Assembly (NCBI RefSeq): GCF_003431325.1
Contig: NZ_CP010515.1
Location: 1,364,001-1,428,000, forward strand
Direction: 5' to 3'
DNA: 64,000 nt
Source of the DNA: Acidilobus sp. 7A
Lineage (GTDB): Archaea > Thermoproteota > Thermoprotei_A > Sulfolobales > Acidilobaceae
The notes beneath the pieces are model-generated. The model was not told where the DNA came from. It made no database searches and saw only the letters and a list, made by a program, of their open reading frames with translations. Position numbers and translations under genes: made by a program. Positions 1 to 64,000 of the stretch are shown piece after piece (positions within the stretch are counted from its first letter, which is position 1; every line of letters begins with the position of its first letter).

Positions 1-2885
1 TGATTAAAAACGTTAAGGCAGCCGAGGGGCTAAAGCTTATAGAGCTCAAGTGGCAGGACGAGTGGGATAAGGCCAAAGTATATGAGGCTAACGTGGACCC
101 CTCAAGGCCTAAGTTCTTCGTGACCTTCCCCTTCCCATACATGAACGGCCTCCCTCACCTCGGCAGCGCCTTCACTATACTGAGGGTTGACATAGCTGCA
201 AGGTACAAACGCATGAGGGGCTACAACGTTCTCTTCCCCCAGGGCTGGCACGCCACTGGAGGACCAATAGTCGCAGCTGCAAGGAGGCTCAACGAGGGTG
301 ACAAGAAGATAATTGATGACCTGAAGTCCATGGGTGTTCCAGAGGACGCCATACCCCAGTTCAAGGACCCCGCAACGTGGGTGAGGTACTTCACTCAGGA
401 GTGGAAGAAGGACCTTAAGAGGTACGGGCTCAGCATAGACTGGAGGAGGGAGTTCTTCACTACCAGCCTCAACCCCTACTTCAGCAAGTTCGTAGAGTGG
501 CAGTACCTGAGACTGAGGGATGCAGGCTATGTGAGAAGGGGTAGCCACCCAGTAGTCTGGTGCCCTAGGGAGAAGAAGGTCGTTGGTGACCACGACAGGC
601 CTGACGAGTACGCTGGCATAGGTCCTGTGGAGGCCACGGTCATACTCTTCAAGTTGGCTGAGGAGGAGCGCTACCTGGCGGCCCTAACCTACAGGCCGGA
701 GACCATATTTGGGGTTACTAACGTCTGGGTTCACCCAGACTCCACTTACTTAGTTGTGGAGCTTGACGGAAGGACGGTTGTAATGAATGACTACATGTCA
801 GAGGAGCTGGCTGACCAGGGTCATACCATTAAGGTTGTAGGCTCCGTGAAAGGTCACGAGCTCGTCGGGAGAAAGGTAGTAGTGCCTATAGTTAACAGGG
901 AAGTCCTTGTCCTGCCGGCTAGGTTCGTGATACCTGACGAGGGCACTGGGATAGTTATGAGCGTGCCAGCCCACGCGCCATACGATTATGCTGCCCTCAT
1001 GGACCTGAGGAGGGCCAGCGACGAGGAGCTGAAGTCCTATGGTCTTGATCCAACCGAGGTGAGGTCGATAGAGGTGAGGAAGATAATAGAGGCTCCTGGC
1101 CTGAAGGGGGTTCCGGCGGACGACATAATAAGGAGGCTTGGCGTTAAGAGCCAGGATGACAAGGAGCTGCTGGAGAAGGCCACAAAGGAGCTCTACTCTA
1201 AGGAGTACTACATGGGCGTTATGTTAAGCGACGTCGGTGCGTATGGCGGTCTAAAGGTAATAGAGGCAAGGCAGAGGATCGAGGGAGATCTAATAAAGGC
1301 GGGCCAGGCGCTTAAGGTCTATACATTGCCCTCAAAGGTCTACTGCAGGTGCGGCGCTAGGACTCACGTGAAGTTTGTCGAGAACCAGTGGTTCCTAACA
1401 TACAGCGACAAGGGGTGGAAGGAGAAGGCCAAGCGCCTCCTGTCTAACATGAATATATACCCGCCCTACCTTAAATCGAACTTCATGGAGCTTATAGACT
1501 GGCTCAATGACTGGGCCTGCACGCATCAGAATGAGCTTGGCACCCCACTTCCATGGGACAGTGAGTGGGTTATAGAGAGCCTAAGCGACTCAACCATATA
1601 CATGGCGTACTACGCTATAGACTACCTGATACAGGGCAAGGTCAGCCCCGAACAGCTAAAGCCAGAGTTCTTTGACTATGTCTTCCTTGGCAGGGGCAGC
1701 GCTGAGGGGGTCTCAAAGGTAACGGGCCTGCCGGTTGACCTAATAGATGCTGCCAGAAAGGAGTTTCTCTACTGGTACCCTGTGGACCTAAGGATAAGCG
1801 GCAAGGACCTAATGCAGAACCACCTCCTGTTCTTCATATTCCACCATGCCGCGATCTTTGATGAGCAGCGCTGGCCGCGCGGCATAGGGATAAACGGCTG
1901 GGCCCTCCTAAATGGGGCCAAGATGAGCAAGTCCACCGGGAACTTCATAACACTCCGTCAGATGCTCGACGAGGCGGGCGCTGACGCCACCCGCATCGCC
2001 GAGGTTTTGGCTGGAGCTGACGGCGGCCTTGATGATGCCAACTTCACGCTAGCAGACGTTGACACGGCAATCGAGGACCTGAACGGCTGGATAGACTTTG
2101 TTAAGGAGAACCATGGGAAGGGCAGGGAAGAGAGGCTCTCCATAGACGACTGGTTTGAGAGCGTGCTCAACTCAACGGTGAAGAGGGTCACAGAGTACAT
2201 GGAGCAGCTCAAGTTTAAGAGCGCCTTCCTGGAGGCGTTCTATGGACTTCAAAATAGGTACAAGTGGTACTTGAGGAGGGCCGGCACCCCTAACAGGGAG
2301 CTCCTGATAAAGTACATAGAGTACACGACGCTCATGCTAGCTCCATTTGCCCCTCACGTGGCTGAGGAGACGTGGCACCTAGCAGGGCACAACACGCTCG
2401 TCGTCACAGAGACTTGGCCAAGATATGATGAGAACAAGGTAAGGAAGGATGTCGAGGTCTCTGAGAAGGTCATCGAAGTTCTTCTTAACGACGTAAAGAA
2501 TGTCGTGGGCCTCATTGGAACGCCTAAGGAGGTGATAGTTACAGTTGCAGCCAAGTGGAAGTACAGCGCGCTGATGGACCTTAGCAGGTCCATTTCAGGT
2601 GGCAAGCAGCTCAGGGATGCCATAAAGGAGGTTATGGGAAAGGACTATGGCGTCCCACGCCAGGAGCTCTCCAGGCTTCTCCAGAGCGTCAGCAAGAGCC
2701 CAGAGGTCCTCGACCTGCTGTTAGACAGAGAGCTTGAGCTGAGGGTGCTCAGGGAGTCCGCGGACTTCATATCAAGGGAGCTTGGAGGGGTCCGCGTCAT
2801 AATAGAGGAGGAGGAGCAGGGGTCGTCACCGAGGAGGGCAAATGCACTGCCTGGCAAACCAGCCATCTATTTGGTAAGGGCATAG
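1..2885 (+). CDS. leuS: leucyl-tRNA synthetase (5' end just outside window)
   Basis: Charges tRNA-Leu with leucine. Class I synthetase: the HIGH-type motif is seen as PHLGS in PYMNGLPHLGS, and KMSKS as GAKMSKSTGN near 1915-1950. Between them lies a long CP1 editing insertion (about 600-1700). The frame is open upstream of the GTG at 93 and encodes the family's N-terminus (LKWQDEWDKAKVYEANVDPS), so 93 is not the true start. Bases 1-2 are TG in the right frame, so an NTG start beginning one base before the window is likely, giving about 960 residues, normal for archaeal LeuRS. Ends with TAG at 2883-2885. The HD gene follows after 51 nt. Some Crenarchaeota carry a second LeuRS paralogue, but both signature motifs are intact here, so this looks like the active enzyme. 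Confidence 0.95.
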   Translation, partial: IKNVKAAEGLKLIELKWQDEWDKAKVYEANVDPSRPKFFVTFPFPYMNGLPHLGSAFTILRVDIAARYKRMRGYNVLFPQGWHATGGPIVAAARRLNEGDKKIIDDLKSMGVPEDAIPQFKDPATWVRYFTQEWKKDLKRYGLSIDWRREFFTTSLNPYFSKFVEWQYLRLRDAGYVRRGSHPVVWCPREKKVVGDHDRPDEYAGIGPVEATVILFKLAEEERYLAALTYRPETIFGVTNVWVHPDSTYLVVELDGRTVVMNDYMSEELADQGHTIKVVGSVKGHELVGRKVVVPIVNREVLVLPARFVIPDEGTGIVMSVPAHAPYDYAALMDLRRASDEELKSYGLDPTEVRSIEVRKIIEAPGLKGVPADDIIRRLGVKSQDDKELLEKATKELYSKEYYMGVMLSDVGAYGGLKVIEARQRIEGDLIKAGQALKVYTLPSKVYCRCGARTHVKFVENQWFLTYSDKGWKEKAKRLLSNMNIYPPYLKSNFMELIDWLNDWACTHQNELGTPLPWDSEWVIESLSDSTIYMAYYAIDYLIQGKVSPEQLKPEFFDYVFLGRGSAEGVSKVTGLPVDLIDAARKEFLYWYPVDLRISGKDLMQNHLLFFIFHHAAIFDEQRWPRGIGINGWALLNGAKMSKSTGNFITLRQMLDEAGADATRIAEVLAGADGGLDDANFTLADVDTAIEDLNGWIDFVKENHGKGREERLSIDDWFESVLNSTVKRVTEYMEQLKFKSAFLEAFYGLQNRYKWYLRRAGTPNRELLIKYIEYTTLMLAPFAPHVAEETWHLAGHNTLVVTETWPRYDENKVRKDVEVSEKVIEVLLNDVKNVVGLIGTPKEVIVTVAAKWKYSALMDLSRSISGGKQLRDAIKEVMGKDYGVPRQELSRLLQSVSKSPEVLDLLLDRELELRVLRESADFISRELGGVRVIIEEEEQGSSPRRANALPGKPAIYLVRA

Positions 2886-2936
2886 GAGGCAGCTCTTCCA
2901 CCCTTGTACTCACTTAAAAGGAGAAGGTGAGCTCGT

Positions 2937-3473
2937 TTGAGGCTCTCTGATATCATAATTGCGCTGAACTCGCTCTCTAGGACAGGCTGGATGCTAAGGG
3001 GGGTTCCGTCGTCCGTCGCTGAGAGCGTTTCGCAGCACTCGTTCGCCGCAGCGCTCATAGCTGCTGACGTGGCCTCTCAGCTGGGCCTTGACCCGCTCAG
3101 AGCAGCCTTTATAGCGCTGGTTCATGACATAGGCGAGTCAATAGTGGGCGACGTGTCAAAGAGCTCGGGCGTTGACAGGACGGCCAAGGAGTTGGCTGAG
3201 CGCGAGGCCATCTTTAAAATGAATGTCAGTGACGCGGTTAGAGGCGCAGCGCTGGAGTACATGGAGGGCAGAAGTCTTGAGTCTATTGTGGCTAAGGTAG
3301 GCGACCTCGCTTCAACGATATTGGAGGGCTGCTACTATAAGTCGCTGGGCTTTAAGGTCTCTGAAATAGTAACTTCATCAGTTAATGAGCTGAGGGCTGT
3401 AGTTCAAAGGCTTCCCAACGGGCAAAAGGTCTTAGACGTCTTGAGGTCTGAGGGCATAGATCTTACCTGTTAG
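2937..3473 (+). CDS. HD-domain hydrolase, YfbR/HDDC2-like
   Basis: Predicted metal-dependent phosphohydrolase of 178 residues; relatives include 5'-deoxynucleotidases of the YfbR/HDDC2 group. Visible metal ligands are His in ESVSQHSF (about residue 34), HD in LVHDIGES (about 64-65) and a distal Asp in KVGDLAST (about 122). This H...HD...D order and the length match the family. The start is TTG at 2937, chosen because GGTGA (2926-2930) lies exactly six bases upstream. It follows leuS closely and could share its transcript. The substrate cannot be read from the sequence; a deoxynucleoside monophosphate is the family expectation only. Confidence 0.8.
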   Translation: MRLSDIIIALNSLSRTGWMLRGVPSSVAESVSQHSFAAALIAADVASQLGLDPLRAAFIALVHDIGESIVGDVSKSSGVDRTAKELAEREAIFKMNVSDAVRGAALEYMEGRSLESIVAKVGDLASTILEGCYYKSLGFKVSEIVTSSVNELRAVVQRLPNGQKVLDVLRSEGIDLTC

Positions 3474-3549
3474 GCGTTCCCAAGGGCGTTTAACATAATG
3501 CGGCCCCTCAGCAATTTTAGGGCTCGCCCTAGATATTATAAGGGGAGCC

Positions 3550-4674
3550 TTGACAGGAGCTGCTGAGCTTCCGCTGCACGACGGCCATGTGCCAGGCTGG
3601 ATGCTGAAGATTATGAAGTCCCTGAGCGGGAGCATAGTAAAGGTCATAGTGGAGGAGCGCGGTCCTGAGGGGCTCATAAAGGCGCTCTCAGACCCCTACT
3701 GGTTTCAGGCGTTCAATAATGTCATAGGCATGGACTGGGACAGCAGCGGCAGCACGACAGTAGTGTTAACGCTGCTCAAGCAGATCAGCTGGTCTGAGGA
3801 TCTCGGCTTCCTAGTGCTGGGCGGCAAGGGAAAGAGGATGCTCCAGGTTAAGGATGAGAGCGAGGCCGCTGAGAGGAGGCTTGGGGTGAGCTCTGATGAG
3901 GCCTTCAGATTCAGCAAGGTAGCGGCGCGGGCGGCCTCGACGTTCCTGCAGGACGGCTATGACACATACGTCCACGCGGTTATAGTGACTGAGAGGGGCC
4001 CCCAGCTTGTAATACAGCAGGGCATGAACTTGACCTCTAGGATGGCAAGAAGGTACCACATAGATAAGGCTTCCATAGAGGAGCCCTTCTCAGGCGTGGC
4101 TGGCTTTAAGGCGTCGGTTTACCTTAACGCCACCGCCAGGGAGAGCAGGGAGGCCAGGAGGGCATACGTTGACATAATAGCTGAGGGCAAGGAGAGGCTC
4201 CTGAGGCTGCTGGCTGAGAGCAACGCTGCCCTGGGGGCACCAAGCCTGCTCAGGTACATAGAGGGGGAGGCGAGGGCAAGGCCTCCCAGGGCTTACTACA
4301 GGCCTGTGACGCCAACTAAGGAGTTCGTCAGGGCCCTTGAGAAGATTTATGCGAACCCACCTTCAAGCGAGGAGGAGCTGGCCTTAACTGAAGGCCTGGG
4401 CCCCAAGGTACTGAGGGCCCTTGCCCTGATAGCTGACGTCATATATTCTGTGCCGACCTCGGAGCGCGACCCGCTGACCCTGTCCCTGGATCCATTTTAT
4501 TATGCCTACGCCATAGGAGGCAAGGACGGCGTGCCCTATCCCTTCGACCCCAAGACGGCGGAGGAGGCTCTTAGTTACCTTGCCAGGGCCATAGAGGAGT
4601 CTAAGCTGGGGAGCGCTGTTAAGTTAAGGGCAATGGCCAGGCTAAGGGCGTTCCTGACAAGGCAGGTGAGCTGA
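3550..4674 (+). CDS. DUF763 domain protein
   Basis: Protein of 374 residues and unknown function, assigned to DUF763 from its hallmark N-terminus (AELPLHDGHVP) and the following GPEGLIKALSDPYWFQ segment. A helix-hairpin-helix-like stretch, SEEELALTEGLGPKVLRALA near residue 275, suggests nucleic acid contact. The TTG at 3550 puts the conserved AELPLH motif six residues in, as in the family. The stop at 4672-4674 is one base before the proposed start of the metallophosphoesterase, so the two are probably co-transcribed and coupled. The family is scattered across archaea and bacteria, and some members sit near DNA-repair genes, which is context only. Confidence 0.8.
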   Translation: MTGAAELPLHDGHVPGWMLKIMKSLSGSIVKVIVEERGPEGLIKALSDPYWFQAFNNVIGMDWDSSGSTTVVLTLLKQISWSEDLGFLVLGGKGKRMLQVKDESEAAERRLGVSSDEAFRFSKVAARAASTFLQDGYDTYVHAVIVTERGPQLVIQQGMNLTSRMARRYHIDKASIEEPFSGVAGFKASVYLNATARESREARRAYVDIIAEGKERLLRLLAESNAALGAPSLLRYIEGEARARPPRAYYRPVTPTKEFVRALEKIYANPPSSEEELALTEGLGPKVLRALALIADVIYSVPTSERDPLTLSLDPFYYAYAIGGKDGVPYPFDPKTAEEALSYLARAIEESKLGSAVKLRAMARLRAFLTRQVS

Positions 4675-4675
4675 G

Positions 4676-5269
4676 CTGAGAATACTGCACGTCTCAGACA
4701 TCCACTGCAATGCCGAGGCGCTTACAAGAGTTGTTAAGCTAGAGAGCTTTGACCTTCTCCTCGCCACCGGCGACTATGAGTGCCTGGACGTCGTTGATAC
4801 TTTGGCTTCATGCTGCTCTGGTAGGGCGCTGGCCGTCACCGGCAACCTAGATGATGTAGCGATAAGGAGAGCTCTTGACAGGAAGGGGCTACTCCTTGAT
4901 GGGAGGGTTTTGTCGTTTGGCAACCTCGCAGTGGCTGGCGTAGGCGGCATTGATTACAGAAGTGACGTAGAGAGACTGCGGAGGGTCATGAGTGGGTCTA
5001 AGGTTGACGTGCTTCTGAGCCATCACCCTCCAAAGGGAGTGCTCGACAGGACCCTTCTGGGCGTTAACATAGGGTTGGCTGCGATAGGGGAGCTGGCCAG
5101 GCTCCTTAAGCCAAAGCTTCATCTATTCGGCCACGTTCACGAGTCGCCCGGGGAGGCATTTTACGACGGCGTAGTTGCAGTTAACCCAGGCCCCCTCTTT
5201 GAGGGGCGCTACGCGCTCATAGAGATGCTGGAAGCAGGCAAAGTCAAAGTTAGCCTTAAGCGCGCTTAG
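4676..5269 (+). CDS. Calcineurin-like metallophosphoesterase, proposed CTG start
   Basis: YfcE/MJ0936-type phosphoesterase of about 197 residues. Motifs in order: D-x-H as HVSDIHCN near the N-terminus, GD in LATGDYE, GN-x-D in TGNLDD, histidines in LLSHHPP, and G-H-x-H as LFGHVHES. The first two motifs lie upstream of the first standard start in frame (TTG at 4802), so a protein from 4802 would lack metal ligands. The frame is bounded by a stop at 4667-4669, and the only near-cognate start before the D-x-H motif is CTG at 4676. GGTGA at 4665-4669 lies exactly six bases before it, the spacing seen at many genes here. Probably coupled to the DUF763 gene. Family and motifs are firm; the start is inference. 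Confidence 0.8.
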   Translation: MRILHVSDIHCNAEALTRVVKLESFDLLLATGDYECLDVVDTLASCCSGRALAVTGNLDDVAIRRALDRKGLLLDGRVLSFGNLAVAGVGGIDYRSDVERLRRVMSGSKVDVLLSHHPPKGVLDRTLLGVNIGLAAIGELARLLKPKLHLFGHVHESPGEAFYDGVVAVNPGPLFEGRYALIEMLEAGKVKVSLKRA

Positions 5270-5369
5270 GCACCCTGCCTAGGAGTTATTGCGGGTTTGT
5301 GACTTAACGCTGGCTACCTTAACGTCTTAAGCTCTTCAGTAATGAGCGCTCATGAAAATCATAACAGCA

Positions 5370-5612
5370 GCCTTCCGCAGCTATTTTGATTTTCACATGG
5401 GTCTTTAAGGTTCATTATACATGCTCGTCGGCGAGGTCCCCTTGAGGGGTGAAGAGCCGCTAGGCTCTCCCCGAGGCTACTCAGGGCGTGGGGTCCCAGG
5501 TAACCCTGAGCGCCCCCAGGCCCTATGGGACCCCGAGCGGGGCGCGGGAAATAAGGATGAGACTCCGACTGTAAAACAATGAACCCATGTAGGAGCTGAA
5601 CCCTCTGCAAAG
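5370..5612 (+). repeat. GC-rich ~240 bp element, copy A (candidate structured RNA)
   Basis: Matches the reverse complement of 29266-29498 at roughly 85-90% by eye, apart from a 10-base insertion in this copy near 5521-5531. Both copies share a TATA-like TCTTTAA (5403-5408 here) about 25 bases before the GC-rich core. Hairpins visible: GGGG(TGA)AGAGCC / GGCTCTCCCC around 5445-5472, and CTCAGGG / CCCTGAG at 5480-5510. In this copy only, GGGGTCCCA (5490-5498) also pairs perfectly with TGGGACCCC (5526-5534). No good protein-coding explanation. It lies upstream of the YjbQ gene on the same strand, so a leader RNA is possible here, but copy B has no such downstream gene. Confidence 0.75.
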
Positions 5613-5659
5613 TCGGTGATTTTATAACTCGGCCTAGTAGTGAGCAGCTGGGGGTCTTC

Positions 5660-6070
5660 TTGAAGTTCCTTCATGAACGCTTTGAAGTCAGGACTAAGGA
5701 GAGATTTGAAGTTATTGACGTGACCGACAAAGTAAAGGAGTTTATATACAACAATAGCGTTACCAATGGGCTGCTCTCAATATCAGTGCCGCACACGACA
5801 GCCGCTATAGCCATTAACGAGGCTGAAAGAGGTCTTATGGAGGATATCGTGACTTCCATAAGGAGCCTCTTCAACCCCGAGCGGGCCTGGAAGCACAATC
5901 TTGTCGATAACAACGCGCACGCTCACCTTGCAGCAACTTTTATAGGTAACTCAAGGTGCGTAAGCGTTGTGAACGGGACCATACAGCTAGGCCGCTGGCA
6001 GAGGGTGCTCCTTATAGAGATGGACGGTCCTAGGAGTAGGCTCATTGAACTAACCTTTGTAGGGGAATAG
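5660..6070 (+). CDS. YjbQ / UPF0047 family protein
   Basis: Small conserved protein of 136 residues. The pattern ISVPHTTAAIAINE...(E)..MEDI, followed by DNNAHAHLAATFIG and a C-terminal LGRWQRVLLIEMDGPR, is the classic YjbQ/UPF0047 signature with its clustered histidines. Some members have weak thiamine phosphate synthase activity; the physiological role is not settled. The TTG start at 5660 sits behind a G-rich run at 5650-5655 and gives the normal length. It stands alone, downstream of repeat copy A on the same strand, so transcription may begin within or after that element. Confidence 0.85.
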   Translation: MKFLHERFEVRTKERFEVIDVTDKVKEFIYNNSVTNGLLSISVPHTTAAIAINEAERGLMEDIVTSIRSLFNPERAWKHNLVDNNAHAHLAATFIGNSRCVSVVNGTIQLGRWQRVLLIEMDGPRSRLIELTFVGE

Positions 6071-6313
6071 CATTATGCCAACAATATCAATGTAACTGTC
6101 ACGCTTCTGCGGCAACTGCTTGTCACAACTAATGCTAGACGCTAAGGGCTAGGGGCAGCGTTTGAGATGGTCCGTTACAAGCGAGCCACAGTTATGGTAA
6201 TGCCACGGAATGCTATTGACTATGACTTACAGGCAGCTAATCGAACCAGGGGCCTCAAAGGGTCCGCAGGCACCGTGGGCAATACAGCTACACCTGAACG
6301 TGGGAGTGGCAAG

Positions 6314-6323
6314 CGTTAAACTT
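6314..6323 (+). promoter_or_regulatory. TATA box for the arfC gene
   Basis: CGTTAAACTT is centred about 25 bases before the GTG at 6344. With the usual archaeal spacing, transcription would begin at or next to the start codon, predicting a leaderless mRNA. Confidence 0.45.
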
Positions 6324-6343
6324 AGAGTCGCTACAGCAGCTCG

Positions 6344-6982
6344 GTGGTAGCTCTGAAGCCGTACACCATAGTTTTCTCAACCATGAGCGTTGATGGAAGA
6401 ATAGCGACAGAGACTGGGTTCTCTAAGCTTAGCTGCGAGGAGGACTTCGAGCTGCAGCACAGGCTAAGGGCATGGGCTGACGCTGTGCTCGTGGGAGCTA
6501 ACACCGCGATAAAAGACGACCCCTCACTCACAGTAAGAAGGGCTGTCGGCAGAAACCCCTTGAGGGTAGTAATAGACGCGGCCCTTAAGGTACCCCCAAC
6601 CCTTGAGATGTTCTCAGTCCCAGGTAAAGGCGTTATCATAACTACCGAGGATCAGAGTGATGACAAAATTTCTATATACACGGAGAGAGGCATAAGTGTA
6701 ATAAGAGCTGGCGAGGGCAGCGTGGATCTGAGAAAGGCCCTCTCAGCGCTCTTTGACATGGGCGTCAGGAGACTCATGGTCGAGGGCGGAGGGACTACAA
6801 CTTATGGGCTCCTCAGGGATGGCCTAGTCGACGAGCTTTGGCTCACGGTGTCGCCAATTATATTTGGCATGGGTGTTCAGGTAATAAATGGCAATGCTAG
6901 CCTTTTGAGGGGACTTTACTTAAAGAGCCTCAGGGTTCTTTGCGGAGGCTGGGTCCACCTCAGATACGGCATAATCTACTAA
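6344..6982 (+). CDS. arfC: 2,5-diamino-6-ribosylamino-pyrimidinone 5'-phosphate reductase
   Basis: Early enzyme of archaeal riboflavin and F420 precursor synthesis, reducing the ribosylamino side chain with NAD(P)H. This 212-residue protein is a stand-alone RibD C-terminal (RIB7-type) domain: STMSVDGRIAT at the N-terminus, VGANTAIKDDPSLTVR for nucleotide and substrate binding, the glycine-rich LMVEGGGTTTYGLL near residue 145 and DELWLTVSPIIFG. Length equals the archaeal single-domain enzymes. The GTG start is supported by a TATA box 25 bases upstream (leaderless). No other riboflavin genes are nearby. A deaminase domain is absent, so reductase is much more likely than bifunctional RibD. Confidence 0.85.
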   Translation: MVALKPYTIVFSTMSVDGRIATETGFSKLSCEEDFELQHRLRAWADAVLVGANTAIKDDPSLTVRRAVGRNPLRVVIDAALKVPPTLEMFSVPGKGVIITTEDQSDDKISIYTERGISVIRAGEGSVDLRKALSALFDMGVRRLMVEGGGTTTYGLLRDGLVDELWLTVSPIIFGMGVQVINGNASLLRGLYLKSLRVLCGGWVHLRYGIIY

Positions 6983-7381
6983 TATAAGACTTTCTTTACT
7001 AATAAAAAAGCAGGATTGTAGCTTTATTTTAATATACACTATAAAGTAAACTTAGGCCTAAAAGGTTAGAGTGTTTACCCGTGGCGTTCCTTTTCCTTAC
7101 TTTTAACCTAGTTCCGCCGCGGGCACCCCTCTTAAGGGATCACACGCGGTCACCCCTAAGTCATTGGGGCTGGTCGAGGGAGACGCCGCTACCCTCCCGT
7201 CCACGCCTTTTATCACTCCCACCCTCATGAGCGGCGCCCGTCATCAGGTGGGGGTTCACCAATGAAAGCTGTCTCGGTAATACTGTATAAACGTAACCCA
7301 TATCAAAACAATATTTAGAAGCAATTAAAATAACTAGTAGTTATGTAGAAGCGTTACAGTCTCGTACTTAACGTGACGCCC
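6983..7381. other. Intergenic region with GC-rich, hairpin-rich island
   Basis: About 400 bases between convergent genes. Both flanks are AT-rich (6985-7075 and 7275-7350, including several T-runs that could end transcription), but 7100-7265 is strongly GC-rich. Within it CTCCCACC-C-TCATGA pairs with TCATCAGGTGGGGG (about 7216-7254, one bulge and one mismatch); smaller hairpins are CCCC/GGGG near 7152-7170 and GAGGG/CCCTC near 7175-7197. A TATA-like CTTTTAACCT lies near 7099. No convincing ORF. It matches neither RNase P RNA nor SRP RNA signatures that I know, so I leave it as an unassigned candidate RNA. Confidence 0.4.
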
Positions 7382-9157
7382 TTAGTATATGAGACCTTTA
7401 TAGGTCTCATAGTACAGCGGGTCCTTCTTTATTCTCAGTATGTACTTAGACCTGTCGTACTTCTCGCCTGGGTTGAAGCCGTTCATCCTGTTAGTGGAGA
7501 GCGTGGTATTTCTGTACTTAGACTGTATGTAGTCTCTGTAGAGGCTCTCCATTACGTTGAAGGTGCAGAACGGCACCACCCTGCCATCAGGCATTGTGTA
7601 ATGGATGTTGCACCGTCTAACCCTCTCTACATCATAGTTGTATAGATCCATGAAGTGCATCATGCCAATGAACAGCATCTTGTAGTGTAGCTCTCCAAGG
7701 GCGTCATAATTCCTTCTTATCAGCACGCTTGCAAGCAGCTTCGAGAAGCTGAGCTCCTTCGGCATCTTCTCCTGGTCTGTGAACTTCCTCAGGTCTATGA
7801 GGCCCTTCAATAGTGCTAACTTCTTGAACTTTGAGTCCTCAAGGTTAAGCCTCTCCTTATCAAGGAACTCTATGAAGCCCTCTATATCGAAGAAGTTGCC
7901 AAGTGGCACGAACTTTGTTGGTACGCCGTCGGGCCCCCTCTCGACGAAGACGTAGTTTGCAGCGCCGCACATTGGGTGGTTCGACATGCAGAACTGCTCG
8001 GTCCCAACAGAGGCCTCTACGAACTTAGAGAACTTGGCTGCAACAGGTATTGGGTACCACGTGTCGGCCGGTATCTGACCGTCTGTCTGCTCCTCTATGC
8101 CCTTTATCGCGTCAGCTATGGTTACCCTCATCTTCTCCCTCTCGCTCTTCTTCAGTTGCCCGCTGAGGCTCACAGGCTGGAAGTTGACCGCTCTGACGAT
8201 GTCCATATGCTTTCCAGCGAACTTCAGCGTCAGGCCCATCTCATTGAAGTTGGCATTCTTTATGAGCGTAGGCACGAGCACGACGCTTGTCATGCCGGAC
8301 TTCCTGAAGACCTCAAATATGTATGGCACCTCCCAGTGGTTCTTCGGGTTGGCCTTGGGCGTCACGCCGTCGAAGCTCATGTATACTGTGTTGACGCCGG
8401 CCTCCCTAAGCGTCCTCGCGTAGTTTATGGCGGCCTGGGGGTCGTGGAAGTACATCTCCGCAAACTTTATGCCAGCCGTGTTGAGCTGTATATGCCTTAC
8501 GCCCTCCTCCCTGAGCATCTTAATTATTTCAGGCAGGTCCTCCCTGAGCGTCGGCTCCCCTCCCGTTATCTGTACGGCCATAGTGAAGGCCTGCTTCTTC
8601 ACCTGCCTGATCTGATACCTCAGGAGCTCTATGGAGGGCTCATAGATGTAGCCGGCCCTCTCAGCGTAGAAGAAGCAGTAATAGCAGCTCAGGTTACACC
8701 TGTTCGTGACAACTAGGTTGGTTAGGGCCGTGTGGTTCTCGTGCATTGAGCAGAGGCCGCAGTTGAAGGGGCATGGGGCGCTGAGGGCGACATAAGCCTT
8801 CGCATGGCCTGCCCCCTTGCCAGTCTCCTCATACTTCATCATCTTGTAGTACAGCTTGGCGTCGCCGTAGTAGAGCTCTTCAAACTCGCCGTGCTCAGGG
8901 CAGACCTTCCTTATGTATATCTTGCCGTCCCTCTCAAGGATCCTTGCTGGCAGCAACCTCATGCAAACTGGGCAGAGGCTTGTGGTGTAGCCTACATGCT
9001 TCTCGCCCTCCCTTAGCTCAGGCATGAGGCCGCCAATGGGTATCTTCTTCTCAGCTATTTCAACATAGACACTGTCACCCTCCTTCACAAGCCTTCCAGG
9101 GGCTGGCAGCGTTGGGGGCGCTTCAATGTACGTCTTTTGACTCACTGTTACAGTCAA
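7382..9157 (-). CDS. tes: Radical SAM protein, Tes-like (tetraether lipid synthase family)
   Basis: 591-residue radical SAM enzyme. An N-terminal rubredoxin-like site (CPVCMRLLPARI ... KVCPEHGEFEELYYGD, about residues 62-95) is followed by an extra cysteine cluster (CPFNCGLCSMHENHT, about 129-143), then the radical SAM motif CNLSCYYC (about 154-161) and TGGEPTLR for SAM binding. A C-terminal HPMCGAANYVF segment adds another cysteine. This set of metal sites is the layout I associate with MJ0619/Tes, the enzyme that couples archaeol tails into tetraether (GDGT) lipids by C-C bond formation. The TTG start has GGAGGT seven bases upstream. It stands alone. Radical SAM is certain; Tes rather than a paralogue is inference. 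Confidence 0.7.
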   Translation of the reverse strand: MTVTVSQKTYIEAPPTLPAPGRLVKEGDSVYVEIAEKKIPIGGLMPELREGEKHVGYTTSLCPVCMRLLPARILERDGKIYIRKVCPEHGEFEELYYGDAKLYYKMMKYEETGKGAGHAKAYVALSAPCPFNCGLCSMHENHTALTNLVVTNRCNLSCYYCFFYAERAGYIYEPSIELLRYQIRQVKKQAFTMAVQITGGEPTLREDLPEIIKMLREEGVRHIQLNTAGIKFAEMYFHDPQAAINYARTLREAGVNTVYMSFDGVTPKANPKNHWEVPYIFEVFRKSGMTSVVLVPTLIKNANFNEMGLTLKFAGKHMDIVRAVNFQPVSLSGQLKKSEREKMRVTIADAIKGIEEQTDGQIPADTWYPIPVAAKFSKFVEASVGTEQFCMSNHPMCGAANYVFVERGPDGVPTKFVPLGNFFDIEGFIEFLDKERLNLEDSKFKKLALLKGLIDLRKFTDQEKMPKELSFSKLLASVLIRRNYDALGELHYKMLFIGMMHFMDLYNYDVERVRRCNIHYTMPDGRVVPFCTFNVMESLYRDYIQSKYRNTTLSTNRMNGFNPGEKYDRSKYILRIKKDPLYYETYKGLIY

Positions 9158-9383
9158 CTAGGTTACCTCCTGACCTCTTACTATTCTGCTTCAGTTATTT
9201 AAGCCTGCACAAGTATTTATTGTGGCCTGGCCTAGTTGACTTCTTACCTGTTATAGATTCATCAAGTGAGCTCTCTTAGCACTGTTGTACTTATAAAAAA
9301 TCACGCGCGCAAGTGGTGGCAGTTCAACCTAGAGCTGTTAACAAGATGTCCATAGGGGCCTTAACATGAAATATGCAAGGCAG

Positions 9384-9809
9384 CTAATGCTGGGCCAGCG
9401 CCTTCTTAATGTACGTGCCCATCCTCTTCTCAAGCTCATCCTTGCTGACCTGACCCACTATAGTATCAACGACCTTCCCATCCGCTATTATGAGTATAGA
9501 GGGTATGTGCCTCACCTGATACTTATCAGCTACTGCATAAGCCGAGTCTACGTCTACCTTACCAAAGGCCACACCTGGAACTAGGTATTTCATTGCAACT
9601 TCCTTGAAGGTCTTATAGAAGTTTATGCAGGGGCCACACCACTCGGCAGTGAAGTAAAGGAATAACACCTTGTTCTCGTTTATGAGTGAGCTCATATTAG
9701 ACTGTGTTACGTTAACGACAAACTCTTTTAGAGCCCTCTCCAGGTAGAAGGCCCTTTCTTCAAGCTTTTCCGAGAGATTAAGCCACGCATCGTTATCCTT
9801 CTCATACAT
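9384..9809 (-). CDS. Thioredoxin-family protein
   Basis: Disulfide oxidoreductase of 141 residues with the active site FTAEWCGPCINF at about residues 55-66, KVDVDSA in the central strand and the cis-proline segment VRHIPSILI. The thioredoxin fold normally begins near VTQSNMSSLI, so about 35 residues at the N-terminus (LSEKLEERAFYLERALKEF) are an extra, probably helical segment rather than a signal peptide. ATG start at 9809. The next upstream gene on this strand is the hexose-phosphate mutase, 53 bases away, so co-transcription is possible. Function as a general cytoplasmic thioredoxin is likely; its reductase is not in the window. Confidence 0.85.
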   Translation of the reverse strand: MYEKDNDAWLNLSEKLEERAFYLERALKEFVVNVTQSNMSSLINENKVLFLYFTAEWCGPCINFYKTFKEVAMKYLVPGVAFGKVDVDSAYAVADKYQVRHIPSILIIADGKVVDTIVGQVSKDELEKRMGTYIKKALAQH

Positions 9810-9862
9810 GGCTTTGACCCAGCTCCTCTAGAGAGGGGCCTCTCCCTAAAGTATCTTTGGCC

Positions 9863-11287
9863 TTACGCCATGTTTATGGCCTCCTCGACGCTGAGAACGC
9901 TAGGCCTCGCGCGGTCCGACGTGGAAGACGCTACGGCCTTAACGTTATCAATTATATCCTTCAGCCTAGCAGGCTTTGTGGCCTGGGCGTAGACCCTCAC
10001 CTTCATCTCAGTGCCGCTTTTCCTTACGAGGAGCCAGCTGCCATCCTCGCCCTCCACTCTTACGCCATCTATGGCGAGGAGGCTTGTAACCTTGACTCCT
10101 AAGAGCTTCTCCGCCCGCCGCGAGAGCACTTCGTATAATTGCTCCTTATCGCTCTCGCTTCCCACCAGGAACGAGAGCCTGGCACTTGGATATGACGGCA
10201 ATGATAGTATGACCTCGTTTACGCTGCGCCCTCTTCTCATGACCTCATCCAGCAGGAGGAGTGCTTGGAAGATGCCGTCAGGCCACGGCCCCCACTTTGG
10301 ATCTATGAGCTTCCAGGGCTCAGCAGCCATTAACGTGTTACTGTCCATATACTCGTGTAGCCTACCTAAGGGCGCGCGAACTATTTTGCCGCCTGTCTTT
10401 TCTACAACCTCCTGCACCTCGTAGCCTACATCAACAGAGACCACAACGTTACCCTTGCTCTCGCTTAGCTTGCGCTGTGCCAGCAGGGCTATTATAAGGT
10501 CCTGCTTTACAAAGCCTAACCCCCTAGTTAGGACTGCCAGCCTGTCAGCGTCGCCATCATGAGCTAGGAGGACCTCGGCGTTCGAGCCCTCAAGGACAGG
10601 CTGCAGGGACGTCATCACGTCAGGCCTCGGCTCAGGAAGCCTTCCTGGGAACGTGCCGTCAAGGTTACAGTTTACGCTTATGATTTTTTCGAATCCTGCC
10701 TCCCTGAGGAGCTTTGGAGTCACGACGCTGGCAGCGCCGTTAGCGCAGTCGACCAAAACCTTAGGCCTGTCAGCCCTGCGCCACAGGCTCGTGTCAACAA
10801 ACTCTAGGGCCTCATTTATATAAGACTCGACGGCATAATTCTCAGTAGTGAAGTAGCCGACCCTGTCCCACGGCACCTCCGTTGCTGAATTTATGTAGCC
10901 CTCAAGGGAGCTCTCCTCGGCTCTGAAGAGTTCCATGCCGTCCTTCTTCAACAGCTTAATGCCATTATCCATGGGCGGGTTATGGCTCGCTGAGATCGAG
11001 GCCCCAAGTGAGGAGCGCGACCTCTTGACCTCGTAGGCTACAACTGGGAGAGGCGCCGTGCCAATAAGTATCACATCCATGCCGCCTGCCATGAAGCCCG
11101 AGGCCGTCGCCAGCGACAGAAGCGGGCTCGTGAGCCTGGAGTCGTGCCCCACTACGGCACTTCCCTTGGAGTCCGCTATGTGCCTGGCCGCTGCTAAGGC
11201 TATGCTATAAATTAGCCTTGGGTTAATCTTTTCTGGGTAGGGGCCTCTGGCTCCCGCTGTTCCGAATAAGGGCAAGGCACTCACCAT
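9863..11287 (-). CDS. Alpha-D-phosphohexomutase (phosphoglucomutase/phosphomannomutase)
   Basis: Interconverts hexose 1- and 6-phosphates for glycan and sugar-nucleotide synthesis. All four family signatures are visible: FGTAGARG near the N-terminus, the phosphoserine loop ASISASHNPPMDNG, the metal loop AHDGDADRLAV and the phosphate-binding RKSGTEMKVRVYAQ at the C-terminus. 474 residues, normal length. An in-frame start at 11395 would add 36 residues that match nothing. I chose ATG at 11287 because a TATA-like TTTTATC lies about 25 bases upstream and no ribosome-binding site is present, which suggests a leaderless mRNA. Sugar specificity (glucose, mannose or glucosamine) cannot be read from sequence alone. 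Confidence 0.88.
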   Translation of the reverse strand: MVSALPLFGTAGARGPYPEKINPRLIYSIALAAARHIADSKGSAVVGHDSRLTSPLLSLATASGFMAGGMDVILIGTAPLPVVAYEVKRSRSSLGASISASHNPPMDNGIKLLKKDGMELFRAEESSLEGYINSATEVPWDRVGYFTTENYAVESYINEALEFVDTSLWRRADRPKVLVDCANGAASVVTPKLLREAGFEKIISVNCNLDGTFPGRLPEPRPDVMTSLQPVLEGSNAEVLLAHDGDADRLAVLTRGLGFVKQDLIIALLAQRKLSESKGNVVVSVDVGYEVQEVVEKTGGKIVRAPLGRLHEYMDSNTLMAAEPWKLIDPKWGPWPDGIFQALLLLDEVMRRGRSVNEVILSLPSYPSARLSFLVGSESDKEQLYEVLSRRAEKLLGVKVTSLLAIDGVRVEGEDGSWLLVRKSGTEMKVRVYAQATKPARLKDIIDNVKAVASSTSDRARPSVLSVEEAINMA

Positions 11288-11488
11288 GCATGCTCTGTTT
11301 GCGCGAGATAAAAGCGCTTCTAAAAAGAACCTACGCGCTTCTACAAAATATGAGCAAGGTACAACAGGCCCAGCCTGTAAGGGATGTTCGCTCATAGGTA
11401 TTCATTAATTTCTATGATGTGAAATTCCGCGAGGGCACATCAAAAGAAACCCTCATGATGTCGCCTTGTTGTTCTCAGTAAACCAATG

Positions 11489-11740
11489 CTAGCTGCCACC
11501 GTTTAAGGGTACAGCGGGGCACTTGGCTAGGCCCAGAAGGTCGCCGACCTTCTTTGGCTTTATGCATACAACTCCAGTATCCTCGTCAACCTCAACTACG
11601 AAATCCTTCCCCCACCTCTCTACGACGTATTTCTTTATGTAGAGGTTAAGGGGAAGCGTGTAGTACTCGTACTCATAGGTTTTACCGCCTACCTCCTTCT
11701 TACCCTTCATAGTCCTCGCTTCGACGGACCTTACTTTCAC
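11489..11740 (-). CDS. Small conserved-looking hypothetical protein (83 aa)
   Basis: Not assigned to a family. The 83-residue product is basic and strand-rich: KTYEYEYYTLPLNLYIKKYV, then DFVVEVDEDTGVVCIKPKKV. Alternating hydrophobic residues and LPLNLY...VVERWG...VCIKPK recall AbrB-like swapped-hairpin DNA-binding domains, but I cannot confirm that. GTG start at 11740 with GGGTGCC just upstream, a typical initiation site for this genome. Gene-like codon use and a ribosome-binding site make it a real gene. It lies alone between the mutase and NAPRTase genes and is divergent from the latter. Confidence 0.6.
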   Translation of the reverse strand: MKVRSVEARTMKGKKEVGGKTYEYEYYTLPLNLYIKKYVVERWGKDFVVEVDEDTGVVCIKPKKVGDLLGLAKCPAVPLNGGS

Positions 11741-11936
11741 GGCTTGGCACCCTGACTGTCTTTAAAGTGAGAAAGGCCTGATAAGTTTTTATCACGAAGT
11801 CCCTAATAATCGTTATAGTGTTTTATATATAGATGCAAGGGCTCAGCTGTTTAACATAGCGCATCTGCTCTTAAAGGCCTTTTCATCAAACGCTTGAGGG
11901 AGCTTTAAATTTTCCTCAAGGGCCTGCGGCTGAGGG

Positions 11937-13136
11937 GTGAAAGCTACGTCGAAGGAGCCGCGGCTGTTTGTTGCTTCCAAGGATGAGATAGTAAGCGGTG
12001 AGGCCAGCGACATTTACTTCAAGAGGACGCAGGAGGTCTTAATGTACGCGGGCCTCAGCAGCGTCAAAGTCAGGATGGAGGTGCACCTATACAGCGAGCC
12101 GCCTGAGGGCGAGTGGGCAGTTTACGCGGGGCTTGAGGAGGCCCTAGCCATAATGAAGGACAAGCCGTTCACTGTGTACTCGCTCCCTGAGGGCACGCTT
12201 TTTAAGAGGAAGACTCCTCTAATGCTGATAGAGGCTCCTTATGAGGCCTTCGCGCCGTTCGAGGCTCCAGTACTTGGAGTCCTCAGGTTTGAGAGCAGCA
12301 TAGCGACAAAGTCGGCTAGAATCAGGGTAGCAGCTGGCAACAAACTTTACCTCTTCTTTGGGCTCAGGGCGCTTCATCCCGCCGTCTTTCCAGCGGCTGA
12401 CAGGGCCGCATACATAGGTGGCGCTGACTCGGTCAGTGGTATACTTTCAGAGAAGTACCTGGGCCTGACGCCTCAGGGAACTATGCCTCACGCCCTGATA
12501 ATAGCTATTGGGGACCAGAGGAAAGCGTGGCAGCTCTTTGCAGAGCTCTACAGCGGCAAGGTAAATGTGATTGCGCTCTCGGACACATTTGACGACGAGA
12601 GGCAGGAGGCCATGATGGCAGCCGAGCTGCTCAAGGACAAGCTGTGGGGGGTAAGGCTTGACACGCCGTCAAGCAGGAGGGGCAACATGCACGACATTAT
12701 AGAGGAGGTCAAGTGGACCCTTCAGCTCCACGGCTATAAGAACGTGAGGGTCATAGTCAGCGGTGGCCTTGACGAACAGAGCATACTGGAGTTACGTGAC
12801 GTCGCTGATGGGTTTGGTGTTGGCACTACTGTTGCAATGCCAAGGAGCGTCGACCTGAGCATGGATATAGTCGAGGTGAACCGCGGTAACGGCTGGGAAC
12901 CGATAGCCAAGAGGGGGAAGATGCCAGGGGCCAAGATGGTGTACTCATGTGGCGCGCTTAAACATCACGTGGCACCCTGGAGCAGCGAGCCGCCGTCCTG
13001 CGAGGACGGCAGGAGGCCTGAGCAGCTCCTAGTTAAATACCTAGACAATGGCAAGTTGGTCCGTGATCTGCCGTCCTTGGACAGCATAAGGTCTTACGTG
13101 ATCTCGCAGCTTAAGGAGCTGAAGCTGCTGCCATAG
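11937..13136 (+). CDS. pncB: Nicotinate phosphoribosyltransferase
   Basis: Salvages nicotinate to nicotinate mononucleotide for NAD synthesis. The 399-residue protein resembles the archaeal NAPRTase of the Thermoplasma type: ASDIYFKRTQEVL near the N-terminus, FESSIATKSARIRVAAG in the middle, RALHPAVFPAADRAAYIGG around the substrate site, GTMPHALI and ALSDTFDDERQEA, and the phosphate-binding GGLDEQSI and FGVGTTVAMPR. Cysteines near the C-terminus (SCGALKHH and SCEDG) could bind a metal, as in the archaeal subfamily. The GTG start overlaps a GGGGTGA run; TTTAAAT at 11894-11900 is a plausible TATA box. It leads a possible operon with the flippase gene, 15 bases downstream. Confidence 0.88.
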   Translation: MKATSKEPRLFVASKDEIVSGEASDIYFKRTQEVLMYAGLSSVKVRMEVHLYSEPPEGEWAVYAGLEEALAIMKDKPFTVYSLPEGTLFKRKTPLMLIEAPYEAFAPFEAPVLGVLRFESSIATKSARIRVAAGNKLYLFFGLRALHPAVFPAADRAAYIGGADSVSGILSEKYLGLTPQGTMPHALIIAIGDQRKAWQLFAELYSGKVNVIALSDTFDDERQEAMMAAELLKDKLWGVRLDTPSSRRGNMHDIIEEVKWTLQLHGYKNVRVIVSGGLDEQSILELRDVADGFGVGTTVAMPRSVDLSMDIVEVNRGNGWEPIAKRGKMPGAKMVYSCGALKHHVAPWSSEPPSCEDGRRPEQLLVKYLDNGKLVRDLPSLDSIRSYVISQLKELKLLP

Positions 13137-13151
13137 TGGTGTCGGAGCACC

Positions 13152-14624
13152 TTGAGTAGAACGCCAACTAGGTTAGTGGTCACTAGGTCCCTCCTTTATG
13201 GCGTAGCCCTTCTCTTAAATATAACTGTGAGCATACTGCTTGCCAGAAGGCTTAGCGAGGCAGACTATGCGGCCTATCAGTTTGCTACAAAGAGAGTCAT
13301 TAACTACGCAACTGTGCCCATCAGCCTCTTTGGGCTGTGGATGTATAGGTACTTAGCCGTAAGAAGGAGAGGCTCCTTCTCGGCAGGGCTCTTTCTCTCG
13401 CTGCTAAGCGGGATCCTCGGGATACTGCTAGGCTTCAGCCTAGAGTACCTAGAGGCAAAGGTGGGGCTTGAGGTGGCGCTCCTGGCTGGCACGGCCCTCA
13501 TGCTTCAGTCATTCATGGGGGGCATCACCACAATGCTGGACGCCACAAGGCCTGTGAGGCTGGCCCTGCTGACCCTTGTCTACAGACTGCTGTACTCCGC
13601 CTTAATTATGGTGGCGCTATACGCGGCCTTTCCATCGCTTGGGCACGTCTTCGTTGCGACGTCGCTCTCTCTAGCGATCTCAATAGCCCTTGGGCTTGAG
13701 TGGCTTCACCAAGTAGTGGGGTCTGACTCGTCGCCCTGGCCTACCCTGGCCGAGTGGGCTAGGACTTCGAGGCCGCTGCTAATTGCGTATGTTGTTGGCT
13801 TTGTGGCGTCACTTGACGCGACAATAGCGTACCCCCTCGTCGGCTCAGCCGTTGTGGCGGCCTTCTTCGTCGCGGCGGCCGTGGCGACGCTTGTAAGGGA
13901 GTCTGCAAATACAGGCCTTCGGTACCTTCACGTCTACGTCCTCTCAACAGGCAACGTGGCAGCTGCCCTAAGGTCAATCTTCATAGTGGCCTCACTCGCG
14001 ACCCCGCTTTTTGTTTACGCGGCCGTGCACCCGCTCTACATAATTTATGTCTTCAATTACAAGTACGGCTGGGCATCATGGGCCCTGACAGTGTTTATGA
14101 TAACAGCTATAATTGAGGTTCTGAACGGAGGGCTCTCAAACCTAGTGATGGGCTCTATAGGCGAAGTCGGCGAGGGCTCCGTCTCTAAGTTTGAGCGCTT
14201 AAACATAGTGACGTCTATACCCTCCTTAGTTTACATAATAGCGCTGGCCGGGGCCTTCATCATGCTAAAGGGCCTTCAGCTTCAACTTATTATATTGGCG
14301 TGGTCCGCTGTTTACATGGTGCGCTTTGCCCTGTCGGTTGGCATATACTATTACTGGTTCCTTCCAGGCAACGCCAAGGGAGAATTTAACAGGCGCTTGG
14401 CGAAGCTGGCCTTGAGCGCCCTGCTGGCTATTGCCCTCTCTCTTCTCTTTAGTCCGCTCGCGCCGCCAAGCAGGGGTCTCTTAAGGTCTATAGCAATTCT
14501 AGCGGAGATGGGAGTACCTTACTTAGCGGTGTACTACGCTATAGTAGCAGTTGTTGACCCTGAGCTAAGGTCGGTTGCCTCCAGGCTGCTTAGAGCGGTT
14601 TCAAGCGGCAGCCTATCTTTATAG
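13152..14624 (+). CDS. Polytopic membrane protein, Wzx/MOP-type flippase-like
   Basis: 490-residue integral membrane protein with about 12-14 predicted hydrophobic segments and short basic loops. The start SRTPTRLVVTRSLLYGVALLLNITVSILLARRLSEADYAAYQF is the pattern of polysaccharide/lipid-linked-oligosaccharide exporters (MOP superfamily, RfbX/Wzx-like), including the LS-x-x-DY-x-x-Y turn after the first helix. Likely role: flipping a lipid-linked glycan for surface glycosylation or exopolysaccharide, but the substrate is unknown. TTG start at 13152, close behind pncB and before the KaiC-like gene. No glycosyltransferases lie nearby to strengthen the assignment. Confidence 0.7.
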   Translation: MSRTPTRLVVTRSLLYGVALLLNITVSILLARRLSEADYAAYQFATKRVINYATVPISLFGLWMYRYLAVRRRGSFSAGLFLSLLSGILGILLGFSLEYLEAKVGLEVALLAGTALMLQSFMGGITTMLDATRPVRLALLTLVYRLLYSALIMVALYAAFPSLGHVFVATSLSLAISIALGLEWLHQVVGSDSSPWPTLAEWARTSRPLLIAYVVGFVASLDATIAYPLVGSAVVAAFFVAAAVATLVRESANTGLRYLHVYVLSTGNVAAALRSIFIVASLATPLFVYAAVHPLYIIYVFNYKYGWASWALTVFMITAIIEVLNGGLSNLVMGSIGEVGEGSVSKFERLNIVTSIPSLVYIIALAGAFIMLKGLQLQLIILAWSAVYMVRFALSVGIYYYWFLPGNAKGEFNRRLAKLALSALLAIALSLLFSPLAPPSRGLLRSIAILAEMGVPYLAVYYAIVAVVDPELRSVASRLLRAVSSGSLSL

Positions 14625-14711
14625 TTCAGACCAGCTGAGCTGTGGCAACGCCCTGCTGCTCTGCGATATTAGGCCCGGTGGTGAGGCTAATAATAGAGGA
14701 GAGCGACAGTC

Positions 14712-15506
14712 GTGTCGGCGCGCATAGAGAGGCTCTCAACAGGAGTACGCGGCATAGACGAAATGCTAGGGGGAGGCATACCAAGGGGCTTCTTTGTTGC
14801 CGTGGTGGGGGAGCCCGGCACCGGCAAGACTATCTTCGCCCTTCACTATGCGTGGCGGGGCATAAAGGATAACGACAAGGTCATTTACGTGACGACCGAG
14901 GAGAGCAGGGAGAGCATAATAAAGCAGGCGAAGATGTTTAACATGGACTTAGATAAGGCAGTTGATGAGGGAAAGGCTATAATAATAGATGCGCTGCTCA
15001 AGTCTCAGAACGATGAGTGGTCGCTTGACGAGATCGACGTGGAGACCCTGGTAAACAAGGTGATAGAGGCCAAGAGGAGGCTGGGCTATGGCAGGTCAAG
15101 GCTAATAATTGACAGCATGAGCACCTTCTGGCTTGACAAGCCAGCAATGGCTAGGAAGTACAGCTACGCCGTCAAGAGGGTCCTATATAGGTGGGACTTC
15201 ACGGTACTCATGACGAGCCAGTACGCTATAACTACGTCAAGCGCCTTCGGCTGGGGGCTTGAGCATGTGGCTGATGGCATTATAAGGTTCGGCAGGAGGG
15301 TCATAGGCGGCGAGCTCAGGAGGTACATCCTTGTAGAGAAGATGAGGCAGACGCCGCATGACCTCAGGGTCCACTTCATTGATATAAGGGACGGCGAGGG
15401 ATTGGTCTTGCTGGGGCCAGCAAACTTCAGCAGGGAGGACCTGGCGTTGCCGGAGGACATCAAGAGAAGAATCAGGGAGTCTAAGGAGAGGGAGCCGGGG
15501 CCTTAG
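14712..15506 (+). CDS. KaiC/RadA-like ATPase, single domain
   Basis: RecA-superfamily ATPase of 264 residues. Walker A is GEPGTGKT (about residues 35-42), then YVTTEESRESI with the KaiC-type paired acids, and Walker B is RLIIDSMSTFWL (about 130). This is one KaiC domain, not the double cyanobacterial clock protein; single-domain versions are abundant in Archaea, with roles proposed in signalling and archaellum or repair regulation. GTG start at 14712 with GAGGAG about 12 bases upstream. The tail RRIRESKEREPGP is charged. Follows the flippase by 87 bases on the same strand. Confidence 0.85.
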   Translation: MSARIERLSTGVRGIDEMLGGGIPRGFFVAVVGEPGTGKTIFALHYAWRGIKDNDKVIYVTTEESRESIIKQAKMFNMDLDKAVDEGKAIIIDALLKSQNDEWSLDEIDVETLVNKVIEAKRRLGYGRSRLIIDSMSTFWLDKPAMARKYSYAVKRVLYRWDFTVLMTSQYAITTSSAFGWGLEHVADGIIRFGRRVIGGELRRYILVEKMRQTPHDLRVHFIDIRDGEGLVLLGPANFSREDLALPEDIKRRIRESKEREPGP

Positions 15507-15682
15507 AGACTCAACGCAAAGGCGCGCTTGATCATCCTTAAACACTTTTGCCTCTGTCATGGTATACCTACATTTAAGCTGTCCCTATGGACACCGTGCA
15601 CTTCCTTAACTGAAATAGAACCTAATCAGCATATGCGCTCGTGTCATTATTCTTTCATAGTTAAGAGGCTTGCCAAGTTAGA

Positions 15683-15705
15683 GAGTTTTTTTAACTTTTT
15701 CATTG
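15683..15705 (+). terminator. T-run terminator after the KaiC-like gene
   Basis: The sequence GAGAGTTTTTTTAACTTTTTC holds two consecutive T-tracts without a strong hairpin, the usual archaeal intrinsic termination signal. The rest of 15507-15746 shows no gene. Confidence 0.45.
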
Positions 15706-15746
15706 AAAAATCTTAGCTCATCTGAAGGGCGAGACTTTCAACATAC

Positions 15747-15762
15747 TATAAATTTTAAATTT
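15747..15762 (+). promoter_or_regulatory. TATA element of the SAM synthetase gene
   Basis: An AT-rich TATAAATTTTAAATTT block lies 35-50 bases before the ATG at 15797. It leaves a short leader that contains AGGTGAC at 15784-15790 as ribosome-binding site. Confidence 0.5.
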
Positions 15763-15796
15763 GCGGGGGCTTAGGAACCGCTCAGGTGACAATTAA

Positions 15797-17017
15797 ATGC
15801 CCAGGAACATAGTTGTGAGGCAGCTTAACCAGATCCCTATAGAGGATACAGAGGTAGAGCTCGTTGAGAGGAAAGGGCTTGGGCACCCAGACTACATAAG
15901 CGACGCTGTCGCCGAGGAGGCTAGCAGGCAGCTCAGCGCCTACTACAAGGAGCGCTTTGGGGCCATAATGCACCACAACCTGGACAAAGTCCTCCTTGTG
16001 GGTGGGCAGGCCTCGCCAAGGTGGGGAGGGGGTGACGTCATATCGCCCATTTACATTATAGTCTCCGGCAGGGCGACGACGGAGGTCAGGACTTCATCAG
16101 GTATAGAGGAGGTGCCTGTTGGCAGGATAGTCATAAAGGCCGTCAAGGACTGGGTTTCAAGGAACCTGAGGTTCCTTGACCCAGAGATCCACCTAGTGGT
16201 TGACTACAAGATAGGCAAAGGGAGCGCAGACCTCAGGGGCATATTTGAGTCAAGGTCAGGGTCCTACAGGGCTAACGACACTAGCTTTGGAGCAGGCTTC
16301 GCGCCTCTGAGCACTACAGAGAGGCTGGTTCTTGAAACCGAGAGGCTGCTTAACAGCAAGGAGTTCAAGTCAAAGGTGCCTGCGTCAGGCGAGGACGTGA
16401 AGGTCATGGGGCTCAGAAGAGGGAGGACCTTAGAGATAACGGTAGCCGATGCTATTGTGAGCCGCTTCGTGAGGGATCCGGAGGAGTACATGAGTGTCAA
16501 GGATGAAATAAAGGAGGCTGTGCTCAACCTTGCCAGCAAGCTGGCGCCAGATTATGATGTGAAGGTATATGTAAACAACGGAGACATACCTGAGGAGGAG
16601 GTGTTTTACATCACGGTCACCGGCACCAGCGCGGAGCACGGCGATGATGGAGCCACTGGAAGGGGCAATAGGGTCAACGGCCTTATAACGCCTATGAGAC
16701 CAATGAGCCTTGAGGCGGCAGCTGGTAAGAACCCTGTGACGCACGTAGGCAAGATATATAACGTGGCTGCCATGGAGATCTCCCAGGTAATATATGAGAA
16801 GGTACCTGGCGCGAAGGAGGTTTATGTAAGGCTTCTGGGCCAGATAGGAAGGTCCATAGATGACCCGCTGATAGCCGACGTCTCCATAATACCTGATAAC
16901 GGTGTACAGTTGAACTCCAACATTAAGCAGGAGGTTTCTGGGATAGTAGATGAATACCTAAGCAGGCTGCACTTCATCTCAGAGAGGTTCCTTAAAGGGG
17001 AGGTCCAGCTCTATTAA
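15797..17017 (+). CDS. mat: Archaeal S-adenosylmethionine synthetase
   Basis: Makes S-adenosylmethionine from methionine and ATP, the methyl donor and radical source for many proteins in this window (radical SAM, SUMT, methyltransferases). 406 residues of the archaeal-type MAT, divergent from bacterial Met[14 protein letters not shown] at the N-terminus, [18 protein letters not shown], the [20 protein letters not shown] phosphate loop and a C-terminal [16 protein letters not shown] start at 15797 behind AGGTGAC and a TATA box. Monocistronic, followed by AT-rich sequence with T-runs. Confidence 0.95.
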
Positions 17018-17342
17018 TCTACTCCGCTACTTTTCATTTTATATATTTTATTGTTGTAAGAGTAGTCACCTTGACTGCCATACGATCTTTCGCAGTTTAC
17101 TAGCTAGGCCCGTTTCTTCAACGACACTCTCAATAGTGGCATTCTTAGAAACTAACGATAAATTATAAAAGAAATGCGTCGTGGAATCGGATAGAAACTA
17201 ACAAGTAATCAGACGTCGCTTAGACATCAGACGATTAGTACGATTTGCTTACTTAAACCTTAATTTAAACAACTTTGCGTTAATAGTTTTCCCTCATTTA
17301 AGCCGATTCCGTCTACTTACTCAACACGACCAGTGCCAACTA
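17018..17342. other. AT-rich intergenic region between convergent genes
   Basis: No gene seen in 325 bases. T-runs at about 17031-17056 and near 17265-17300 could end transcription from both sides. Two short repeats occur, AGAAACTAAC at 17147 and 17193, and ATCAGACG twice near 17208-17232; they are too few and too short to be an array. The base composition is clearly more AT-rich than the flanking genes. Confidence 0.5.
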
Positions 17343-19382
17343 TTATGTCAAGGCTGCACGACGATCTTTACTGCCTAGGGCCCTCATAGACCTGTACTCG
17401 CTGAGCAGCTGGGATAGCTTAGCGTTTACGAACTCGTCTGACTTAATCTTCCTAGCGAAGTCGGTCGCATCCTGAAGCACCTTTGAGCTGACGAAGTGGT
17501 AGCCAGCAGCCCGCACAACCTGGTAGTTATTGATGTTGAGCGGTGCTATGCCGTATTTCTTCGCTGCGTTCGGCAGAGGCCCCTCCGTCTCTTGCAGAAG
17601 AAGAGCCTTAACGCCAGCGCTAGCCAGCTCGCTGAGGACCTCTGCCTCAAAGTTCGTTGTGCTATCAACGATGACTACTTCGCCGGGCCTTATCGGACCT
17701 ATCAAGTCCTCACTCCTCTTGAGGCTTGATCTTTTAAGCTCGTCAAGCCTCCTCGCCATCACAAGGCTACCTGAGACCACTTGGAGCAGGGCCTTCCGAA
17801 GGGCCTCCAGGTCCTCTTGAAGGGCCTCGTAGGACTTCCTTAAGTCTGAGAGCGTCGACTCAAGGGACCCGACCCTCTTCACGAGGGAGTTTACCTCGCT
17901 GTCTTTAAGGAGCTCAGCCTTTAACTGCTTCCTGGCCAGGTACAGCTCCCTTTCCTCGTGGAAGAGCCTATCCCTCAGCTCCTCCAGTTGCTTCGTCAAG
18001 GCAACCTTCTGGGCCTCCAACAGCTCAAGCCTCGAGTTCTCATTACATGGACCTTGTTGAACTTTAGAGTCCGTAGCGGGAAGGCTGCGCCTCTCCTGTT
18101 GCTGGCTCTCATGGTCTCCAAGCAGTCTTGATATCTGCTTCTCTATAGCCTCAGCTAAGGTGGCGCCTCTGATGACATCGGCCTTCAGTTCGTCAACGTC
18201 AATGTCTAGGCCCAGCCTAGAGGTGTAGGCCTCTACCTGGGAGAGCTTGTTATGGTAGTCTATGAACGCCTTGTAGGCGGCGGCCAGCGAGTCCCTCTCA
18301 TGTGAAGTCTTAGGCTTTAAGTCAGAGCCAGCCGAGGCCTTAGACGCCATGTACTCTTTCTCCGCGACGCTAAGGTCATAGCCCGGCAGGTACAGCTGCG
18401 CGCCCAGCTGCGCCGCGAGCTTTCTAATGAGCTCTGGAGGGTCCGAGACGTCTGTGGCAACTATTATAGGCCTGCCAAGCTCTGAAATTAATTTAACTAT
18501 CTCGCCTCTGTCGAGCTCCTTATAGCTGCCTAAGTGAAGAAGCCTTCCCTCTACGTCAAGGACTGCTATGCCTGTCGTCATGCCGGCGTCAACGCCCACT
18601 ATGAGAGGCCTTGAGGGCCTCTCGCTGCTTTCTCCAAAGATGAGCTCACCCTCGTACTTGGTCTCAACCTTTATCATGTAGTCTATGCCGCGGTGGGGCC
18701 TCACTAGACCTACTAGCCTCTCGCGCGGCGCGTAGACTATGAATACAGCCGATTCAAGTCCTCCATCGCCGGACCTGTAAAAGACGTCATAGTCTATGTT
18801 GGCATTGTCAAGGGCCTCCTTAACCTTGTCTGCTGCTATCTTTACAGAGGCCCTTATCCTCCGCTGGTACCTTGCCTGGCTCCAGCCCCCGCTCTTTGAG
18901 CTTCTCCCTCTGCTGACTACAATATAGGTCTTCTCCCTGCTGAAGCCGACACGCCGTCCCCCTCCCTTCGCGACTATGGCGGCAACTATGAACGCCGTCC
19001 TCATGGGTGAGAGCTTTGACGAGGCCACATCAATGCCAGCACGCCTTGCAGCCTCAAGGACATCGAGCAGGCCCTCGCTCGTCGCCGTCGCCTGTACCAG
19101 CGCTGTGTCGGGGGGGAGTAGCGAAAGAAGCCTTGCTAGGCTCTCAGTTGAGCCGTCAGGCGAGAGCTCGAGCACGTTATCAGAAGCTATGTACTTTGGC
19201 CGGTGCTCCCACGCCAGTCTAACTATGGCTGGGAGCGCCACGGATTGATATTTAGCTATAAGCCTTAGGGACTGATCTATGAGCACAACAGAGTACCTGG
19301 CCCTATTTATGGTTGACAGAGGGCTCCCATATTCTATGTCAACACCCATGTAGATCTCGGAGGAGCCCTCCTGCGAGGACAT
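17343..19382 (-). CDS. DUF460 protein with RNase H/RuvC-like domain and coiled coil
   Basis: 679-residue archaeal protein of the DUF460 family. The centre (about 255-400) has the RNase H-like pattern: IVGVDAGMTTGIAVLD with first acid, IIVATDVSDPPELI, and KTSHERDSLAAAYKAF with the terminal H-E-RD acids, suggesting a nucleic-acid-processing fold. Residues about 430-560 form a long coiled coil (EAQKVALTKQLEELRDRL and repeats). A related but degraded fold may occupy the N-terminus (YMGVDIEYGSP). ATG at 19382, two bases after the RIO2 stop, so the pair forms an operon. Function unknown; a nuclease or structural role with RNA is plausible, given RIO2's part in ribosome maturation. Confidence 0.8.
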   Translation of the reverse strand: MSSQEGSSEIYMGVDIEYGSPLSTINRARYSVVLIDQSLRLIAKYQSVALPAIVRLAWEHRPKYIASDNVLELSPDGSTESLARLLSLLPPDTALVQATATSEGLLDVLEAARRAGIDVASSKLSPMRTAFIVAAIVAKGGGRRVGFSREKTYIVVSRGRSSKSGGWSQARYQRRIRASVKIAADKVKEALDNANIDYDVFYRSGDGGLESAVFIVYAPRERLVGLVRPHRGIDYMIKVETKYEGELIFGESSERPSRPLIVGVDAGMTTGIAVLDVEGRLLHLGSYKELDRGEIVKLISELGRPIIVATDVSDPPELIRKLAAQLGAQLYLPGYDLSVAEKEYMASKASAGSDLKPKTSHERDSLAAAYKAFIDYHNKLSQVEAYTSRLGLDIDVDELKADVIRGATLAEAIEKQISRLLGDHESQQQERRSLPATDSKVQQGPCNENSRLELLEAQKVALTKQLEELRDRLFHEERELYLARKQLKAELLKDSEVNSLVKRVGSLESTLSDLRKSYEALQEDLEALRKALLQVVSGSLVMARRLDELKRSSLKRSEDLIGPIRPGEVVIVDSTTNFEAEVLSELASAGVKALLLQETEGPLPNAAKKYGIAPLNINNYQVVRAAGYHFVSSKVLQDATDFARKIKSDEFVNAKLSQLLSEYRSMRALGSKDRRAALT

Positions 19383-19384
19383 CT

Positions 19385-20278
19385 TCAGCTACTCCCCGTT
19401 ATCCGCCTCAGCAGGTCCTCGGCGTTTACTGTAAGCCCGAAGTTTTTATTAAAATATGCTGCAATTCTCTTGACGTCATTAGCTAGCAGACTCATGGCTG
19501 CAGGGTCCGAGGTGCTCACGTACTGGGGCCAGTCTATGATGTACCCCCTCAGCGTCTCGCCTGCAGAGACAAGCACATTGTACGGGCTAAGGTCGCCGTG
19601 GACTATGCCTGCCTCCTTAAAGGCTATCCTAATAGTGTCAACAACGTCATTAAGCACTTTAGTGGCCTGCTCCTCGCTTAAACCCTTCACAGAGGTCAGC
19701 TCCACGCCTTCTATGTACTCAGTGACCACGCAGTTAAGCTCCGATGTCAGGGGCTTCGGTACAGCGCCACCAAGGGAGTTCACCATGACAAGGGCCCTGA
19801 GCTCCCTCTCAGCGCTCTCAATAGCTACGTCCAACCAGGGCGCTCGCCTATCCCTTCTGCCATAGGCTCTCCTCCTGGCCATTGACCTGAATGACCGGGC
19901 CCCCTCCTCGTGGAACTTCAGCGAGACGGGCGCGCCGGAGGGGGTCCAGGCGATGTAGACCTCGCTCTCCTTACCGACGCCTATCCTGTCGCCCACTCCA
20001 GCCACTACGCCCCTTCTGATCAGCGCTATTGCCGACAGCACGTTAACGCCTGCAAAGGTTAGCTGAAATGAGAGCTCGCCGCTGACAACTCTTGATCTGA
20101 CAATGCCCGCCTCGCTCAGCCTGAGGAGCACCTTAACGGCTATGTCATGTGGAACCCCTGCGTCCTTCTCCAGCAGGCTTATTGGGGCGTATTCGAACCT
20201 CCTGTGGAGCTTGTAGACCTCGCTTAGTATGTGATAGGCCGTTTTGTCAGCTAACCGCAGGCGATCATTTAGTGTAAG
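19385..20278 (-). CDS. rio2: RIO2 protein kinase/ATPase, non-standard start
   Basis: Atypical kinase required for small-subunit ribosome maturation. Kinase motifs: nucleotide loop GVGKESEVYIA, lysine in VSLKFHEEG, catalytic GIVHGDLSPYNVLV and metal-binding IDWPQY. The N-terminal winged helix typical of RIO2 is encoded upstream of the first standard start (GTG at 20131): ADKTAYHILSEVYKLHRRFE, then YAPISLLEKDAGVPHDIAVK. The frame stops at 20287-20285, and no ATG, GTG or TTG lies between. GGTGA (20289-20285) is exactly six bases before a CTT at 20278, and that start gives the length of Archaeoglobus RIO2's N-terminus; CTG at 20260 is the alternative. A sequence error at the start codon cannot be excluded. 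Confidence 0.82.
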   Translation of the reverse strand, partial: LTLNDRLRLADKTAYHILSEVYKLHRRFEYAPISLLEKDAGVPHDIAVKVLLRLSEAGIVRSRVVSGELSFQLTFAGVNVLSAIALIRRGVVAGVGDRIGVGKESEVYIAWTPSGAPVSLKFHEEGARSFRSMARRRAYGRRDRRAPWLDVAIESAERELRALVMVNSLGGAVPKPLTSELNCVVTEYIEGVELTSVKGLSEEQATKVLNDVVDTIRIAFKEAGIVHGDLSPYNVLVSAGETLRGYIIDWPQYVSTSDPAAMSLLANDVKRIAAYFNKNFGLTVNAEDLLRRITGSS

Positions 20279-20280
20279 CG

Positions 20281-20564
20281 TCTGTCACCACTGAGCTAGC
20301 ATAGGCACGGAGCAAAAATAAAGTTCAAGAAGAACGGCGAGTGTTGGCATTCGGCGGCTTACGCTGGTTTCGAGGTTTAAAAGGTGAGTCAAAAAAAGTT
20401 TACTATTAACACTATATAAGATGTTTTAGGGTAATTAAACATTCAGCATCTAGCTAGCTGCTATCCATACATTAGACTGAATAGTTAGATGTGAATACAA
20501 AGAAATATTAACTCGGTACAAATATAGTAATGCAGGCACGCTAAAGGAGAAGGTGGGATGAGAT
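20281..20564. promoter_or_regulatory. Divergent promoter region, RIO2 / ArsR-type gene
   Basis: 284 AT-rich bases between divergent genes. TATA-like runs ACACTATATAAG (about 20410) and TAATTAAACATT (about 20433) are visible. Two related words, CATTCAGCATCTA near 20440 and its inverted partner TTAGACTGAATAG near 20473, could be a binding site for the adjacent regulator; this is speculation. No ORF of note. Confidence 0.35.
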
Positions 20565-20942
20565 ATGGAGGAGAGTGTACCTACTAAAGAGGGAATTTAT
20601 CTGAGAGATAGCACCCTTTACGTGGTTGGCTCGCGCGCTATAGCTAAGGTCTCCTCCGCCCTGGCCAGCGAGAGTAGGGCGAAGATACTTGTTATTCTCC
20701 AGAAGGGACCGACGGACCTAGAGGACATAGCGACCCTGATAAATCAGAGTAAGGCTAACGTGAGCAGCCAGATAAGAAAGCTTGAGGAGGCCGGCATTGT
20801 AAGGTCACACTACATACCAGGCCAGAGGGGGATAAAGAAGGTAGTAGAGCTTACAATTAACAAGATAGTGTTTATGATAACGCCAGAGCAAGAGCGCGGA
20901 GCTACAAGCCCTGCTGCTAGCCAGGAGTCAAAGCGGGCCTGA
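20565..20942 (+). CDS. ArsR-type winged-helix transcriptional regulator
   Basis: Small DNA-binding protein of 125 residues. Winged helix-turn-helix from about residue 30 to 95: ALASESRAKILVILQKGP (helix 1 and 2), TDLEDIATLINQSKANVSSQ (recognition region), IRKLEEAGIVRSHYIPGQRG (wing). ATG at 20565 with AAGGTGG nine bases upstream. A short disordered tail (SPAASQESKRA) follows. Targets unknown; it is divergent from RIO2 across an AT-rich region and could regulate itself. No metal-binding cysteines are present, so it is not a classical metal sensor. Confidence 0.75.
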   Translation: MEESVPTKEGIYLRDSTLYVVGSRAIAKVSSALASESRAKILVILQKGPTDLEDIATLINQSKANVSSQIRKLEEAGIVRSHYIPGQRGIKKVVELTINKIVFMITPEQERGATSPAASQESKRA

Positions 20943-20971
20943 CGCGGCTTAGGCGCACGGGCACTCGAACG

Positions 20972-21499
20972 CTACTCACCAAAATCAACTACGTTAACGC
21001 TTCTCTTGGCTATGTTAACGTACATAGCGCCAGTTATTCTACACCTATCCCCCCGCTCAAGGAGAGCGGCCTCCCATCTATCTCCAAAAAACTCTCTCAC
21101 CTTGGCGCCAAGAAGTTTGAGCTCACTTAAGTTGACAGAGGAGCTCATGAGGGCCTGAGGCATAGGAAGCCTTAGATAGGATGGCATAGCTATGTAAAAC
21201 TTGTCTGCAGCGCATGAGTACTTGATTGCCTTCACAGCAACCTTTGCTTCAATGTAGTCCTCAGCCCTACTTATGAACATTGGTGGCAGGTAGCCCGTCT
21301 CAACCTCTACTATAATGCTCTCGCTGTCTCTATACGCATAGACGTCAGCCACATGCACGTCGTCAATTTTATATTCAACGGCGCTCTTGAAGCCCATCTC
21401 GGAGAGCCTCCTCGCGACTATCAGCTGTAAGGCTGCATGAAACCTTGAAATTCTAGAGAGTCTCCCTACGCCGTTAATATTACAAGGGTCCTCCTCCAT
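20972..21499 (-). CDS. Uncharacterized protein with PD-(D/E)XK-like pattern
   Basis: 175 residues, no family recognised with certainty. Residues about 41-70 read VEYKIDDVHVADVYAYRDSE followed by SIIVEVETGY: an Asp followed after about 15 residues by E-x-E in a hydrophobic strand, as in restriction-endonuclease-like folds. The preceding helix (FHAALQLIVARRLSEMGF) and the following SRAEDYIEAKVAVKAIKYSC fit that fold, with a possible K in the last helix. Start at 21499. It is convergent with the ArsR-type gene, 29 bases away. A role in DNA or RNA cleavage is a structural guess only. Confidence 0.55.
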   Translation of the reverse strand: MEEDPCNINGVGRLSRISRFHAALQLIVARRLSEMGFKSAVEYKIDDVHVADVYAYRDSESIIVEVETGYLPPMFISRAEDYIEAKVAVKAIKYSCAADKFYIAMPSYLRLPMPQALMSSSVNLSELKLLGAKVREFFGDRWEAALLERGDRCRITGAMYVNIAKRSVNVVDFGE

Positions 21500-21662
21500 A
21501 GCTTCAGAGGCTTCGACCCTCGAGTTAGCCCCCAGTGAACATTCTTGCGAGAAAGTTTTTCTTTAGAACTACCGTGCATAGAGTTGTCGTTGCACGTGCG
21601 CTGTGGGCAAAAATAATACTCACGTTTTCATTAAAAGCCTTTCAGGATTACTCGCGTCCTAG

Positions 21663-23099
21663 CTAAAGGGCAGCTATGGCCTCTCCGTCCCTCCCTCTTA
21701 TGACGTAGTTCTTAGTGAAGATGGATATCACTAGTGCCAATAGTGAGAATGCGGCGCCTGTGAGGAATATGTAGTTAAAGGCGGTACTGCTCCCCTCCGT
21801 GAAGAAGTAATACATTCCGGCCAGTGCGTAGGGCACGAACGCCTTGTATGTAGTCATTATGGTGGCCGCTATTACAGGCCCGGCCGCGGATCCCAGGAAC
21901 CTTACCATAGTGTTAAACCCTAGGCCTACAGTTACGCTGTCAGGAGGCATCGACATGGCTATCATATTAACTATTGGAATCAATATTGAGACCACCCCGA
22001 CGCCAGCTATAAATGAGTCTAAGGCCAGCTGAAGCGGTCCAGGCCTGTAGAGGGCTAGGGCCATGAACCCTGCGGTGGAAATTATGGAGCCGTAGACGAG
22101 CGCCGGTTTAGGTCCAAGAGAAGTTGTAACCTGACCGATGAGCGGCGCTATGACTATCATAGCGAGTGTTGCAGGCAGCAGCGAGAGAGCGGCTGATATT
22201 ACTGAGAGGCCAAGGCCGTACGGCGGGGCCTCCTCGGCATAATAGATCACCCCAAGGTAAAGCATGAACATGGCTACCCCTGATACAAGGCCAGCAGCAT
22301 TGGCGACCACTACGTTCCTGATCCTCAGCAGCTTAAGGCTGATGAGAGTTCTAGGGGACCTGGCCTCATATGCGAGGAACGCGGCGTAGAGCGCGATCCC
22401 AGGTGACAGGAATGAAAGCTGGAGCGGCGACACCCAGCCCTTGTAGGGCGCCTCGGTTAGGTACAGTAACACAAGTGCGGTCCCGCCGGAGAGGAGCACG
22501 GTGCTCACGTAGTCTATCTTCTCGCGTCTAACAGGTGGGTAGTCACCGAGCACCAGAAGGGCCGCAATAAACATAATTATTGAGAGGCCGAACGCTATGT
22601 GGAACATGTAACGCCAACCAAGGTATTCCTCTATGTAGGCGCCGGCTATCATACCTACGGTCATCCCTATGGCGACCATAGCGCTCTGTATTCCTTGGGC
22701 AACGGCAACCAGACGGCGCGGGAACGTGTCAGTAATTATTGCAAGGCCCAAGGGGAATAGCGTGAAGCCGAAGCCCTGAAGCGCCCTGGCGGCTATCAGG
22801 GACTGAATGTTGGGTGCAAAGCCAGCCGCCAGCACGGCTGCGGAGTAGAAAGCTAGTGACGCTACGTAGAGCTTCTTTTTGCCGTAGACGTCGCCCATCT
22901 TCCCGAAGAGCGGGGCTACGGCTGCGCCGACCACCATGTAGGCTGATATCACCCAGGCAGCCTCCTCGTTAGTGGCGTTGAGGGCGCTCTGAATGTGGGG
23001 CAGCGAGGGCACGACCATAGCCTCAACGTACATAGTTATCATTGTCACTAGGGTGAGCACTGTGAGGACCGCGTAGGGCCCCCCATGACCCCTGCTCAT
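21663..23099 (-). CDS. MFS drug exporter, DHA2 (14-helix) type
   Basis: 478-residue membrane transporter. N-terminal helix MYVEAMVVPSLPHIQSALNA matches EmrB/QacA-type DHA2 permeases; the loop 2-3 motif GKMGDVYGKKKLY is the canonical MFS motif A, and ALQGFGFTLFPLGLAIITDT is motif B/C-like. About 14 hydrophobic segments. Likely proton-driven efflux of a small organic or toxic compound. ATG at 23099, nine bases after the stop of the S-layer-like gene, so the two are an operon: an exporter paired with a secreted, membrane-anchored protein. Confidence 0.85.
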   Translation of the reverse strand: MSRGHGGPYAVLTVLTLVTMITMYVEAMVVPSLPHIQSALNATNEEAAWVISAYMVVGAAVAPLFGKMGDVYGKKKLYVASLAFYSAAVLAAGFAPNIQSLIAARALQGFGFTLFPLGLAIITDTFPRRLVAVAQGIQSAMVAIGMTVGMIAGAYIEEYLGWRYMFHIAFGLSIIMFIAALLVLGDYPPVRREKIDYVSTVLLSGGTALVLLYLTEAPYKGWVSPLQLSFLSPGIALYAAFLAYEARSPRTLISLKLLRIRNVVVANAAGLVSGVAMFMLYLGVIYYAEEAPPYGLGLSVISAALSLLPATLAMIVIAPLIGQVTTSLGPKPALVYGSIISTAGFMALALYRPGPLQLALDSFIAGVGVVSILIPIVNMIAMSMPPDSVTVGLGFNTMVRFLGSAAGPVIAATIMTTYKAFVPYALAGMYYFFTEGSSTAFNYIFLTGAAFSLLALVISIFTKNYVIRGRDGEAIAAL

Positions 23100-23108
23100 T
23101 ACTTGGGG

Positions 23109-24464
23109 TCACCTTCTTCTAGCTCCAATGACCGCCATCACTATCAATATTATCACTACAACGGCTGCTATTACGTAGAGGGCTAGGTTTGAGCTAGAGC
23201 CTGAGGGCAACTTCAGTTGAAGTCCCGAGCCGACGCTCAGCGGCACTAGCACAACCTGGTGCATCACTTGCATGGTAGGAGGCTGATACCAGGTGAGCAG
23301 GAGTGGAAGGTAGTAGGTGCCGGGTTTAATCCCCGAGCTCACGGATATCACGAAGGTGACGTTTGCGTAGGAGCCGCTTGTGAGGCTGCCGAGGCTCTCA
23401 TTCATGAAGTCTACCGCCAGGAGCGGGTTCTCGCTGGAGGGTACATATGGTGTAAAGATCGGGTTGGGGAGTAGCGTGGCCGTCACGTAGCTGGCGTTGT
23501 CAAGCCCAACGTCGGCCAGCTCAACAGTGACATAGACGTTAGAGGAGCCCACGCTAAGGTCTCCATGGTACACGTTAATCACAGCGAAGTGGGCAGATGG
23601 TCTCACGTAGACAGTTATTGGTATCAGCGCGCTTCCTCCAGTGTAGCTTACGTTTAGGTAAACCGTGGCGTTGAAGGGCTCCGGAACCCTGAAGTAGCCG
23701 AAGGGGTAACTGGCTATCTCTGAGACGTTAGCAATTGAGAGGGGCGCTGTAACGTTGACAACGCGCCCCGGCGGCAGGTAGCCAAGCCTGATCACGCTCA
23801 TATTAGGGTACAACAGGGAGAGGGGCCACGTAGGGATTACTTTCACGGTAACGTTGGAGGCTACGACGTTGCCCTCATTAATAAGGTAGGCCTGAAGCAG
23901 CGCCGCTAGGTCGCCCGCATATATTACGTTAGGATACGTAGAGTAGCCCACAAAGGCTATCTTTGAGTAACCTGTAATTGCCACTTGGAACTGAACTTCC
24001 TGGCTGCCCTCAATAAGCGTTGTCCCGCCCGTTGGGGTGGGGACTTGCACATAGTACTCTATGTCAAGGGTCTCATTATAGATGCCGACTGTAGCGTTTG
24101 AGGACACGTTATAGAGTGAGACCAGCCTAAGAGCGGCGCCAGGTTGCAGCAGCGGGCTGAAGGCGGACGGCTTGGGTTGCCCCCTCACGAGCTCCAGGGG
24201 GTATGAAGGCTTGAACGTAACTGAAACGTTGTAAAGGTTGACAGGGCCTAGGTAGTAGATAACTACGGTGAGAGGCAGAAGAGAGCCGCCAGGGAACGCC
24301 ATGAGTGCATGGCTCTCGTTAATTCCCCAGAAGCTTATAGCAGTAAAGGTGGGCTTAACTTCATCAGCAAGCGCCTTTGAGGTTGTCCACGTGTACGACG
24401 CTAATGTAAACAGAGCTGCCAGGAGCGTCACAAAAACCAAGGCCTTCGCCGCTCTTGCCTTCAA
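23109..24464 (-). CDS. Secreted, membrane-anchored S-layer-like protein (COG1361 type)
   Basis: 451 residues. A hydrophobic signal segment (ALVFVTLLAALFTLASY, about 8-24) and a C-terminal helix (LALYVIAAVVVIILIVMAVI) followed by GARRR give a type I topology with the bulk outside the cell. The ectodomain is beta-rich, Asn/Ser/Thr-rich with many N-x-S/T sites (NVS, NVT, NAT), and shows repeated NEGNVVASNVTVKV-like units, the CARDB/NPCBM-like repeat pattern of archaeal COG1361 proteins. TTG start at 24464 preceded by a TATA box. Upstream of and probably co-transcribed with the MFS exporter; perhaps an accessory or surface-binding partner. Confidence 0.72.
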   Translation of the reverse strand: MKARAAKALVFVTLLAALFTLASYTWTTSKALADEVKPTFTAISFWGINESHALMAFPGGSLLPLTVVIYYLGPVNLYNVSVTFKPSYPLELVRGQPKPSAFSPLLQPGAALRLVSLYNVSSNATVGIYNETLDIEYYVQVPTPTGGTTLIEGSQEVQFQVAITGYSKIAFVGYSTYPNVIYAGDLAALLQAYLINEGNVVASNVTVKVIPTWPLSLLYPNMSVIRLGYLPPGRVVNVTAPLSIANVSEIASYPFGYFRVPEPFNATVYLNVSYTGGSALIPITVYVRPSAHFAVINVYHGDLSVGSSNVYVTVELADVGLDNASYVTATLLPNPIFTPYVPSSENPLLAVDFMNESLGSLTSGSYANVTFVISVSSGIKPGTYYLPLLLTWYQPPTMQVMHQVVLVPLSVGSGLQLKLPSGSSSNLALYVIAAVVVIILIVMAVIGARRR

Positions 24465-24495
24465 GCCTTAGCCCCTCAGATATTACGAGAGTCGA

Positions 24496-24506
24496 TATAT
24501 AAAAGC
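24496..24506 (-). promoter_or_regulatory. TATA box for the S-layer-like/MFS operon
   Basis: On the minus strand, GCTTTTATATAT is about 35 bases before the TTG at 24464, predicting a leader of about ten bases. Confidence 0.5.
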
Positions 24507-24679
24507 TTTACTCTTAACATCAAGCAAAGCTGAGGTGACAATAGCGCATAGGACAGGTTTTCCTTGTACAAGGTTGCTAACGCCAATTTTATTATTAAGC
24601 GTGGCTGTTGAGGCCTTCAACAGGGTTGTGCTGGCGTCTGTTGCAGCTTTTAGGACAACTTGTTTCTTCCCTATGTCAC

Positions 24680-24691
24680 GTTTTTATACGG
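24680..24691 (+). promoter_or_regulatory. TATA box for the first flavoprotein module
   Basis: GTTTTTATACGG lies about 40 bases before the TTG at 24728, leaving a short leader that holds GGTGA at 24717-24721. The remainder of 24507-24679 has no recognisable gene. Confidence 0.5.
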
Positions 24692-24727
24692 CTACCAACT
24701 CATAGCTTATGGCGCAGGTGAGCGCCT

Positions 24728-25897
24728 TTGACGAAGAAGATCCTCATAGCTGGTGGAGGTATAGGAGGCTACGTTGCAGCGAAGAGACTGGTAGACGGCA
24801 TTAGGAGTAGCGGCGTTGACGCCGAGGTAACAGTTATCAACAAAGAACCCTATCACTTCATGCCGCCGCTCTTCTTTGATGTGGCCCTGGGCTATGCCTC
24901 AGCTGACGAGACCAGGGCCCCTATACAGAACATGGAGAAGTACGGCATAAAGGTGACACTAGACGAGATACAGTCCATAGATGCTGCGAACAGGACCGTT
25001 GTCGGCGCCAAGGGCAAGTACCAGTATGACTACCTTCTGGTCTCCCTCGGTATAGACTACGGCTGGGGCGCGTACCCAAATCTTGACAAGGAGGGCGTCC
25101 ACAACTTTGACCTTGACGGTGCGCTGAAGATGAAGGAGGCCCTCAACCAGGTTAAGGACGGGCAGAACGTAACTTTGCTGATACCTGAGCTGCCCTACAG
25201 GTGCGGCATATACCCATACGAGGCGGCAACCGCGCTCTCGTCCTTCTTCAGGGCCAGGAACAAGAAGGTTAGCATAAGGCTCCTAGACCCAATGCCCGCC
25301 CCAATAATCCCCCTGGGCTCAGCCATATCAAGGTTCATAGCGGATCAGCTCGCATACTACGGCGTTGAATACGTGCCCAACTTTAAGCTGAGGGAGATAG
25401 ACCCATCAAAGAAGACCGTCGTAGGGTCCAGCGGCGAGTTCAAGTACGACCTCCTGGTCAAGGTGCCGCCGTCAAGGTTGCCTAAGGCCCTTGCAAACAG
25501 CGGCGAGGACTTCACGTGGAAGCAGGACCCGAGATGGGCCCCTGTGCTGCCTAACGGCAGGCACCCTAAGTACGATGACGTCTACCTCGCAGCTGAGCAC
25601 TCATTGCCACCGCTCGGCATAGGTCTTGCCGGCGTCTTCGTTGAGTCCCTGGCCATAACTGCCGCTACTAACATGCTAGCTGATCTGGTCGGCGGCTTTG
25701 GGCCAGCGTTTGTGCCAAGCCCTGTCTCCTGCGTTGGTTACGCCGGCGACAAGGGCTGGGCTGGCACGTGCGAACTGCCGTTTGACGCGAGCAAAGGCAT
25801 GTACGCAATGAAGTGCTACTTCGGCGGCGTTTACTCCATAGGGAGGCTGCTGAAGCAGGGGTTCTACCGTGGCTGGATTGACGGTCTTAAGTTCTGA
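24728..25897 (+). CDS. FAD-dependent sulfide:quinone oxidoreductase-like protein (module 1)
   Basis: 389-residue flavoprotein of the SQR / type II NADH dehydrogenase superfamily. N-terminal dinucleotide fold ILIAGGGIGGYVAAKRL; a conserved Cys in PYRCGIYPYEAA (about 160) at the position of an SQR redox cysteine; further cysteines at PSPVSCVGY (about 337), WAGTCELP and MKCYFGG. The second FAD-binding segment is PKYDDVYLAAEHSLP. Probably membrane-surface oxidation of sulfide or polysulfide with electron transfer to quinone; loss of a usual cysteine would change this. TTG start with GGTGA exactly six bases upstream. Followed 13 bases later by a DUF1641 gene. Confidence 0.7.
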   Translation: MTKKILIAGGGIGGYVAAKRLVDGIRSSGVDAEVTVINKEPYHFMPPLFFDVALGYASADETRAPIQNMEKYGIKVTLDEIQSIDAANRTVVGAKGKYQYDYLLVSLGIDYGWGAYPNLDKEGVHNFDLDGALKMKEALNQVKDGQNVTLLIPELPYRCGIYPYEAATALSSFFRARNKKVSIRLLDPMPAPIIPLGSAISRFIADQLAYYGVEYVPNFKLREIDPSKKTVVGSSGEFKYDLLVKVPPSRLPKALANSGEDFTWKQDPRWAPVLPNGRHPKYDDVYLAAEHSLPPLGIGLAGVFVESLAITAATNMLADLVGGFGPAFVPSPVSCVGYAGDKGWAGTCELPFDASKGMYAMKCYFGGVYSIGRLLKQGFYRGWIDGLKF

Positions 25898-25910
25898 GGG
25901 GGTGGCATGA

Positions 25911-26366
25911 ATGGCTGAGGCAAAGAAAGAGGTAGCAGAGGGTGTCTCCCCAGAGGTTCAGGCCCAGGCGCTGGCGGAGCTCCTGGACGCTGTAGTTAAC
26001 CTTAAGAGGAGCGGCATCCTCGGCATGCTGTCTTACCTCGCGGACAAGGCAGAGGAGTCCTTCCTCGCGGCGGCCACGGACCCAGCGCTTATGAGGCTCC
26101 TGGCCCTGCTTTCCTCAGTCACGTACGGCATCATGAACGTTGACACAAGCGACCTTTCAAACGCCCAGAACAACTTGACGGACCTGACTTCATGTGCAAT
26201 GGAGTCCCTAGGCAAGCTTGATCTAAGCAAGCCTAAGAGCGTCGGCCTGCTAGGCCTTATGAGGTCCCTCAGTGACCCTGACGTCTCACAGGGCCTTGGC
26301 ATACTCTTAGATATAATGAAGCAGCTAGGAGCCTGCGCCAGGAGCAAGGGTGCGTCAAAGGCTTAG
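25911..26366 (+). CDS. DUF1641 protein (module 1)
   Basis: 151-residue helical protein. The pattern DPALMRLLALLSSVTYGI...SVGLLGLMRSLSDPDVSQGLGILLDIMKQLGA is the DUF1641 signature, a short family often encoded beside formate dehydrogenase or SQR-like flavoproteins; no biochemical role is known. ATG at 25911. Two cysteines (SCAMES, GACARSK) are not in a metal motif. It follows module 1's flavoprotein by 13 bases and clearly belongs to the same transcript; a paralogue lies in opposite orientation just downstream. Confidence 0.8.
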   Translation: MAEAKKEVAEGVSPEVQAQALAELLDAVVNLKRSGILGMLSYLADKAEESFLAAATDPALMRLLALLSSVTYGIMNVDTSDLSNAQNNLTDLTSCAMESLGKLDLSKPKSVGLLGLMRSLSDPDVSQGLGILLDIMKQLGACARSKGASKA

Positions 26367-26410
26367 AGCATCTTTATCTTTAAATAATGAATAAAATAAA
26401 ATTTTCTTAT
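26367..26410. terminator. AT-rich bidirectional terminator
   Basis: The 44 bases between convergent DUF1641 genes are almost pure A/T, with T-tracts readable in both directions, so they probably end both transcripts. Confidence 0.5.
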
Positions 26411-26821
26411 TTATTTCTGAGGGCGTGACGCCAAGGACCCGAAGGACCTTGCTATGTTAAGCAGCGCGTTCAGACCTTTCAGGGTTTCCTTGTTGCCCAA
26501 TAGGAGCACCAGGTCGCTGAGGCTGTTTACCTGTGGCGCCGAGGCAAGGGCGGCGGTAGCCTCCTTAAGCGCACCGACGTCAAGGCTGTCTATAATTTCA
26601 ACGAGTGCCTGGAGCTTGTTGAGCGTCTCAGGCCTTGTCATCCTCTCAAGCAGCTGCATTATCTGAGGGAGCCTGTCAATTACTATGAGCGTTTCAGGTG
26701 TTATTAGTAGCTTAGCCACCGCCTTCATCAGCTCCTCGTCAGAGAGCATGTTGTCCAGCATAGATACCATGTCTAGGAGCCGCTCGAGCGCCTCAGCCTG
26801 TCTCTCAGCCTGGGATACCAT
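26411..26821 (-). CDS. DUF1641 protein (module 2)
   Basis: 136-residue helical paralogue of the protein at 25911: DEELMKAVAKLLITPETLIVIDRLPQIMQLL, then NSLSDLVLLLGNKETLKGLNALLNI. The frame runs upstream to 26887, but that overlaps the flavoprotein gene. I place the start at ATG 26821 because GGTGA (26831-26827) lies five bases upstream and only 11 bases separate it from the preceding stop. Encoded with an SQR-like flavoprotein and DsrE. The role of DUF1641 is unknown; the repeated pairing suggests it is a partner or regulatory subunit of the flavoprotein. Confidence 0.78.
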   Translation of the reverse strand: MVSQAERQAEALERLLDMVSMLDNMLSDEELMKAVAKLLITPETLIVIDRLPQIMQLLERMTRPETLNKLQALVEIIDSLDVGALKEATAALASAPQVNSLSDLVLLLGNKETLKGLNALLNIARSFGSLASRPQK

Positions 26822-26831
26822 ACACATCACC

Positions 26832-28049
26832 TCATGGGAACAGCTTCCACAGCCTCTCAGGGGACGTGTTCTCAAAGTAGGCGTCAAATATGGGGTCCCA
26901 GAACTCCGGGTGTTTGAGCACGTCCCAGTAGGTGTCAGCGAAGAACCTTTTCATAATGAAGAACACGCTCTTGGGAGGCAGCTTTACAGAGGGGTGGCCA
27001 AAGTCGCTTATGACGAAGGTTCCCAACTCCATGCCTATCTCGGTGGGGCAGTTAGTCCTGCCCGTGTTCCGAGCGTCAAAGCCAAGGAGCCTCTTCTCAA
27101 CAACCTTTGCCTGCAGGTGGGCGGTCACCCCAGTCCTCGCATTTGACGCTGCGGAGGCGTCGCCTATTGCAAATGCGTCATCGAAGTTGCCAACGCGGTT
27201 GGTAAGCTTGTCAGCCTTTATGAAGCCGTCCTCGTTCTTTATATCCTCGGGCAGGATATTTATTTTGGGCCCCTTGTGGATAGGAACTACTATCGCTGCG
27301 TCAAACGGCAGCTCGCCGCCCTCTAATGAGGTCATCTTTTTGTTGTCCAGGTCAACCGTGTCAACGGTGAAGAAGGTCTCTATGTTTATCCCCCTCTCCT
27401 TTAGCACGGGCTCTATGACCTCGTTGAAGGTCTCGGCAGGGTACGCCCTCGGATATGGGACTGCTATGGTTATCTCTATTTGATCCCTGATGCCCCTGGC
27501 CCTGAAGGCCTCGTCGGCCAACAGCACGCCCTCATATGGTGATGGGGGGCACCTGTGCCCAGGGTCAGCGACGGCCACGACAAGCCTGCCCTTCTTCATA
27601 GAGCTGATTGTGTTGAACGCTCTCCAGGCGTTCTCAGGCGTGGAGTGAAAGTCACCGTAGAGGGAGACCAACTTCTCGTTCCCCTTGACCGCTGCGTGGT
27701 CTATTGAGAGGCCAGGCGCTATGGCCACTATATCATAGCTAAAAGTCTTTCCTGAGCTCGTGGTAACGGTCCTGTTGTTCAGGTCTACAGAGGTTACGCT
27801 ATCTATTATCAGCTTCACATCTTTCTTAACTAGGTCCGCAAGCTCCCTCTTAAGCTGCGAGTCGTCGCCCCTGAAGGCTATCTGAAGCAGTTGCGGCAGG
27901 TAGTAGTGGTATGGCGTGTCATTAATTAAGGTCACTGAGAACTCCTCCCTTCTGGCCAGCGAGTTAGCAAGTATAAGGCCACCGGCCCCTCCGCCAACGA
28001 TAACAACGTTCTGCTTCTTCTCTGAGGTCATGCGCACAACCACCGTCAT
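26832..28049 (-). CDS. FAD-dependent sulfide:quinone oxidoreductase-like protein (module 2)
   Basis: 405-residue flavoprotein. FAD fold VVIVGGGAGGLILANSL; candidate redox cysteines in DPGHRCPPSPYEGVLLA (about 160) and GRTNCPTEIGMELG (about 341), the spacing expected of SQR-type enzymes; C-terminal second FAD segment FAIGDASAASNARTGVTAHLQ. A C-terminal membrane-associating helix (SVFFIMKRFFADTYW) is plausible. The ATG at 28049 overlaps the DsrE stop (ATGA); an internal ATG at 28031, behind GGTGG, is an alternative. Closer to a true SQR than the module 1 paralogue. Electrons probably pass to quinone at the membrane. Confidence 0.78.
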   Translation of the reverse strand: MTVVVRMTSEKKQNVVIVGGGAGGLILANSLARREEFSVTLINDTPYHYYLPQLLQIAFRGDDSQLKRELADLVKKDVKLIIDSVTSVDLNNRTVTTSSGKTFSYDIVAIAPGLSIDHAAVKGNEKLVSLYGDFHSTPENAWRAFNTISSMKKGRLVVAVADPGHRCPPSPYEGVLLADEAFRARGIRDQIEITIAVPYPRAYPAETFNEVIEPVLKERGINIETFFTVDTVDLDNKKMTSLEGGELPFDAAIVVPIHKGPKINILPEDIKNEDGFIKADKLTNRVGNFDDAFAIGDASAASNARTGVTAHLQAKVVEKRLLGFDARNTGRTNCPTEIGMELGTFVISDFGHPSVKLPPKSVFFIMKRFFADTYWDVLKHPEFWDPIFDAYFENTSPERLWKLFP

Positions 28050-28450
28050 ATGAAGAGCATCTGGCCTCCTTCGGCCTCCTGGAGGAACGTGGCCACGCCA
28101 ACCACGTCATCTACTAGGCTAGGGTCGAAGTCCTCCTTCTTCAGCCCCATTACGCTTGCCATCATGCTGCATGCGTATACCTTGGCGCCCATGCTCTTGG
28201 CCTCCTTAAGCATGTCAACCCAGCTCGGCACCCTGTTAGCCTGCATGCCCTTGGCAAGCGCTGGCACCATGGACTCGAACTCCTTAGGCCACGTGGGCTG
28301 CGCAGACTTCTTGAGGAACCTTAGCAGTGCCCACCCGGTCACAAATATTTGAACCTCATAGCCTAGGGCTGCGGCCCCCTGAGCTATGACGCCCACGGGT
28401 ATTAACTTGTCCTCCGTTCCAGAATAAACAATTATGGAGAGCTTGCTCAA
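28046..28450 (-). CDS. DsrE-family sulfur relay protein
   Basis: 134-residue DsrE/DsrF-like protein: SIIVYSGTEDKLIPVGVIAQGAAALGYEVQIFVTGWAL, then AKSMGAKVYACSMMASVMGL, with a Cys at the family's sulfur-carrying position (YACSMM, about 100). Trafficking or transfer of sulfane sulfur is the family role. The frame is open to 28516, but I start at TTG 28450 because GAGGTGA lies five bases before it and the protein then begins at the fold. First gene of the minus-strand module, overlapping the flavoprotein start by four bases, so translation is coupled. Supports a sulfur-oxidation function for this module. Confidence 0.8.
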   Translation of the reverse strand: MSKLSIIVYSGTEDKLIPVGVIAQGAAALGYEVQIFVTGWALLRFLKKSAQPTWPKEFESMVPALAKGMQANRVPSWVDMLKEAKSMGAKVYACSMMASVMGLKKEDFDPSLVDDVVGVATFLQEAEGGQMLFI

Positions 28451-28686
28451 ACCGCTCACCTCTCCTCTTTTTAGAGAAAGTGACTCTGAGGTAAATAAGG
28501 TTATATTGGAGAGCAAATCTATACATAGGAAAGGGAAACGCGGCTGGGCGCTCGCTTCAAGGGACGCCCAGGATAACGGTAAGAGTGGTATGAGAGACCC
28601 ACTGTGATAAACTCCATTACAGTACTATTCAGTACTATTAGGGCGTTCGCGGCACGCATAGCTATAAACATTAGGAACAGCTTGCA

Positions 28687-28726
28687 GCCGGCCTCCTCCC
28701 GCCCTGAGGGGCGAGGCCTGCTTTTC
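28687..28726 (-). repeat. Solo GC-rich palindrome (copy 1 of 5)
   Basis: Read on the minus strand: GCCTCGCCCCTCAGGGCGGGAGGAGG with a short A-rich flank. The stem is GCCTCGCCC with GGGCGGGAGG. The same element occurs at 42294, 45594, 46691 and 48910. This copy lies in the 366-base gap upstream of the PF09821-like gene, where I see no other gene. Confidence 0.7.
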
Positions 28727-28816
28727 ATTCTGCCACCCGTAGCTGTGCTCGGGGTTCAGTACGAACGACAAAGCTATAAGCTACATTTAACATTAACCTA
28801 AACCTGTGCAAGGGGC

Positions 28817-29263
28817 GTGAACGAGGTTTTGAAGACTCTGCCGCCGGTGACCTTAGACCAGGTATTGGGGCTCGTCAGATACGTGGCGGCCTACGGTGGG
28901 GTTGTGGACTCCTCGAGGCTGGATGATCTACTAGATATAAACATGGACCTCCTGCCCCACGTTGTTGATGCTGCTGTGAGCCTACGGCTCCTCAGGACAG
29001 AGGGCGGGAATCTCATCATAACGCCTGAGGGCAGGAAGGCCATAGAGCTGAGCGGGAGGGACCTTAGGGCGTTAATAAAGTCCCTAAGCGATGACGTAAG
29101 ACCTTTTAAGGATATCTTCGAGGCTATAGGTGATTCTGACGCAATTAGCGGGCAACTGTTAAGGAACATACTCAGGCGGGCAGGCTACGTAAACATCGAA
29201 GATGCAGTTATGATCTTCACCGAGTGGCTGGCCTACATGGGGATAACGGTCCTTGAGGAGTAA
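28817..29263 (+). CDS. AAA-associated domain protein (PF09821-like)
   Basis: 148 residues resembling the C-terminal domain found after nitrate/taurate-type ABC ATPases (AAA_assoc_C), here alone: LDQVLGLVRYVAAYGGVVDSSRLDDLL, then ITPEGRKAIELSGRDLRALI, and a C-terminal ILRRAGYVNIEDAVMIFTEWLAYMGI. Mostly helical, winged-helix-like at the start. No P-loop is present, so it is not an ATPase. GTG at 28817. The gene precedes repeat copy B and tRNA-Lys and has no ABC transporter nearby. Role unknown; a ligand- or metal-responsive regulator is a guess. Confidence 0.6.
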   Translation: MNEVLKTLPPVTLDQVLGLVRYVAAYGGVVDSSRLDDLLDINMDLLPHVVDAAVSLRLLRTEGGNLIITPEGRKAIELSGRDLRALIKSLSDDVRPFKDIFEAIGDSDAISGQLLRNILRRAGYVNIEDAVMIFTEWLAYMGITVLEE

Positions 29264-29265
29264 GG

Positions 29266-29498
29266 CTTTGAGTAGGGGTTCAGCTCCTACATGAGTTCAC
29301 TGTTTTACGGTCAGAGCCTCATCCTTATTCCCTCGCACCCCGCTCGGGCCTGGGGCGCTCAGGGTTACCTGGGGCCCCACGCCCTGAGTAGCCTCGGGGA
29401 GAGCCTGGCGGCTCTTCACCCCTCAAGGGGACCCCGCCGATGAGCATGTATAATGAACATTAAAGACCTATGTGAAGCGCGAAGCAGCTGCGGAAGGC
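29266..29498 (-). repeat. GC-rich ~235 bp element, copy B (inverted relative to copy A)
   Basis: Reverse complement of this interval aligns with 5370-5612 from the shared GCCTTCCGCAGCT through the shared GTAGGAGCTGAACCC tail. It retains the TATA-like TCTTTAA, the GGGG(TGA)AGAGCC hairpin with loop GCCA in place of GCTA, and the CTCAGGG/CCCTGAG stem, but lacks the 10-base insertion of copy A. It begins just after the PF09821-like gene's stop, pointing toward that gene, with no minus-strand gene close enough to be served as a leader. That favours an independent RNA or a mobile element over an mRNA leader. Confidence 0.75.
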
Positions 29499-29616
29499 GG
29501 TTTGGGATATCGACTTTACAGCGGCGCTTAACAGCAGGTTTCGAAGATACCGCACACGGCATGTATTATTGTCCTGGACCATGCCATTGATAACGTCACT
29601 TAAGGGAAGGCGTTTA

Positions 29617-29628
29617 GTTTTTAAAAGG
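29617..29628 (+). promoter_or_regulatory. TATA box of tRNA-Lys
   Basis: GTTTTTAAAAGG is centred about 28 bases before the tRNA 5' end. Confidence 0.65.
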
Positions 29629-29650
29629 CCTCGTCTAAAATAAAAGCAGC

Positions 29651-29759
<109 letters not shown>

Positions 29760-29917
29760 ACATTAGTTGGCTTCAAGTTCGTCACGTTATTAAGCTGGGC
29801 TATGTAATAGACTAAGTTACGGTTCAGGCAGCTCTTTACGCTTCGATTTGATCAATAGATCAGTTAACTAGAAAACCTCAGGGCACAACCGGACCCTGAG
29901 GAGGGCTGGCCGGTAGT

Positions 29918-30172
29918 TTGCCTGCACTTAGGCAAGTGGATGAGAGGATACTAAACCACAAGCTGGTCCCTAAGCACAGGATACTTAGCATAGAGGAGGC
30001 GGTCGAGGTCCTTAATAGGCTTGGAGTTAAACCATGGCAACTGCCGAGGATAAGCGCCAACGACCCCGTCATAAAGCTGTTGGGTGGTAAGCCAGGGGAC
30101 ATTGTTGAGATAGAGCGCGACTCACCCACGGCTGGGAAGCACGTAGCCTATAGGGTGGTAGTTTCTTATTGA
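29918..30172 (+). CDS. rpoH: RNA polymerase subunit H
   Basis: 84-residue archaeal RpoH (eukaryotic Rpb5 C-terminal domain): LNHKLVPKHRILSIEEAVEVL, LGVKPWQLPRISANDPVIKLL and GDIVEIERDSPTAGKHVAYR are near-invariant. It sits at the downstream jaw of polymerase. TTG start at 29918. First of the rpoH-rpoB-rpoA1-rpoA2-rpl30e-nusA order common in Archaea; rpoB begins 13 bases after its stop. Confidence 0.96.
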   Translation: MPALRQVDERILNHKLVPKHRILSIEEAVEVLNRLGVKPWQLPRISANDPVIKLLGGKPGDIVEIERDSPTAGKHVAYRVVVSY

Positions 30173-30185
30173 GGCGGTGACGCTT

Positions 30186-33100
30186 ATGTCGACGGACTGG
30201 AGGCTCACAAAGGACGACCTATGGATCGTCTTCAGGCAGTTCATACGTGAGACGGGCCTGGCGAGGCAGCACCTAGATTCGTATAACGCCTTTGTCACAG
30301 AGCGCATACAGGATATAGTTGACTCCTTTAAGGAGATAAGGCCCCTCTACAAGCAGGTTGGGGGCAAAAAGAAGGGAGTCGTCGCTGAGGAGGGGCCAGA
30401 CATTAAGGTAGTCCTAGGGAAGGTTCGTGTAGGCGAGCCCCAGGTTAAGGAGGCCGACGGTAACCTGAGGCGCCGCGACGTGACCCCGCTGGAGGCTAGG
30501 CTGAGGAACTTCACCTACTCAGCCCCACTGTACCTCGAGATGACGCTTGTTGAGAACGGCAACGAGGTGGACACCGAGGAGGTTAAGATTGGCGACTTCC
30601 CGATAATGGTGAAGTCCGTAGTTGACCCCCTCTCGAAGGCAAGCCTCAAGGAGCTCATGGAGGCTGGCGAGGACCCCTACGACCCAGGGGGCTACTTCAT
30701 AATAAACGGCAGTGAGAGGGTGATAGTGGCTCAGGAGGACCTCGCAGTTAACAGGATTATAGTCGGCGTCTCGACAGCCAACACGGCTAAGATAACACAC
30801 AGTGCCAAGACAGTCTCAACGGTCCTGGGCCTGAGGAGGCAGGTGATAGTTGACAGGATGAATGACGGCTCCCTTGAGGTCAGCATGAGCAGGCTAAACT
30901 ACAGGATACCGTTCATAGTTATGATGAAGGCTCTGGGCCTCGAGAAGGACGCCGAGATAGCGGCCGCTGTGTCGCCAGACCCTGACGTGCAGAGGGAGCT
31001 CCTGCCGAGCTTTGAGAAGGTGAGCGCCGCCATAAGGACCAAGGAGGATGCCCTTGAGTTCCTAGGCAACAGGATAGCGCCAGGGCAGCCCAAGGAGATA
31101 AGGATCCAGCGCGCCGAGGAGTTCATAGACACGCAGTTCCTGCCGCACATAGGTCTTACGCCTGCCGACAGGCTAGCAAAGGCCTACTTCCTAGGCGAGA
31201 TGGCCAACAGGGTGCTCCAGCTCTACCTTGGCAAGAGGGGCGAGGACGACAAAGATCACCTAGCTAACAAGCGCCTTAGGCTTGCAGGCGACCTAATAGC
31301 AGAGATATTCAGGGACGCCTTCCAGCAGCTAGCCCTACTCATATCAAGCGAGCTTGAGGAGTACATAAGCCAGCACAGGAAGGTCAGAGACGTTAAGAGC
31401 CTCGTGAGGCCCGATATAGTAACTGAGAGGATCAGGGCCGCCCTGGCCACGGGCAACTGGACTGGAAACAGGACAGGCGTGAGCCAGGCCCTGGACAGGA
31501 CCAACTGGATGAGCCTCCTCAGCCACCTGAGGAGGGTCATATCGCCGCTCAGCAGGGGCGAGTCAAACTTTGAGGCCAGGGACCTGCACGGCACCCACTG
31601 GGGAAGGCTCTGCCCGTTCGAGACCCCTGAGGGCGTTAACTGCGGTCTGGTAAAGAACCTCGCAATGACGGCCTACATCTCAGTTGGAGTTAACGAGCAG
31701 CACATAAGGAACCTACTCACGAACATGGGCGTCATATCGCTGGAGGAGGCCATAAAGGAGATCGCTAGCGGCGAGCCGGAGGCATCAGCGAAGTACGTTA
31801 ACATGGCCAAGGTGTTCCTGAACGGCAAGCCCATAGGGTACGTGCAGGATGGGGCTGAGCTTAGGCAGAGGCTAATATCGCTGAGGAGGAGGGGCGAGAT
31901 AAGCTATGAGGTGAGCGTGGCTTACTTAGAGAATGGCAACGTTAAGGAAGTTTACGTAAACACTGATGAAGGAAGGCTTATGAGGCCTGTCATAGTAGTT
32001 GAGGATGGCAAGCCCAAGCTGACAAAGGAGATCGTGGAGAAGGTGAAGCGCGGTGAGACGTCGTTCTGGGACCTAGTCAGGAACGGAGTGGTGGAGTTCC
32101 TGGACCCAGACGAGGAGGAGAACGCTTATGTGGCTGAGTACCCTGATGAGATTACACCTGAGCACACGCACCTGGAGCTCTGGACGCCTGGCATATTCAG
32201 CGTCGTGACCTCTATAGCGTCGTTCCTAGAGCACAACCAGAGCCCGAGGAACACGTACCAAGCAGCTATGGCGAAGCAGGCCCTCGGCCTTTATGCGCTG
32301 AACTACCAGTACCGCATGGACAGTCACGCCTACCTGCTACACTACCCCCAGAAGCCCATAGTGCAGACTAGGTCGCTTGAGGAGATCGGTTACAATGAGA
32401 GGCCCTCCGGGCAGAACTTCGTGGTGGCCATAATGCCCTTCATGGGGTACAACATGGAGGACGCCATTATAATGAACAAGACAAGCGTTGACTACGGGCT
32501 CGGGAGGACCCACTTCTTCAGGGTTTATGCAGTGACCGAGAACTCCTACGCAGGTGGCCTCAAGGATACCATAACTGTGCCGTCGCCAAAACTTTACGAC
32601 CACAAGGGCGACCAGTACTACACTAAGCTTGGGCCCGACGGCATAGTCGAGCCTGAGGTGGAGGTTGACGGTGGCGATGTGCTAGTTGGCAGGGAGAGCC
32701 CGCCGAGGTTCTTGGGCGAGGAGCGCGTTATGACAATCGGGGCTCTAACGAAGAGGGACACAAGCGTGCAGCTCAGGTACGGGGAGCACGGCGTAGTTGA
32801 CACTGTGTTGATAACTCAGACCACGGACAGGAACCTCCTAGTTAAGGTTAAGGTCAGGGACCTCAGGATACCGGAGCTCGGCGACAAGTTCGCCAGCAGG
32901 CACGGCCAGAAGGGTGTGGTTGGCATGATGTTCCCTAGGTACGACATGCCATACACAGAGGAGGGCATAGTGCCCGACATAATAGTCAACCCCCACGGAA
33001 TACCTTCACGTATGACCGTGGGTCAGCTGCTTGAGCTCATAACGGGCAAGGCGGCCTCGCTCGAGGCTAAGTACGTTGACGGCACGCCGTTCTTTAAGGA

Positions 33101-33716
33101 CGACATAGGCCCCTATAAGGTAACACTCATAAAGCACGGCTACAGCCCTGACGGCGCTGAGGTCATGTATGACGGCCGCACAGGCCAGCTGATGGAGTCA
33201 CCAGTAACTATAGGCATAGTGTTCTACCAGAGGCTCTACCACATGGTCGCGGACAAGATGCACGCAAGGGCTACTGGCAAAGTGCAGCTGCTCACCAGGC
33301 AGCCCACCGAGGGCAAGGCAAGGCAGGGAGGCCTCAGGTTTGGGGAGATGGAGAGGGACTGCCTCGTTGGACACGGCGCTACGATGCTGCTCAGGGACAG
33401 GATGCTTGAGGGCAGCGACGCCCATACTATGTACGTCTGCACGTTGTGCGGCCACATAGCGTGGTATAACAGCAAGAAGAACACCTATGAGTGCCCAATA
33501 CATGGCGAGAACGGCAATATAAGGCCTATCAAGGTACCTTATGCCTTCAAGCTCTTCCTGCAGGAGATAATTAGCATGGGGATAAAGCCTAAGATAGAGG
33601 TTTCAGATAAAATATCCCTGCTCGATAGGGTGTCAAAGGACAGCCTGTCAAAGCTGAGCAACAATGAGGGGAAGCAGGGAGGCAACGGCTCTAATGGCTC
33701 AGGTAGCGCTTCGTGA
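30186..33716 (+). CDS. rpoB: RNA polymerase subunit B (fused B'+B'')
   Basis: Second-largest polymerase subunit, 1176 residues, a single unsplit chain as usual in Crenarchaeota. Landmarks: GYFIINGSERVIVAQE near 165, the fork and hybrid-binding region GTHWGRLCPFETPEGVNCGLVKNL, the MGYNMEDAIIMNK segment, GDKFASRHGQKG with catalytic lysines, and the C-terminal zinc ligands CTLCGHIAWYNSKKNTYECP. The frame also opens at GTG 30177, but GGTGA spans 30176-30180, so that GTG is the ribosome-binding site and ATG 30186 is the start. Ends in a Gly/Asn/Ser-rich tail. Confidence 0.97.
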   Translation: MSTDWRLTKDDLWIVFRQFIRETGLARQHLDSYNAFVTERIQDIVDSFKEIRPLYKQVGGKKKGVVAEEGPDIKVVLGKVRVGEPQVKEADGNLRRRDVTPLEARLRNFTYSAPLYLEMTLVENGNEVDTEEVKIGDFPIMVKSVVDPLSKASLKELMEAGEDPYDPGGYFIINGSERVIVAQEDLAVNRIIVGVSTANTAKITHSAKTVSTVLGLRRQVIVDRMNDGSLEVSMSRLNYRIPFIVMMKALGLEKDAEIAAAVSPDPDVQRELLPSFEKVSAAIRTKEDALEFLGNRIAPGQPKEIRIQRAEEFIDTQFLPHIGLTPADRLAKAYFLGEMANRVLQLYLGKRGEDDKDHLANKRLRLAGDLIAEIFRDAFQQLALLISSELEEYISQHRKVRDVKSLVRPDIVTERIRAALATGNWTGNRTGVSQALDRTNWMSLLSHLRRVISPLSRGESNFEARDLHGTHWGRLCPFETPEGVNCGLVKNLAMTAYISVGVNEQHIRNLLTNMGVISLEEAIKEIASGEPEASAKYVNMAKVFLNGKPIGYVQDGAELRQRLISLRRRGEISYEVSVAYLENGNVKEVYVNTDEGRLMRPVIVVEDGKPKLTKEIVEKVKRGETSFWDLVRNGVVEFLDPDEEENAYVAEYPDEITPEHTHLELWTPGIFSVVTSIASFLEHNQSPRNTYQAAMAKQALGLYALNYQYRMDSHAYLLHYPQKPIVQTRSLEEIGYNERPSGQNFVVAIMPFMGYNMEDAIIMNKTSVDYGLGRTHFFRVYAVTENSYAGGLKDTITVPSPKLYDHKGDQYYTKLGPDGIVEPEVEVDGGDVLVGRESPPRFLGEERVMTIGALTKRDTSVQLRYGEHGVVDTVLITQTTDRNLLVKVKVRDLRIPELGDKFASRHGQKGVVGMMFPRYDMPYTEEGIVPDIIVNPHGIPSRMTVGQLLELITGKAASLEAKYVDGTPFFKDDIGPYKVTLIKHGYSPDGAEVMYDGRTGQLMESPVTIGIVFYQRLYHMVADKMHARATGKVQLLTRQPTEGKARQGGLRFGEMERDCLVGHGATMLLRDRMLEGSDAHTMYVCTLCGHIAWYNSKKNTYECPIHGENGNIRPIKVPYAFKLFLQEIISMGIKPKIEVSDKISLLDRVSKDSLSKLSNNEGKQGGNGSNGSGSAS

Positions 33717-33727
33717 GGTGAGGGAGC

Positions 33728-36394
33728 ATGTCGTTTAGACAATCCGAGGAGCAGGAGAGGTACGTCATAAGCGGGATAAAGTTCAGCCTGCTTAGTCCGC
33801 GCGAGATAAGGGAGATGGCCAAGGTAACAGTGATAAGGCCAGAGATATATGAGGTCGACGGCTCCCCAGTGATGGGCGGCCTCAGGGATCCTCACTTCGG
33901 CGCCATAGAGCCCGGCGAGAGGTGCCCCGTGTGCGGCAACACGAGACAGGACTGCCCGGGCCACTTCGGCAAGATAGACCTCGCCAGGCCCGTCGTGCTG
34001 CCGCACCTTGGTGATAAGATCTACCAGCTCCTTCAGGCCACGTGCAGGAGCTGCGGCAGAATACTCATACCACCGCAGAGAGCAGCCTACATGCTGAGCG
34101 TCTACAGGAGGCTTAAGGATAAGTGGCCAGTGCTGGCTGAGGTCTTCATAGACGAAGTCATAAAGGAGGCTTCGTCAGTCTCGGAGTGCCCGCACTGCGG
34201 TGCTAAGCAATATAAGATCAAGTTTGTTAAGCCGTACAACTTCTACGAGGTCAGACCCGAGGGCGAGGTAAGACTGACACCAAGTGACGTTAGGGAGAGA
34301 CTAGAGAAGATACCACATGACGACGTTGAGCTCCTGGGTTGGGACCCTGAGTCAGCAAGGCCAGAGTGGGCAGTGCTCACGGTGCTGCCGGTGCCACCGC
34401 TTGCGGTCAGGCCCTCAATAACTATGGAGAGTGGCTCAAGGGCTGAGGACGACCTAACGCATGCCCTGGCTGAAATAGTCAGGCAGAACGAGAGGCTCAA
34501 GAACTTTATCTCCTCAAGCGCGCCTGAGTCCATGATTGAGGAGGCCTGGCAGGCCCTGCAAAATGTAATAGCCGCTTATATAGACAACGAGCTGCCCAAC
34601 ATCTACCAGCTGTCTCACAGGGGCAGGAAACAGCTGAAGACGTTGGCCCAGAGGCTCAAGGGCAAGGAGGGTAGGCTCAGGGGGAACCTCAACGGCAAGA
34701 GGGTTAACTTCTCATCAAGAACCGTCATATCACCTGACCCGCTCATCAGCATAGACGAGGTTGGAGTGCCTATAGAGGTAGCCAAGATACTCACAGTACC
34801 CATGGTAGTCACTAGGTTCAACATAGAGGAGGCCAGGAGGTACGTCCTCAACGGACCCAACAACTGGCCTGGGGCTACCATAGTTTACAAGAAGAGGGAG
34901 GGCATGAAGCTTGACCTGAGGTACCAGCGCAACCTCAGGCAGCTGGCCGAGAGCCTCGAGGTTGGCGACATAGTTGAGAGGCATTTAGTCGACGGTGATA
35001 TTGTGCTCTTCAACAGGCAGCCGAGCCTGCACAGGATGTCAATAATGGGTCACAAGGTAAGGGTGATGCCTGGCAGGACCTTCAGGCTCAACCTGCTTGT
35101 ATGTGCGCCTTATAATGCTGACTTCGACGGCGACGAGATGAACCTTCACGTGCCAAGACTTGAGGAGGCACGTGCAGAGGCGCTAAACCTGTTGCTCGTT
35201 GAGAACCACATACTGACGCCGAGGTACGGAGGACCAATTATAGGCGGCAGGCAGGACTACATAAGTGGCTCCTATCTGCTGACCGTTAAGACTACCCTGC
35301 TGGACAGGGAGACAGTTAATAAGCTGCTCGCCGCCGCAGGCTACACCAGGGAGCTGCCAGAGCCTGCTATACTGAGACCGCGGCCGCTGTGGACAGGGAA
35401 GCAGCTAGTAAGTCTCTTTATGCCATCGGACTTCAACTTCAGGGGAAGGGCTAAGATAAATGCAGGGGACCTGAAGTGCGACAGAGATGACTGCTTCTAC
35501 GACTCGTATATAGTGATCAGAGGCGGCAGGCTCCTAGAGGGAGTTTTAGATAAGAACGCCATAGGGGCCGAGCAGCCGGAGAGCGTGCTTCACTACATAG
35601 CGCTGGAGTACGGCAACGCCGCAGCGAGGGAGCTGCTGGACACCGCGTACAGGATGTTCATAAGGATGCTCGAGCTCAGGGGCTTCACAATCTCCACGAG
35701 TGACATAGAGATACCGGAGGAGGCCAAGGAGAGGATAGAGAAGATGACTGAGGAGGCTAAGGCCGACGTCATGAGGCTTATAGAGCAATATAGGAACGGC
35801 ACGCTTGAGATAATACCTGGCAGGACCCTGGAGGAGAGCCTTGAGCTGAAGATAATACAGAGGCTGCAGAAGCTGAGGGACGACGCCGGTAAGGTGGCCA
35901 TAAGCTACATGAACCCATTCAACAATGCCTTTATAATGGCCAGGACGGGTGCTAGGGGCAGCGACATCAACATAACTCAGATGGCTGCAATGCTTGGGCA
36001 GCAGACGGTGAGAGGTAGAAGGATAGTGAGGGGCTTTAGGACGCGCACGCTGGCGCACTTTAAGCCAGGCGATCTCTCGCCTGAGGCGCGCGGCTTTGTC
36101 GTGGGTAATTTCATGGATGGGCTGAGGCCTCACGAGGTCTTCTTCCACGCTGCAGGCGGTAGGGAAGGCCTGGTCGACACGGCGCTGAAGACCTCACAGA
36201 GCGGCTACATGCAGAGGAGGCTCATAAATGCTCTCCAGGACCTCTACGTTGCCTATGACGGCACCGTGAGGGACTCAGAGGGCAGCATCGTTCAATTTAA
36301 GTATGGCGAGGACGGGGTGGACCCGCAGAAGACATATCACGGGAAGGCCGTCAACATTGACAGAATCGTTGAGAGGATCAAGGTGAGGGGGTGA
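33728..36394 (+). CDS. rpoA1: RNA polymerase subunit A'
   Basis: 888-residue N-terminal part of the largest subunit. Clamp zinc site CPVCGNTRQDCPGHFGKI and a second CRSCGR...CPHCGAKQY; active-site loop NADFDGDEMNLHVP holds the three magnesium-binding aspartates (35116-35160); the bridge-helix region ARGSDINITQMAAMLGQQ follows. Divided from A'' at the standard archaeal site. ATG 33728 with GGTGA at exactly six bases (33717-33721), overlapping the rpoB end. Confidence 0.97.
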   Translation: MSFRQSEEQERYVISGIKFSLLSPREIREMAKVTVIRPEIYEVDGSPVMGGLRDPHFGAIEPGERCPVCGNTRQDCPGHFGKIDLARPVVLPHLGDKIYQLLQATCRSCGRILIPPQRAAYMLSVYRRLKDKWPVLAEVFIDEVIKEASSVSECPHCGAKQYKIKFVKPYNFYEVRPEGEVRLTPSDVRERLEKIPHDDVELLGWDPESARPEWAVLTVLPVPPLAVRPSITMESGSRAEDDLTHALAEIVRQNERLKNFISSSAPESMIEEAWQALQNVIAAYIDNELPNIYQLSHRGRKQLKTLAQRLKGKEGRLRGNLNGKRVNFSSRTVISPDPLISIDEVGVPIEVAKILTVPMVVTRFNIEEARRYVLNGPNNWPGATIVYKKREGMKLDLRYQRNLRQLAESLEVGDIVERHLVDGDIVLFNRQPSLHRMSIMGHKVRVMPGRTFRLNLLVCAPYNADFDGDEMNLHVPRLEEARAEALNLLLVENHILTPRYGGPIIGGRQDYISGSYLLTVKTTLLDRETVNKLLAAAGYTRELPEPAILRPRPLWTGKQLVSLFMPSDFNFRGRAKINAGDLKCDRDDCFYDSYIVIRGGRLLEGVLDKNAIGAEQPESVLHYIALEYGNAAARELLDTAYRMFIRMLELRGFTISTSDIEIPEEAKERIEKMTEEAKADVMRLIEQYRNGTLEIIPGRTLEESLELKIIQRLQKLRDDAGKVAISYMNPFNNAFIMARTGARGSDINITQMAAMLGQQTVRGRRIVRGFRTRTLAHFKPGDLSPEARGFVVGNFMDGLRPHEVFFHAAGGREGLVDTALKTSQSGYMQRRLINALQDLYVAYDGTVRDSEGSIVQFKYGEDGVDPQKTYHGKAVNIDRIVERIKVRG

Positions 36395-37714
<1,320 letters not shown>

Positions 37715-37728
37715 AAGAGGGGGGCACC

Positions 37729-38043
37729 GTGTCTGAGGCAGCCTTCGAGAGGGAGCTTAAGTCTGTGGCGAAGAGCGGGAAACTTAGCCTCGGCAGCCGT
37801 AAGGCTGTCAAGCTGCTTCTAAGAAACCAGGTCAAGGGCATAATATTAGCAGATAACGTGGAGCCTAAGGTAAGAGGGCTCATAGACTCAACAGCTAAAA
37901 TAAACGGCATACCAGTTTATGTTTACAAGGGCACCTCAGCGGACCTCGGCTCACTGTTAGGAAAGCCATTTAAGGTCTCAATTATAGCTGTGCTGGACCC
38001 TGGCGACTCACGGATACTTGAAGTTATGGAGAGCGCTAAGTAG
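37729..38043 (+). CDS. rpl30e: Ribosomal protein L30e
   Basis: 104 residues of the L7Ae/L30e fold: AFERELKSVAKSGKLSLGSRK, IILADNVEP and YVYKGTSADLGSLLGKPF. Kink-turn RNA-binding protein of the large subunit. GTG start at 37729 behind a G-rich run. Placed between rpoA2 and nusA as in most Archaea. Confidence 0.95.
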   Translation: MSEAAFERELKSVAKSGKLSLGSRKAVKLLLRNQVKGIILADNVEPKVRGLIDSTAKINGIPVYVYKGTSADLGSLLGKPFKVSIIAVLDPGDSRILEVMESAK

Positions 38044-38050
38044 GGGGGTC

Positions 38051-38503
38051 ATGGTGGCTCAGGCTGATAATGGTAAGGGGGACAGAATAAGTTTAGAGGA
38101 GCTTCGCTTTATCTCGCTCTTCCAAGATATAACAGGTGCCATGGTTTATAGGGCGATAGAGGATGCAGAGAGCAACAGGCTCTTTTACCTTGTTGACAAG
38201 AATGACCTGGGCAAGGCAATAGGTAAGGACGGCAGGAACGTGAAGACCCTCTCGAAAATATTGAACAAGAACGTTGAGGTAATAGGGTATGCGCCTGACC
38301 TAGAGTCAATGGTAAGGAACCTCTTCCCAGGGATCTCGGTCCTTAAGGTAGATGTCGTTGACAAGGGTGACGGCAAGGTTATCTATGTCAAGGTGAAGGA
38401 CGACGAGAAGGGCAAGGCAATAGGTAAGGACGGCAGGAACGTGAAGAGGGCCAGAGTGGTACTTCTAAAGCTGTTTAACGTAGACAAGGTAGTCATAAGG
38501 TGA
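38051..38503 (+). CDS. nusA: Archaeal NusA-like transcription factor
   Basis: 150 residues made of two KH domains, without the N-terminal polymerase-binding and S1 domains of bacterial NusA. Two KH loops are nearly identical: KNDLGKAIGKDGRNVKTL and DDEKGKAIGKDGRNVKRA, both with the GxxG turn. The frame opens earlier at 38018, inside rpl30e, but ATG 38051 right after a G-rich site fits the family's length. RNA-binding, probably in elongation or termination. Confidence 0.93.
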   Translation: MVAQADNGKGDRISLEELRFISLFQDITGAMVYRAIEDAESNRLFYLVDKNDLGKAIGKDGRNVKTLSKILNKNVEVIGYAPDLESMVRNLFPGISVLKVDVVDKGDGKVIYVKVKDDEKGKAIGKDGRNVKRARVVLLKLFNVDKVVIR

Positions 38504-38510
38504 GAGTAGA

Positions 38511-38520
38511 GGTTTTAAAT
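38511..38520 (+). promoter_or_regulatory. TATA box of rps12
   Basis: GGTTTTAAAT just after nusA lies about 38 bases before the rps12 ATG, implying that rps12 can be transcribed apart from the polymerase operon. Confidence 0.55.
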
Positions 38521-38552
38521 GCGCACTAGGCGCTGAGTGAGGGGATTAAGCG

Positions 38553-38990
38553 ATGCCCGAGGGGCCGAACGGTCTCTTCGCCGCCCGCAAGCTGAGGAAG
38601 AGCAGGCTGAGGTTCAAGTGGGCCAAGAGGGAGTTCAAGATAAGGATGCTGAAGCTTAAGGAGAAGTACGACCCGCTCGAAGGTGCTCCCATGGCGCGCG
38701 GCATAGTCCTGGAGAAGGTAGGCATACCATCAAGGCAGCCCAACGCAGCCCTGAGAAAGTGCGTCAGGGTGCAACTGGTTAGGAACAAGAAGGTTGTTAC
38801 GGCATTCGTTCCTAAGGACGGTGGCATACTTTACATAGACGAGCATGACGAGGTTATAATAGAGGGTATAGGAGGTCCTAAGGGAAGAGCCATGGGTGAT
38901 ATCCCTGGGGTCAAGTACAAGGTAATAGCTGTTAACGGCGTCTCGCTGGACGCCCTGTGGAAGGGCAAGAAGCAGAAGGTGAAGAGGTAA
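38553..38990 (+). CDS. rps12: Ribosomal protein S12 (uS12)
   Basis: 145 residues; decoding-centre protein. Conserved loop [31 protein letters not shown] and [18 protein letters not shown] match archaeal and eukaryotic S23/uS12. ATG at 38553. Expected partner rps7 is displaced by a minus-strand gene. Confidence 0.96.
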
Positions 38991-39009
38991 ACTTTTAATA
39001 ATCCTTCTC

Positions 39010-39492
39010 TTAAGGCTGTCCTTCCTCCCCTTCCCCCTCGCCGCCCTCGCGGCTCTCCATCTCGACGAGCTTCTTGTTGACATAGATAGGCTTATCACTT
39101 ATCAGGGCCAGATAAATGGCATGGCTTGGTATCATCTTGACGCTTATGCTGATGCCTCCATCTTCGAACTCGACAGTAGCCGTGTAGACGCCAGTCTCCA
39201 TTTCGACCTCATCTATGACGACCCTCTTTAGGGTCCTCCTGAGGCTCTCCTTGAAGTCCTCGTGTGAGGAGAGGAACGTGTAGATGCTCTGCCTCCTTGG
39301 CGGCAGCTCGCCCTCATTAAGTATCTTTATGGCCTCAGCGACGTCAACTGGTATGTTAACCATTGTGAACTCCTCGCCGTCCTCAAGAAGGAGCGAGATG
39401 CCCACTATGTAAGCCCCAGCGCCGCTTACGTCCTGGACGAGCTTATAGAACGGCTGTACGTACTTCACTCTCAGCAGCTCATTCTCTGACAA
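39010..39492 (-). CDS. Bifunctional nuclease domain protein (DUF151)
   Basis: 160 residues of the DUF151 fold: ISLLLEDGEEFTMVNIPVDVAEAI, LKRVVIDEVEMETGVYTATVEFEDGG and the family's C-terminal SHAIYLALISDKPIYVNKKL. Some plant and bacterial relatives have reported DNase/RNase activity. The tail EMESREGGEGEGEEGQP is acidic. The frame continues to 39540, but that overlaps a TATA-like TCTTAAATG at 39526-39538, so I start at TTG 39492; GTG near 39465 is an alternative. It lies on the opposite strand between rps12 and rps7 and shares a divergent promoter with rps7. Confidence 0.8.
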   Translation of the reverse strand: MSENELLRVKYVQPFYKLVQDVSGAGAYIVGISLLLEDGEEFTMVNIPVDVAEAIKILNEGELPPRRQSIYTFLSSHEDFKESLRRTLKRVVIDEVEMETGVYTATVEFEDGGISISVKMIPSHAIYLALISDKPIYVNKKLVEMESREGGEGEGEEGQP

Positions 39493-39525
39493 GCCTTTGG
39501 CGCCCCGTAACTTCTGTAAAACCAA

Positions 39526-39589
39526 GACTCTTAAATGCAACTTGCAGCACTAGCTAAAGGTCATGGATGCCGAAGTTCGCTTAAAAACC
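39526..39589. promoter_or_regulatory. Divergent promoter, DUF151 gene / rps7
   Basis: A minus-strand TATA (GCATTTAAGAGTC, 39526-39538) and a plus-strand TATA (CGCTTAAAAACC, 39578-39589) are back to back. The latter is about 35 bases before the rps7 ATG, leaving a ten-base leader with GGGGGTGC. Confidence 0.6.
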
Positions 39590-39618
39590 GCCTGAGTAAT
39601 GCTTCAGGGGGTGCATAC

Positions 39619-40230
39619 ATGGCTGAGCAGGTGAAGCTGCCAGACCTCTCAGAGGTTGGGAACATCAGCGGCCTCAGGCTGTTCGACAGGTGGAGCTGGA
39701 GGGACGTCGAGGTTAGGGACCCGAGCCTGAAGAAGTATATAAGCCTAAGACCAGTGGTGTTGCCTCACACAGGGGGAAGGCACGAGCACAGGAGGTTTGG
39801 GAAGGCCGAGGTTCCTATAGTGGAGAGGCTTATGAACAGGCTTATGCAGCCAGGCAGGAACGGCGGCAGGAAGGCCCTCGCATATAACATAGTTAAGGCG
39901 GCCTTCGAGATAATAAACCTAGAGACTGGTGAAAACCCACTGCAGGTACTTGTCCGGGCTATAGAGAACGCCGCCCCGAGGGAGGAGACCACCAGGATCA
40001 TGTACGGTGGCATAATTTACAGGGTCTCCGTGGACGTCTCGGCTCAGAGGAGGGTTGACCTGGCCCTGAGGTTTATAGCTGAGGGCGCAAGGCTATGCGC
40101 CTTCGGCTCCTCTAAGAGCATTGAGGAGTGCCTGGCGGCCGAGATAATAGCGGCCTCCAAGGGTGACGCGTCAAGCTATGCTATAAAACAGAAGGAGGAG
40201 ATAGAGAGGATAGCCCTCAGCTCAAGATAA
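39619..40230 (+). CDS. rps7: Ribosomal protein S7 (uS7)
   Basis: 203 residues; 16S rRNA assembly protein. [43 protein letters not shown] and [16 protein letters not shown] are typical of archaeal S7. The frame extends upstream to 39535, but ATG 39619, just after GGGGGTGCATAC and behind the TATA box, is the start. Confidence 0.96.
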
Positions 40231-40266
40231 ACAGCTCCTTGGTGCACGTGGAGACCTTCAGCTGTA

Positions 40267-40275
40267 TTTTTAAAT
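40267..40275 (+). promoter_or_regulatory. TATA box of the EF-1A gene
   Basis: TTTTTAAAT lies about 50 bases before the ATG at 40322, giving a leader of about 25 bases that includes GGTGA at 40311-40315. Confidence 0.6.
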
Positions 40276-40321
40276 CCCGCTCACTTCACTAGCTGTGGGC
40301 TGTATGAAGAGGTGAAACGTA

Positions 40322-41632
40322 ATGCCCGAGAAGCCACACCTTAACCTGGTAGTGATAGGGCATATAGACCATGGCAAGAGCACGCTCACAGGCAGCCTGC
40401 TTTACAGGCTGGGGGCGATTGACCCTAAGGTAATGCAGGAGCTTGAGGAGCAGGCCAAGCAGGCTGGCAAGGAGTCCTTTAAGTTCGCCTGGCTCCTCGA
40501 CAAGATGAAGGAGGAGAGGGAGAGGGGTATAACTATAGATATCTCTTTCATGAAGTTCGAGACCAAGAAGTACTACTTCACTATAATAGACGCGCCAGGC
40601 CACAGGGACTTCGTTAAGAACATGATAACCGGCGCCAGCCAGGCTGACGCGGCCCTGCTGGTGGTCTCCTCCAGGAAGGGAGAGTTCGAGGCCGGCATGA
40701 GCGCTGAGGGCCAGACCAGGGAGCACGCCATACTGGCCAGGACTCTGGGCATCGAGCAGCTCATAGTGGCCGTGAACAAGATGGACGCTCCCGACGTGAA
40801 CTACAGCCAGCAGAGGTACGATGAGATAACTAATACCATGAAGAAGTTCCTGAAGGGCCTTGGATACAACGTGGACACTATACCGTTCATACCGGTTAGC
40901 GCCTGGACTGGAGAGAACATTTTGGAGAGGAGCCCCAACATGGCTTGGTACAAGGGGCCAACACTCGTGGAGGCCCTCGACAACCTGAAGGTCCCGCCGA
41001 AGCCTGTCGACAAGCCCCTGAGGCTGCCTATACAGAGCGTCCTCAGCATACCTGGAGCTGGCACCGTGGTCACAGGCAGAGTTGAGACGGGTGTGCTGAA
41101 GCCGGGCGACAAAGTGATAGTAATGCCCGCTGGCATAGTAGGCGACGTAAAGAGCATACAGATGCATTATCAGGACCTGCCACAGGCCGAGCCCGGAGAC
41201 AACGTGGGCGTGGCCCTAAGGGGCATTGATAAGAACCAGGTCAAGAGAGGCGATGTAATTGGCAAGACCGACAACCCGCCCACCGTGGCTGAGGAGTTCA
41301 CCGCCAGGGTTGTGGTGGTCTGGCACCCGAGTGCCATAGCTGTTGGCTACACCCCAGTGCTACATGTCCACACGGCCTCCGTTGCTTGCAGGATAACTGA
41401 GATAGTCGCTAAGCTGGATCCCAGGACAGGCAACCCAATAGAGCAGAACCCGCAGTTCATAAAGGCCGGCGACACAGCTATAGTGAAGTTCAAGCCAATA
41501 AAGCCGCTGGTCATCGAGAAGTTCAGCGACTTCCCACAGCTTGGCCGCTTTGCCATGAGGGACATGGGCAGGACCATCGGAATAGGCGTAGTGACTGACG
41601 TGAAGCCGGCTAAGGTGGAGACCAAGAAGTGA
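40322..41632 (+). CDS. tuf: Elongation factor 1-alpha (aEF1A)
   Basis: GTPase that delivers aminoacyl-tRNA. 436 residues, full length. G1 [11 protein letters not shown]2 [13 protein letters not shown]3 [13 protein letters not shown]4 VNKMDAPD, G5 near VSAWTGEN, then the two beta-barrel domains with [19 protein letters not shown] at 40322 with GGTGA exactly six bases before. Followed by rps10 13 bases downstream, the common archaeal pair. Confidence 0.98.
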
Positions 41633-41645
41633 AGCGGTGCCAGCC

Positions 41646-41957
41646 ATGGCGTTTAACTTAAGGATATGGCTCTGGAGTACCAACGCCAAGAGCCTAGAGC
41701 AGGTAGTGGCACAGATAAAGGACATAGCTGAGAAGACAGGGGTCCCCATGAGGGGGCCAATACCCCTCCCCACCAAGAGGCTCGAGGTTCCAATATTCAG
41801 GCCCCCCCACGGGGAGGGCAGCAAGCACTGGGAGCACTGGGAGATGAGGATACACAAGAGGCTAATAGACATAGAGGCCGATGAGAGGGTGCTGAAGAGG
41901 CTGATGAGGGTACAGGTTCCAAGCGACGTTTATATCGAGATAAAGTCGGGTAGATAA
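41646..41957 (+). CDS. rps10: Ribosomal protein S10 (uS10)
   Basis: 103 residues; [46 protein letters not shown], and [21 protein letters not shown] are standard archaeal S10. GTG at 41637 is part of the ribosome-binding site GGTGC, so ATG 41646 is the start. Ends 142 bases before tRNA-Ser, an order seen in other Crenarchaeota. Confidence 0.96.
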
Positions 41958-42099
41958 GTCATAGCTCTTTGCCGAGTTTCTCGAATCGGCTGCAAGCAAG
42001 TGTTTCTTTACTTTGTACGACAGTCATAGCGTAGATTAACCGTCTAGGCCTTCTCACGGGGAAACGGTTTTTAGAGGTGCGCGCGTAAAGATGTATGGC

Positions 42100-42185
42100 G
42101 CCGGGGTGCCCGAGCGGCCCAAGGGGACGGGCTTGAGACCCGTTGCTCCACCAGGGGCGCGTGGGTTCAAATCCCACCCCCGGCG
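42100..42185 (+). tRNA. tRNA-Ser (TGA)
   Basis: Acceptor GCCGGGG with CCCCGGC, discriminator G at 42185, anticodon stem ACGGG/CCCGT with loop CTTGAGA (anticodon TGA), a long class II variable arm, and T arm GTGGG-TTCAAAT-CCCAC. No intron, no encoded CCA. A TATA-like TTTTTAGA lies at 42068-42075. Confidence 0.95.
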
Positions 42186-42293
42186 CTTCGGCGTTCTGCA
42201 GCGCACGCTTTGCCAAGCGCCTCGGCGAGGAAGTAACCATAAACCAGCGGACGTCAGCGACGAGTTCCCCTGAGAGCTTCTTCAGAGGAGTTT

Positions 42294-42334
42294 ACAACTG
42301 AAAGCCTCGCCCTTCAGGGCGAGGAGGAGGTCAG
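42294..42334 (+). repeat. Solo GC-rich palindrome (copy 2 of 5)
   Basis: ACAACTGAAAGCCTCGCCC, loop TTCA, then GGGCGAGGAGGAGGTCAG. Nearly identical, including the ACAACTGAAA flank, to the copy at 46691-46734 on the other strand. It lies in the 203 bases between tRNA-Ser and the DNA ligase gene. Confidence 0.75.
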
Positions 42335-42388
42335 GGCCAAGCCTCCTGCGTTTTAACTCCGCAGGCTCATTATACTAACAGGGGGCCA

Positions 42389-44206
42389 ATGAACGCTGAT
42401 ATGCCATTTGAGGAGGTAGCTAATGCCTTCAGCTCCATGGAGGGCGTAACTTCAAGAATTCAGCTAACCCAGCTGCTTGCAGGCCTCCTTAAGAGGACGC
42501 CGGCCGACGTAATTGATAAAGTTGTTTACATGATACAGGGCAAGCTAGGGCCTGACTGGAAGGGCATACCGGAGCTCGGCGTCGGCGACAAGCTGCTGGT
42601 GCAATCCATGGCTATGGCTTATGGCAAGAGCGAAAGCGATGTTCAGAGGTTGGTCGATAAGCTGGGCGACCCTGGCAAGGTCGCTGAGCAGTTGGCCCAG
42701 ACGGGAGGACACATCAAGAGCAGCCTCCTGGCGTTTATGGGAGGCGCTTCGGAGCAGCTCACAGTGAGCAGGGTCTTCGACTCATTCATGAAGATAGCCT
42801 ATGCCACAGGGGAGAGCAGCAGGGACCTGAAACTTAAGACCCTGGCTGGGCTCCTCAAGGACGCTAAGCCCATAGAGGCCAGGTACATAGTGAGGTTCGT
42901 CGAGGGCAGGCTAAGGCTCGGGATAGGGGATGCTACAATACTTGACGCTCTCTCGGTGGCCTATGGGGGCACGACAGCTGTCAGAGATGTGGTTGAGAGG
43001 GCCTACAACCTGAGGGCGGACCTGGGCGAGATAGCTAGGATAGTCGCCCAGCAGGGCGTTGAGGCTCTCAAGGGTCTCAAGCCTGAGGTGGGGACGCCCA
43101 TAAGGCCGATGCTAGCCGAGAGGGCCAGCGACGCCAAGGAGATACTGGCTAAGGTGGGCGGTAGGGCCTATGTGGAGTATAAATACGATGGTGAGAGGGG
43201 CCAGATACATAAGGACGGCGACAAGGTGAAGATATTCTCAAGGAGAATGGAGGATATAACGTCGATGTACCCTGACGTCGTGGAGGGCGTTAAGGACGCA
43301 ATAAAGGCTGAGAGGGCTATAATCGAGGGCGAGATAGTTGCCATAGATCCTGACACAGGGGAGCTGAGGCCGTTCCAGGAGCTCATGCAGAGGAGGAGGA
43401 AGTACGACATAGACAAGATGATGAAAGAGATACCTACGAGGCTATTCCTCTTTGACATAATGATGAAGGACGACGAGGACCTCACTACCAAACCATTGCC
43501 CTACAGGAGGAAGGTGCTTGAGTCCATAGTGCAACCTAACGAGAGGGTAGTAATGAGCAACTACATAGAGAGCTCCGACCCGGACGAGATAATGAACTTC
43601 TTCCTTCAGGCCATATCAGATGGCGCCGAGGGCGTCATGATAAAGGCTATACATGATGAGAGCACATACAGGGCCGGTGTGAGGGGCTGGCTCTGGGTCA
43701 AGCTTAAGCGTGACTACAGGAGCGAGATGACCGACACCGTCGACCTGGTGGTGGTTGGGGCGTTCTACGGGAAGGGCAAGCGCGGCGGCAAGCTGGGCAC
43801 GCTGTTGCTGGCAGCGTATGACCCTGACAACGACGTCTTTAAGACCGTCTGCAAGGTGGGGACCGGCTTCACAGATGCCGACATTAACGGCATGTACGAT
43901 ATGTTTAAGCCGCACATAATAGATCACAGGCACCCAAGGGTCATCTCATCGATAGAGGCTGACGTGTGGCTTGAGCCAGTGAAGGTGGCTGAGGTTATAG
44001 GCGCCGAGCTCACGTTGTCCCCGGCCCATACGTGCTGCATGGATACCATAAGGAAGGGCGCCGGCATATCGATAAGGTTCCCAAGGTTTATAAGGTGGAG
44101 GGACGATAAAGGACCTGAGGACGCGACTACGGAGCAGGAGCTGCTGGAGATGTATAAGAGGCAGCTGAAGAAAGTTGAGGAGAAGTCCACGGAGTCAGAG
44201 GCGTAA
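42389..44206 (+). CDS. lig: ATP-dependent DNA ligase
   Basis: 605 residues, normal for archaeal replicative ligase. N-terminal DNA-binding domain (about 1-220), then nucleotidyl-transfer motif I EYKYDGERGQIH with the adenylated lysine (near 43180), motif III EGEIVAIDPDTGELRPFQELMQR, motif IV EGVMIKAIHD and motif V GWLWVKLKRDY, followed by the OB-fold. Joins Okazaki fragments. ATG at 42389 behind GGGGGCC; the second ATG five codons in is possible. Its 3' end overlaps rnp4. Confidence 0.96.
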   Translation: MNADMPFEEVANAFSSMEGVTSRIQLTQLLAGLLKRTPADVIDKVVYMIQGKLGPDWKGIPELGVGDKLLVQSMAMAYGKSESDVQRLVDKLGDPGKVAEQLAQTGGHIKSSLLAFMGGASEQLTVSRVFDSFMKIAYATGESSRDLKLKTLAGLLKDAKPIEARYIVRFVEGRLRLGIGDATILDALSVAYGGTTAVRDVVERAYNLRADLGEIARIVAQQGVEALKGLKPEVGTPIRPMLAERASDAKEILAKVGGRAYVEYKYDGERGQIHKDGDKVKIFSRRMEDITSMYPDVVEGVKDAIKAERAIIEGEIVAIDPDTGELRPFQELMQRRRKYDIDKMMKEIPTRLFLFDIMMKDDEDLTTKPLPYRRKVLESIVQPNERVVMSNYIESSDPDEIMNFFLQAISDGAEGVMIKAIHDESTYRAGVRGWLWVKLKRDYRSEMTDTVDLVVVGAFYGKGKRGGKLGTLLLAAYDPDNDVFKTVCKVGTGFTDADINGMYDMFKPHIIDHRHPRVISSIEADVWLEPVKVAEVIGAELTLSPAHTCCMDTIRKGAGISIRFPRFIRWRDDKGPEDATTEQELLEMYKRQLKKVEEKSTESEA

Positions 44207-44549
44207 AAGGGAGGACGAGGACTTAGTAGTAGAAGAAGCCATCAGGCTTTCAAAGATCTCTTTTGACGCAGCGCTTAGAGGCGACTACGCTTACTCCTCG
44301 CACGTAAACAGTGTGATACTCAGGATCTCCCAGGTCACCAGGGTGAGGCTCCCGCTCGACATTAAGAGGTCCTTCTGTAAGGGGTGTGGCGTCACTCTGA
44401 TTCCCGGCGTTACGGCCAGAGTTAGGGTCAGGTCTGAAGGAAAGCGCAAGTATATAGTGAGAAGGTGCCTGGTCTGTGGCTATATACATAGGCTCCCTCT
44501 GGGGCAAACGCCGCAGAGGCAGTCGCAGGGAGCAAGCTCAGGGCTATGA
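44175..44549 (+). CDS. rnp4: RNase P protein component 4 (Rpp21)
   Basis: 124-residue zinc-ribbon subunit of archaeal RNase P. Four zinc cysteines: FCKGCGVTL and RRCLVCGYIH. Upstream helices EAIRLSKISFDAALRGDYAYSS and RVRLPLDIKRS match Rpr2/Rpp21. TTG at 44175 lies inside the ligase gene (32-base overlap), and no other start is available before the conserved helix, so coupling is likely. The C-terminus is a Gln/Ser-rich tail. Confidence 0.9.
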   Translation: MRRSPRSQRRKREDEDLVVEEAIRLSKISFDAALRGDYAYSSHVNSVILRISQVTRVRLPLDIKRSFCKGCGVTLIPGVTARVRVRSEGKRKYIVRRCLVCGYIHRLPLGQTPQRQSQGASSGL

Positions 44550-44655
44550 GGTGCAGGGTTTTTCATTTACCTGCTTTCTAAAGCATGTTAGCAAAAGTCA
44601 CAGAACAGAGTTACTAGCACCATCCTCTTTGCAGCAGGCCTTAGGGCCCAGCCTC

Positions 44656-45474
44656 CTAGGGCTGACCTCCGCCGAGGGCCCTTGTGCCCAGGGAGGCCCC
44701 CGCGTCAACAACTATTACCTGGCCTGTTACGCCGCTGGCCTCAGGGCTAGCCAAGAAGGCCACAACCGACGCCACCTCCTCAGGGGTCACGAGCCTATGT
44801 GGCGGTATTGCAGCCAGATACCTCTGCAGTGAGCCGGGCTGCCCAGACCTCTTGTCAAGCCACTCAAAGTAGCTGAGGCCGAGCCTGGTTGACACGAAGC
44901 CTGGCGCGATGACATTAACTGTTATGTTCTTCGGGGCAACCTCCACGGCCAGCGACCTGGCGAGCCCTATAAGGCCTGACTTGGCCGCAGAGTAGGCCGC
45001 GAGGAACTCGACGCCATAGAGACCGGCAACGCTTGAAATGAAAATTATCCTGCCCCATCCCCTCGGCATCATGTAGTTTAAGGCCTCCCTTGCAAGCACG
45101 TAGGGGCCCGTCAGGTCATAGTCTATCTGGGCCTGCCAGAGCTCCGGGGTTATGTTAGTGAACTCTGAGGCGTAGCCCACGCCAGCGTTGTTAACAAGGA
45201 TGTCGACGCTGCCCAGCTCCTCAGCTGTAGTCGTGACAGCCCTTTTAATCTCATCCCTTGATCCAAGGTCCATCTTGATGTAAGTTGACCTAGCTCCTAG
45301 CCCCCTTAGCTCGTTAACAGTCTTTGCGGCCTCCTCGGACCTCTTCCTGTAAGTTATAGCTACGTCGGCTCCTAGGCCTGCAAGCTTAAGCGCTATGGAC
45401 TTTCCTATGCCTCTGTCTCCTCCTGTGACGAGGGCAACCTTCCCCTTCAGGGAGGAGCATCGGTCAGAAGCCAT
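44656..45474 (-). CDS. Short-chain dehydrogenase/reductase, FabG-like
   Basis: 272 residues. NADP-binding TGGDRGIGKSIALKL, NNAG motif VNNAGVGYAS, catalytic Ser in FISSVAGLYG, and Y-x-x-x-K in YSAAKSGLIGL; PG motif NVIAPGFVSTRL. All active-site residues are present, so an active oxidoreductase acting on a hydroxy- or keto-substrate; which one is unknown. ATG 45474 with GGTGA four bases before. Convergent with rnp4, not evidently part of an operon. Confidence 0.85.
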   Translation of the reverse strand: MASDRCSSLKGKVALVTGGDRGIGKSIALKLAGLGADVAITYRKRSEEAAKTVNELRGLGARSTYIKMDLGSRDEIKRAVTTTAEELGSVDILVNNAGVGYASEFTNITPELWQAQIDYDLTGPYVLAREALNYMMPRGWGRIIFISSVAGLYGVEFLAAYSAAKSGLIGLARSLAVEVAPKNITVNVIAPGFVSTRLGLSYFEWLDKRSGQPGSLQRYLAAIPPHRLVTPEEVASVVAFLASPEASGVTGQVIVVDAGASLGTRALGGGQP

Positions 45475-45593
45475 GCACTCACCATCCCCCAGAGGGGTCT
45501 GTTCCCGAGTTCCAGATCATCCCATCTCCTGTGCTGCGCGAAGAAGATAATAAGTCTTCAGCCTTCCCACATGAAGGCTTAACAAGATGAACG

Positions 45594-45629
45594 ACAAGCC
45601 TTGCCCTTACAGGGCGGGGAGGAGGTCAG
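45594..45629 (+). repeat. Solo GC-rich palindrome (copy 3 of 5)
   Basis: ACAAGCCTTGCCC, loop TTACA, GGGCGGGGAGGAGGTCAG, a diverged copy of the palindrome family. It lies between the SPOUT gene's end and the SDR start. A separate 7-bp inverted repeat, AGCCTTC/GAAGGCT (45560-45579), is nearby and could be an operator or leader hairpin for the SDR gene. Confidence 0.65.
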
Positions 45630-45705
45630 ACTTTTTCAGAGGCTGGAGTCCTTCAGGCAGTTATATGAAGAGGGTATGAGATTTAAGGGCGCCGCGCAGC
45701 CCCCA

Positions 45706-46533
45706 CTAGGGTAAGAAGGCGTTCAGTATTGTAAGGGACGCGAGCAGCGCCTCCTCGCTTCTAACGGTCTCCGTGCCCTGCAGGGGTGCGGCGTTTACTA
45801 TAATATCATAGAGCCTTTCCGGCGAGTACTGAAGGAGTCCAGACTTAGGCCCTCCCACGACAAGCGTAACTGGCCTCTTGGACAGGTCCTTGAGAATGCT
45901 ATAGCTCGTGGTGCCATACTTGCTCGTGCCTATTATAGAGAATCCCTCAGACTTCAGCTTCTGGAGCTCATCTATGAGCCTCCCAGACCTCTTGATGGTG
46001 TAACCCGTGTAAATGTTGCCCCAGGAGGAAGGCTCAAGCGTAAGCTCCTTACTAACGCCTGTCACCCTGGCCGTAACTATGCTGCCCTTGTCGACAGCGC
46101 AGGGCCTTAGGGTGCCCTCGCCCGCGTCGCCTAGGTAGGCACTGCACTCAGCGCCCTTCTTAGAGGTTATGAGGACGTCTATAATATCACCGACCCTCGG
46201 CTGCTTCGGAGGCATATGGTTAGGGAGGTTCAGCGGCGGCATAACACCAGCATATTTTAGATTATTGCTGATCCCCACGACCTTCTTCTTGAGGTGAGGC
46301 GGAACTACCTGGTAGCTTAGCAGCTCGGCCAGGAGCTCCTGGTCATCCTTTGTGGAGTCCTCATCAAGGTATATTCGAACCTCGTCAACCCTAAAGATGG
46401 CAAGGGCGCGCGATATAATTCCAGCCTTATACGTCTTGTCCCTGAGGTCCTGCTCCACGCTCAGCACGCTAGCAGGTAACAAAACTAAGAGCCTCTGCCT
46501 CCTCCTGGGCGAGGGCCAGGGAGGGCTTATCAA
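45706..46533 (-). CDS. Predicted SPOUT RNA methyltransferase (PF02598)
   Basis: 275 residues of the C9orf114/Methyltrn_RNA_3 family: an N-terminal SPOUT half (VLLPASVLSVEQDLRDKTYKAG, EVRIYLDEDS), a central inserted domain (PKQPRVGDIIDVLITSKKG), and the C-terminal SAM-binding knot (VTLVVGGPKSGLLQYSPERLYDIIVNAAPLQGTETVRSEEALLA). In Crenarchaeota it often neighbours ribosomal genes. TTG at 46533; the site upstream is weak, and the first residues (ISPPWPSPRRRQR) may be untranslated. RNA target unknown. Confidence 0.8.
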   Translation of the reverse strand: MISPPWPSPRRRQRLLVLLPASVLSVEQDLRDKTYKAGIISRALAIFRVDEVRIYLDEDSTKDDQELLAELLSYQVVPPHLKKKVVGISNNLKYAGVMPPLNLPNHMPPKQPRVGDIIDVLITSKKGAECSAYLGDAGEGTLRPCAVDKGSIVTARVTGVSKELTLEPSSWGNIYTGYTIKRSGRLIDELQKLKSEGFSIIGTSKYGTTSYSILKDLSKRPVTLVVGGPKSGLLQYSPERLYDIIVNAAPLQGTETVRSEEALLASLTILNAFLP

Positions 46534-46690
46534 GACTGGCTGCCTTCCTCCTTACTGCCCTTACTCCTGCGCTGCTCTTGGCCTCTCTGCTCCTTTGTAC
46601 TGAAGAGTGTCGTCCTCTGCCTGCCACCCATACCCCTCACCAGAGGCCTTGTTGCCCTTGAGGTTATTAAGTGCAGTGGGCGTAGTGCTT

Positions 46691-46734
46691 CTGACCTCCT
46701 CCCCGCCCTGAGGGGCGAGGCTTTCAGTTGTAAC
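46691..46734 (-). repeat. Solo GC-rich palindrome (copy 4 of 5)
   Basis: Minus strand TGTTACAACTGAAAGCCTCG, CCCCTCAGGG, CGGGGAGGAGGTCAG; shares its ACAACTGAAAG flank with copy 2. It sits in the 313-base gap between the SPOUT and prpB-like genes. Two overlapping minus-strand reading frames through it (for example LKASPLRAGRRSE and SLAPQGGEEVR) may be decayed transposon tails. Confidence 0.75.
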
Positions 46735-46846
46735 AAGTCCTAGGGCTTGGAGAGCGCTGTGCCGCCCGTGGACCAGGAGGACTTTACTCCGCCTCTTCAA
46801 AAGCTAATTACTTTAGCCCGCGGCTGAGGCCGTGGGGTTCAGCTAA

Positions 46847-47782
46847 ATGGCATACTACTACAGGAAGAGGAGTGACGTACACCCAGCCCTAAGGCTAAGG
46901 GAGCTCACGAAGGGCCCTGGAATAACTGTGGTTCCTGGCGTCTTTGATCCAGCATCAGCGCTGCTGGCGGAGAGCGTGGGCTTCAAGGCCATCTACCTCT
47001 CAGGGGCCGCCCTCACGGGAAGCCTTGCGATGCCCGACCTGAGCATAATAACGTTCAGCGAGGTCCTCGACGCCACCAGGAGAATAATGGAGGTCGTGGA
47101 CCTGCCAGTGATAGTCGACACTGACACGGGCTTCGGGGAGGCCATAAACGTGTACAGGACTGTTAAGGAGCTTGAGGAGGCCGGCGCCGCAGCGGTTCAG
47201 ATAGAGGACCAGGTGCTGCCCAAGAAGTGCGGCCACCTGGCTGGAAAGCACGTGGTGCCGCCTGATGAGATGATAAAGAAGATAATTATGGCCACGGAGG
47301 CCAGGCGCCATGACATAGTGATAGTGGCCAGGACGGACGCCCGTGAGGTCGAAGGCCTTGACGCCGCAGTAGAGAGGGCCCAGATGTACGTTGAGGCTGG
47401 CGCTGACGTCATTTTCCCGGAGGCCCTTCACGACCTGGACGAGTTCAAGGAGTTCGCTAGGAAGGTCAAGGCGCCCCTGCTGGCAAACATGACAGAGTTC
47501 GGCAAAACGCCTTACATAACTGCCAAGGAGTTTGAGGAGGCCGGGTACAGGTTCGTCATATTCCCGGTGACTACGTTCAGGGCAGCCATGAAGGCCATGA
47601 AGGACGTGCTGCTAGAGCTGAGGGAGAAGGGGACGCAGAAGTACGTGCTTGACAGGCTCATGAGCAGACAGGAGTTCTATGACCTGATAGGCTACTACGA
47701 ATACGAGAAAAGGGACTCCGAGGTGGCTGAGAAGGCTGAGGCGCTGGTGAGCAGACTTAAGGAGAAGAGTAAGTCGGGCTGA
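46847..47782 (+). CDS. prpB: Methylisocitrate lyase-like (isocitrate lyase/PEP mutase family)
   Basis: 311 residues. PGVFDPASALLAESVGFKAIYLSGAAL at the N-terminus, metal site DTDTGFGEA, QIEDQVLPKKCGH with the catalytic K-K-C-G-H motif that marks methylisocitrate lyases and isocitrate lyases, and ARTDAREVEGLDAA. The short loops and length (about 300) favour PrpB over full-size isocitrate lyase. Splits 2-methylisocitrate into pyruvate and succinate in propionate breakdown; 2-methylcitrate synthase and dehydratase genes are not in the window. ATG at 46847. Confidence 0.85.
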   Translation: MAYYYRKRSDVHPALRLRELTKGPGITVVPGVFDPASALLAESVGFKAIYLSGAALTGSLAMPDLSIITFSEVLDATRRIMEVVDLPVIVDTDTGFGEAINVYRTVKELEEAGAAAVQIEDQVLPKKCGHLAGKHVVPPDEMIKKIIMATEARRHDIVIVARTDAREVEGLDAAVERAQMYVEAGADVIFPEALHDLDEFKEFARKVKAPLLANMTEFGKTPYITAKEFEEAGYRFVIFPVTTFRAAMKAMKDVLLELREKGTQKYVLDRLMSRQEFYDLIGYYEYEKRDSEVAEKAEALVSRLKEKSKSG

Positions 47783-47853
47783 GATTTAGCTCCTCCTTTA
47801 AGAGCGCGCAGGCGCTCAGGGCCAGCATTCTGTTGAGCTTTTTGCAGAGGTGG

Positions 47854-47938
47854 TGCGGGGGGTGGGCTTCGAACCCACGCAGGCCTACGCCATCGGGCCC
47901 TCAGCCCGACCCCTTTGACCAGGCTCGGGCACCCCCGC
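47854..47938 (-). tRNA. tRNA-Leu (GAG)
   Basis: Minus strand. Acceptor GCGGGGG with CCCCCGC, discriminator A at 47854, encoded CCA at 47851-47853. Anticodon stem TCGGG/CCCGA, loop CTGAGGG (anticodon GAG, normal T33). Long variable arm and T arm GTGGG-TTCGAAG-CCCAC. No intron. A TATA-like CATTTAATAG lies upstream near 47965. Confidence 0.94.
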
Positions 47939-48026
47939 GCCAGGAGTTTCTCGTATCAGAAGGCTATTAAATGATTTCGCCTATTTTAACTCTGCAGCTA
48001 GTCTAGAGTAATAAGGTGCAGCTGAC

Positions 48027-48413
48027 TTGAACGGACAGGACAAGAAGGGGGGCGTTAACAAGGCGATAAACAGGCTCTTGATAAACATGACGGTGAGGAC
48101 CCTGTGGATCTACGTCCTGGCAACGCTAAGAGAAGGCCCTACGTACCCCTACCACCTCAAGAAGATTATAAGGCAGAAATTTTCATTCAGCCCTCCTACA
48201 GTGACTCTTTATACTGTTGTCTACAAGCTTGAGAAGGACGGTCTCATAGAGAAGACTCCTGACGGCATGTATAGGATAACTGAGGAGGGGGCGAACGCCC
48301 TTGACATGGGATCCAGGCTTCTGCTCGACATGGCTCACAGGGTCAGTAGGCTCAGCGCCAGTGCCGTCACCGTAGAGGAAGCTAAGGCTTCCTCTAACGA
48401 GGGGCCTCAGTGA
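48027..48413 (+). CDS. PadR-family transcriptional regulator
   Basis: 128 residues. Winged helix of PadR type: LWIYVLATLREGPTYPYHLKKII, PPTVTLYTVVYKLEKDGLIEKT and MYRITEEGANALD, followed by a helix for dimer contact. TTG at 48027 with GGTGC seven bases upstream. Target genes unknown; its neighbours are tRNA-Leu and a small zinc finger gene. Confidence 0.82.
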   Translation: MNGQDKKGGVNKAINRLLINMTVRTLWIYVLATLREGPTYPYHLKKIIRQKFSFSPPTVTLYTVVYKLEKDGLIEKTPDGMYRITEEGANALDMGSRLLLDMAHRVSRLSASAVTVEEAKASSNEGPQ

Positions 48414-48514
48414 GATCGGTGCTCCTCACTTCTAACTCGGAGCAGGTCAGCTATATCATAGGCCCCTTAAAAGCGGGGCGACCAGTGTAAATAAGGCTTC
48501 CTGCTAGAAGGGGC

Positions 48515-48769
48515 TTGGCGGGCCGCGTGACAGAGGAGGGCCTGAAGGAGGTCGTAGTAGAGTACGCGGGGTCTAGGTTTAGAGCGTACTTAGATGCTGC
48601 CTCAGGTCTCCTCCTGTGCCCTATCTGCAGAAGAGCCAGACTAGCTTCACCAGAGGACCTGGTCGCGCACATATTAGCTCATGCAACAAGGGCTTTAGAC
48701 ATGAGGAGGGAGCCGCCTAAGAGGGAGCACGGCGCCGCCTCAGAGAGCTCGTCAGAGGAGGAGGGTTAA
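48515..48769 (+). CDS. Small C2H2 zinc finger protein
   Basis: 84 residues. One classical-looking finger LLCPICRRARLASPEDLVAHILAHATRA with C-x2-C and H-x3-H spaced like a C2H2 unit, preceded by a strand-rich N-terminus (VVVEYAGSRFRAYLDA) and followed by an acidic Ser-rich tail (EHGAASESSSEEEG). TTG at 48515 after AAGGGGC; GTG at 48527 is an alternative. Such single-finger proteins are common in Crenarchaeota and are presumed nucleic-acid binding. No operon partner is evident. Confidence 0.65.
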   Translation: MAGRVTEEGLKEVVVEYAGSRFRAYLDAASGLLLCPICRRARLASPEDLVAHILAHATRALDMRREPPKREHGAASESSSEEEG

Positions 48770-48909
48770 CGGCAGTCAGCAAAGGCGTGGATCCCTCAGC
48801 TGTGAGCCTCAAAGGCTCGCTGACGACTCTTAGCAGCGTTTCAAGCGGCTCCCATCTGATGGAAACGCTATTATAGGGAAGGGAAGATATAAGTCTATGA
48901 GGCTCTCGG

Positions 48910-48940
48910 CTGACCTCCTCCCCGCCCTGAGGGGCGAGGC
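48910..48940 (-). repeat. Solo GC-rich palindrome (copy 5 of 5)
   Basis: Minus strand GCCTCGCCCCTCAGGGCGGG then GAGGAGGTCAG, the same core as copies 1, 2 and 4, without the ACAACTGAAA flank. It lies in the gap before dph2. Confidence 0.7.
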
Positions 48941-49012
48941 TCTTGGGGCAAGGTCCCTCAAATATCTATTTCAGGTTATAACCTCCTTGCGCTGTACCAA
49001 TGTAGATGCTTT

Positions 49013-50056
49013 ATGAGGCTGGAGTGCGGCGATATCCCCTACTACCTCGAGGTACCTGAGGGGCTTAGGCTTAAACTTAGCGGCCTGAAGGCCATGCTTC
49101 AGTTGCCTGACGGGCTGAAGCAGTACTCTAACATCATTGCAGGCTGCGTCTCTGAGTACACAGGCGCCACAGTCGTGGTTCAGGGTGACAGCGTGTTTGG
49201 GGCATGTGACCTGCATTACCAGGAGCTTCTGCAGTTTAATGACATAGACGCTATACTTCACGTCGGTCACACTCCGTATCCGGACTACCTCGGCGACAGG
49301 GTGAACGTGAACCCAAAGGGCAGGGTCAAGGTGATGTTCATACAGGCCAGGTTTAAGGGCCTGCCCAACGAGCAAACTCTCGGCGCTCTGCTCAACGTTA
49401 TCAGAGCAAGGGGCCTCACAAGGGTGGCCTTAGCTACAACAGTTCAATATGAGCCTGCCTACAGCAAGGTCCTCGAGTTCCTCAGGCGCAATGGCGTTGA
49501 AACGGTCACCTTTCGCGGTCCAGCGGAGTACTACGAGGAGGGCCAGGTGATAGGTTGCGACTACAGCTTCGTGCCAAGGCGTGTTGATGGCTTTGTAATT
49601 GTGAGCTCTGGCGAGTTCCACGCGCTAGGGCTTTACCTGGCAACACTTAAGCCCGTGATACAACTCGATGTCACCAGGGACTCTGTGAAGGATTTGACGG
49701 GGGCAGGCGAGAGGCTCTACGCTTCAAGGCTCTTCAGGGTCTCACAGGCTATGGATGCTTCCCGTTGGGGCGTTATAGTCGGAACTAAGACAGGCCAAAA
49801 CAGGCCATGGGTGGTCAGCGCCCTTGAGAACGTGATGAAGAGGCGTGGCGTGAGTTATATAGAGATCTACGCTGGTCTCCTTGACAGGTTAACGCTGGCC
49901 AACTTTGACAGCGACTGGTATCAGGCCTTTGTAGTAACCAGCTGCCCCAGGCTGCCGATAGATGACTTTAACGATTACCAGAAGCCCGTCTTAACCCCTG
50001 GGGAGGCCTTTATGGCGCTCATGAGGGCTCTTTCGCCTTACAGGTTCCCATGGTAA
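49013..50056 (+). CDS. dph2: Diphthamide synthesis protein Dph2
   Basis: Radical SAM-like enzyme that attaches the 3-amino-3-carboxypropyl group to the target histidine of EF-2. 347 residues with the three iron-sulfur cysteines in the archaeal positions: VFGACDLHY (about 64), VIGCDYSF (about 182) and VTSCPRLPIDDF (about 308). LPDGLKQY and VGHTPYPDY are further family motifs. ATG at 49013. The EF-2 gene is not in the window. Confidence 0.93.
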   Translation: MRLECGDIPYYLEVPEGLRLKLSGLKAMLQLPDGLKQYSNIIAGCVSEYTGATVVVQGDSVFGACDLHYQELLQFNDIDAILHVGHTPYPDYLGDRVNVNPKGRVKVMFIQARFKGLPNEQTLGALLNVIRARGLTRVALATTVQYEPAYSKVLEFLRRNGVETVTFRGPAEYYEEGQVIGCDYSFVPRRVDGFVIVSSGEFHALGLYLATLKPVIQLDVTRDSVKDLTGAGERLYASRLFRVSQAMDASRWGVIVGTKTGQNRPWVVSALENVMKRRGVSYIEIYAGLLDRLTLANFDSDWYQAFVVTSCPRLPIDDFNDYQKPVLTPGEAFMALMRALSPYRFPW

Positions 50057-50233
50057 ACCTCTCATTCACGCCGCTTACGCGGACTTTGACGCACAGACGG
50101 CGTACCGTGATCGCATTCAACGAACTTGACGTATTATAGGCAGGCCTTCACAACGTTAACAGCTCATACCAGCTACTGTCACCTACGGGAAGAGTGATAA
50201 CAGCTCCCCGCACGTCACCTATGAGGGGGCGAC

Positions 50234-50866
50234 CTGGAGGTCAAGCTGAGTAGACTGAAGGTGCTACTTGAGAGGGAGGTGCCGCGCATAGAGGCCCCAT
50301 CTCAGGGGCTTGAGCAGTACACGACTCCAGCAGAGCTCGTCATAGATATGCTTTCAGTCCCTCTCAGGAAGGGGCTACTTGATGGGGCTGCTGTTGCAGA
50401 CCTCGGCTCAGGAACCTGCAGGATAGCAATAGCGTCCCTGTTGCTAGGCGCTGCCAGGTCAATAGCTGTTGACTTTGATCAGAGGTTTGGGGAGGCCTGT
50501 GCATACTCTGCGCAGAGGCTTGGCGTTAGTTGGGGCCTGCTCTTCGTGGCAGCCTGGATAGGCAGCGACATAGGCCCCCTGCGCGCCGGCTCTATAGACG
50601 TCATAGTAATGAACCCCCCATTTGGAGTCTGGAGGAGGGGAGCTGACAGGGAGTTCATGGAGTACGCTATGGGCCTTAAGGCCAAGGAAATAGTGGCTCT
50701 TGTCAAGTCAGGCAACCTAGACTTCCACACCAGGCTTGCCACGTCAAGGGGGTACTCGCTCAACTTTTTAGGGACGCACGACTTCCTTATACCTGCGGCT
50801 ATGCCGCACCACAGGAGCAGGGTCAGGCGGATAAAGGTGGACATAGTTGAACTCACAAGAGCCTAA
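50234..50866 (+). CDS. METTL5-like adenine-N6 methyltransferase, proposed CTG start
   Basis: Predicted RNA m6A methyltransferase of about 210 residues. SAM motif ADLGSGTCRIAIASLLLGA, catalytic NPPFG in IVMNPPFGVW, substrate region GLEQYTTPAELV, and a basic end HHRSRVRRIKVDIVEL. The first standard start is GTG at 50261, without a nearby ribosome-binding site, and it drops about nine conserved-position residues. The frame upstream (EVKLSRLK) is open from a stop at 50222-50224, and CTG at 50234 after GAGGGGGC gives a METTL5-like N-terminus; CTG 50246 is an alternative. The gene overlaps csl4 by 20 bases, so expression is coupled. Confidence 0.78.
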   Translation: MEVKLSRLKVLLEREVPRIEAPSQGLEQYTTPAELVIDMLSVPLRKGLLDGAAVADLGSGTCRIAIASLLLGAARSIAVDFDQRFGEACAYSAQRLGVSWGLLFVAAWIGSDIGPLRAGSIDVIVMNPPFGVWRRGADREFMEYAMGLKAKEIVALVKSGNLDFHTRLATSRGYSLNFLGTHDFLIPAAMPHHRSRVRRIKVDIVELTRA

Positions 50867-51476
50867 GCGCGTGGTTCCAGGGGACGTTATAGCGGTGATC
50901 GAGGAGTACTCAGAGGGTCAGAGCGTCTATGTAGACCAGCAGATGGGCGTGCTAAGGGCGTCAGCCGTGGGCAGACTTAAGCTGGACAACCAGGCCAAGG
51001 TGGCCAGCGTCGTCACCAGGAGAAACGTTAAGGGACCCAGGAAGGGCGCCACGGTGTTGGGGTTGGTAACGCAGGTTAAGGAGAACTTGGCGTTCGTTGA
51101 CATCTATGGTGAGGTTGCCCTAGAGCCAAGGCCAGGGGGCTTCATAGAGTACTCCGGCGTGCTCGATGGAGTTATAACCCCTGAGAGCGTCGGAGTTGAG
51201 CATATAGACGATATGCTCAACTACGTGAGGCCAAACGACATAGTAATAGCCAGGGTTATGAGTACCATAAGTCCCTACCTGCTCAGCATAAAGGGACCTC
51301 AGTTTGGCGTAATCTACGCCCTTTGCTCTAAGTGCGGCGAGATGCTCACCCTTGAGAACGGCACCCTCAAGTGTCCCAGGTGCGGTAATGTCGAGAGCAG
51401 AAAGCTCTCCACCTTCGTCTCTTCAAAGCTGATAAGGCTTGACGTAAGGAGGCTTATTCTAAGGAGGTTCCAGTAG
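50847..51476 (+). CDS. csl4: Exosome RNA-binding subunit Csl4
   Basis: 209 residues. N-terminal domain VVPGDVIAVIEEYSEGQSVYVDQQMGVLRA, a central S1 domain (VLGLVTQVKENLAFVDIYGE), and a C-terminal zinc ribbon (CSKCGEMLTLENGTLKCPRCG). Cap subunit of the archaeal exosome for RNA 3'-end decay. TTG at 50847 with GGTGG exactly six bases before, inside the methyltransferase end. First of a csl4-DUF2067-rpoL cluster typical of Crenarchaeota. Confidence 0.92.
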   Translation: MNSQEPKRVVPGDVIAVIEEYSEGQSVYVDQQMGVLRASAVGRLKLDNQAKVASVVTRRNVKGPRKGATVLGLVTQVKENLAFVDIYGEVALEPRPGGFIEYSGVLDGVITPESVGVEHIDDMLNYVRPNDIVIARVMSTISPYLLSIKGPQFGVIYALCSKCGEMLTLENGTLKCPRCGNVESRKLSTFVSSKLIRLDVRRLILRRFQ

Positions 51477-52063
51477 TGAGCTCAAGGAGGAAAGTTGTCA
51501 TAAGGGCGCCGCCTGAGACCTCTGACCTGGAGACCCTGATTAATAAGATAGCCGAGAAGGCACCTGCCAGCGTGATATCGGCCTCGCTGGTCAATGGAAA
51601 GCTTGTCCTGGAGTTTCAGGGATCCATGAGGTCCTCAAAGGAGATAGTGAAGGCAGTGAAGGAGGTGCTAGGGTCCCAGAGGCCACGAGCCTACCGGGAC
51701 ACTATCAGCGCTGATGAGCTTAAGAGCTTTGGCTTTCGGGGGCCCTTCGATGTCCTTGCCTTTGTGCTTAGGAAGCTCGGCCATGACTCAGAGTGGGAAC
51801 CACCTGAGCTGAGAACTGACGCGCCAAGGGACCTAGTAAAGGAGGTCTCACAGAGGCTCGCAAAGGCCAACTCTCAGCTGAGCGGGCTCAGGCTCTCCGA
51901 GTCTGCTAGGAAAGCAGTTATGGCTTCCTCGGCGCTCTTAGGTAAGGATGTTATGGAGACTATAGACGCTGGCCTCAGGAAAGGGGTCCTCGTCAAGGAT
52001 AAAAACGATAAAATATCCTCGCTGACAGGCTGGAGAGAGGCTGTCGACCTGCTGAGGGGGTAG
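51476..52063 (+). CDS. DUF2067-type crenarchaeal protein
   Basis: 195 residues. The run TLINKIAEKAPASVISASLVNGKLVLEFQGSM, then YRDTISADELKSFGFRGPFDVLAFVLRKLG, resembles the archaeal DUF2067 family between csl4 and rpoL. Alpha/beta N-terminus, helical C-terminus; no catalytic motif visible. GTG at 51476 overlaps the csl4 stop by one base (TAGTGAG), so it is coupled. Function unknown; its context suggests RNA metabolism. Confidence 0.65.
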   Translation: MSSRRKVVIRAPPETSDLETLINKIAEKAPASVISASLVNGKLVLEFQGSMRSSKEIVKAVKEVLGSQRPRAYRDTISADELKSFGFRGPFDVLAFVLRKLGHDSEWEPPELRTDAPRDLVKEVSQRLAKANSQLSGLRLSESARKAVMASSALLGKDVMETIDAGLRKGVLVKDKNDKISSLTGWREAVDLLRG

Positions 52064-52069
52064 CAGGAG

Positions 52070-52372
52070 TTGACTGATGACGTCAAGATATATAGGACAG
52101 GGACGACCTACGTGGTGGAGATAGAAAACGAGGACCACACGATGGGCAACCTGCTCGCGACCACCCTCATTGGCGTTAAGGGGGTGAGCAACGCTTACTA
52201 TGAGATGGAGCACCCTCTCTTCAGGAGGATCAAGGTTTACGTTCAGCTTGAAGACGGCTATAACATAAAGGACGTGCTAAAGGAGGCCCTGAGTAGGATT
52301 AAGGAGATGAACGAAGAGTTCAGGAGGCAGTTCGTCGAGCGCGCTAAGGCCCTCGGAGTAGACCTTTCTTGA
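52070..52372 (+). CDS. rpoL: RNA polymerase subunit L
   Basis: 100 residues, homologue of Rpb11 and the alpha dimer half: EIENEDHTMGNLLATTLIGVKGVSNAYYEMEHPLFRRIKVYVQ is diagnostic. Pairs with subunit D in polymerase assembly. TTG at 52070 behind GGAG. Ends in a TTGA overlap with the next gene. Confidence 0.95.
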   Translation: MTDDVKIYRTGTTYVVEIENEDHTMGNLLATTLIGVKGVSNAYYEMEHPLFRRIKVYVQLEDGYNIKDVLKEALSRIKEMNEEFRRQFVERAKALGVDLS

Positions 52373-52671
52373 AGAGGGAGGCGAGGGTTCTGGTCACGGC
52401 ATGCAACGACGTGGCCTGCGCAGGGCTAGTGGTCAGGCTGACCTCAATAGATGGCCTCGCGACCTCCTATGAGGGCTGCGAGGGTCTGTGCAGGAGGCTC
52501 GCCTCCAAGGGCCTGCTGGAGGAGTCCAGGTACTTCATAGGCAACTGCGGCTGCGGCCTTGAGAGGGCGCCGCTAGATGCCGAGAGGCTCGGGTGGGCTC
52601 TCCTCTTTGCGGGTAGCTTAGCGAAGTCAATGGCAGACCTTAGGGAAGAGCTCCTTAAGCGCACGCTGTGA
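52369..52671 (+). CDS. Six-cysteine protein coupled to rpoL
   Basis: 100 residues, family not recognised. Six cysteines occur in three close pairs: C12/C17 (TACNDVACAG), C37/C41 (YEGCEGLCRR) and C60/C62 (GNCGCGLE). They could bind zinc or an iron-sulfur cluster, or act as sulfur/metal carriers. The fold looks alpha/beta: VLVTACNDVACAGLVVRL, then a C-terminal helix ADLREELLKRTL. TTG 52369 overlaps the rpoL stop (TTGA), so the two are translationally coupled. Its stop is two bases from the end of a tnpB element. Conserved coupling would hint at transcription or redox control; unproved. Confidence 0.65.
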   Translation: MKREARVLVTACNDVACAGLVVRLTSIDGLATSYEGCEGLCRRLASKGLLEESRYFIGNCGCGLERAPLDAERLGWALLFAGSLAKSMADLREELLKRTL

Positions 52672-52672
52672 G

Positions 52673-53874
52673 CTACCCCGTCCTAACGGGCGGGGCATCC
52701 CCACCTCGCGGTGAGGACTTCCTGCTTCTTCCAGGAAACTTACTATACACCCCCTCTGAGAAGGGGATGTATAGCAGAGATCTCCTGTCTACAGGCTCTA
52801 AGGGCAGCCCCGACCCCGCACGGAGAACATTTAGAGAAGCGTTATAGTCACGGTCAGCGACCCAACCGCACCTGGGGCAGACAAACACGCGGTCAGCCAA
52901 CGTCAGATCCTTCTTAACGTACCCGCACCTAGCACATGTTCTTGAGGTATTCCTCGGGTCTACCTTCGCCACCCTCCTGCCAGCTCTACTAGCCTTGTAG
53001 GAGAGGTGGCTCATGAACTTGAAGAAGTCAGCATGAAGAATGTGCTTTCTCAAAGCTTTACTTTCACTGTCCTCAACCATCTCCTTGACGTCAAGGTCTT
53101 CCACGTATATCTCATCATACTGCTCTACGAGCCACGAAGTTACCTTGTGAATATAGTCATTCATGAGATTCTTCACGCGCTCGTGCATCTTGGCTAACTT
53201 CTTTCTGGCCTTCTCATAGTTTCTAGACCCTTTTCTCTTTCTAGATAACGTTCTTTGCAAAGTCCTTACCCTCCTCTCGACCTTATCAAAGACCTTGGGG
53301 TTCTCTACCACTACACCATCAGAGGTAGTTACGAGATTCTCCACTCCTAGGTCTATTCCAACCACTTTTCCAGTTTTCTCGAGAGGTTTCCTTTCGGCCT
53401 CAACCTGGAAGATAGCATACCATCCAGTTGCGCTCCTCTTTATTATTACCCCTTTTACCTCGTCTTCTAACGGTCTGTGGAAGAGCACTTTCACCTCCCT
53501 ATCTTTGAGAGGATCAGCTTGTCTTCATCAATCTTGAAACCAGACTGGTTGTAGTTTATGATCTTCACGATCTTCTTGTACCTCAGTTTCCCCACCTTCT
53601 TTCCTCTCTTCTTCAATTCATGAAGAGCATTGATGTTGTACCATAACTGGTTGTTCACCATTTGAAGGGCTTTGGAGTAAACTAGTTCTTTTCCCTCTAT
53701 TTTCAGGTCTTTCAACATGTCTTGGGTGTCCTTAGGTGTTATCTTTTTCCCTTCTTTCCTTGCGTTATTCACCGCGTCTAACAAAGCATTGTATGCTTTA
53801 GCTTCAACCTGCATGACCCTGAGTAGTTTTTCCTCTACTTCCCTAGTTGGGTAAATCCTGTACTTGAATGACAG
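52673..53874 (-). pseudogene. tnpB: IS200/IS605-type tnpB (TnpB nuclease), frameshifted
   Basis: RNA-guided nuclease of IS605 elements, about 400 residues if repaired. The N-terminal frame (SFKYRIYPTREVEEKLLRV...KLILSKIGR) ends at a TGA (53491-53493), and the C-terminal frame starts again at 53494 (KVLFHRPLEDEVKGVIIKR). Restoring one G in the run at 53495-53499 joins them as ...KIGEVKVLF, as in relatives. The RuvC-like site is intact: GIDLGVENL (Asp), YVEDLDVKEM (Glu), CARCGY...CPRCGW zinc finger and DRDYNASLN (Asp). No standard start exists before ATG 53814, so the 5' end near 53874 is a guess. No tnpA is present. Recent decay. Confidence 0.85.
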
Positions 53875-53994
53875 ATGAATTTTGTTATTCTTTTCCCTGG
53901 CTCTCTACATATTTTTTCTTCAATACCTCCAGTGTTACCTGCCCACTTTCTAACGACTATAAAAAGATTTCTATAAGGGGGCTATCCATCCCCC
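52673..53994 (-). mobile_element. IS605-family element without tnpA
   Basis: Contains the tnpB pseudogene. The right-end hairpin CCCCGTCC-TAAC-GGGCGGGG (52676-52695) overlaps the tnpB stop and is likely the omega-RNA end. The left side ends with GGGGG(CTATCCAT)CCCCC (53977-53994). The right end abuts the stop codon of the six-cysteine gene, and the left end is about 75 bases before tRNA-Leu(CAA). Exact ends unknown. Confidence 0.65.
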
Positions 53995-54067
53995 ACCTTA
54001 CGGAGGGGACTTTCGCCCTCGTAACCCCCAGAAAGTTAAAAGATCTGCTGGGTAACATTACAAAGGT

Positions 54068-54152
54068 GCGGGGGTGCCCGAGCCTGGCCAAAGGGGGCGG
54101 GCCCAAGACCCGTTGGCGTAGGCCTGCGTGGGTTCGAAGCCCACCCCCCGCA
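54068..54152 (+). tRNA. tRNA-Leu (CAA)
   Basis: Acceptor GCGGGGG/CCCCCGC, discriminator A at 54152, encoded CCA at 54153-54155. Anticodon stem GCGGG/CCCGT; loop CCCAAGA gives anticodon CAA, but position 33 is C rather than the near-universal T. Long variable arm, T arm GTGGG-TTCGAAG-CCCAC. TATA-like AGTTAAAAGA at 54034-54043. The stop codon of the MoeA gene on the opposite strand begins one base after the CCA. Confidence 0.93.
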
Positions 54153-54155
54153 CCA

Positions 54156-56117
54156 TCAGGGGTACACAACCTTTCCGCTGTCCGGTAGCGTCCTGTACCC
54201 TGGAAGCGACCTGCTAAGCTCCTTAGAGAAGTCGCTAGAAGACAGGGCTTCAAGGAACTTCCTTACGCTCGGCTTATTAAGCTTGACCTTTCTAACCACG
54301 AAATCATACACCTCCTCACCGACAGGTATGAAGTCAAGGCCGAACTGCACAGCCACGGCCTCCAGGGAGAGGCCTGTATCAGCGCGCCCTTGAAGTATTG
54401 CGGTAGCCACGGCAGTGTGCGTCTTCACCTCATATGTGTAGCCATTGACAACCTTCTCAGGCCTCTCACCTTTCAGTAGCTGTCTCAGCTTCATGTCAAG
54501 GAGCACTCTCGTGCCGGATCCCTTGTTCCTGTTAACTATGGTTACATCTGGCCTCAGTAGATCCTCAAACCCTCTTATGTTCTTGGGGTTTCCCTTCTTA
54601 ACGAGCAGCCCTACTCTCCTGGCGTAGCCCCTATATATGTAGACATCGTTCTCGAGGCCCATCACCTTGGGCATGTGCACGTTGTACTGCATTGTGCCCT
54701 CATCAAGTAGGTGGGTTCCTGCCAGGTCAGCGTCGCCTCTCTTAACCGCTATCCACCCTCCCATGGAGCCCACGCTTATGACCCTTGACTGCTTTGTGAG
54801 ACCAGCGACCCTGAGGACGACCTCGATGCCAGGGCAGTTGCTACCTATTATGTTGAGGTCAGGTATCCTGAGGCTCGGTGAGAAGAGGTTAACTGTGACC
54901 TCTTCGTTTTCGTCGAAGTACTCTCTACCCTCCTCGGCCACTATGAAACCGTCGGAGAGCCCTATGCCTGCTATTGAGCCAGAGCCTGTCATCAGCGGAT
55001 AAGCTGATAGACTTCCATCGGAGTTCTGAACCAGCTGCACGGGTATAAGCTCCATGAATCCCCTGCCGGCCTGGAACTTTAATGGTATCCTAGCCTTAAC
55101 CCTTGGCAGCTCAGCGCTAGGCTCCAGGCCCCTCATCATGAGCACCACAGGCGCCACAATGTTATACATGTTCATCATAGCTGACAGCGGAAAGCCTGGG
55201 AGACCGAAGAGTATCTTGCGTCCCTTCACGGCTATGACTGTTGGTTTCCCAGGTCTAGCCTTAAGTCCATGAACTATTAGCTCAGCCCCCACGTCATTGA
55301 AGACCTTGTATATCATATCCCCGTACCCGGCCGACGTGCTACCTGTAGTTATAACGATGTCTGAAGACTCCAGGGCTTCATGCACAGCTGATCTCATAGA
55401 GTTATAGTCGTCGGGAAGTATGCCCTTAAACGTGACCTCCGCACCAAGCTCCCTTAGCATGGCAGTTATAACGTAACCGTCGACGTCGTAAAGCTTTGCA
55501 ATGGATAGGGGCTTACCGGGCGGCACCAGCTCAACGCCCGTTGAGAACACAGTGATCTTAGGGGGCCTGTACACCTTAACTTTATCTATGCCAAGCCCCG
55601 CGAGTACGGCTATCTCCCTTGAAGTGAGCAGCGTGCCAGTCCTTAGGATGTAGTCACCAGCAGAGACGTCAGAGCCTGTCTGGTTTATATTTTCGCCAGG
55701 CGCCACGGGTCTGTATACCGTCAAGGCATCCCCGCTTCTGACTACATACTCTTCCATTACAACAGCGTCGGCGCCTCTTGGTATCATGGCCCCAGTGGCT
55801 ATCTCTACGGCTTCCCCTGGGCCCACGGCGCTCTCAGGCGGCAAGCCTATGCTGGCCTTGCCTACCACCTTAAGCTGAACAGGGGTCACGTCGCTGGCGC
55901 CCGCAGCGTCAAGGCTTCTTATTGCATAACCGTCAACTGTTGAGCGGTCGAAGGGAGGGTAGTCGATAGGCGCTCTAACGTCCTCTGCCAGCACCTTGTT
56001 AAGTGCCTCCTCCAGCGGGACCTCCATGACATCAAGGGGCCTTATGCCTCCAACCTTTTCATTTAGGAGCCTAAGGGCTTCAACGACGGACACCAGCTTA
56101 TGAAATACCAGGGCCAC
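54156..56117 (-). CDS. moeA: MoeA molybdopterin enzyme fused to PBP-like domain
   Basis: Inserts molybdenum or tungsten into molybdopterin. 653 residues. Residues 1-400 are MoeA: PPFDRSTVDGYAIRS, GMIPRGADAVVMEEY-like ATGAMIPRGADAVVMEEY, TGSTSAGYGD in the molybdate-binding loop and FGLPGFPLSAM. The rest (about 410-650) is a periplasmic-binding-protein-like domain (HMPKVMGL, NRNKGSGTRVLLDMKL, AVATAILQGRADTGL), here without signal peptide, as in other archaeal MoeA fusions; it may bind the oxyanion or a regulator ligand. GTG 56117 with GGTGC seven bases before. Last gene of the hem operon. Confidence 0.92.
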   Translation of the reverse strand: MALVFHKLVSVVEALRLLNEKVGGIRPLDVMEVPLEEALNKVLAEDVRAPIDYPPFDRSTVDGYAIRSLDAAGASDVTPVQLKVVGKASIGLPPESAVGPGEAVEIATGAMIPRGADAVVMEEYVVRSGDALTVYRPVAPGENINQTGSDVSAGDYILRTGTLLTSREIAVLAGLGIDKVKVYRPPKITVFSTGVELVPPGKPLSIAKLYDVDGYVITAMLRELGAEVTFKGILPDDYNSMRSAVHEALESSDIVITTGSTSAGYGDMIYKVFNDVGAELIVHGLKARPGKPTVIAVKGRKILFGLPGFPLSAMMNMYNIVAPVVLMMRGLEPSAELPRVKARIPLKFQAGRGFMELIPVQLVQNSDGSLSAYPLMTGSGSIAGIGLSDGFIVAEEGREYFDENEEVTVNLFSPSLRIPDLNIIGSNCPGIEVVLRVAGLTKQSRVISVGSMGGWIAVKRGDADLAGTHLLDEGTMQYNVHMPKVMGLENDVYIYRGYARRVGLLVKKGNPKNIRGFEDLLRPDVTIVNRNKGSGTRVLLDMKLRQLLKGERPEKVVNGYTYEVKTHTAVATAILQGRADTGLSLEAVAVQFGLDFIPVGEEVYDFVVRKVKLNKPSVRKFLEALSSSDFSKELSRSLPGYRTLPDSGKVVYP

Positions 56118-56118
56118 G

Positions 56119-56817
56119 CTATTTGCACCCTAGCGCTCTGAGTATATTGCTGATGGCATTAAATGTGTGTTGTGTAGGGGCTATTACTCTGACCTCTGGG
56201 CAACGCCTACTAACCTCTGAGGACGTCTTGGGACCTATCGCTATGACCAGGGAGTCCTTTGCATAAGGCCTTAAGAGATCACACGCCGCTCTTGCTATTC
56301 CAGCGGATGATATTATTATAATGTCAAAGTGGGAGGCCAGCTTCTGCTGGCTTAGATTGGCTGGCACCTCCCTGTAAATGTCAACCCTTAAGACTTCGAC
56401 TCCGTGGCTTCTTAGAGTGTTCTCTAGCTCCAGGTCCCCATTCTCAGACCTAAGCGTGAGGACCCTCCTGCACTTCATGCTCATAAGCTCTCCAAGCTCC
56501 CTGCTGCCGTAGCTGCGCGGGTAGTCTGCTTCAATGTTGAGCGTCTCCTTGATCGATGTTGCAGTTGAGCTTCCAACTGCGAACGCCTTAACGCCGGCTG
56601 GCCAGGAGCTAATGTAGGGCCTTAGCAGCCTCGGGGCCCTTGGACTCATGAATGCAACGCAGTCGTATTGACCGCTTACTATATAGTCAGCTGCCGCCTT
56701 CAAGGCATTATGTATAGGCACGAGATCAATAGTCTTTAACCAGTATATAAATTCAAAATCCTTGAGGTCTAGGGGCAGCTCAGGGCCTAAGTAAAGTACT
56801 CTGCACCCCTTCTCCAA
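56119..56817 (-). CDS. hemD: Uroporphyrinogen-III synthase
   Basis: Closes hydroxymethylbilane with ring-D inversion. 232 residues with two Rossmann-like lobes: YDCVAFMSPRAPRLLRPY, AFAVGSSTATSIKE, RVLTLRSENGDLELENTLRSHG, IIISSAGIARAACDLL and IAIGPKTSSEVSR. HemD sequences diverge widely, but these motifs and the operon place it firmly. TTG 56817 lies within the SUMT end (31-base overlap). Confidence 0.88.
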   Translation of the reverse strand: MEKGCRVLYLGPELPLDLKDFEFIYWLKTIDLVPIHNALKAAADYIVSGQYDCVAFMSPRAPRLLRPYISSWPAGVKAFAVGSSTATSIKETLNIEADYPRSYGSRELGELMSMKCRRVLTLRSENGDLELENTLRSHGVEVLRVDIYREVPANLSQQKLASHFDIIIISSAGIARAACDLLRPYAKDSLVIAIGPKTSSEVSRRCPEVRVIAPTQHTFNAISNILRALGCK

Positions 56818-57548
56818 AGTCTTACCCTCTCTGAGACGGCTTTGCCTATGTAGATGACGGCTGGGTTAGTTATTACACCTTTCGACCAGGCTTCCCTAAG
56901 TGATGATAAGGTTCCAACTACGGTTACCTGCCTTCTCGTGGTAGCCCACATCACGGCGGCCGCCGTCTCCTCGGGGCCCCTGACCTCTTTAATGGCATCA
57001 AGTAGGGCATCCAAGTTTGATACGCCCATGAGGATCACAAGAGTGTCAGCCCCCTCAGCAAGCAGCCTAAGCTTCCTTAGGTAATCTTCGTAGTCCTTCC
57101 CCTCAGCCAGGTGGCCAGTTATAACTGCAAACGATGACGCGAAACCTCTTCCGGCCAGCGGTATACCGGCGTACGCTGAAGCCCCAACGAAGCTCGGTAT
57201 CCCAGGCACAACCTCACACTCAATATTATGGCTCATGACAAAGGCACACTCCTCCTCCCCCCTTCCGAAGGTGTAGGGATCACCCCCCTTCAGCCTGACA
57301 ACGAGCTTACCCTCCGAGGCCAGCTTAACGAGGAGCCTGTTTATCTCATCCTGGCTTAACTCGTGCCTTCCTGGCCCCTTCCCCGCATATATCTTGATGC
57401 AGCCCTCCTTAGCGTAGCCTAGGAGCTCTTGGGGCACCAGCCTGTCATATATTATGGCGTCAGCGGCCCTTATGGCCTCAAGGGCCTTCACTGTAATGAG
57501 CGTCAAGTCCCCTGGCCCAGCGCCAACTATCATTACCTTGCCGGCCAA
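56787..57548 (-). CDS. cobA: Uroporphyrinogen-III C-methyltransferase (SUMT)
   Basis: SAM-dependent methylation of uroporphyrinogen III to precorrin-2, entry to siroheme, cobalamin and the alternative heme route. 253 residues, single domain. VGAGPGDLTLITVKALEAI, YDRLVP, VRLKGGDPYTFGRG, VPGIPSFVGASAYAGIPLAGRG and NPAVIYIG are standard. No siroheme synthase N-terminal domain. TTG 57548 immediately after the hemC stop, GGTGC five bases upstream. Confidence 0.93.
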   Translation of the reverse strand: MAGKVMIVGAGPGDLTLITVKALEAIRAADAIIYDRLVPQELLGYAKEGCIKIYAGKGPGRHELSQDEINRLLVKLASEGKLVVRLKGGDPYTFGRGEEECAFVMSHNIECEVVPGIPSFVGASAYAGIPLAGRGFASSFAVITGHLAEGKDYEDYLRKLRLLAEGADTLVILMGVSNLDALLDAIKEVRGPEETAAAVMWATTRRQVTVVGTLSSLREAWSKGVITNPAVIYIGKAVSERVRLWRRGAEYFT

Positions 57549-58448
57549 CTAGGGCACCCTGAGGCTCTGGGCCAGGGCCTGGGCCACCTTCCTTGGCTCG
57601 CTCAGGTCGCCCTTGGCCTCAGCGAAGTTCATAACCTCCCCGTCCTGGCTCGCGGCCGCTGCGATCATGAGGAGGCCCCCAGTGCCATACGCCATAGAGA
57701 CTGCCCCTATGGGCGAGTGGCACCCAGCTCCAACGAGCTCAACAAACGTTCTCTCAGCTATTGCCATTGCATGCGTGACCCTGTCCGTGACCTCGCTTAG
57801 CTTCTTAAACAGCGGCGACGATGTAGACATAACAACAGCTATTATGCCCTGGCCTGGCTCTGGCGGGAACTTATCAAGAGGCAGGAGCACTCTCCTCTGC
57901 TGTATCCCAAGCCTCCTGAGCCCAGCCTCAGCCATAATCAGGTAGTCGGCCTCGCCCCTGTTAAGCTTGGAGATTCTTGTATCTACGTTACCCCTAATAG
58001 TCTTTATAACAACGCCCCTGTTGTTGTGCCTCACAAAGGCTGACCTCCTGACGCTTGACGTGCCGACTGAGAGACCTGGGGGTATGCCTTCTAGGCCGGC
58101 GACCTCTGGGGACCTTGGACCTATGATCAGGGAGTCGTTCGGCACCTCGCGAGGAGGCACAAAGGCTATCTCAAGGTCCTCCTCGAGCCTGGAGGGGAGG
58201 TCCTTCATGCTGTGCACGGCCACATCAGCGCGGCCATCTAGCACGGCCATGTTTACCTCCTTCTCAAAGATCCCCTTGACGCCTATGCTGTAAAGGGCCC
58301 TATCCTGGACGACGTCGCCTTTAGTCTTAATTATGATCGGCTCATATTCGACGTGCTCCCCGAGCCTCTGCTCAATGTACCTCATGGCTATGGAGACCTG
58401 CTCTAGGCTAAGCCTGCTGCCCCTTGTGGCGACTCTCAGCTTTATCAT
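57549..58448 (-). CDS. hemC: Hydroxymethylbilane synthase
   Basis: Links four porphobilinogens. 299 residues: RVATRGSRLSLEQVS, DLPSRLEEDLEIAFVPPRE, SVGTSSVRRSA, EPGQGIIAVVM, and the dipyrromethane-cofactor Cys in LVGAGCHSPIGAVS. The short C-terminal domain is normal for archaea. ATG 58448 overlaps the hemL stop by four bases (ATGA). Confidence 0.95.
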   Translation of the reverse strand: MIKLRVATRGSRLSLEQVSIAMRYIEQRLGEHVEYEPIIIKTKGDVVQDRALYSIGVKGIFEKEVNMAVLDGRADVAVHSMKDLPSRLEEDLEIAFVPPREVPNDSLIIGPRSPEVAGLEGIPPGLSVGTSSVRRSAFVRHNNRGVVIKTIRGNVDTRISKLNRGEADYLIMAEAGLRRLGIQQRRVLLPLDKFPPEPGQGIIAVVMSTSSPLFKKLSEVTDRVTHAMAIAERTFVELVGAGCHSPIGAVSMAYGTGGLLMIAAAASQDGEVMNFAEAKGDLSEPRKVAQALAQSLRVP

Positions 58449-59707
58449 GGGGCTTCACTCACTACGGACCTCAGCGCCTCCTCGGTGTCAGCTATTACGT
58501 CATCACTGTAGTGCTCTGAGCTCGTGAACTGGGACTCGAACTGACTTGGAGGCACAAAGACACCGTGCCTCCTCATGAGCTCATGGAACCTTGCGTAGGC
58601 CTCGCGGTCGCTGGCCCTGGCCTCATCAGGGGTAGTTACCGGCCCCCTAGTGAAGAAGAGCTGGAACATGCTTTCAACTCTGTTGACGCTGGCTTTACCC
58701 TTAAAGGCGCTTTCGGCGTACTCGGAGACCTCCTTGGCGGCCCTTGACGCCCGTGAGAGGGCATCACTGCTCTCAAGCACCTCTATGGTGGCCAGCCCGG
58801 CGGCCATAGTGACGGGGTTTGCGTTGAAAGTGCCTGCGCTGAACACGGGGCCACTTGGGGTGAGAAGATCCATGATCTCGGGCCTCGCTACCACTGCACC
58901 CACCGGGAAGCCTCCACCTATTATCTTGCCGAGGGTCACTATGTCGGCTCTCACGCCGAAGTACTCCTGAGCGCCTCCCATGGAAAGCCTGAAGCCTGTT
59001 ATTACCTCGTCAAATATGAGCAGTGCGTTGTACTTATTAGCGATGTCCCTGAGGCCGCGCAGGAAGTCACGAGCTGGCGGTATGACACCCATGTTGCCTA
59101 TAACCGGCTCAACAATTATGGCAGCCAAGTCATCCCCAGCGACCCTGGCAGCCCTTTCAACGGAGTTCAAATCATTATATTTGGCAACAAGCGTGAGCGC
59201 CGCCACCTGTTGCGGAACGCCCCTGCTGTTCGGTACGCCGTACTCGCTGGCGGCGCTTCCAGCCTGGACAAGGACGTAGTCATGCGCACCATGATAGCAG
59301 CCATCGAACTTGATTATCTTATTTCTACCCGTGAACCCCCTTGCCAGCCTTATGGCAGTCATAGTAGCCTCGGTCCCTGAGTTAACGAACCTAACCTTGC
59401 CCCCTGGCATTACATGGCCCACAACTTTCTTAGCCAGCTCAACCTCAGCCCTAGTTGGGGTGCCATAGAGCCAGCCGCTCTCCACCTGCTCTATGACTCT
59501 CCTCTTCACTGCGTCATTAGCGTGGCCGAGTATTAGAGGGCCATAGCCTAAGACATAGTCTATCAGCTTCTCATTGTCCTCAGTAATCAAGTAGGGGCCG
59601 TGGCCGCCCTTAACGAAGAAGGGGAAAGGCCTGACAGAGGCTCTGACTGGACTGTCAACTCCGCCCACGAGGAACTTACGTGCCTCGTCAAAAAGCTCCT
59701 TGCTCAA
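58445..59707 (-). CDS. hemL: Glutamate-1-semialdehyde 2,1-aminomutase
   Basis: PLP enzyme giving 5-aminolevulinate. 420 residues: GGVDSPVRASVRPFPFFV, NSGTEATMTAIRLAR, FDGCYHGAHDYVLV, LLIFDEVITGFRLSMGGAQ, and the PLP lysine in DIVTLGKIIGGGFPVGAV. TTG 59707 behind GGGGGCTGG and a TATA box at 59739-59748. First gene of hemL-hemC-SUMT-hemD-moeA. Glutamyl-tRNA reductase (hemA) and hemB are elsewhere. Confidence 0.95.
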   Translation of the reverse strand: MSKELFDEARKFLVGGVDSPVRASVRPFPFFVKGGHGPYLITEDNEKLIDYVLGYGPLILGHANDAVKRRVIEQVESGWLYGTPTRAEVELAKKVVGHVMPGGKVRFVNSGTEATMTAIRLARGFTGRNKIIKFDGCYHGAHDYVLVQAGSAASEYGVPNSRGVPQQVAALTLVAKYNDLNSVERAARVAGDDLAAIIVEPVIGNMGVIPPARDFLRGLRDIANKYNALLIFDEVITGFRLSMGGAQEYFGVRADIVTLGKIIGGGFPVGAVVARPEIMDLLTPSGPVFSAGTFNANPVTMAAGLATIEVLESSDALSRASRAAKEVSEYAESAFKGKASVNRVESMFQLFFTRGPVTTPDEARASDREAYARFHELMRRHGVFVPPSQFESQFTSSEHYSDDVIADTEEALRSVVSEAP

Positions 59708-59738
59708 AGTCCAGCCCCCTTAAGCGCCTCTCCCTCGA

Positions 59739-59748
59739 CTTTATAAAG
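59739..59748 (-). promoter_or_regulatory. TATA box of the hemL operon
   Basis: CTTTATAAAG, nearly palindromic, lies about 36 bases before the hemL TTG, giving a leader of about ten bases. The rest of the 282 bases to the next gene holds only a possible small ORF. Confidence 0.6.
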
Positions 59749-59915
59749 CACGCTATTGATAAGTAACGCGCTTCCAAGGTCGTCGTTAGCTCTCCAGGCG
59801 CATTGAAAACAACAGCGGTCCGTCCTCAGGGTGGCCTGGCATAACAGCGACGTGTGCATATCATAGTAGGGAGGTATGACTTAGTTGCCAGGCAGCTCTT
59901 AGGCGGAGGTGTACC

Positions 59916-59996
59916 ATGATCCCTCTTGAGGTAATACGGGGTAGTTCGGTTTTTGGCGAGAGAGCGGCCAAGCAGGGGGTAGGGGTCACATGTTAA
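59916..59996 (+). CDS. Possible 26-residue mini-ORF
   Basis: ATG with a strong GGAGGTG five bases upstream, then IPLEVIRGSSVFGERAAKQG to a TAA at 59994-59996, which overlaps the start of the 98-residue gene at 59990 by seven bases. The arrangement looks like a leader peptide or a coupled small gene. No homologue recognised. It may also be chance. Confidence 0.35.
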   Translation: MIPLEVIRGSSVFGERAAKQGVGVTC

Positions 59997-60286
59997 GCAG
60001 AACTGACTGGGAGCTGAAGAAGGAACTTCCCGCAGCCGTAGTGGAGGTTGCAAAACGTATAGCGGGTTCTGAGAACATCGAAGCCATTGAGGCTGCACTT
60101 AGGAAAATAGCTGACAGCGGCGACTCGTGGGTCTCAAGGGTGGCTAGGGAGCTGGCGTCTGACCAACGTGAGCTCCAATCAATAATTAATGGCATGAAAC
60201 ATGGACTTAAGCCGAGGGACGAATCTATAGAGGAGGTTGTATACTGGATAAAGAAAGGTAACGACATCAGGTCCTCAGGTACCTAA
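59990..60286 (+). CDS. Uncharacterized helical protein (98 aa)
   Basis: 98 residues, no family recognised. Almost entirely helical: WELKKELPAAVVEVAKRIAGSENIEAIEAALRKIADSG, then WVSRVARELASDQRELQSIINGM. Evenly charged, soluble. ATG 59990 after GGGGTC. Its 3' end overlaps the convergent COG1078 gene by 20 bases. Helix-rich small proteins like this are often regulators or DNA-binding, but nothing specific is visible. Confidence 0.55.
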   Translation: MLSRTDWELKKELPAAVVEVAKRIAGSENIEAIEAALRKIADSGDSWVSRVARELASDQRELQSIINGMKHGLKPRDESIEEVVYWIKKGNDIRSSGT

Positions 60287-61853
60287 AGCCCTCCTCCAGC
60301 ACGCCTGCTATTTGCCTCCTTGCGACCTCCCTTAGCTCCGCCGCCTTAGACCTGAGCGTTATGTGATCCTTGATATTGTCGGAGTAGGCATACAACAGCA
60401 CTACTGGAATAGAGCTTTGATCGAAGAGCGCTCTAAGATACGAGGACTCGTCCCAGTTAAACATCTTAACACTCGAGCTCCTCAACGTCTCAGTGTTTAC
60501 TATGGTGCCCTCAAAATGGTCGACGACTATGTCAGGCTCCTTAAGCTCCTTTCTGAGACCTTCCTGAAGGTCTGAGACTTTGTTGCCGATGAAGTTGAGC
60601 ATCTGGGAGAGTGCTGCGGGCATGGGTTCCACGCCGTGCTCCCTTAGCTTGTTTATGGCAAGCATTACAAGCTCCTCGCTCCTCTTAACTAGCGAGACTG
60701 GTAGGAGGTCACGCCTCTCCATGAGACTCAAGGCCCACCTCTTGCTCAGCTCATCTGAGCCACCAGCGGCCAACCTAGCTATAATGTCGAGCTCTGGGTC
60801 ATCAAAGTAGTAGGCATCATCTAGGATAGCTTTTGCTAGCGAGCTTGGGCTTATGGCGTCCCTAAAGTCGTCTGAGTACATGGGTAATGTTAACTTAGCC
60901 CTTGGAATCTCCCTTATGAACCTTGAGACAGACTTAGAGATGGCCATTATCTTGTGGTGGAAGTAGACGGAGCGGTACATCTTATATCTAGCATCAAATA
61001 TATCCTCAAGCGTCTGGAGGCTCTTGATGTCAAGGGATAAGATCACATGACCGTTATCTGTAATAGAAACCTTGAGGCCCTCTATGAGTCTGTCAAGGTC
61101 TATGTTACCGTAAACTATCCCAGTGGCCTGGGCATCCCTCTGAAGGTAGTCGAGCCTATCAGCGTCCGCTATTTCGTTAGATATCATGTCGTGGATTAGA
61201 CTGAGGCTCTCGGACTTAAGTCCTAGCTCCTTGGTCGAACCTGTCGAGCTAGGCCCCATAGGGTTAAGTAGCCCCTCTACAACGTCTAAGTAGGGCTTTA
61301 GCTGTTGCATGTCATGACTTGATTCAGCGAGCTTCTTAATGGCTTCAATGAACGCGAGGCCGTAGGCCTCGTGCACCTTCAATGTCCCTCTTGAGAGCCT
61401 GGCCAGCTCCTGGTAGAGACTGCTTGCGCCTTCTCTCTCGTCGTACTTGGCCATGTACTCGATGGCGCTCTCGCTCATGTGGCTGTATGCCAGGTGGCCC
61501 ACGTCGTGAAGAAGTCCAGTAAGCCTCGCGACTTGAACAACGACGTTCATGTGCTTCTCATCACAGTACTCGAGCAGCTCGGAACACAGGGTTGGGTTGT
61601 GCCTAAGCTCGGCAATGACCTTTGACGACATGTATGACGCTATGTGCATGACACCAAGGGAGTGCTCGAGCCTGCTGTGCCTAGCCGAGGGGAATACCAG
61701 GAAAGCCATGCCGAGCTGCTTAATATTGTGAAGCCTCCTCAGGAACGCTGTCTGGAGCAGCCAGTACTCCGCCTCGTTGATTGGTATGAATCCATGAACG
61801 GAGTCCTGCACCACGCCTTTCTGCTTAAAGGCCCCTATGAGCTCGTTCTGCAT
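60267..61853 (-). CDS. HD-superfamily phosphohydrolase (COG1078, SAMHD1-like)
   Basis: 528 residues. PARHSRLEHSLGVMHIASY gives the first His (H-x-R-x-x-H), LLHDVGHLAYSHMSE the HD pair, and EIADADRLDYLQRDAQATG the last Asp, the dNTPase-like HD arrangement; FLRRLHNIKQLGMAFLVFPSA precedes it. Likely a deoxynucleotide or nucleotide triphosphohydrolase. The frame begins at GTG 61862, but that lies in the ribosome-binding site GGTGC; ATG 61853 is five bases downstream of it. TATA-like CTTATAAAG near 61900. Confidence 0.85.
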   Translation of the reverse strand: MQNELIGAFKQKGVVQDSVHGFIPINEAEYWLLQTAFLRRLHNIKQLGMAFLVFPSARHSRLEHSLGVMHIASYMSSKVIAELRHNPTLCSELLEYCDEKHMNVVVQVARLTGLLHDVGHLAYSHMSESAIEYMAKYDEREGASSLYQELARLSRGTLKVHEAYGLAFIEAIKKLAESSHDMQQLKPYLDVVEGLLNPMGPSSTGSTKELGLKSESLSLIHDMISNEIADADRLDYLQRDAQATGIVYGNIDLDRLIEGLKVSITDNGHVILSLDIKSLQTLEDIFDARYKMYRSVYFHHKIMAISKSVSRFIREIPRAKLTLPMYSDDFRDAISPSSLAKAILDDAYYFDDPELDIIARLAAGGSDELSKRWALSLMERRDLLPVSLVKRSEELVMLAINKLREHGVEPMPAALSQMLNFIGNKVSDLQEGLRKELKEPDIVVDHFEGTIVNTETLRSSSVKMFNWDESSYLRALFDQSSIPVVLLYAYSDNIKDHITLRSKAAELREVARRQIAGVLEEGFRYLRT

Positions 61854-62172
61854 TAAGCGCACCTTGGGGGCTCAGCGCTAACGTGAACGGGGAACTTTAT
61901 AAGAGTTCGGCCTTCACCATGACTAACAGTCGTTTCATCTGTTGCCACTTGGCATCATCACTTCTCTCCCTCGCCATGCTGTCTATGGGACTGGCCCCTT
62001 GAGGACGTGGGGGAGTTTCACTGGGCGCCATCCTTCGCCTCGCGACTGCCCATCTCTGCTAAAGCGACGCCATCCGAGCTTAATGCCGGTGCCAACATTA
62101 AGCTTTAGAGTAATTTATTTATTATATTGATAATTATAAAATAACTAATATTTGTGCAAAACGCTACAGGCT
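61854..62172. other. Intergenic region with a perfect 9-bp inverted repeat
   Basis: AGCTTAATG (62077-62085), a ten-base loop CCGGTGCCAA, and CATTAAGCT (62096-62104) form a stem-loop, beside an AT-rich stretch to 62160. It lies downstream of the PGI/PMI stop on the minus strand and upstream of the COG1078 promoter; it could be a terminator or an operator. No ORF of note. Confidence 0.5.
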
Positions 62173-63186
62173 CTAAGTGAGGCCCGCCTTCTCAAGGGCC
62201 TCCTTATACCTGCCAGTTATTGACGTGTCGCGCGGGTCCACGCCGTTAAGGGATGCAAGGTAGACTGAAGTGAAGCCGCCCAGCAGGGAGCCCTGAAGTA
62301 GCTGGGCGAGGAGGCCGTTGCCTCTCGGCGTGACCCTGACCAGCGTGTCCCTCTGCTCACTGTAGACCTGCCTAAGAAGCTCTTCAAGCACAGAGCACAC
62401 CTTCCCGTCGCCCTCTATGAGGATGAAGCCTTTCCTCTCGCCGTGCTGTTGCTGCCACACCACTAGGTCGTTGTGAGCGGACTCAGGGTAGAACTCCGTC
62501 TTAGCAATGGCCTTCGCGTTCTCGCTGAACTCCTGCCTCCACCTGTGAGCTACTATGTCGAAGACGCCGCAACCGGCTATGATGTAGAGGTCTTTGCCCT
62601 TCAGCGCCCTCGCTATGGTCTCGCCCTCGCCGCGAGAGGTTGACCTAAGGGCCTCGGCGGCGTCCTTAACCTCGCCCTCGTTGGCGACCTCAACCCCAGC
62701 TGCGCTCAGTATGCCAAGGGTGGCCCCAGCCAGCATGCCGAGGGCGGTCCTGGGGTAGTAGCCTGGCTGTATAGTGGCCAGGGGCAGGCCTGTCTCCCTG
62801 GCCCAGGCGGCCAACTTGCCGCCGCTTGTTACAGAGAGCACCAGGGCACCCTTGGCATGCGCTTCCCTCGCGCAACTCACGGTCTCATAGGTGTTCCCGC
62901 TGTAGCTTATTGCGACTACGAGGTCCTCGCTGCTCAGCCAGGCAGGGGCTCCATCTGCCTTATGGACGATAACGGGGAACCTGGCGCCCTTAGCTGTGGC
63001 TAGGGCCCATATGTAGTCGCCTGTGACGCCACTGCCGCCCATGCCGCACAGCAGCAGGGAGCGCGGGCTGACGTGTGGTGCCTTGGCTTTGACAGCAGAG
63101 CTGTATGACGTGAGCAGCTGGTCGGGCCAGGTCTCATAAAGCTTCAACATTTCCTCAAGGGCCGTCTGTAGAGCCAAATCTATCAC
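62173..63186 (-). CDS. pgi: Bifunctional phosphoglucose/phosphomannose isomerase
   Basis: Isomerizes glucose- and mannose-6-phosphate with fructose-6-phosphate; the PGI/PMI family of Crenarchaeota. 337 residues with two SIS domains: CGMGGSGVTGDYIWALA, the SIS loop VAISYSGNTYETVSCA, FSENAKAIAKTEFYPESAHNDLVVWQ with catalytic His, and LLGGFTSVYLASLNGVDPRD. GTG 63186; a TATA-like TTTTATTAG about 26 bases upstream suggests a leaderless mRNA. Confidence 0.92.
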   Translation of the reverse strand: MIDLALQTALEEMLKLYETWPDQLLTSYSSAVKAKAPHVSPRSLLLCGMGGSGVTGDYIWALATAKGARFPVIVHKADGAPAWLSSEDLVVAISYSGNTYETVSCAREAHAKGALVLSVTSGGKLAAWARETGLPLATIQPGYYPRTALGMLAGATLGILSAAGVEVANEGEVKDAAEALRSTSRGEGETIARALKGKDLYIIAGCGVFDIVAHRWRQEFSENAKAIAKTEFYPESAHNDLVVWQQQHGERKGFILIEGDGKVCSVLEELLRQVYSEQRDTLVRVTPRGNGLLAQLLQGSLLGGFTSVYLASLNGVDPRDTSITGRYKEALEKAGLT

Positions 63187-63246
63187 TAGGCTAGGAGTTG
63201 CTGCCAGCTAATAAAAGGTTGCCCTAAGCTCTTGTAGGAGGGCCCT

Positions 63247-64000
63247 TCAGAACTCGCCGTAGAGAATCCTCATTTCGTCTAGGCTTAGCGCCTCGCCTCT
63301 CTTAGCTTTCTCCTCTATCTCTTTGCGCTTCTCCTCGAGCACCTTGAGCTCTATACCGCGCTGCTTCGATACCTTCAGCTCCTTCAGTCTTACCATCAGC
63401 TCCCTGTACTTGTTGTAGAGGGCGTCCAGTTCGCCAGTGAGTATGTCTATGTTTTTGCTCTTCTCAGAAATAGCCTGTTTAAGTGAATCTATCTGCTTGT
63501 TAAGTTCATCAATCCTAGGTGTGAGCGACGCTATCTGGGCCTTGAAGCTCCCGGCCTTCTGCCTCATCTCAGCTATCTTGTTGTTATACTCATTCAGCTT
63601 CATCTTCAGGGCCTTGACCTCGGCCTCTATCTCCATTATTGATATCTCCTCCTGGCGTGCCTTCCTTATCCTTTCCGCCAACTCCTCAAGGCGCTCTATT
63701 TCCTCGACTAGCTTTTTCTCCTCCTGGGGTGGTAGCACGGACGTCTGCTGCCTCCACTCGAGCTCCTCTATCCTCTTCTGAACTCTCCTGAGGCTGAGCT
63801 TAGCCACGCTGCCCTCCTTGTCTAACAACTGTCTGGCCTCCCTCAGCTGCTCAACCTTAGCCTTGAACTCGTTGACGGCTGACGCCCTCTCCTGGTTGAG
63901 CTTAGCCAGCTGGTCAAGGAGCTCCTTGCGGTCTGACCTCAGCTTAAGGAGCTGGCTTACAAGCTCCTTCTTCTGCTCTATTAGCTTTGCCCTCTGGTCC
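63247..64000 (-). CDS. Coiled-coil protein, COG1340-like (5' end outside window)
   Basis: At least 250 residues, almost all heptad-like coiled coil (VEQLREARQLLDKEGSVAKL, EELEWRQQTSVLPPQEEKKLVEEIE, DELNKQIDSLKQAISEK). WRQQT...EEKKLVEEI is typical of the archaeal COG1340 coiled-coil family. The frame stays open to the right edge, so TTG 63828 is not the start. Ends at TGA 63247. Structural or scaffold role; the name phosphoserine phosphatase in some annotations is unsupported here. Confidence 0.8.
   Translation of the reverse strand, partial: DQRAKLIEQKKELVSQLLKLRSDRKELLDQLAKLNQERASAVNEFKAKVEQLREARQLLDKEGSVAKLSLRRVQKRIEELEWRQQTSVLPPQEEKKLVEEIERLEELAERIRKARQEEISIMEIEAEVKALKMKLNEYNNKIAEMRQKAGSFKAQIASLTPRIDELNKQIDSLKQAISEKSKNIDILTGELDALYNKYRELMVRLKELKVSKQRGIELKVLEEKRKEIEEKAKRGEALSLDEMRILYGEF

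Follow-up and report, generated by a model that had tools for sequence, protein, structure and literature searches.

Within a 64,000-nucleotide stretch of the Acidilobus sp. 7A genome (hereafter the window), two GC-rich elements lie in opposite orientations, and a preliminary description suggested that they could represent either a MITE or a small RNA gene that transposition had duplicated. What are these elements, from what do they derive, and how might they move? End-to-end alignment showed that copies A and B are 86% identical across 234 bp (BLAST E 4e-76), in line with the 85–90% estimated by eye. As had been described, homology ends outside the two copies; the edges are sharp (left ...GCC, right ...GAACCC(C/T)) and, defined from 54 left ends and 79 right ends, give exact extents of 5370–5604 (+) for copy A and 29275–29498 (−) for copy B. 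Copy A is a complete short element lacking tnpB, and copy B is a complete short element of the same type (A-type) with an internal deletion of 11–12 bases. We conclude, with a probability of about 0.88, that both are non-autonomous copies of a TnpB transposon with IS607-type ends, that they carry an omega-RNA scaffold and that they would be moved in trans by TnpA. Both earlier suggestions hold on this reading, the copies being MITE-like tnpB-less derivatives with an omega-RNA scaffold as their core.

The preliminary description had seen only a pair and had proposed a search for further copies. Searched piecewise, the genome (1.539 Mb, one contig) contains 21 short copies of 205–245 bp with the same two edges, as well as a copy with tnpB (L014), another in which tnpB is truncated (L017) and a few ends that stand alone. 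Although the sequence on its left at first looked unrelated, the real left end of L014 lies 1.4 kb off, and L014 is a 1.46-kb element with tnpB between the same two ends as the short copies; its left end (LE) and right end (RE) are 91–95% identical to those of many of them. The 448-aa TnpB of this element scores above the cut-offs for Cas12f1-like TNB and TIGR01766, and is similar to solved TnpB and Cas12f structures and chains. Almost every short copy aligns to the first 35–60 and the last 95–165 bases of L014, the A-type copies (A, B and L003–L007) additionally retain 15–30 bases of the tnpB 5′ region, and the short-copy cores preserve a residual TnpB reading frame. The alignments show that the short copies are the tnpB element minus its middle: left end, a tnpB 5′ scrap in the A/B type, and tnpB 3′ end with right end. 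Internal deletions took out tnpB and left both ends. The copies form a MITE-like family, being short, numerous, devoid of a transposase gene and bounded by the ends of a known transposon. Elsewhere in the window, a fragment at 52919–53428 (−) with 28% similarity to TnpB represents another TnpB-type gene.

The left end of copy A (GCCTTCCGCAGCTATTTTGATTTTCACATGGGTCTTTAAGG, 5370–5410, +) carries a promoter-like TTTAAG and matches the LE of the tnpB-bearing element as well as that of IS607 elements. The TATA-like TCTTTAA noticed earlier is indeed common to A and B, and lies at 5402–5408. The tnpB 5′ scrap of copy A (TGAGGGGTGAAGAGCC, 5443–5458, +) agrees with the intact element at 15 of 16 bases; such scraps are typical of A-type copies, with the sister copies keeping a longer piece. 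Positions 5477–5604 (+) are the right end with its omega-RNA scaffold, a segment that goes back to the RE together with the tnpB 3′ end. In copy B, the LE lies at 29458–29498 (−) and the right end with its scaffold at 29275–29391 (−). The ten bases previously read as an insertion in copy A represent the ancestral state, which most copies keep and which was deleted in B and L007. The 9-bp pairing attributed to copy A (GGGGTCCCA with TGGGACCCC) is present there but is private to that copy, with no family-wide conservation. Similarly, the hairpins GGGG-TGA-AGAGCC/GGCTCT-CCCC and CTCAGGG/CCCTGAG occur in A-type copies but are confined to this subset; the former falls within the tnpB 5′ scrap, and the family-wide helices are other ones. 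Nor was the supposed strength of the core hairpins borne out: in this genome the GC-rich cores of the short copies, ~130 bases long, do not exceed dinucleotide-shuffled sequences in stability (mean z about −0.65), so hairpin strength mostly reflects GC content.

Since the thermodynamic z-scores are near zero, the case for an RNA structure rests on covariation, which had also been proposed as a check and which revealed compensatory stem changes across 101 copies. Three helices are common to these copies, which come from several families: P1 (AUGUG with a 3′ AUAU-type strand), P2 (GGGNN/NNCCC) and P3 (CCCCY/RGGGG). Over P1–P3, 88% of the cells pair, and two-sided (compensatory) changes were found in 61 cells, against 28 (SD 4) in shuffles and 3–28 in slid controls; the alignment behind these counts was fitted with a model from this genome in which most P1 and P3 strands take part in helices in some way, and in tnpB-bearing copies the region is partly coding and hence independently constrained. 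P2 is not among the helices of the alignment model, and has at least four solutions (GGGUC/GGCCC, GGGUG/CACCC, GGGCU/AGCCC and GGGGU/ACCCC), several of them in short copies. The preliminary description had seen no resemblance of the core to tRNA, RNase P RNA, SRP RNA or C/D guides; an Rfam search of the scaffold returned nothing above the gathering threshold, and the matches obtained at lax thresholds were unrelated hits of the microRNA/snoRNA type. These copies supply a new structured RNA family that is absent from Rfam.

In OMEGA systems, TnpB omega RNAs lie over the end of tnpB and extend up to the element edge. The ~130-base right end of our elements has the same arrangement: in intact elements it is in the sense orientation relative to tnpB, overlaps the tnpB end and stops at the transposon edge, with a structured scaffold and with flanking host DNA as the would-be guide. 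It differs from known omega (re)RNAs in that the short copies have no adjacent nuclease gene and the scaffold has no Rfam match. We infer that the short-copy core is the omega-RNA scaffold of a TnpB transposon; by prediction it would bind TnpB and be transcribed from the LE promoter. The RAGATH-18-derived reRNA, likewise a guide RNA of IS607-type TnpB, is separate from the tnpB coding region in its bacterial systems (PMC11061315), unlike the scaffold described here, which overlaps the coding end and matches no Rfam family. Host DNA beside the right end would supply the guide. By position, the would-be guides are 5605–5624 (+) for copy A and 29255–29274 (−) for copy B, provided that transcription runs past the scaffold end. 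An extended stem formed by host DNA pairing from flank to flank was considered, and did not exceed permuted pairings (p 0.17).

Is there a TnpB for such guides? The sole cognate TnpB of this genome (L014:1449–2795, −) retains acidic residues (D, E and D) at its three RuvC-type positions, as judged by eye, and its tnpB frame continues past the element edge into the flank. It is 17 residues short, the missing stretch corresponding to a region that in relatives takes in the zinc finger's second half, and for this reason the local TnpB may be inactive or crippled. Homologous elements of 1.4–1.5 kb with the order LE-tnpB-RE, the same ends and a full zinc finger occur in Ignisphaera and Desulfurococcaceae genomes. 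With a covariance model, and at most 15 candidates scored per genome, we found the RNA in 36 of the 214 genomes of the order; in a phylum sample of 349 genomes, 8 of the more distant ones also have it, two of them with weak matches. The gene content and the relatives agree with the Acidilobales. Full and short forms occur together in four genomes (G107, G127, G141 and G145), with a short length typical of each genome, while two others (G008 and G075) have many short copies (14 or more) and a cognate TnpB that is either absent or reduced to a fragment. Across genomes the short forms differ in length and internal junctions, and the complete ones retain the scaffold. The family is a clean natural case in which guide-RNA scaffolds exceed their nuclease in number and, in some genomes, have persisted beyond it.

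By default, we take each short copy for a non-autonomous transposon in which an omega-RNA scaffold simply coincides with the right end. The short copies could instead be kept as standalone guide-RNA genes, whose omega RNAs, each with its own guide, are used in trans by TnpB. Every complete short copy retains both the scaffold and the promoter-bearing LE, and P1–P3 pairs in short copies are kept at 0.89 in genomes with a cognate TnpB versus 0.77 in those without (Mann-Whitney p 1.4e-4), a contrast that is a hint only, confounded as it is by kinship among the copies and by an alignment model for which this genome served as training set. However, the right end, which overlaps the scaffold, is needed for transposition itself, and copies are numerous in G008 and G075 with no cognate TnpB or only a fragment of it; the local TnpB, as noted, may be crippled too. 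Furthermore, an exact 18-base search of viral contigs gave one match each for the guides of A and B, about the chance expectation, and the contigs matched do not look archaeal. Altogether, we consider a role as standalone guide-RNA genes unlikely. Its most far-reaching form, in which some 20 dispersed trans-acting guide-RNA genes with different guides share one TnpB and make up a CRISPR-like repertoire built by transposition and not by spacer acquisition, appears very improbable. The two functions are open to direct test, orphan omega RNAs used by TnpB in trans versus a scaffold kept as a transposase-required DNA end.

The ends of the short copies bear on how a non-autonomous TnpB transposon would move. 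The genome also has a canonical IS607 element (about 693150–695110, −), which encodes a 208-aa TnpA and TnpB and whose left end equals the short-copy LE with one mismatch; IS607 elements in three further genomes (G127, G141 and G046) match with 0–1 mismatches. These 0–1 mismatches over 26–28 bases in the four genomes compare with a minimum of 7–8 mismatches in shuffled controls, and in all four the LE lies ~230 bp ahead of the resolvase domain of the IS607 TnpA genes. Most other serine-transposase genes are without this LE, including the second IS607-type TnpA of the genome (189400), which we considered and rejected after finding no such LE in its upstream region. At the right end, the match to IS607 is weak, limited to AACCCC at the very terminus plus an inverted motif of loose similarity. 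Because this match is short, it is chiefly the left end that argues for cross-mobilisation.

The termini of the short copies are of the CC/GG type, with GCC on the left (C in 50/54 and 48/54) and CCCC on the right (73–77 of 79), and the ends contain imperfect subterminal inverted repeats. No shared direct repeat indicative of a target-site duplication was seen when the flanks of 22 copies were compared by inspection. IS607 makes no target duplication, has GG at its termini and target, and carries imperfect subterminal inverted repeats (PMC6188088). Thus, the ends of the short copies fit the IS607 (serine transposase) type, to which they would belong. The copies resemble the IS607 family (TnpA + TnpB; IS607, IS1535, ISC1926) in these features and in an LE nearly identical to that of the same-genome IS607 element, and differ from it in having neither tnpA nor an intact tnpB. 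It is likely, judging mainly from the shared left end, that the serine transposase TnpA of the related IS607 element mobilises the short copies in trans. In this predicted cut-and-paste mechanism, strands would be exchanged at a CC/GG dinucleotide and no target duplication would arise; the exact exchange dinucleotide is approximate, as the intergenic empty sites defy base-by-base alignment.

Could the copies instead be classical MITEs or PATEs, with a DDE transposase or a Y1 (IS200/IS605) TnpA as their mobiliser? Small size and imperfect terminal inverted repeats would suit such elements, and archaeal precedent exists in the Haloquadratum PATEs, especially HqIRS71, which are transposase-free and arose from TnpB transposons by core deletion (PMC3119063). 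The short copies are likewise transposase-free core-deletion derivatives of a TnpB transposon. However, PATEs are tied to IS200/IS605-type palindromes and the ends seen here are IS607-like, the LE being common to serine-transposase elements. A transposase search directed at the Y1 type (PF01797) found none in the genome, and we found no conserved 4–5 base target left of the LE. Nor do the copies have the target-site duplications that the preliminary description had named as support for a MITE, and IS607-type transposition likewise makes none. On these grounds, a classical MITE or PATE is a highly doubtful explanation.

In each of the three congeners compared (G001, G002 and G003), neither A nor B is present at the orthologous site. 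G003 and G001 keep the genes around both copies, for the most part in the same order. Copies A and B would thus be insertions that occurred since the congeners split, losses being much less likely. An independent small-RNA gene family unrelated to transposons and duplicated by chance recombination could account for the conserved promoter-like box and the covarying stems, but as a stand-alone account it is refuted by the ends shared with the tnpB element; the ends shared with IS607, the empty sites and the TnpB reading frame left in the cores also speak against it, and we give it almost no credence.

The neighbourhood also shows local rearrangement. Beside copy A, a YjbQ-like gene (5660–6070) is inverted relative to the convergent arrangement in the three congeners, with copy A at the inversion breakpoint; over the 35 kb around it, gene order is nearly that of G003. 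Further along, a two-gene segment (24728–26363) is inverted versus both G003 and G001.

Finally, the full elements contain a 47-codon ORF between LE and tnpB, divergent to tnpB (L014:2767–2910, +); both short copies of the window lack it. It aligns without gaps at 47–83% identity in 14 elements from several Thermoproteota families, carriers besides L014 being L093, L096, L102, L144, L170, L195 and others. The product matches no Pfam or NCBIfam family; its predicted structure has three beta strands (pLDDT 78, pTM 0.49), and a fold search against the PDB gave no match with E below 1. We regard the conserved 47-aa protein as a candidate for a new accessory protein carried by TnpB transposons. The same ORF recurs at a second left end, L062 (G000:C1:~665850–667450, −), where 365 bp are 96% identical to L014; this left end passes directly into a different TnpB gene, the arrangement of a chimeric or nested element.
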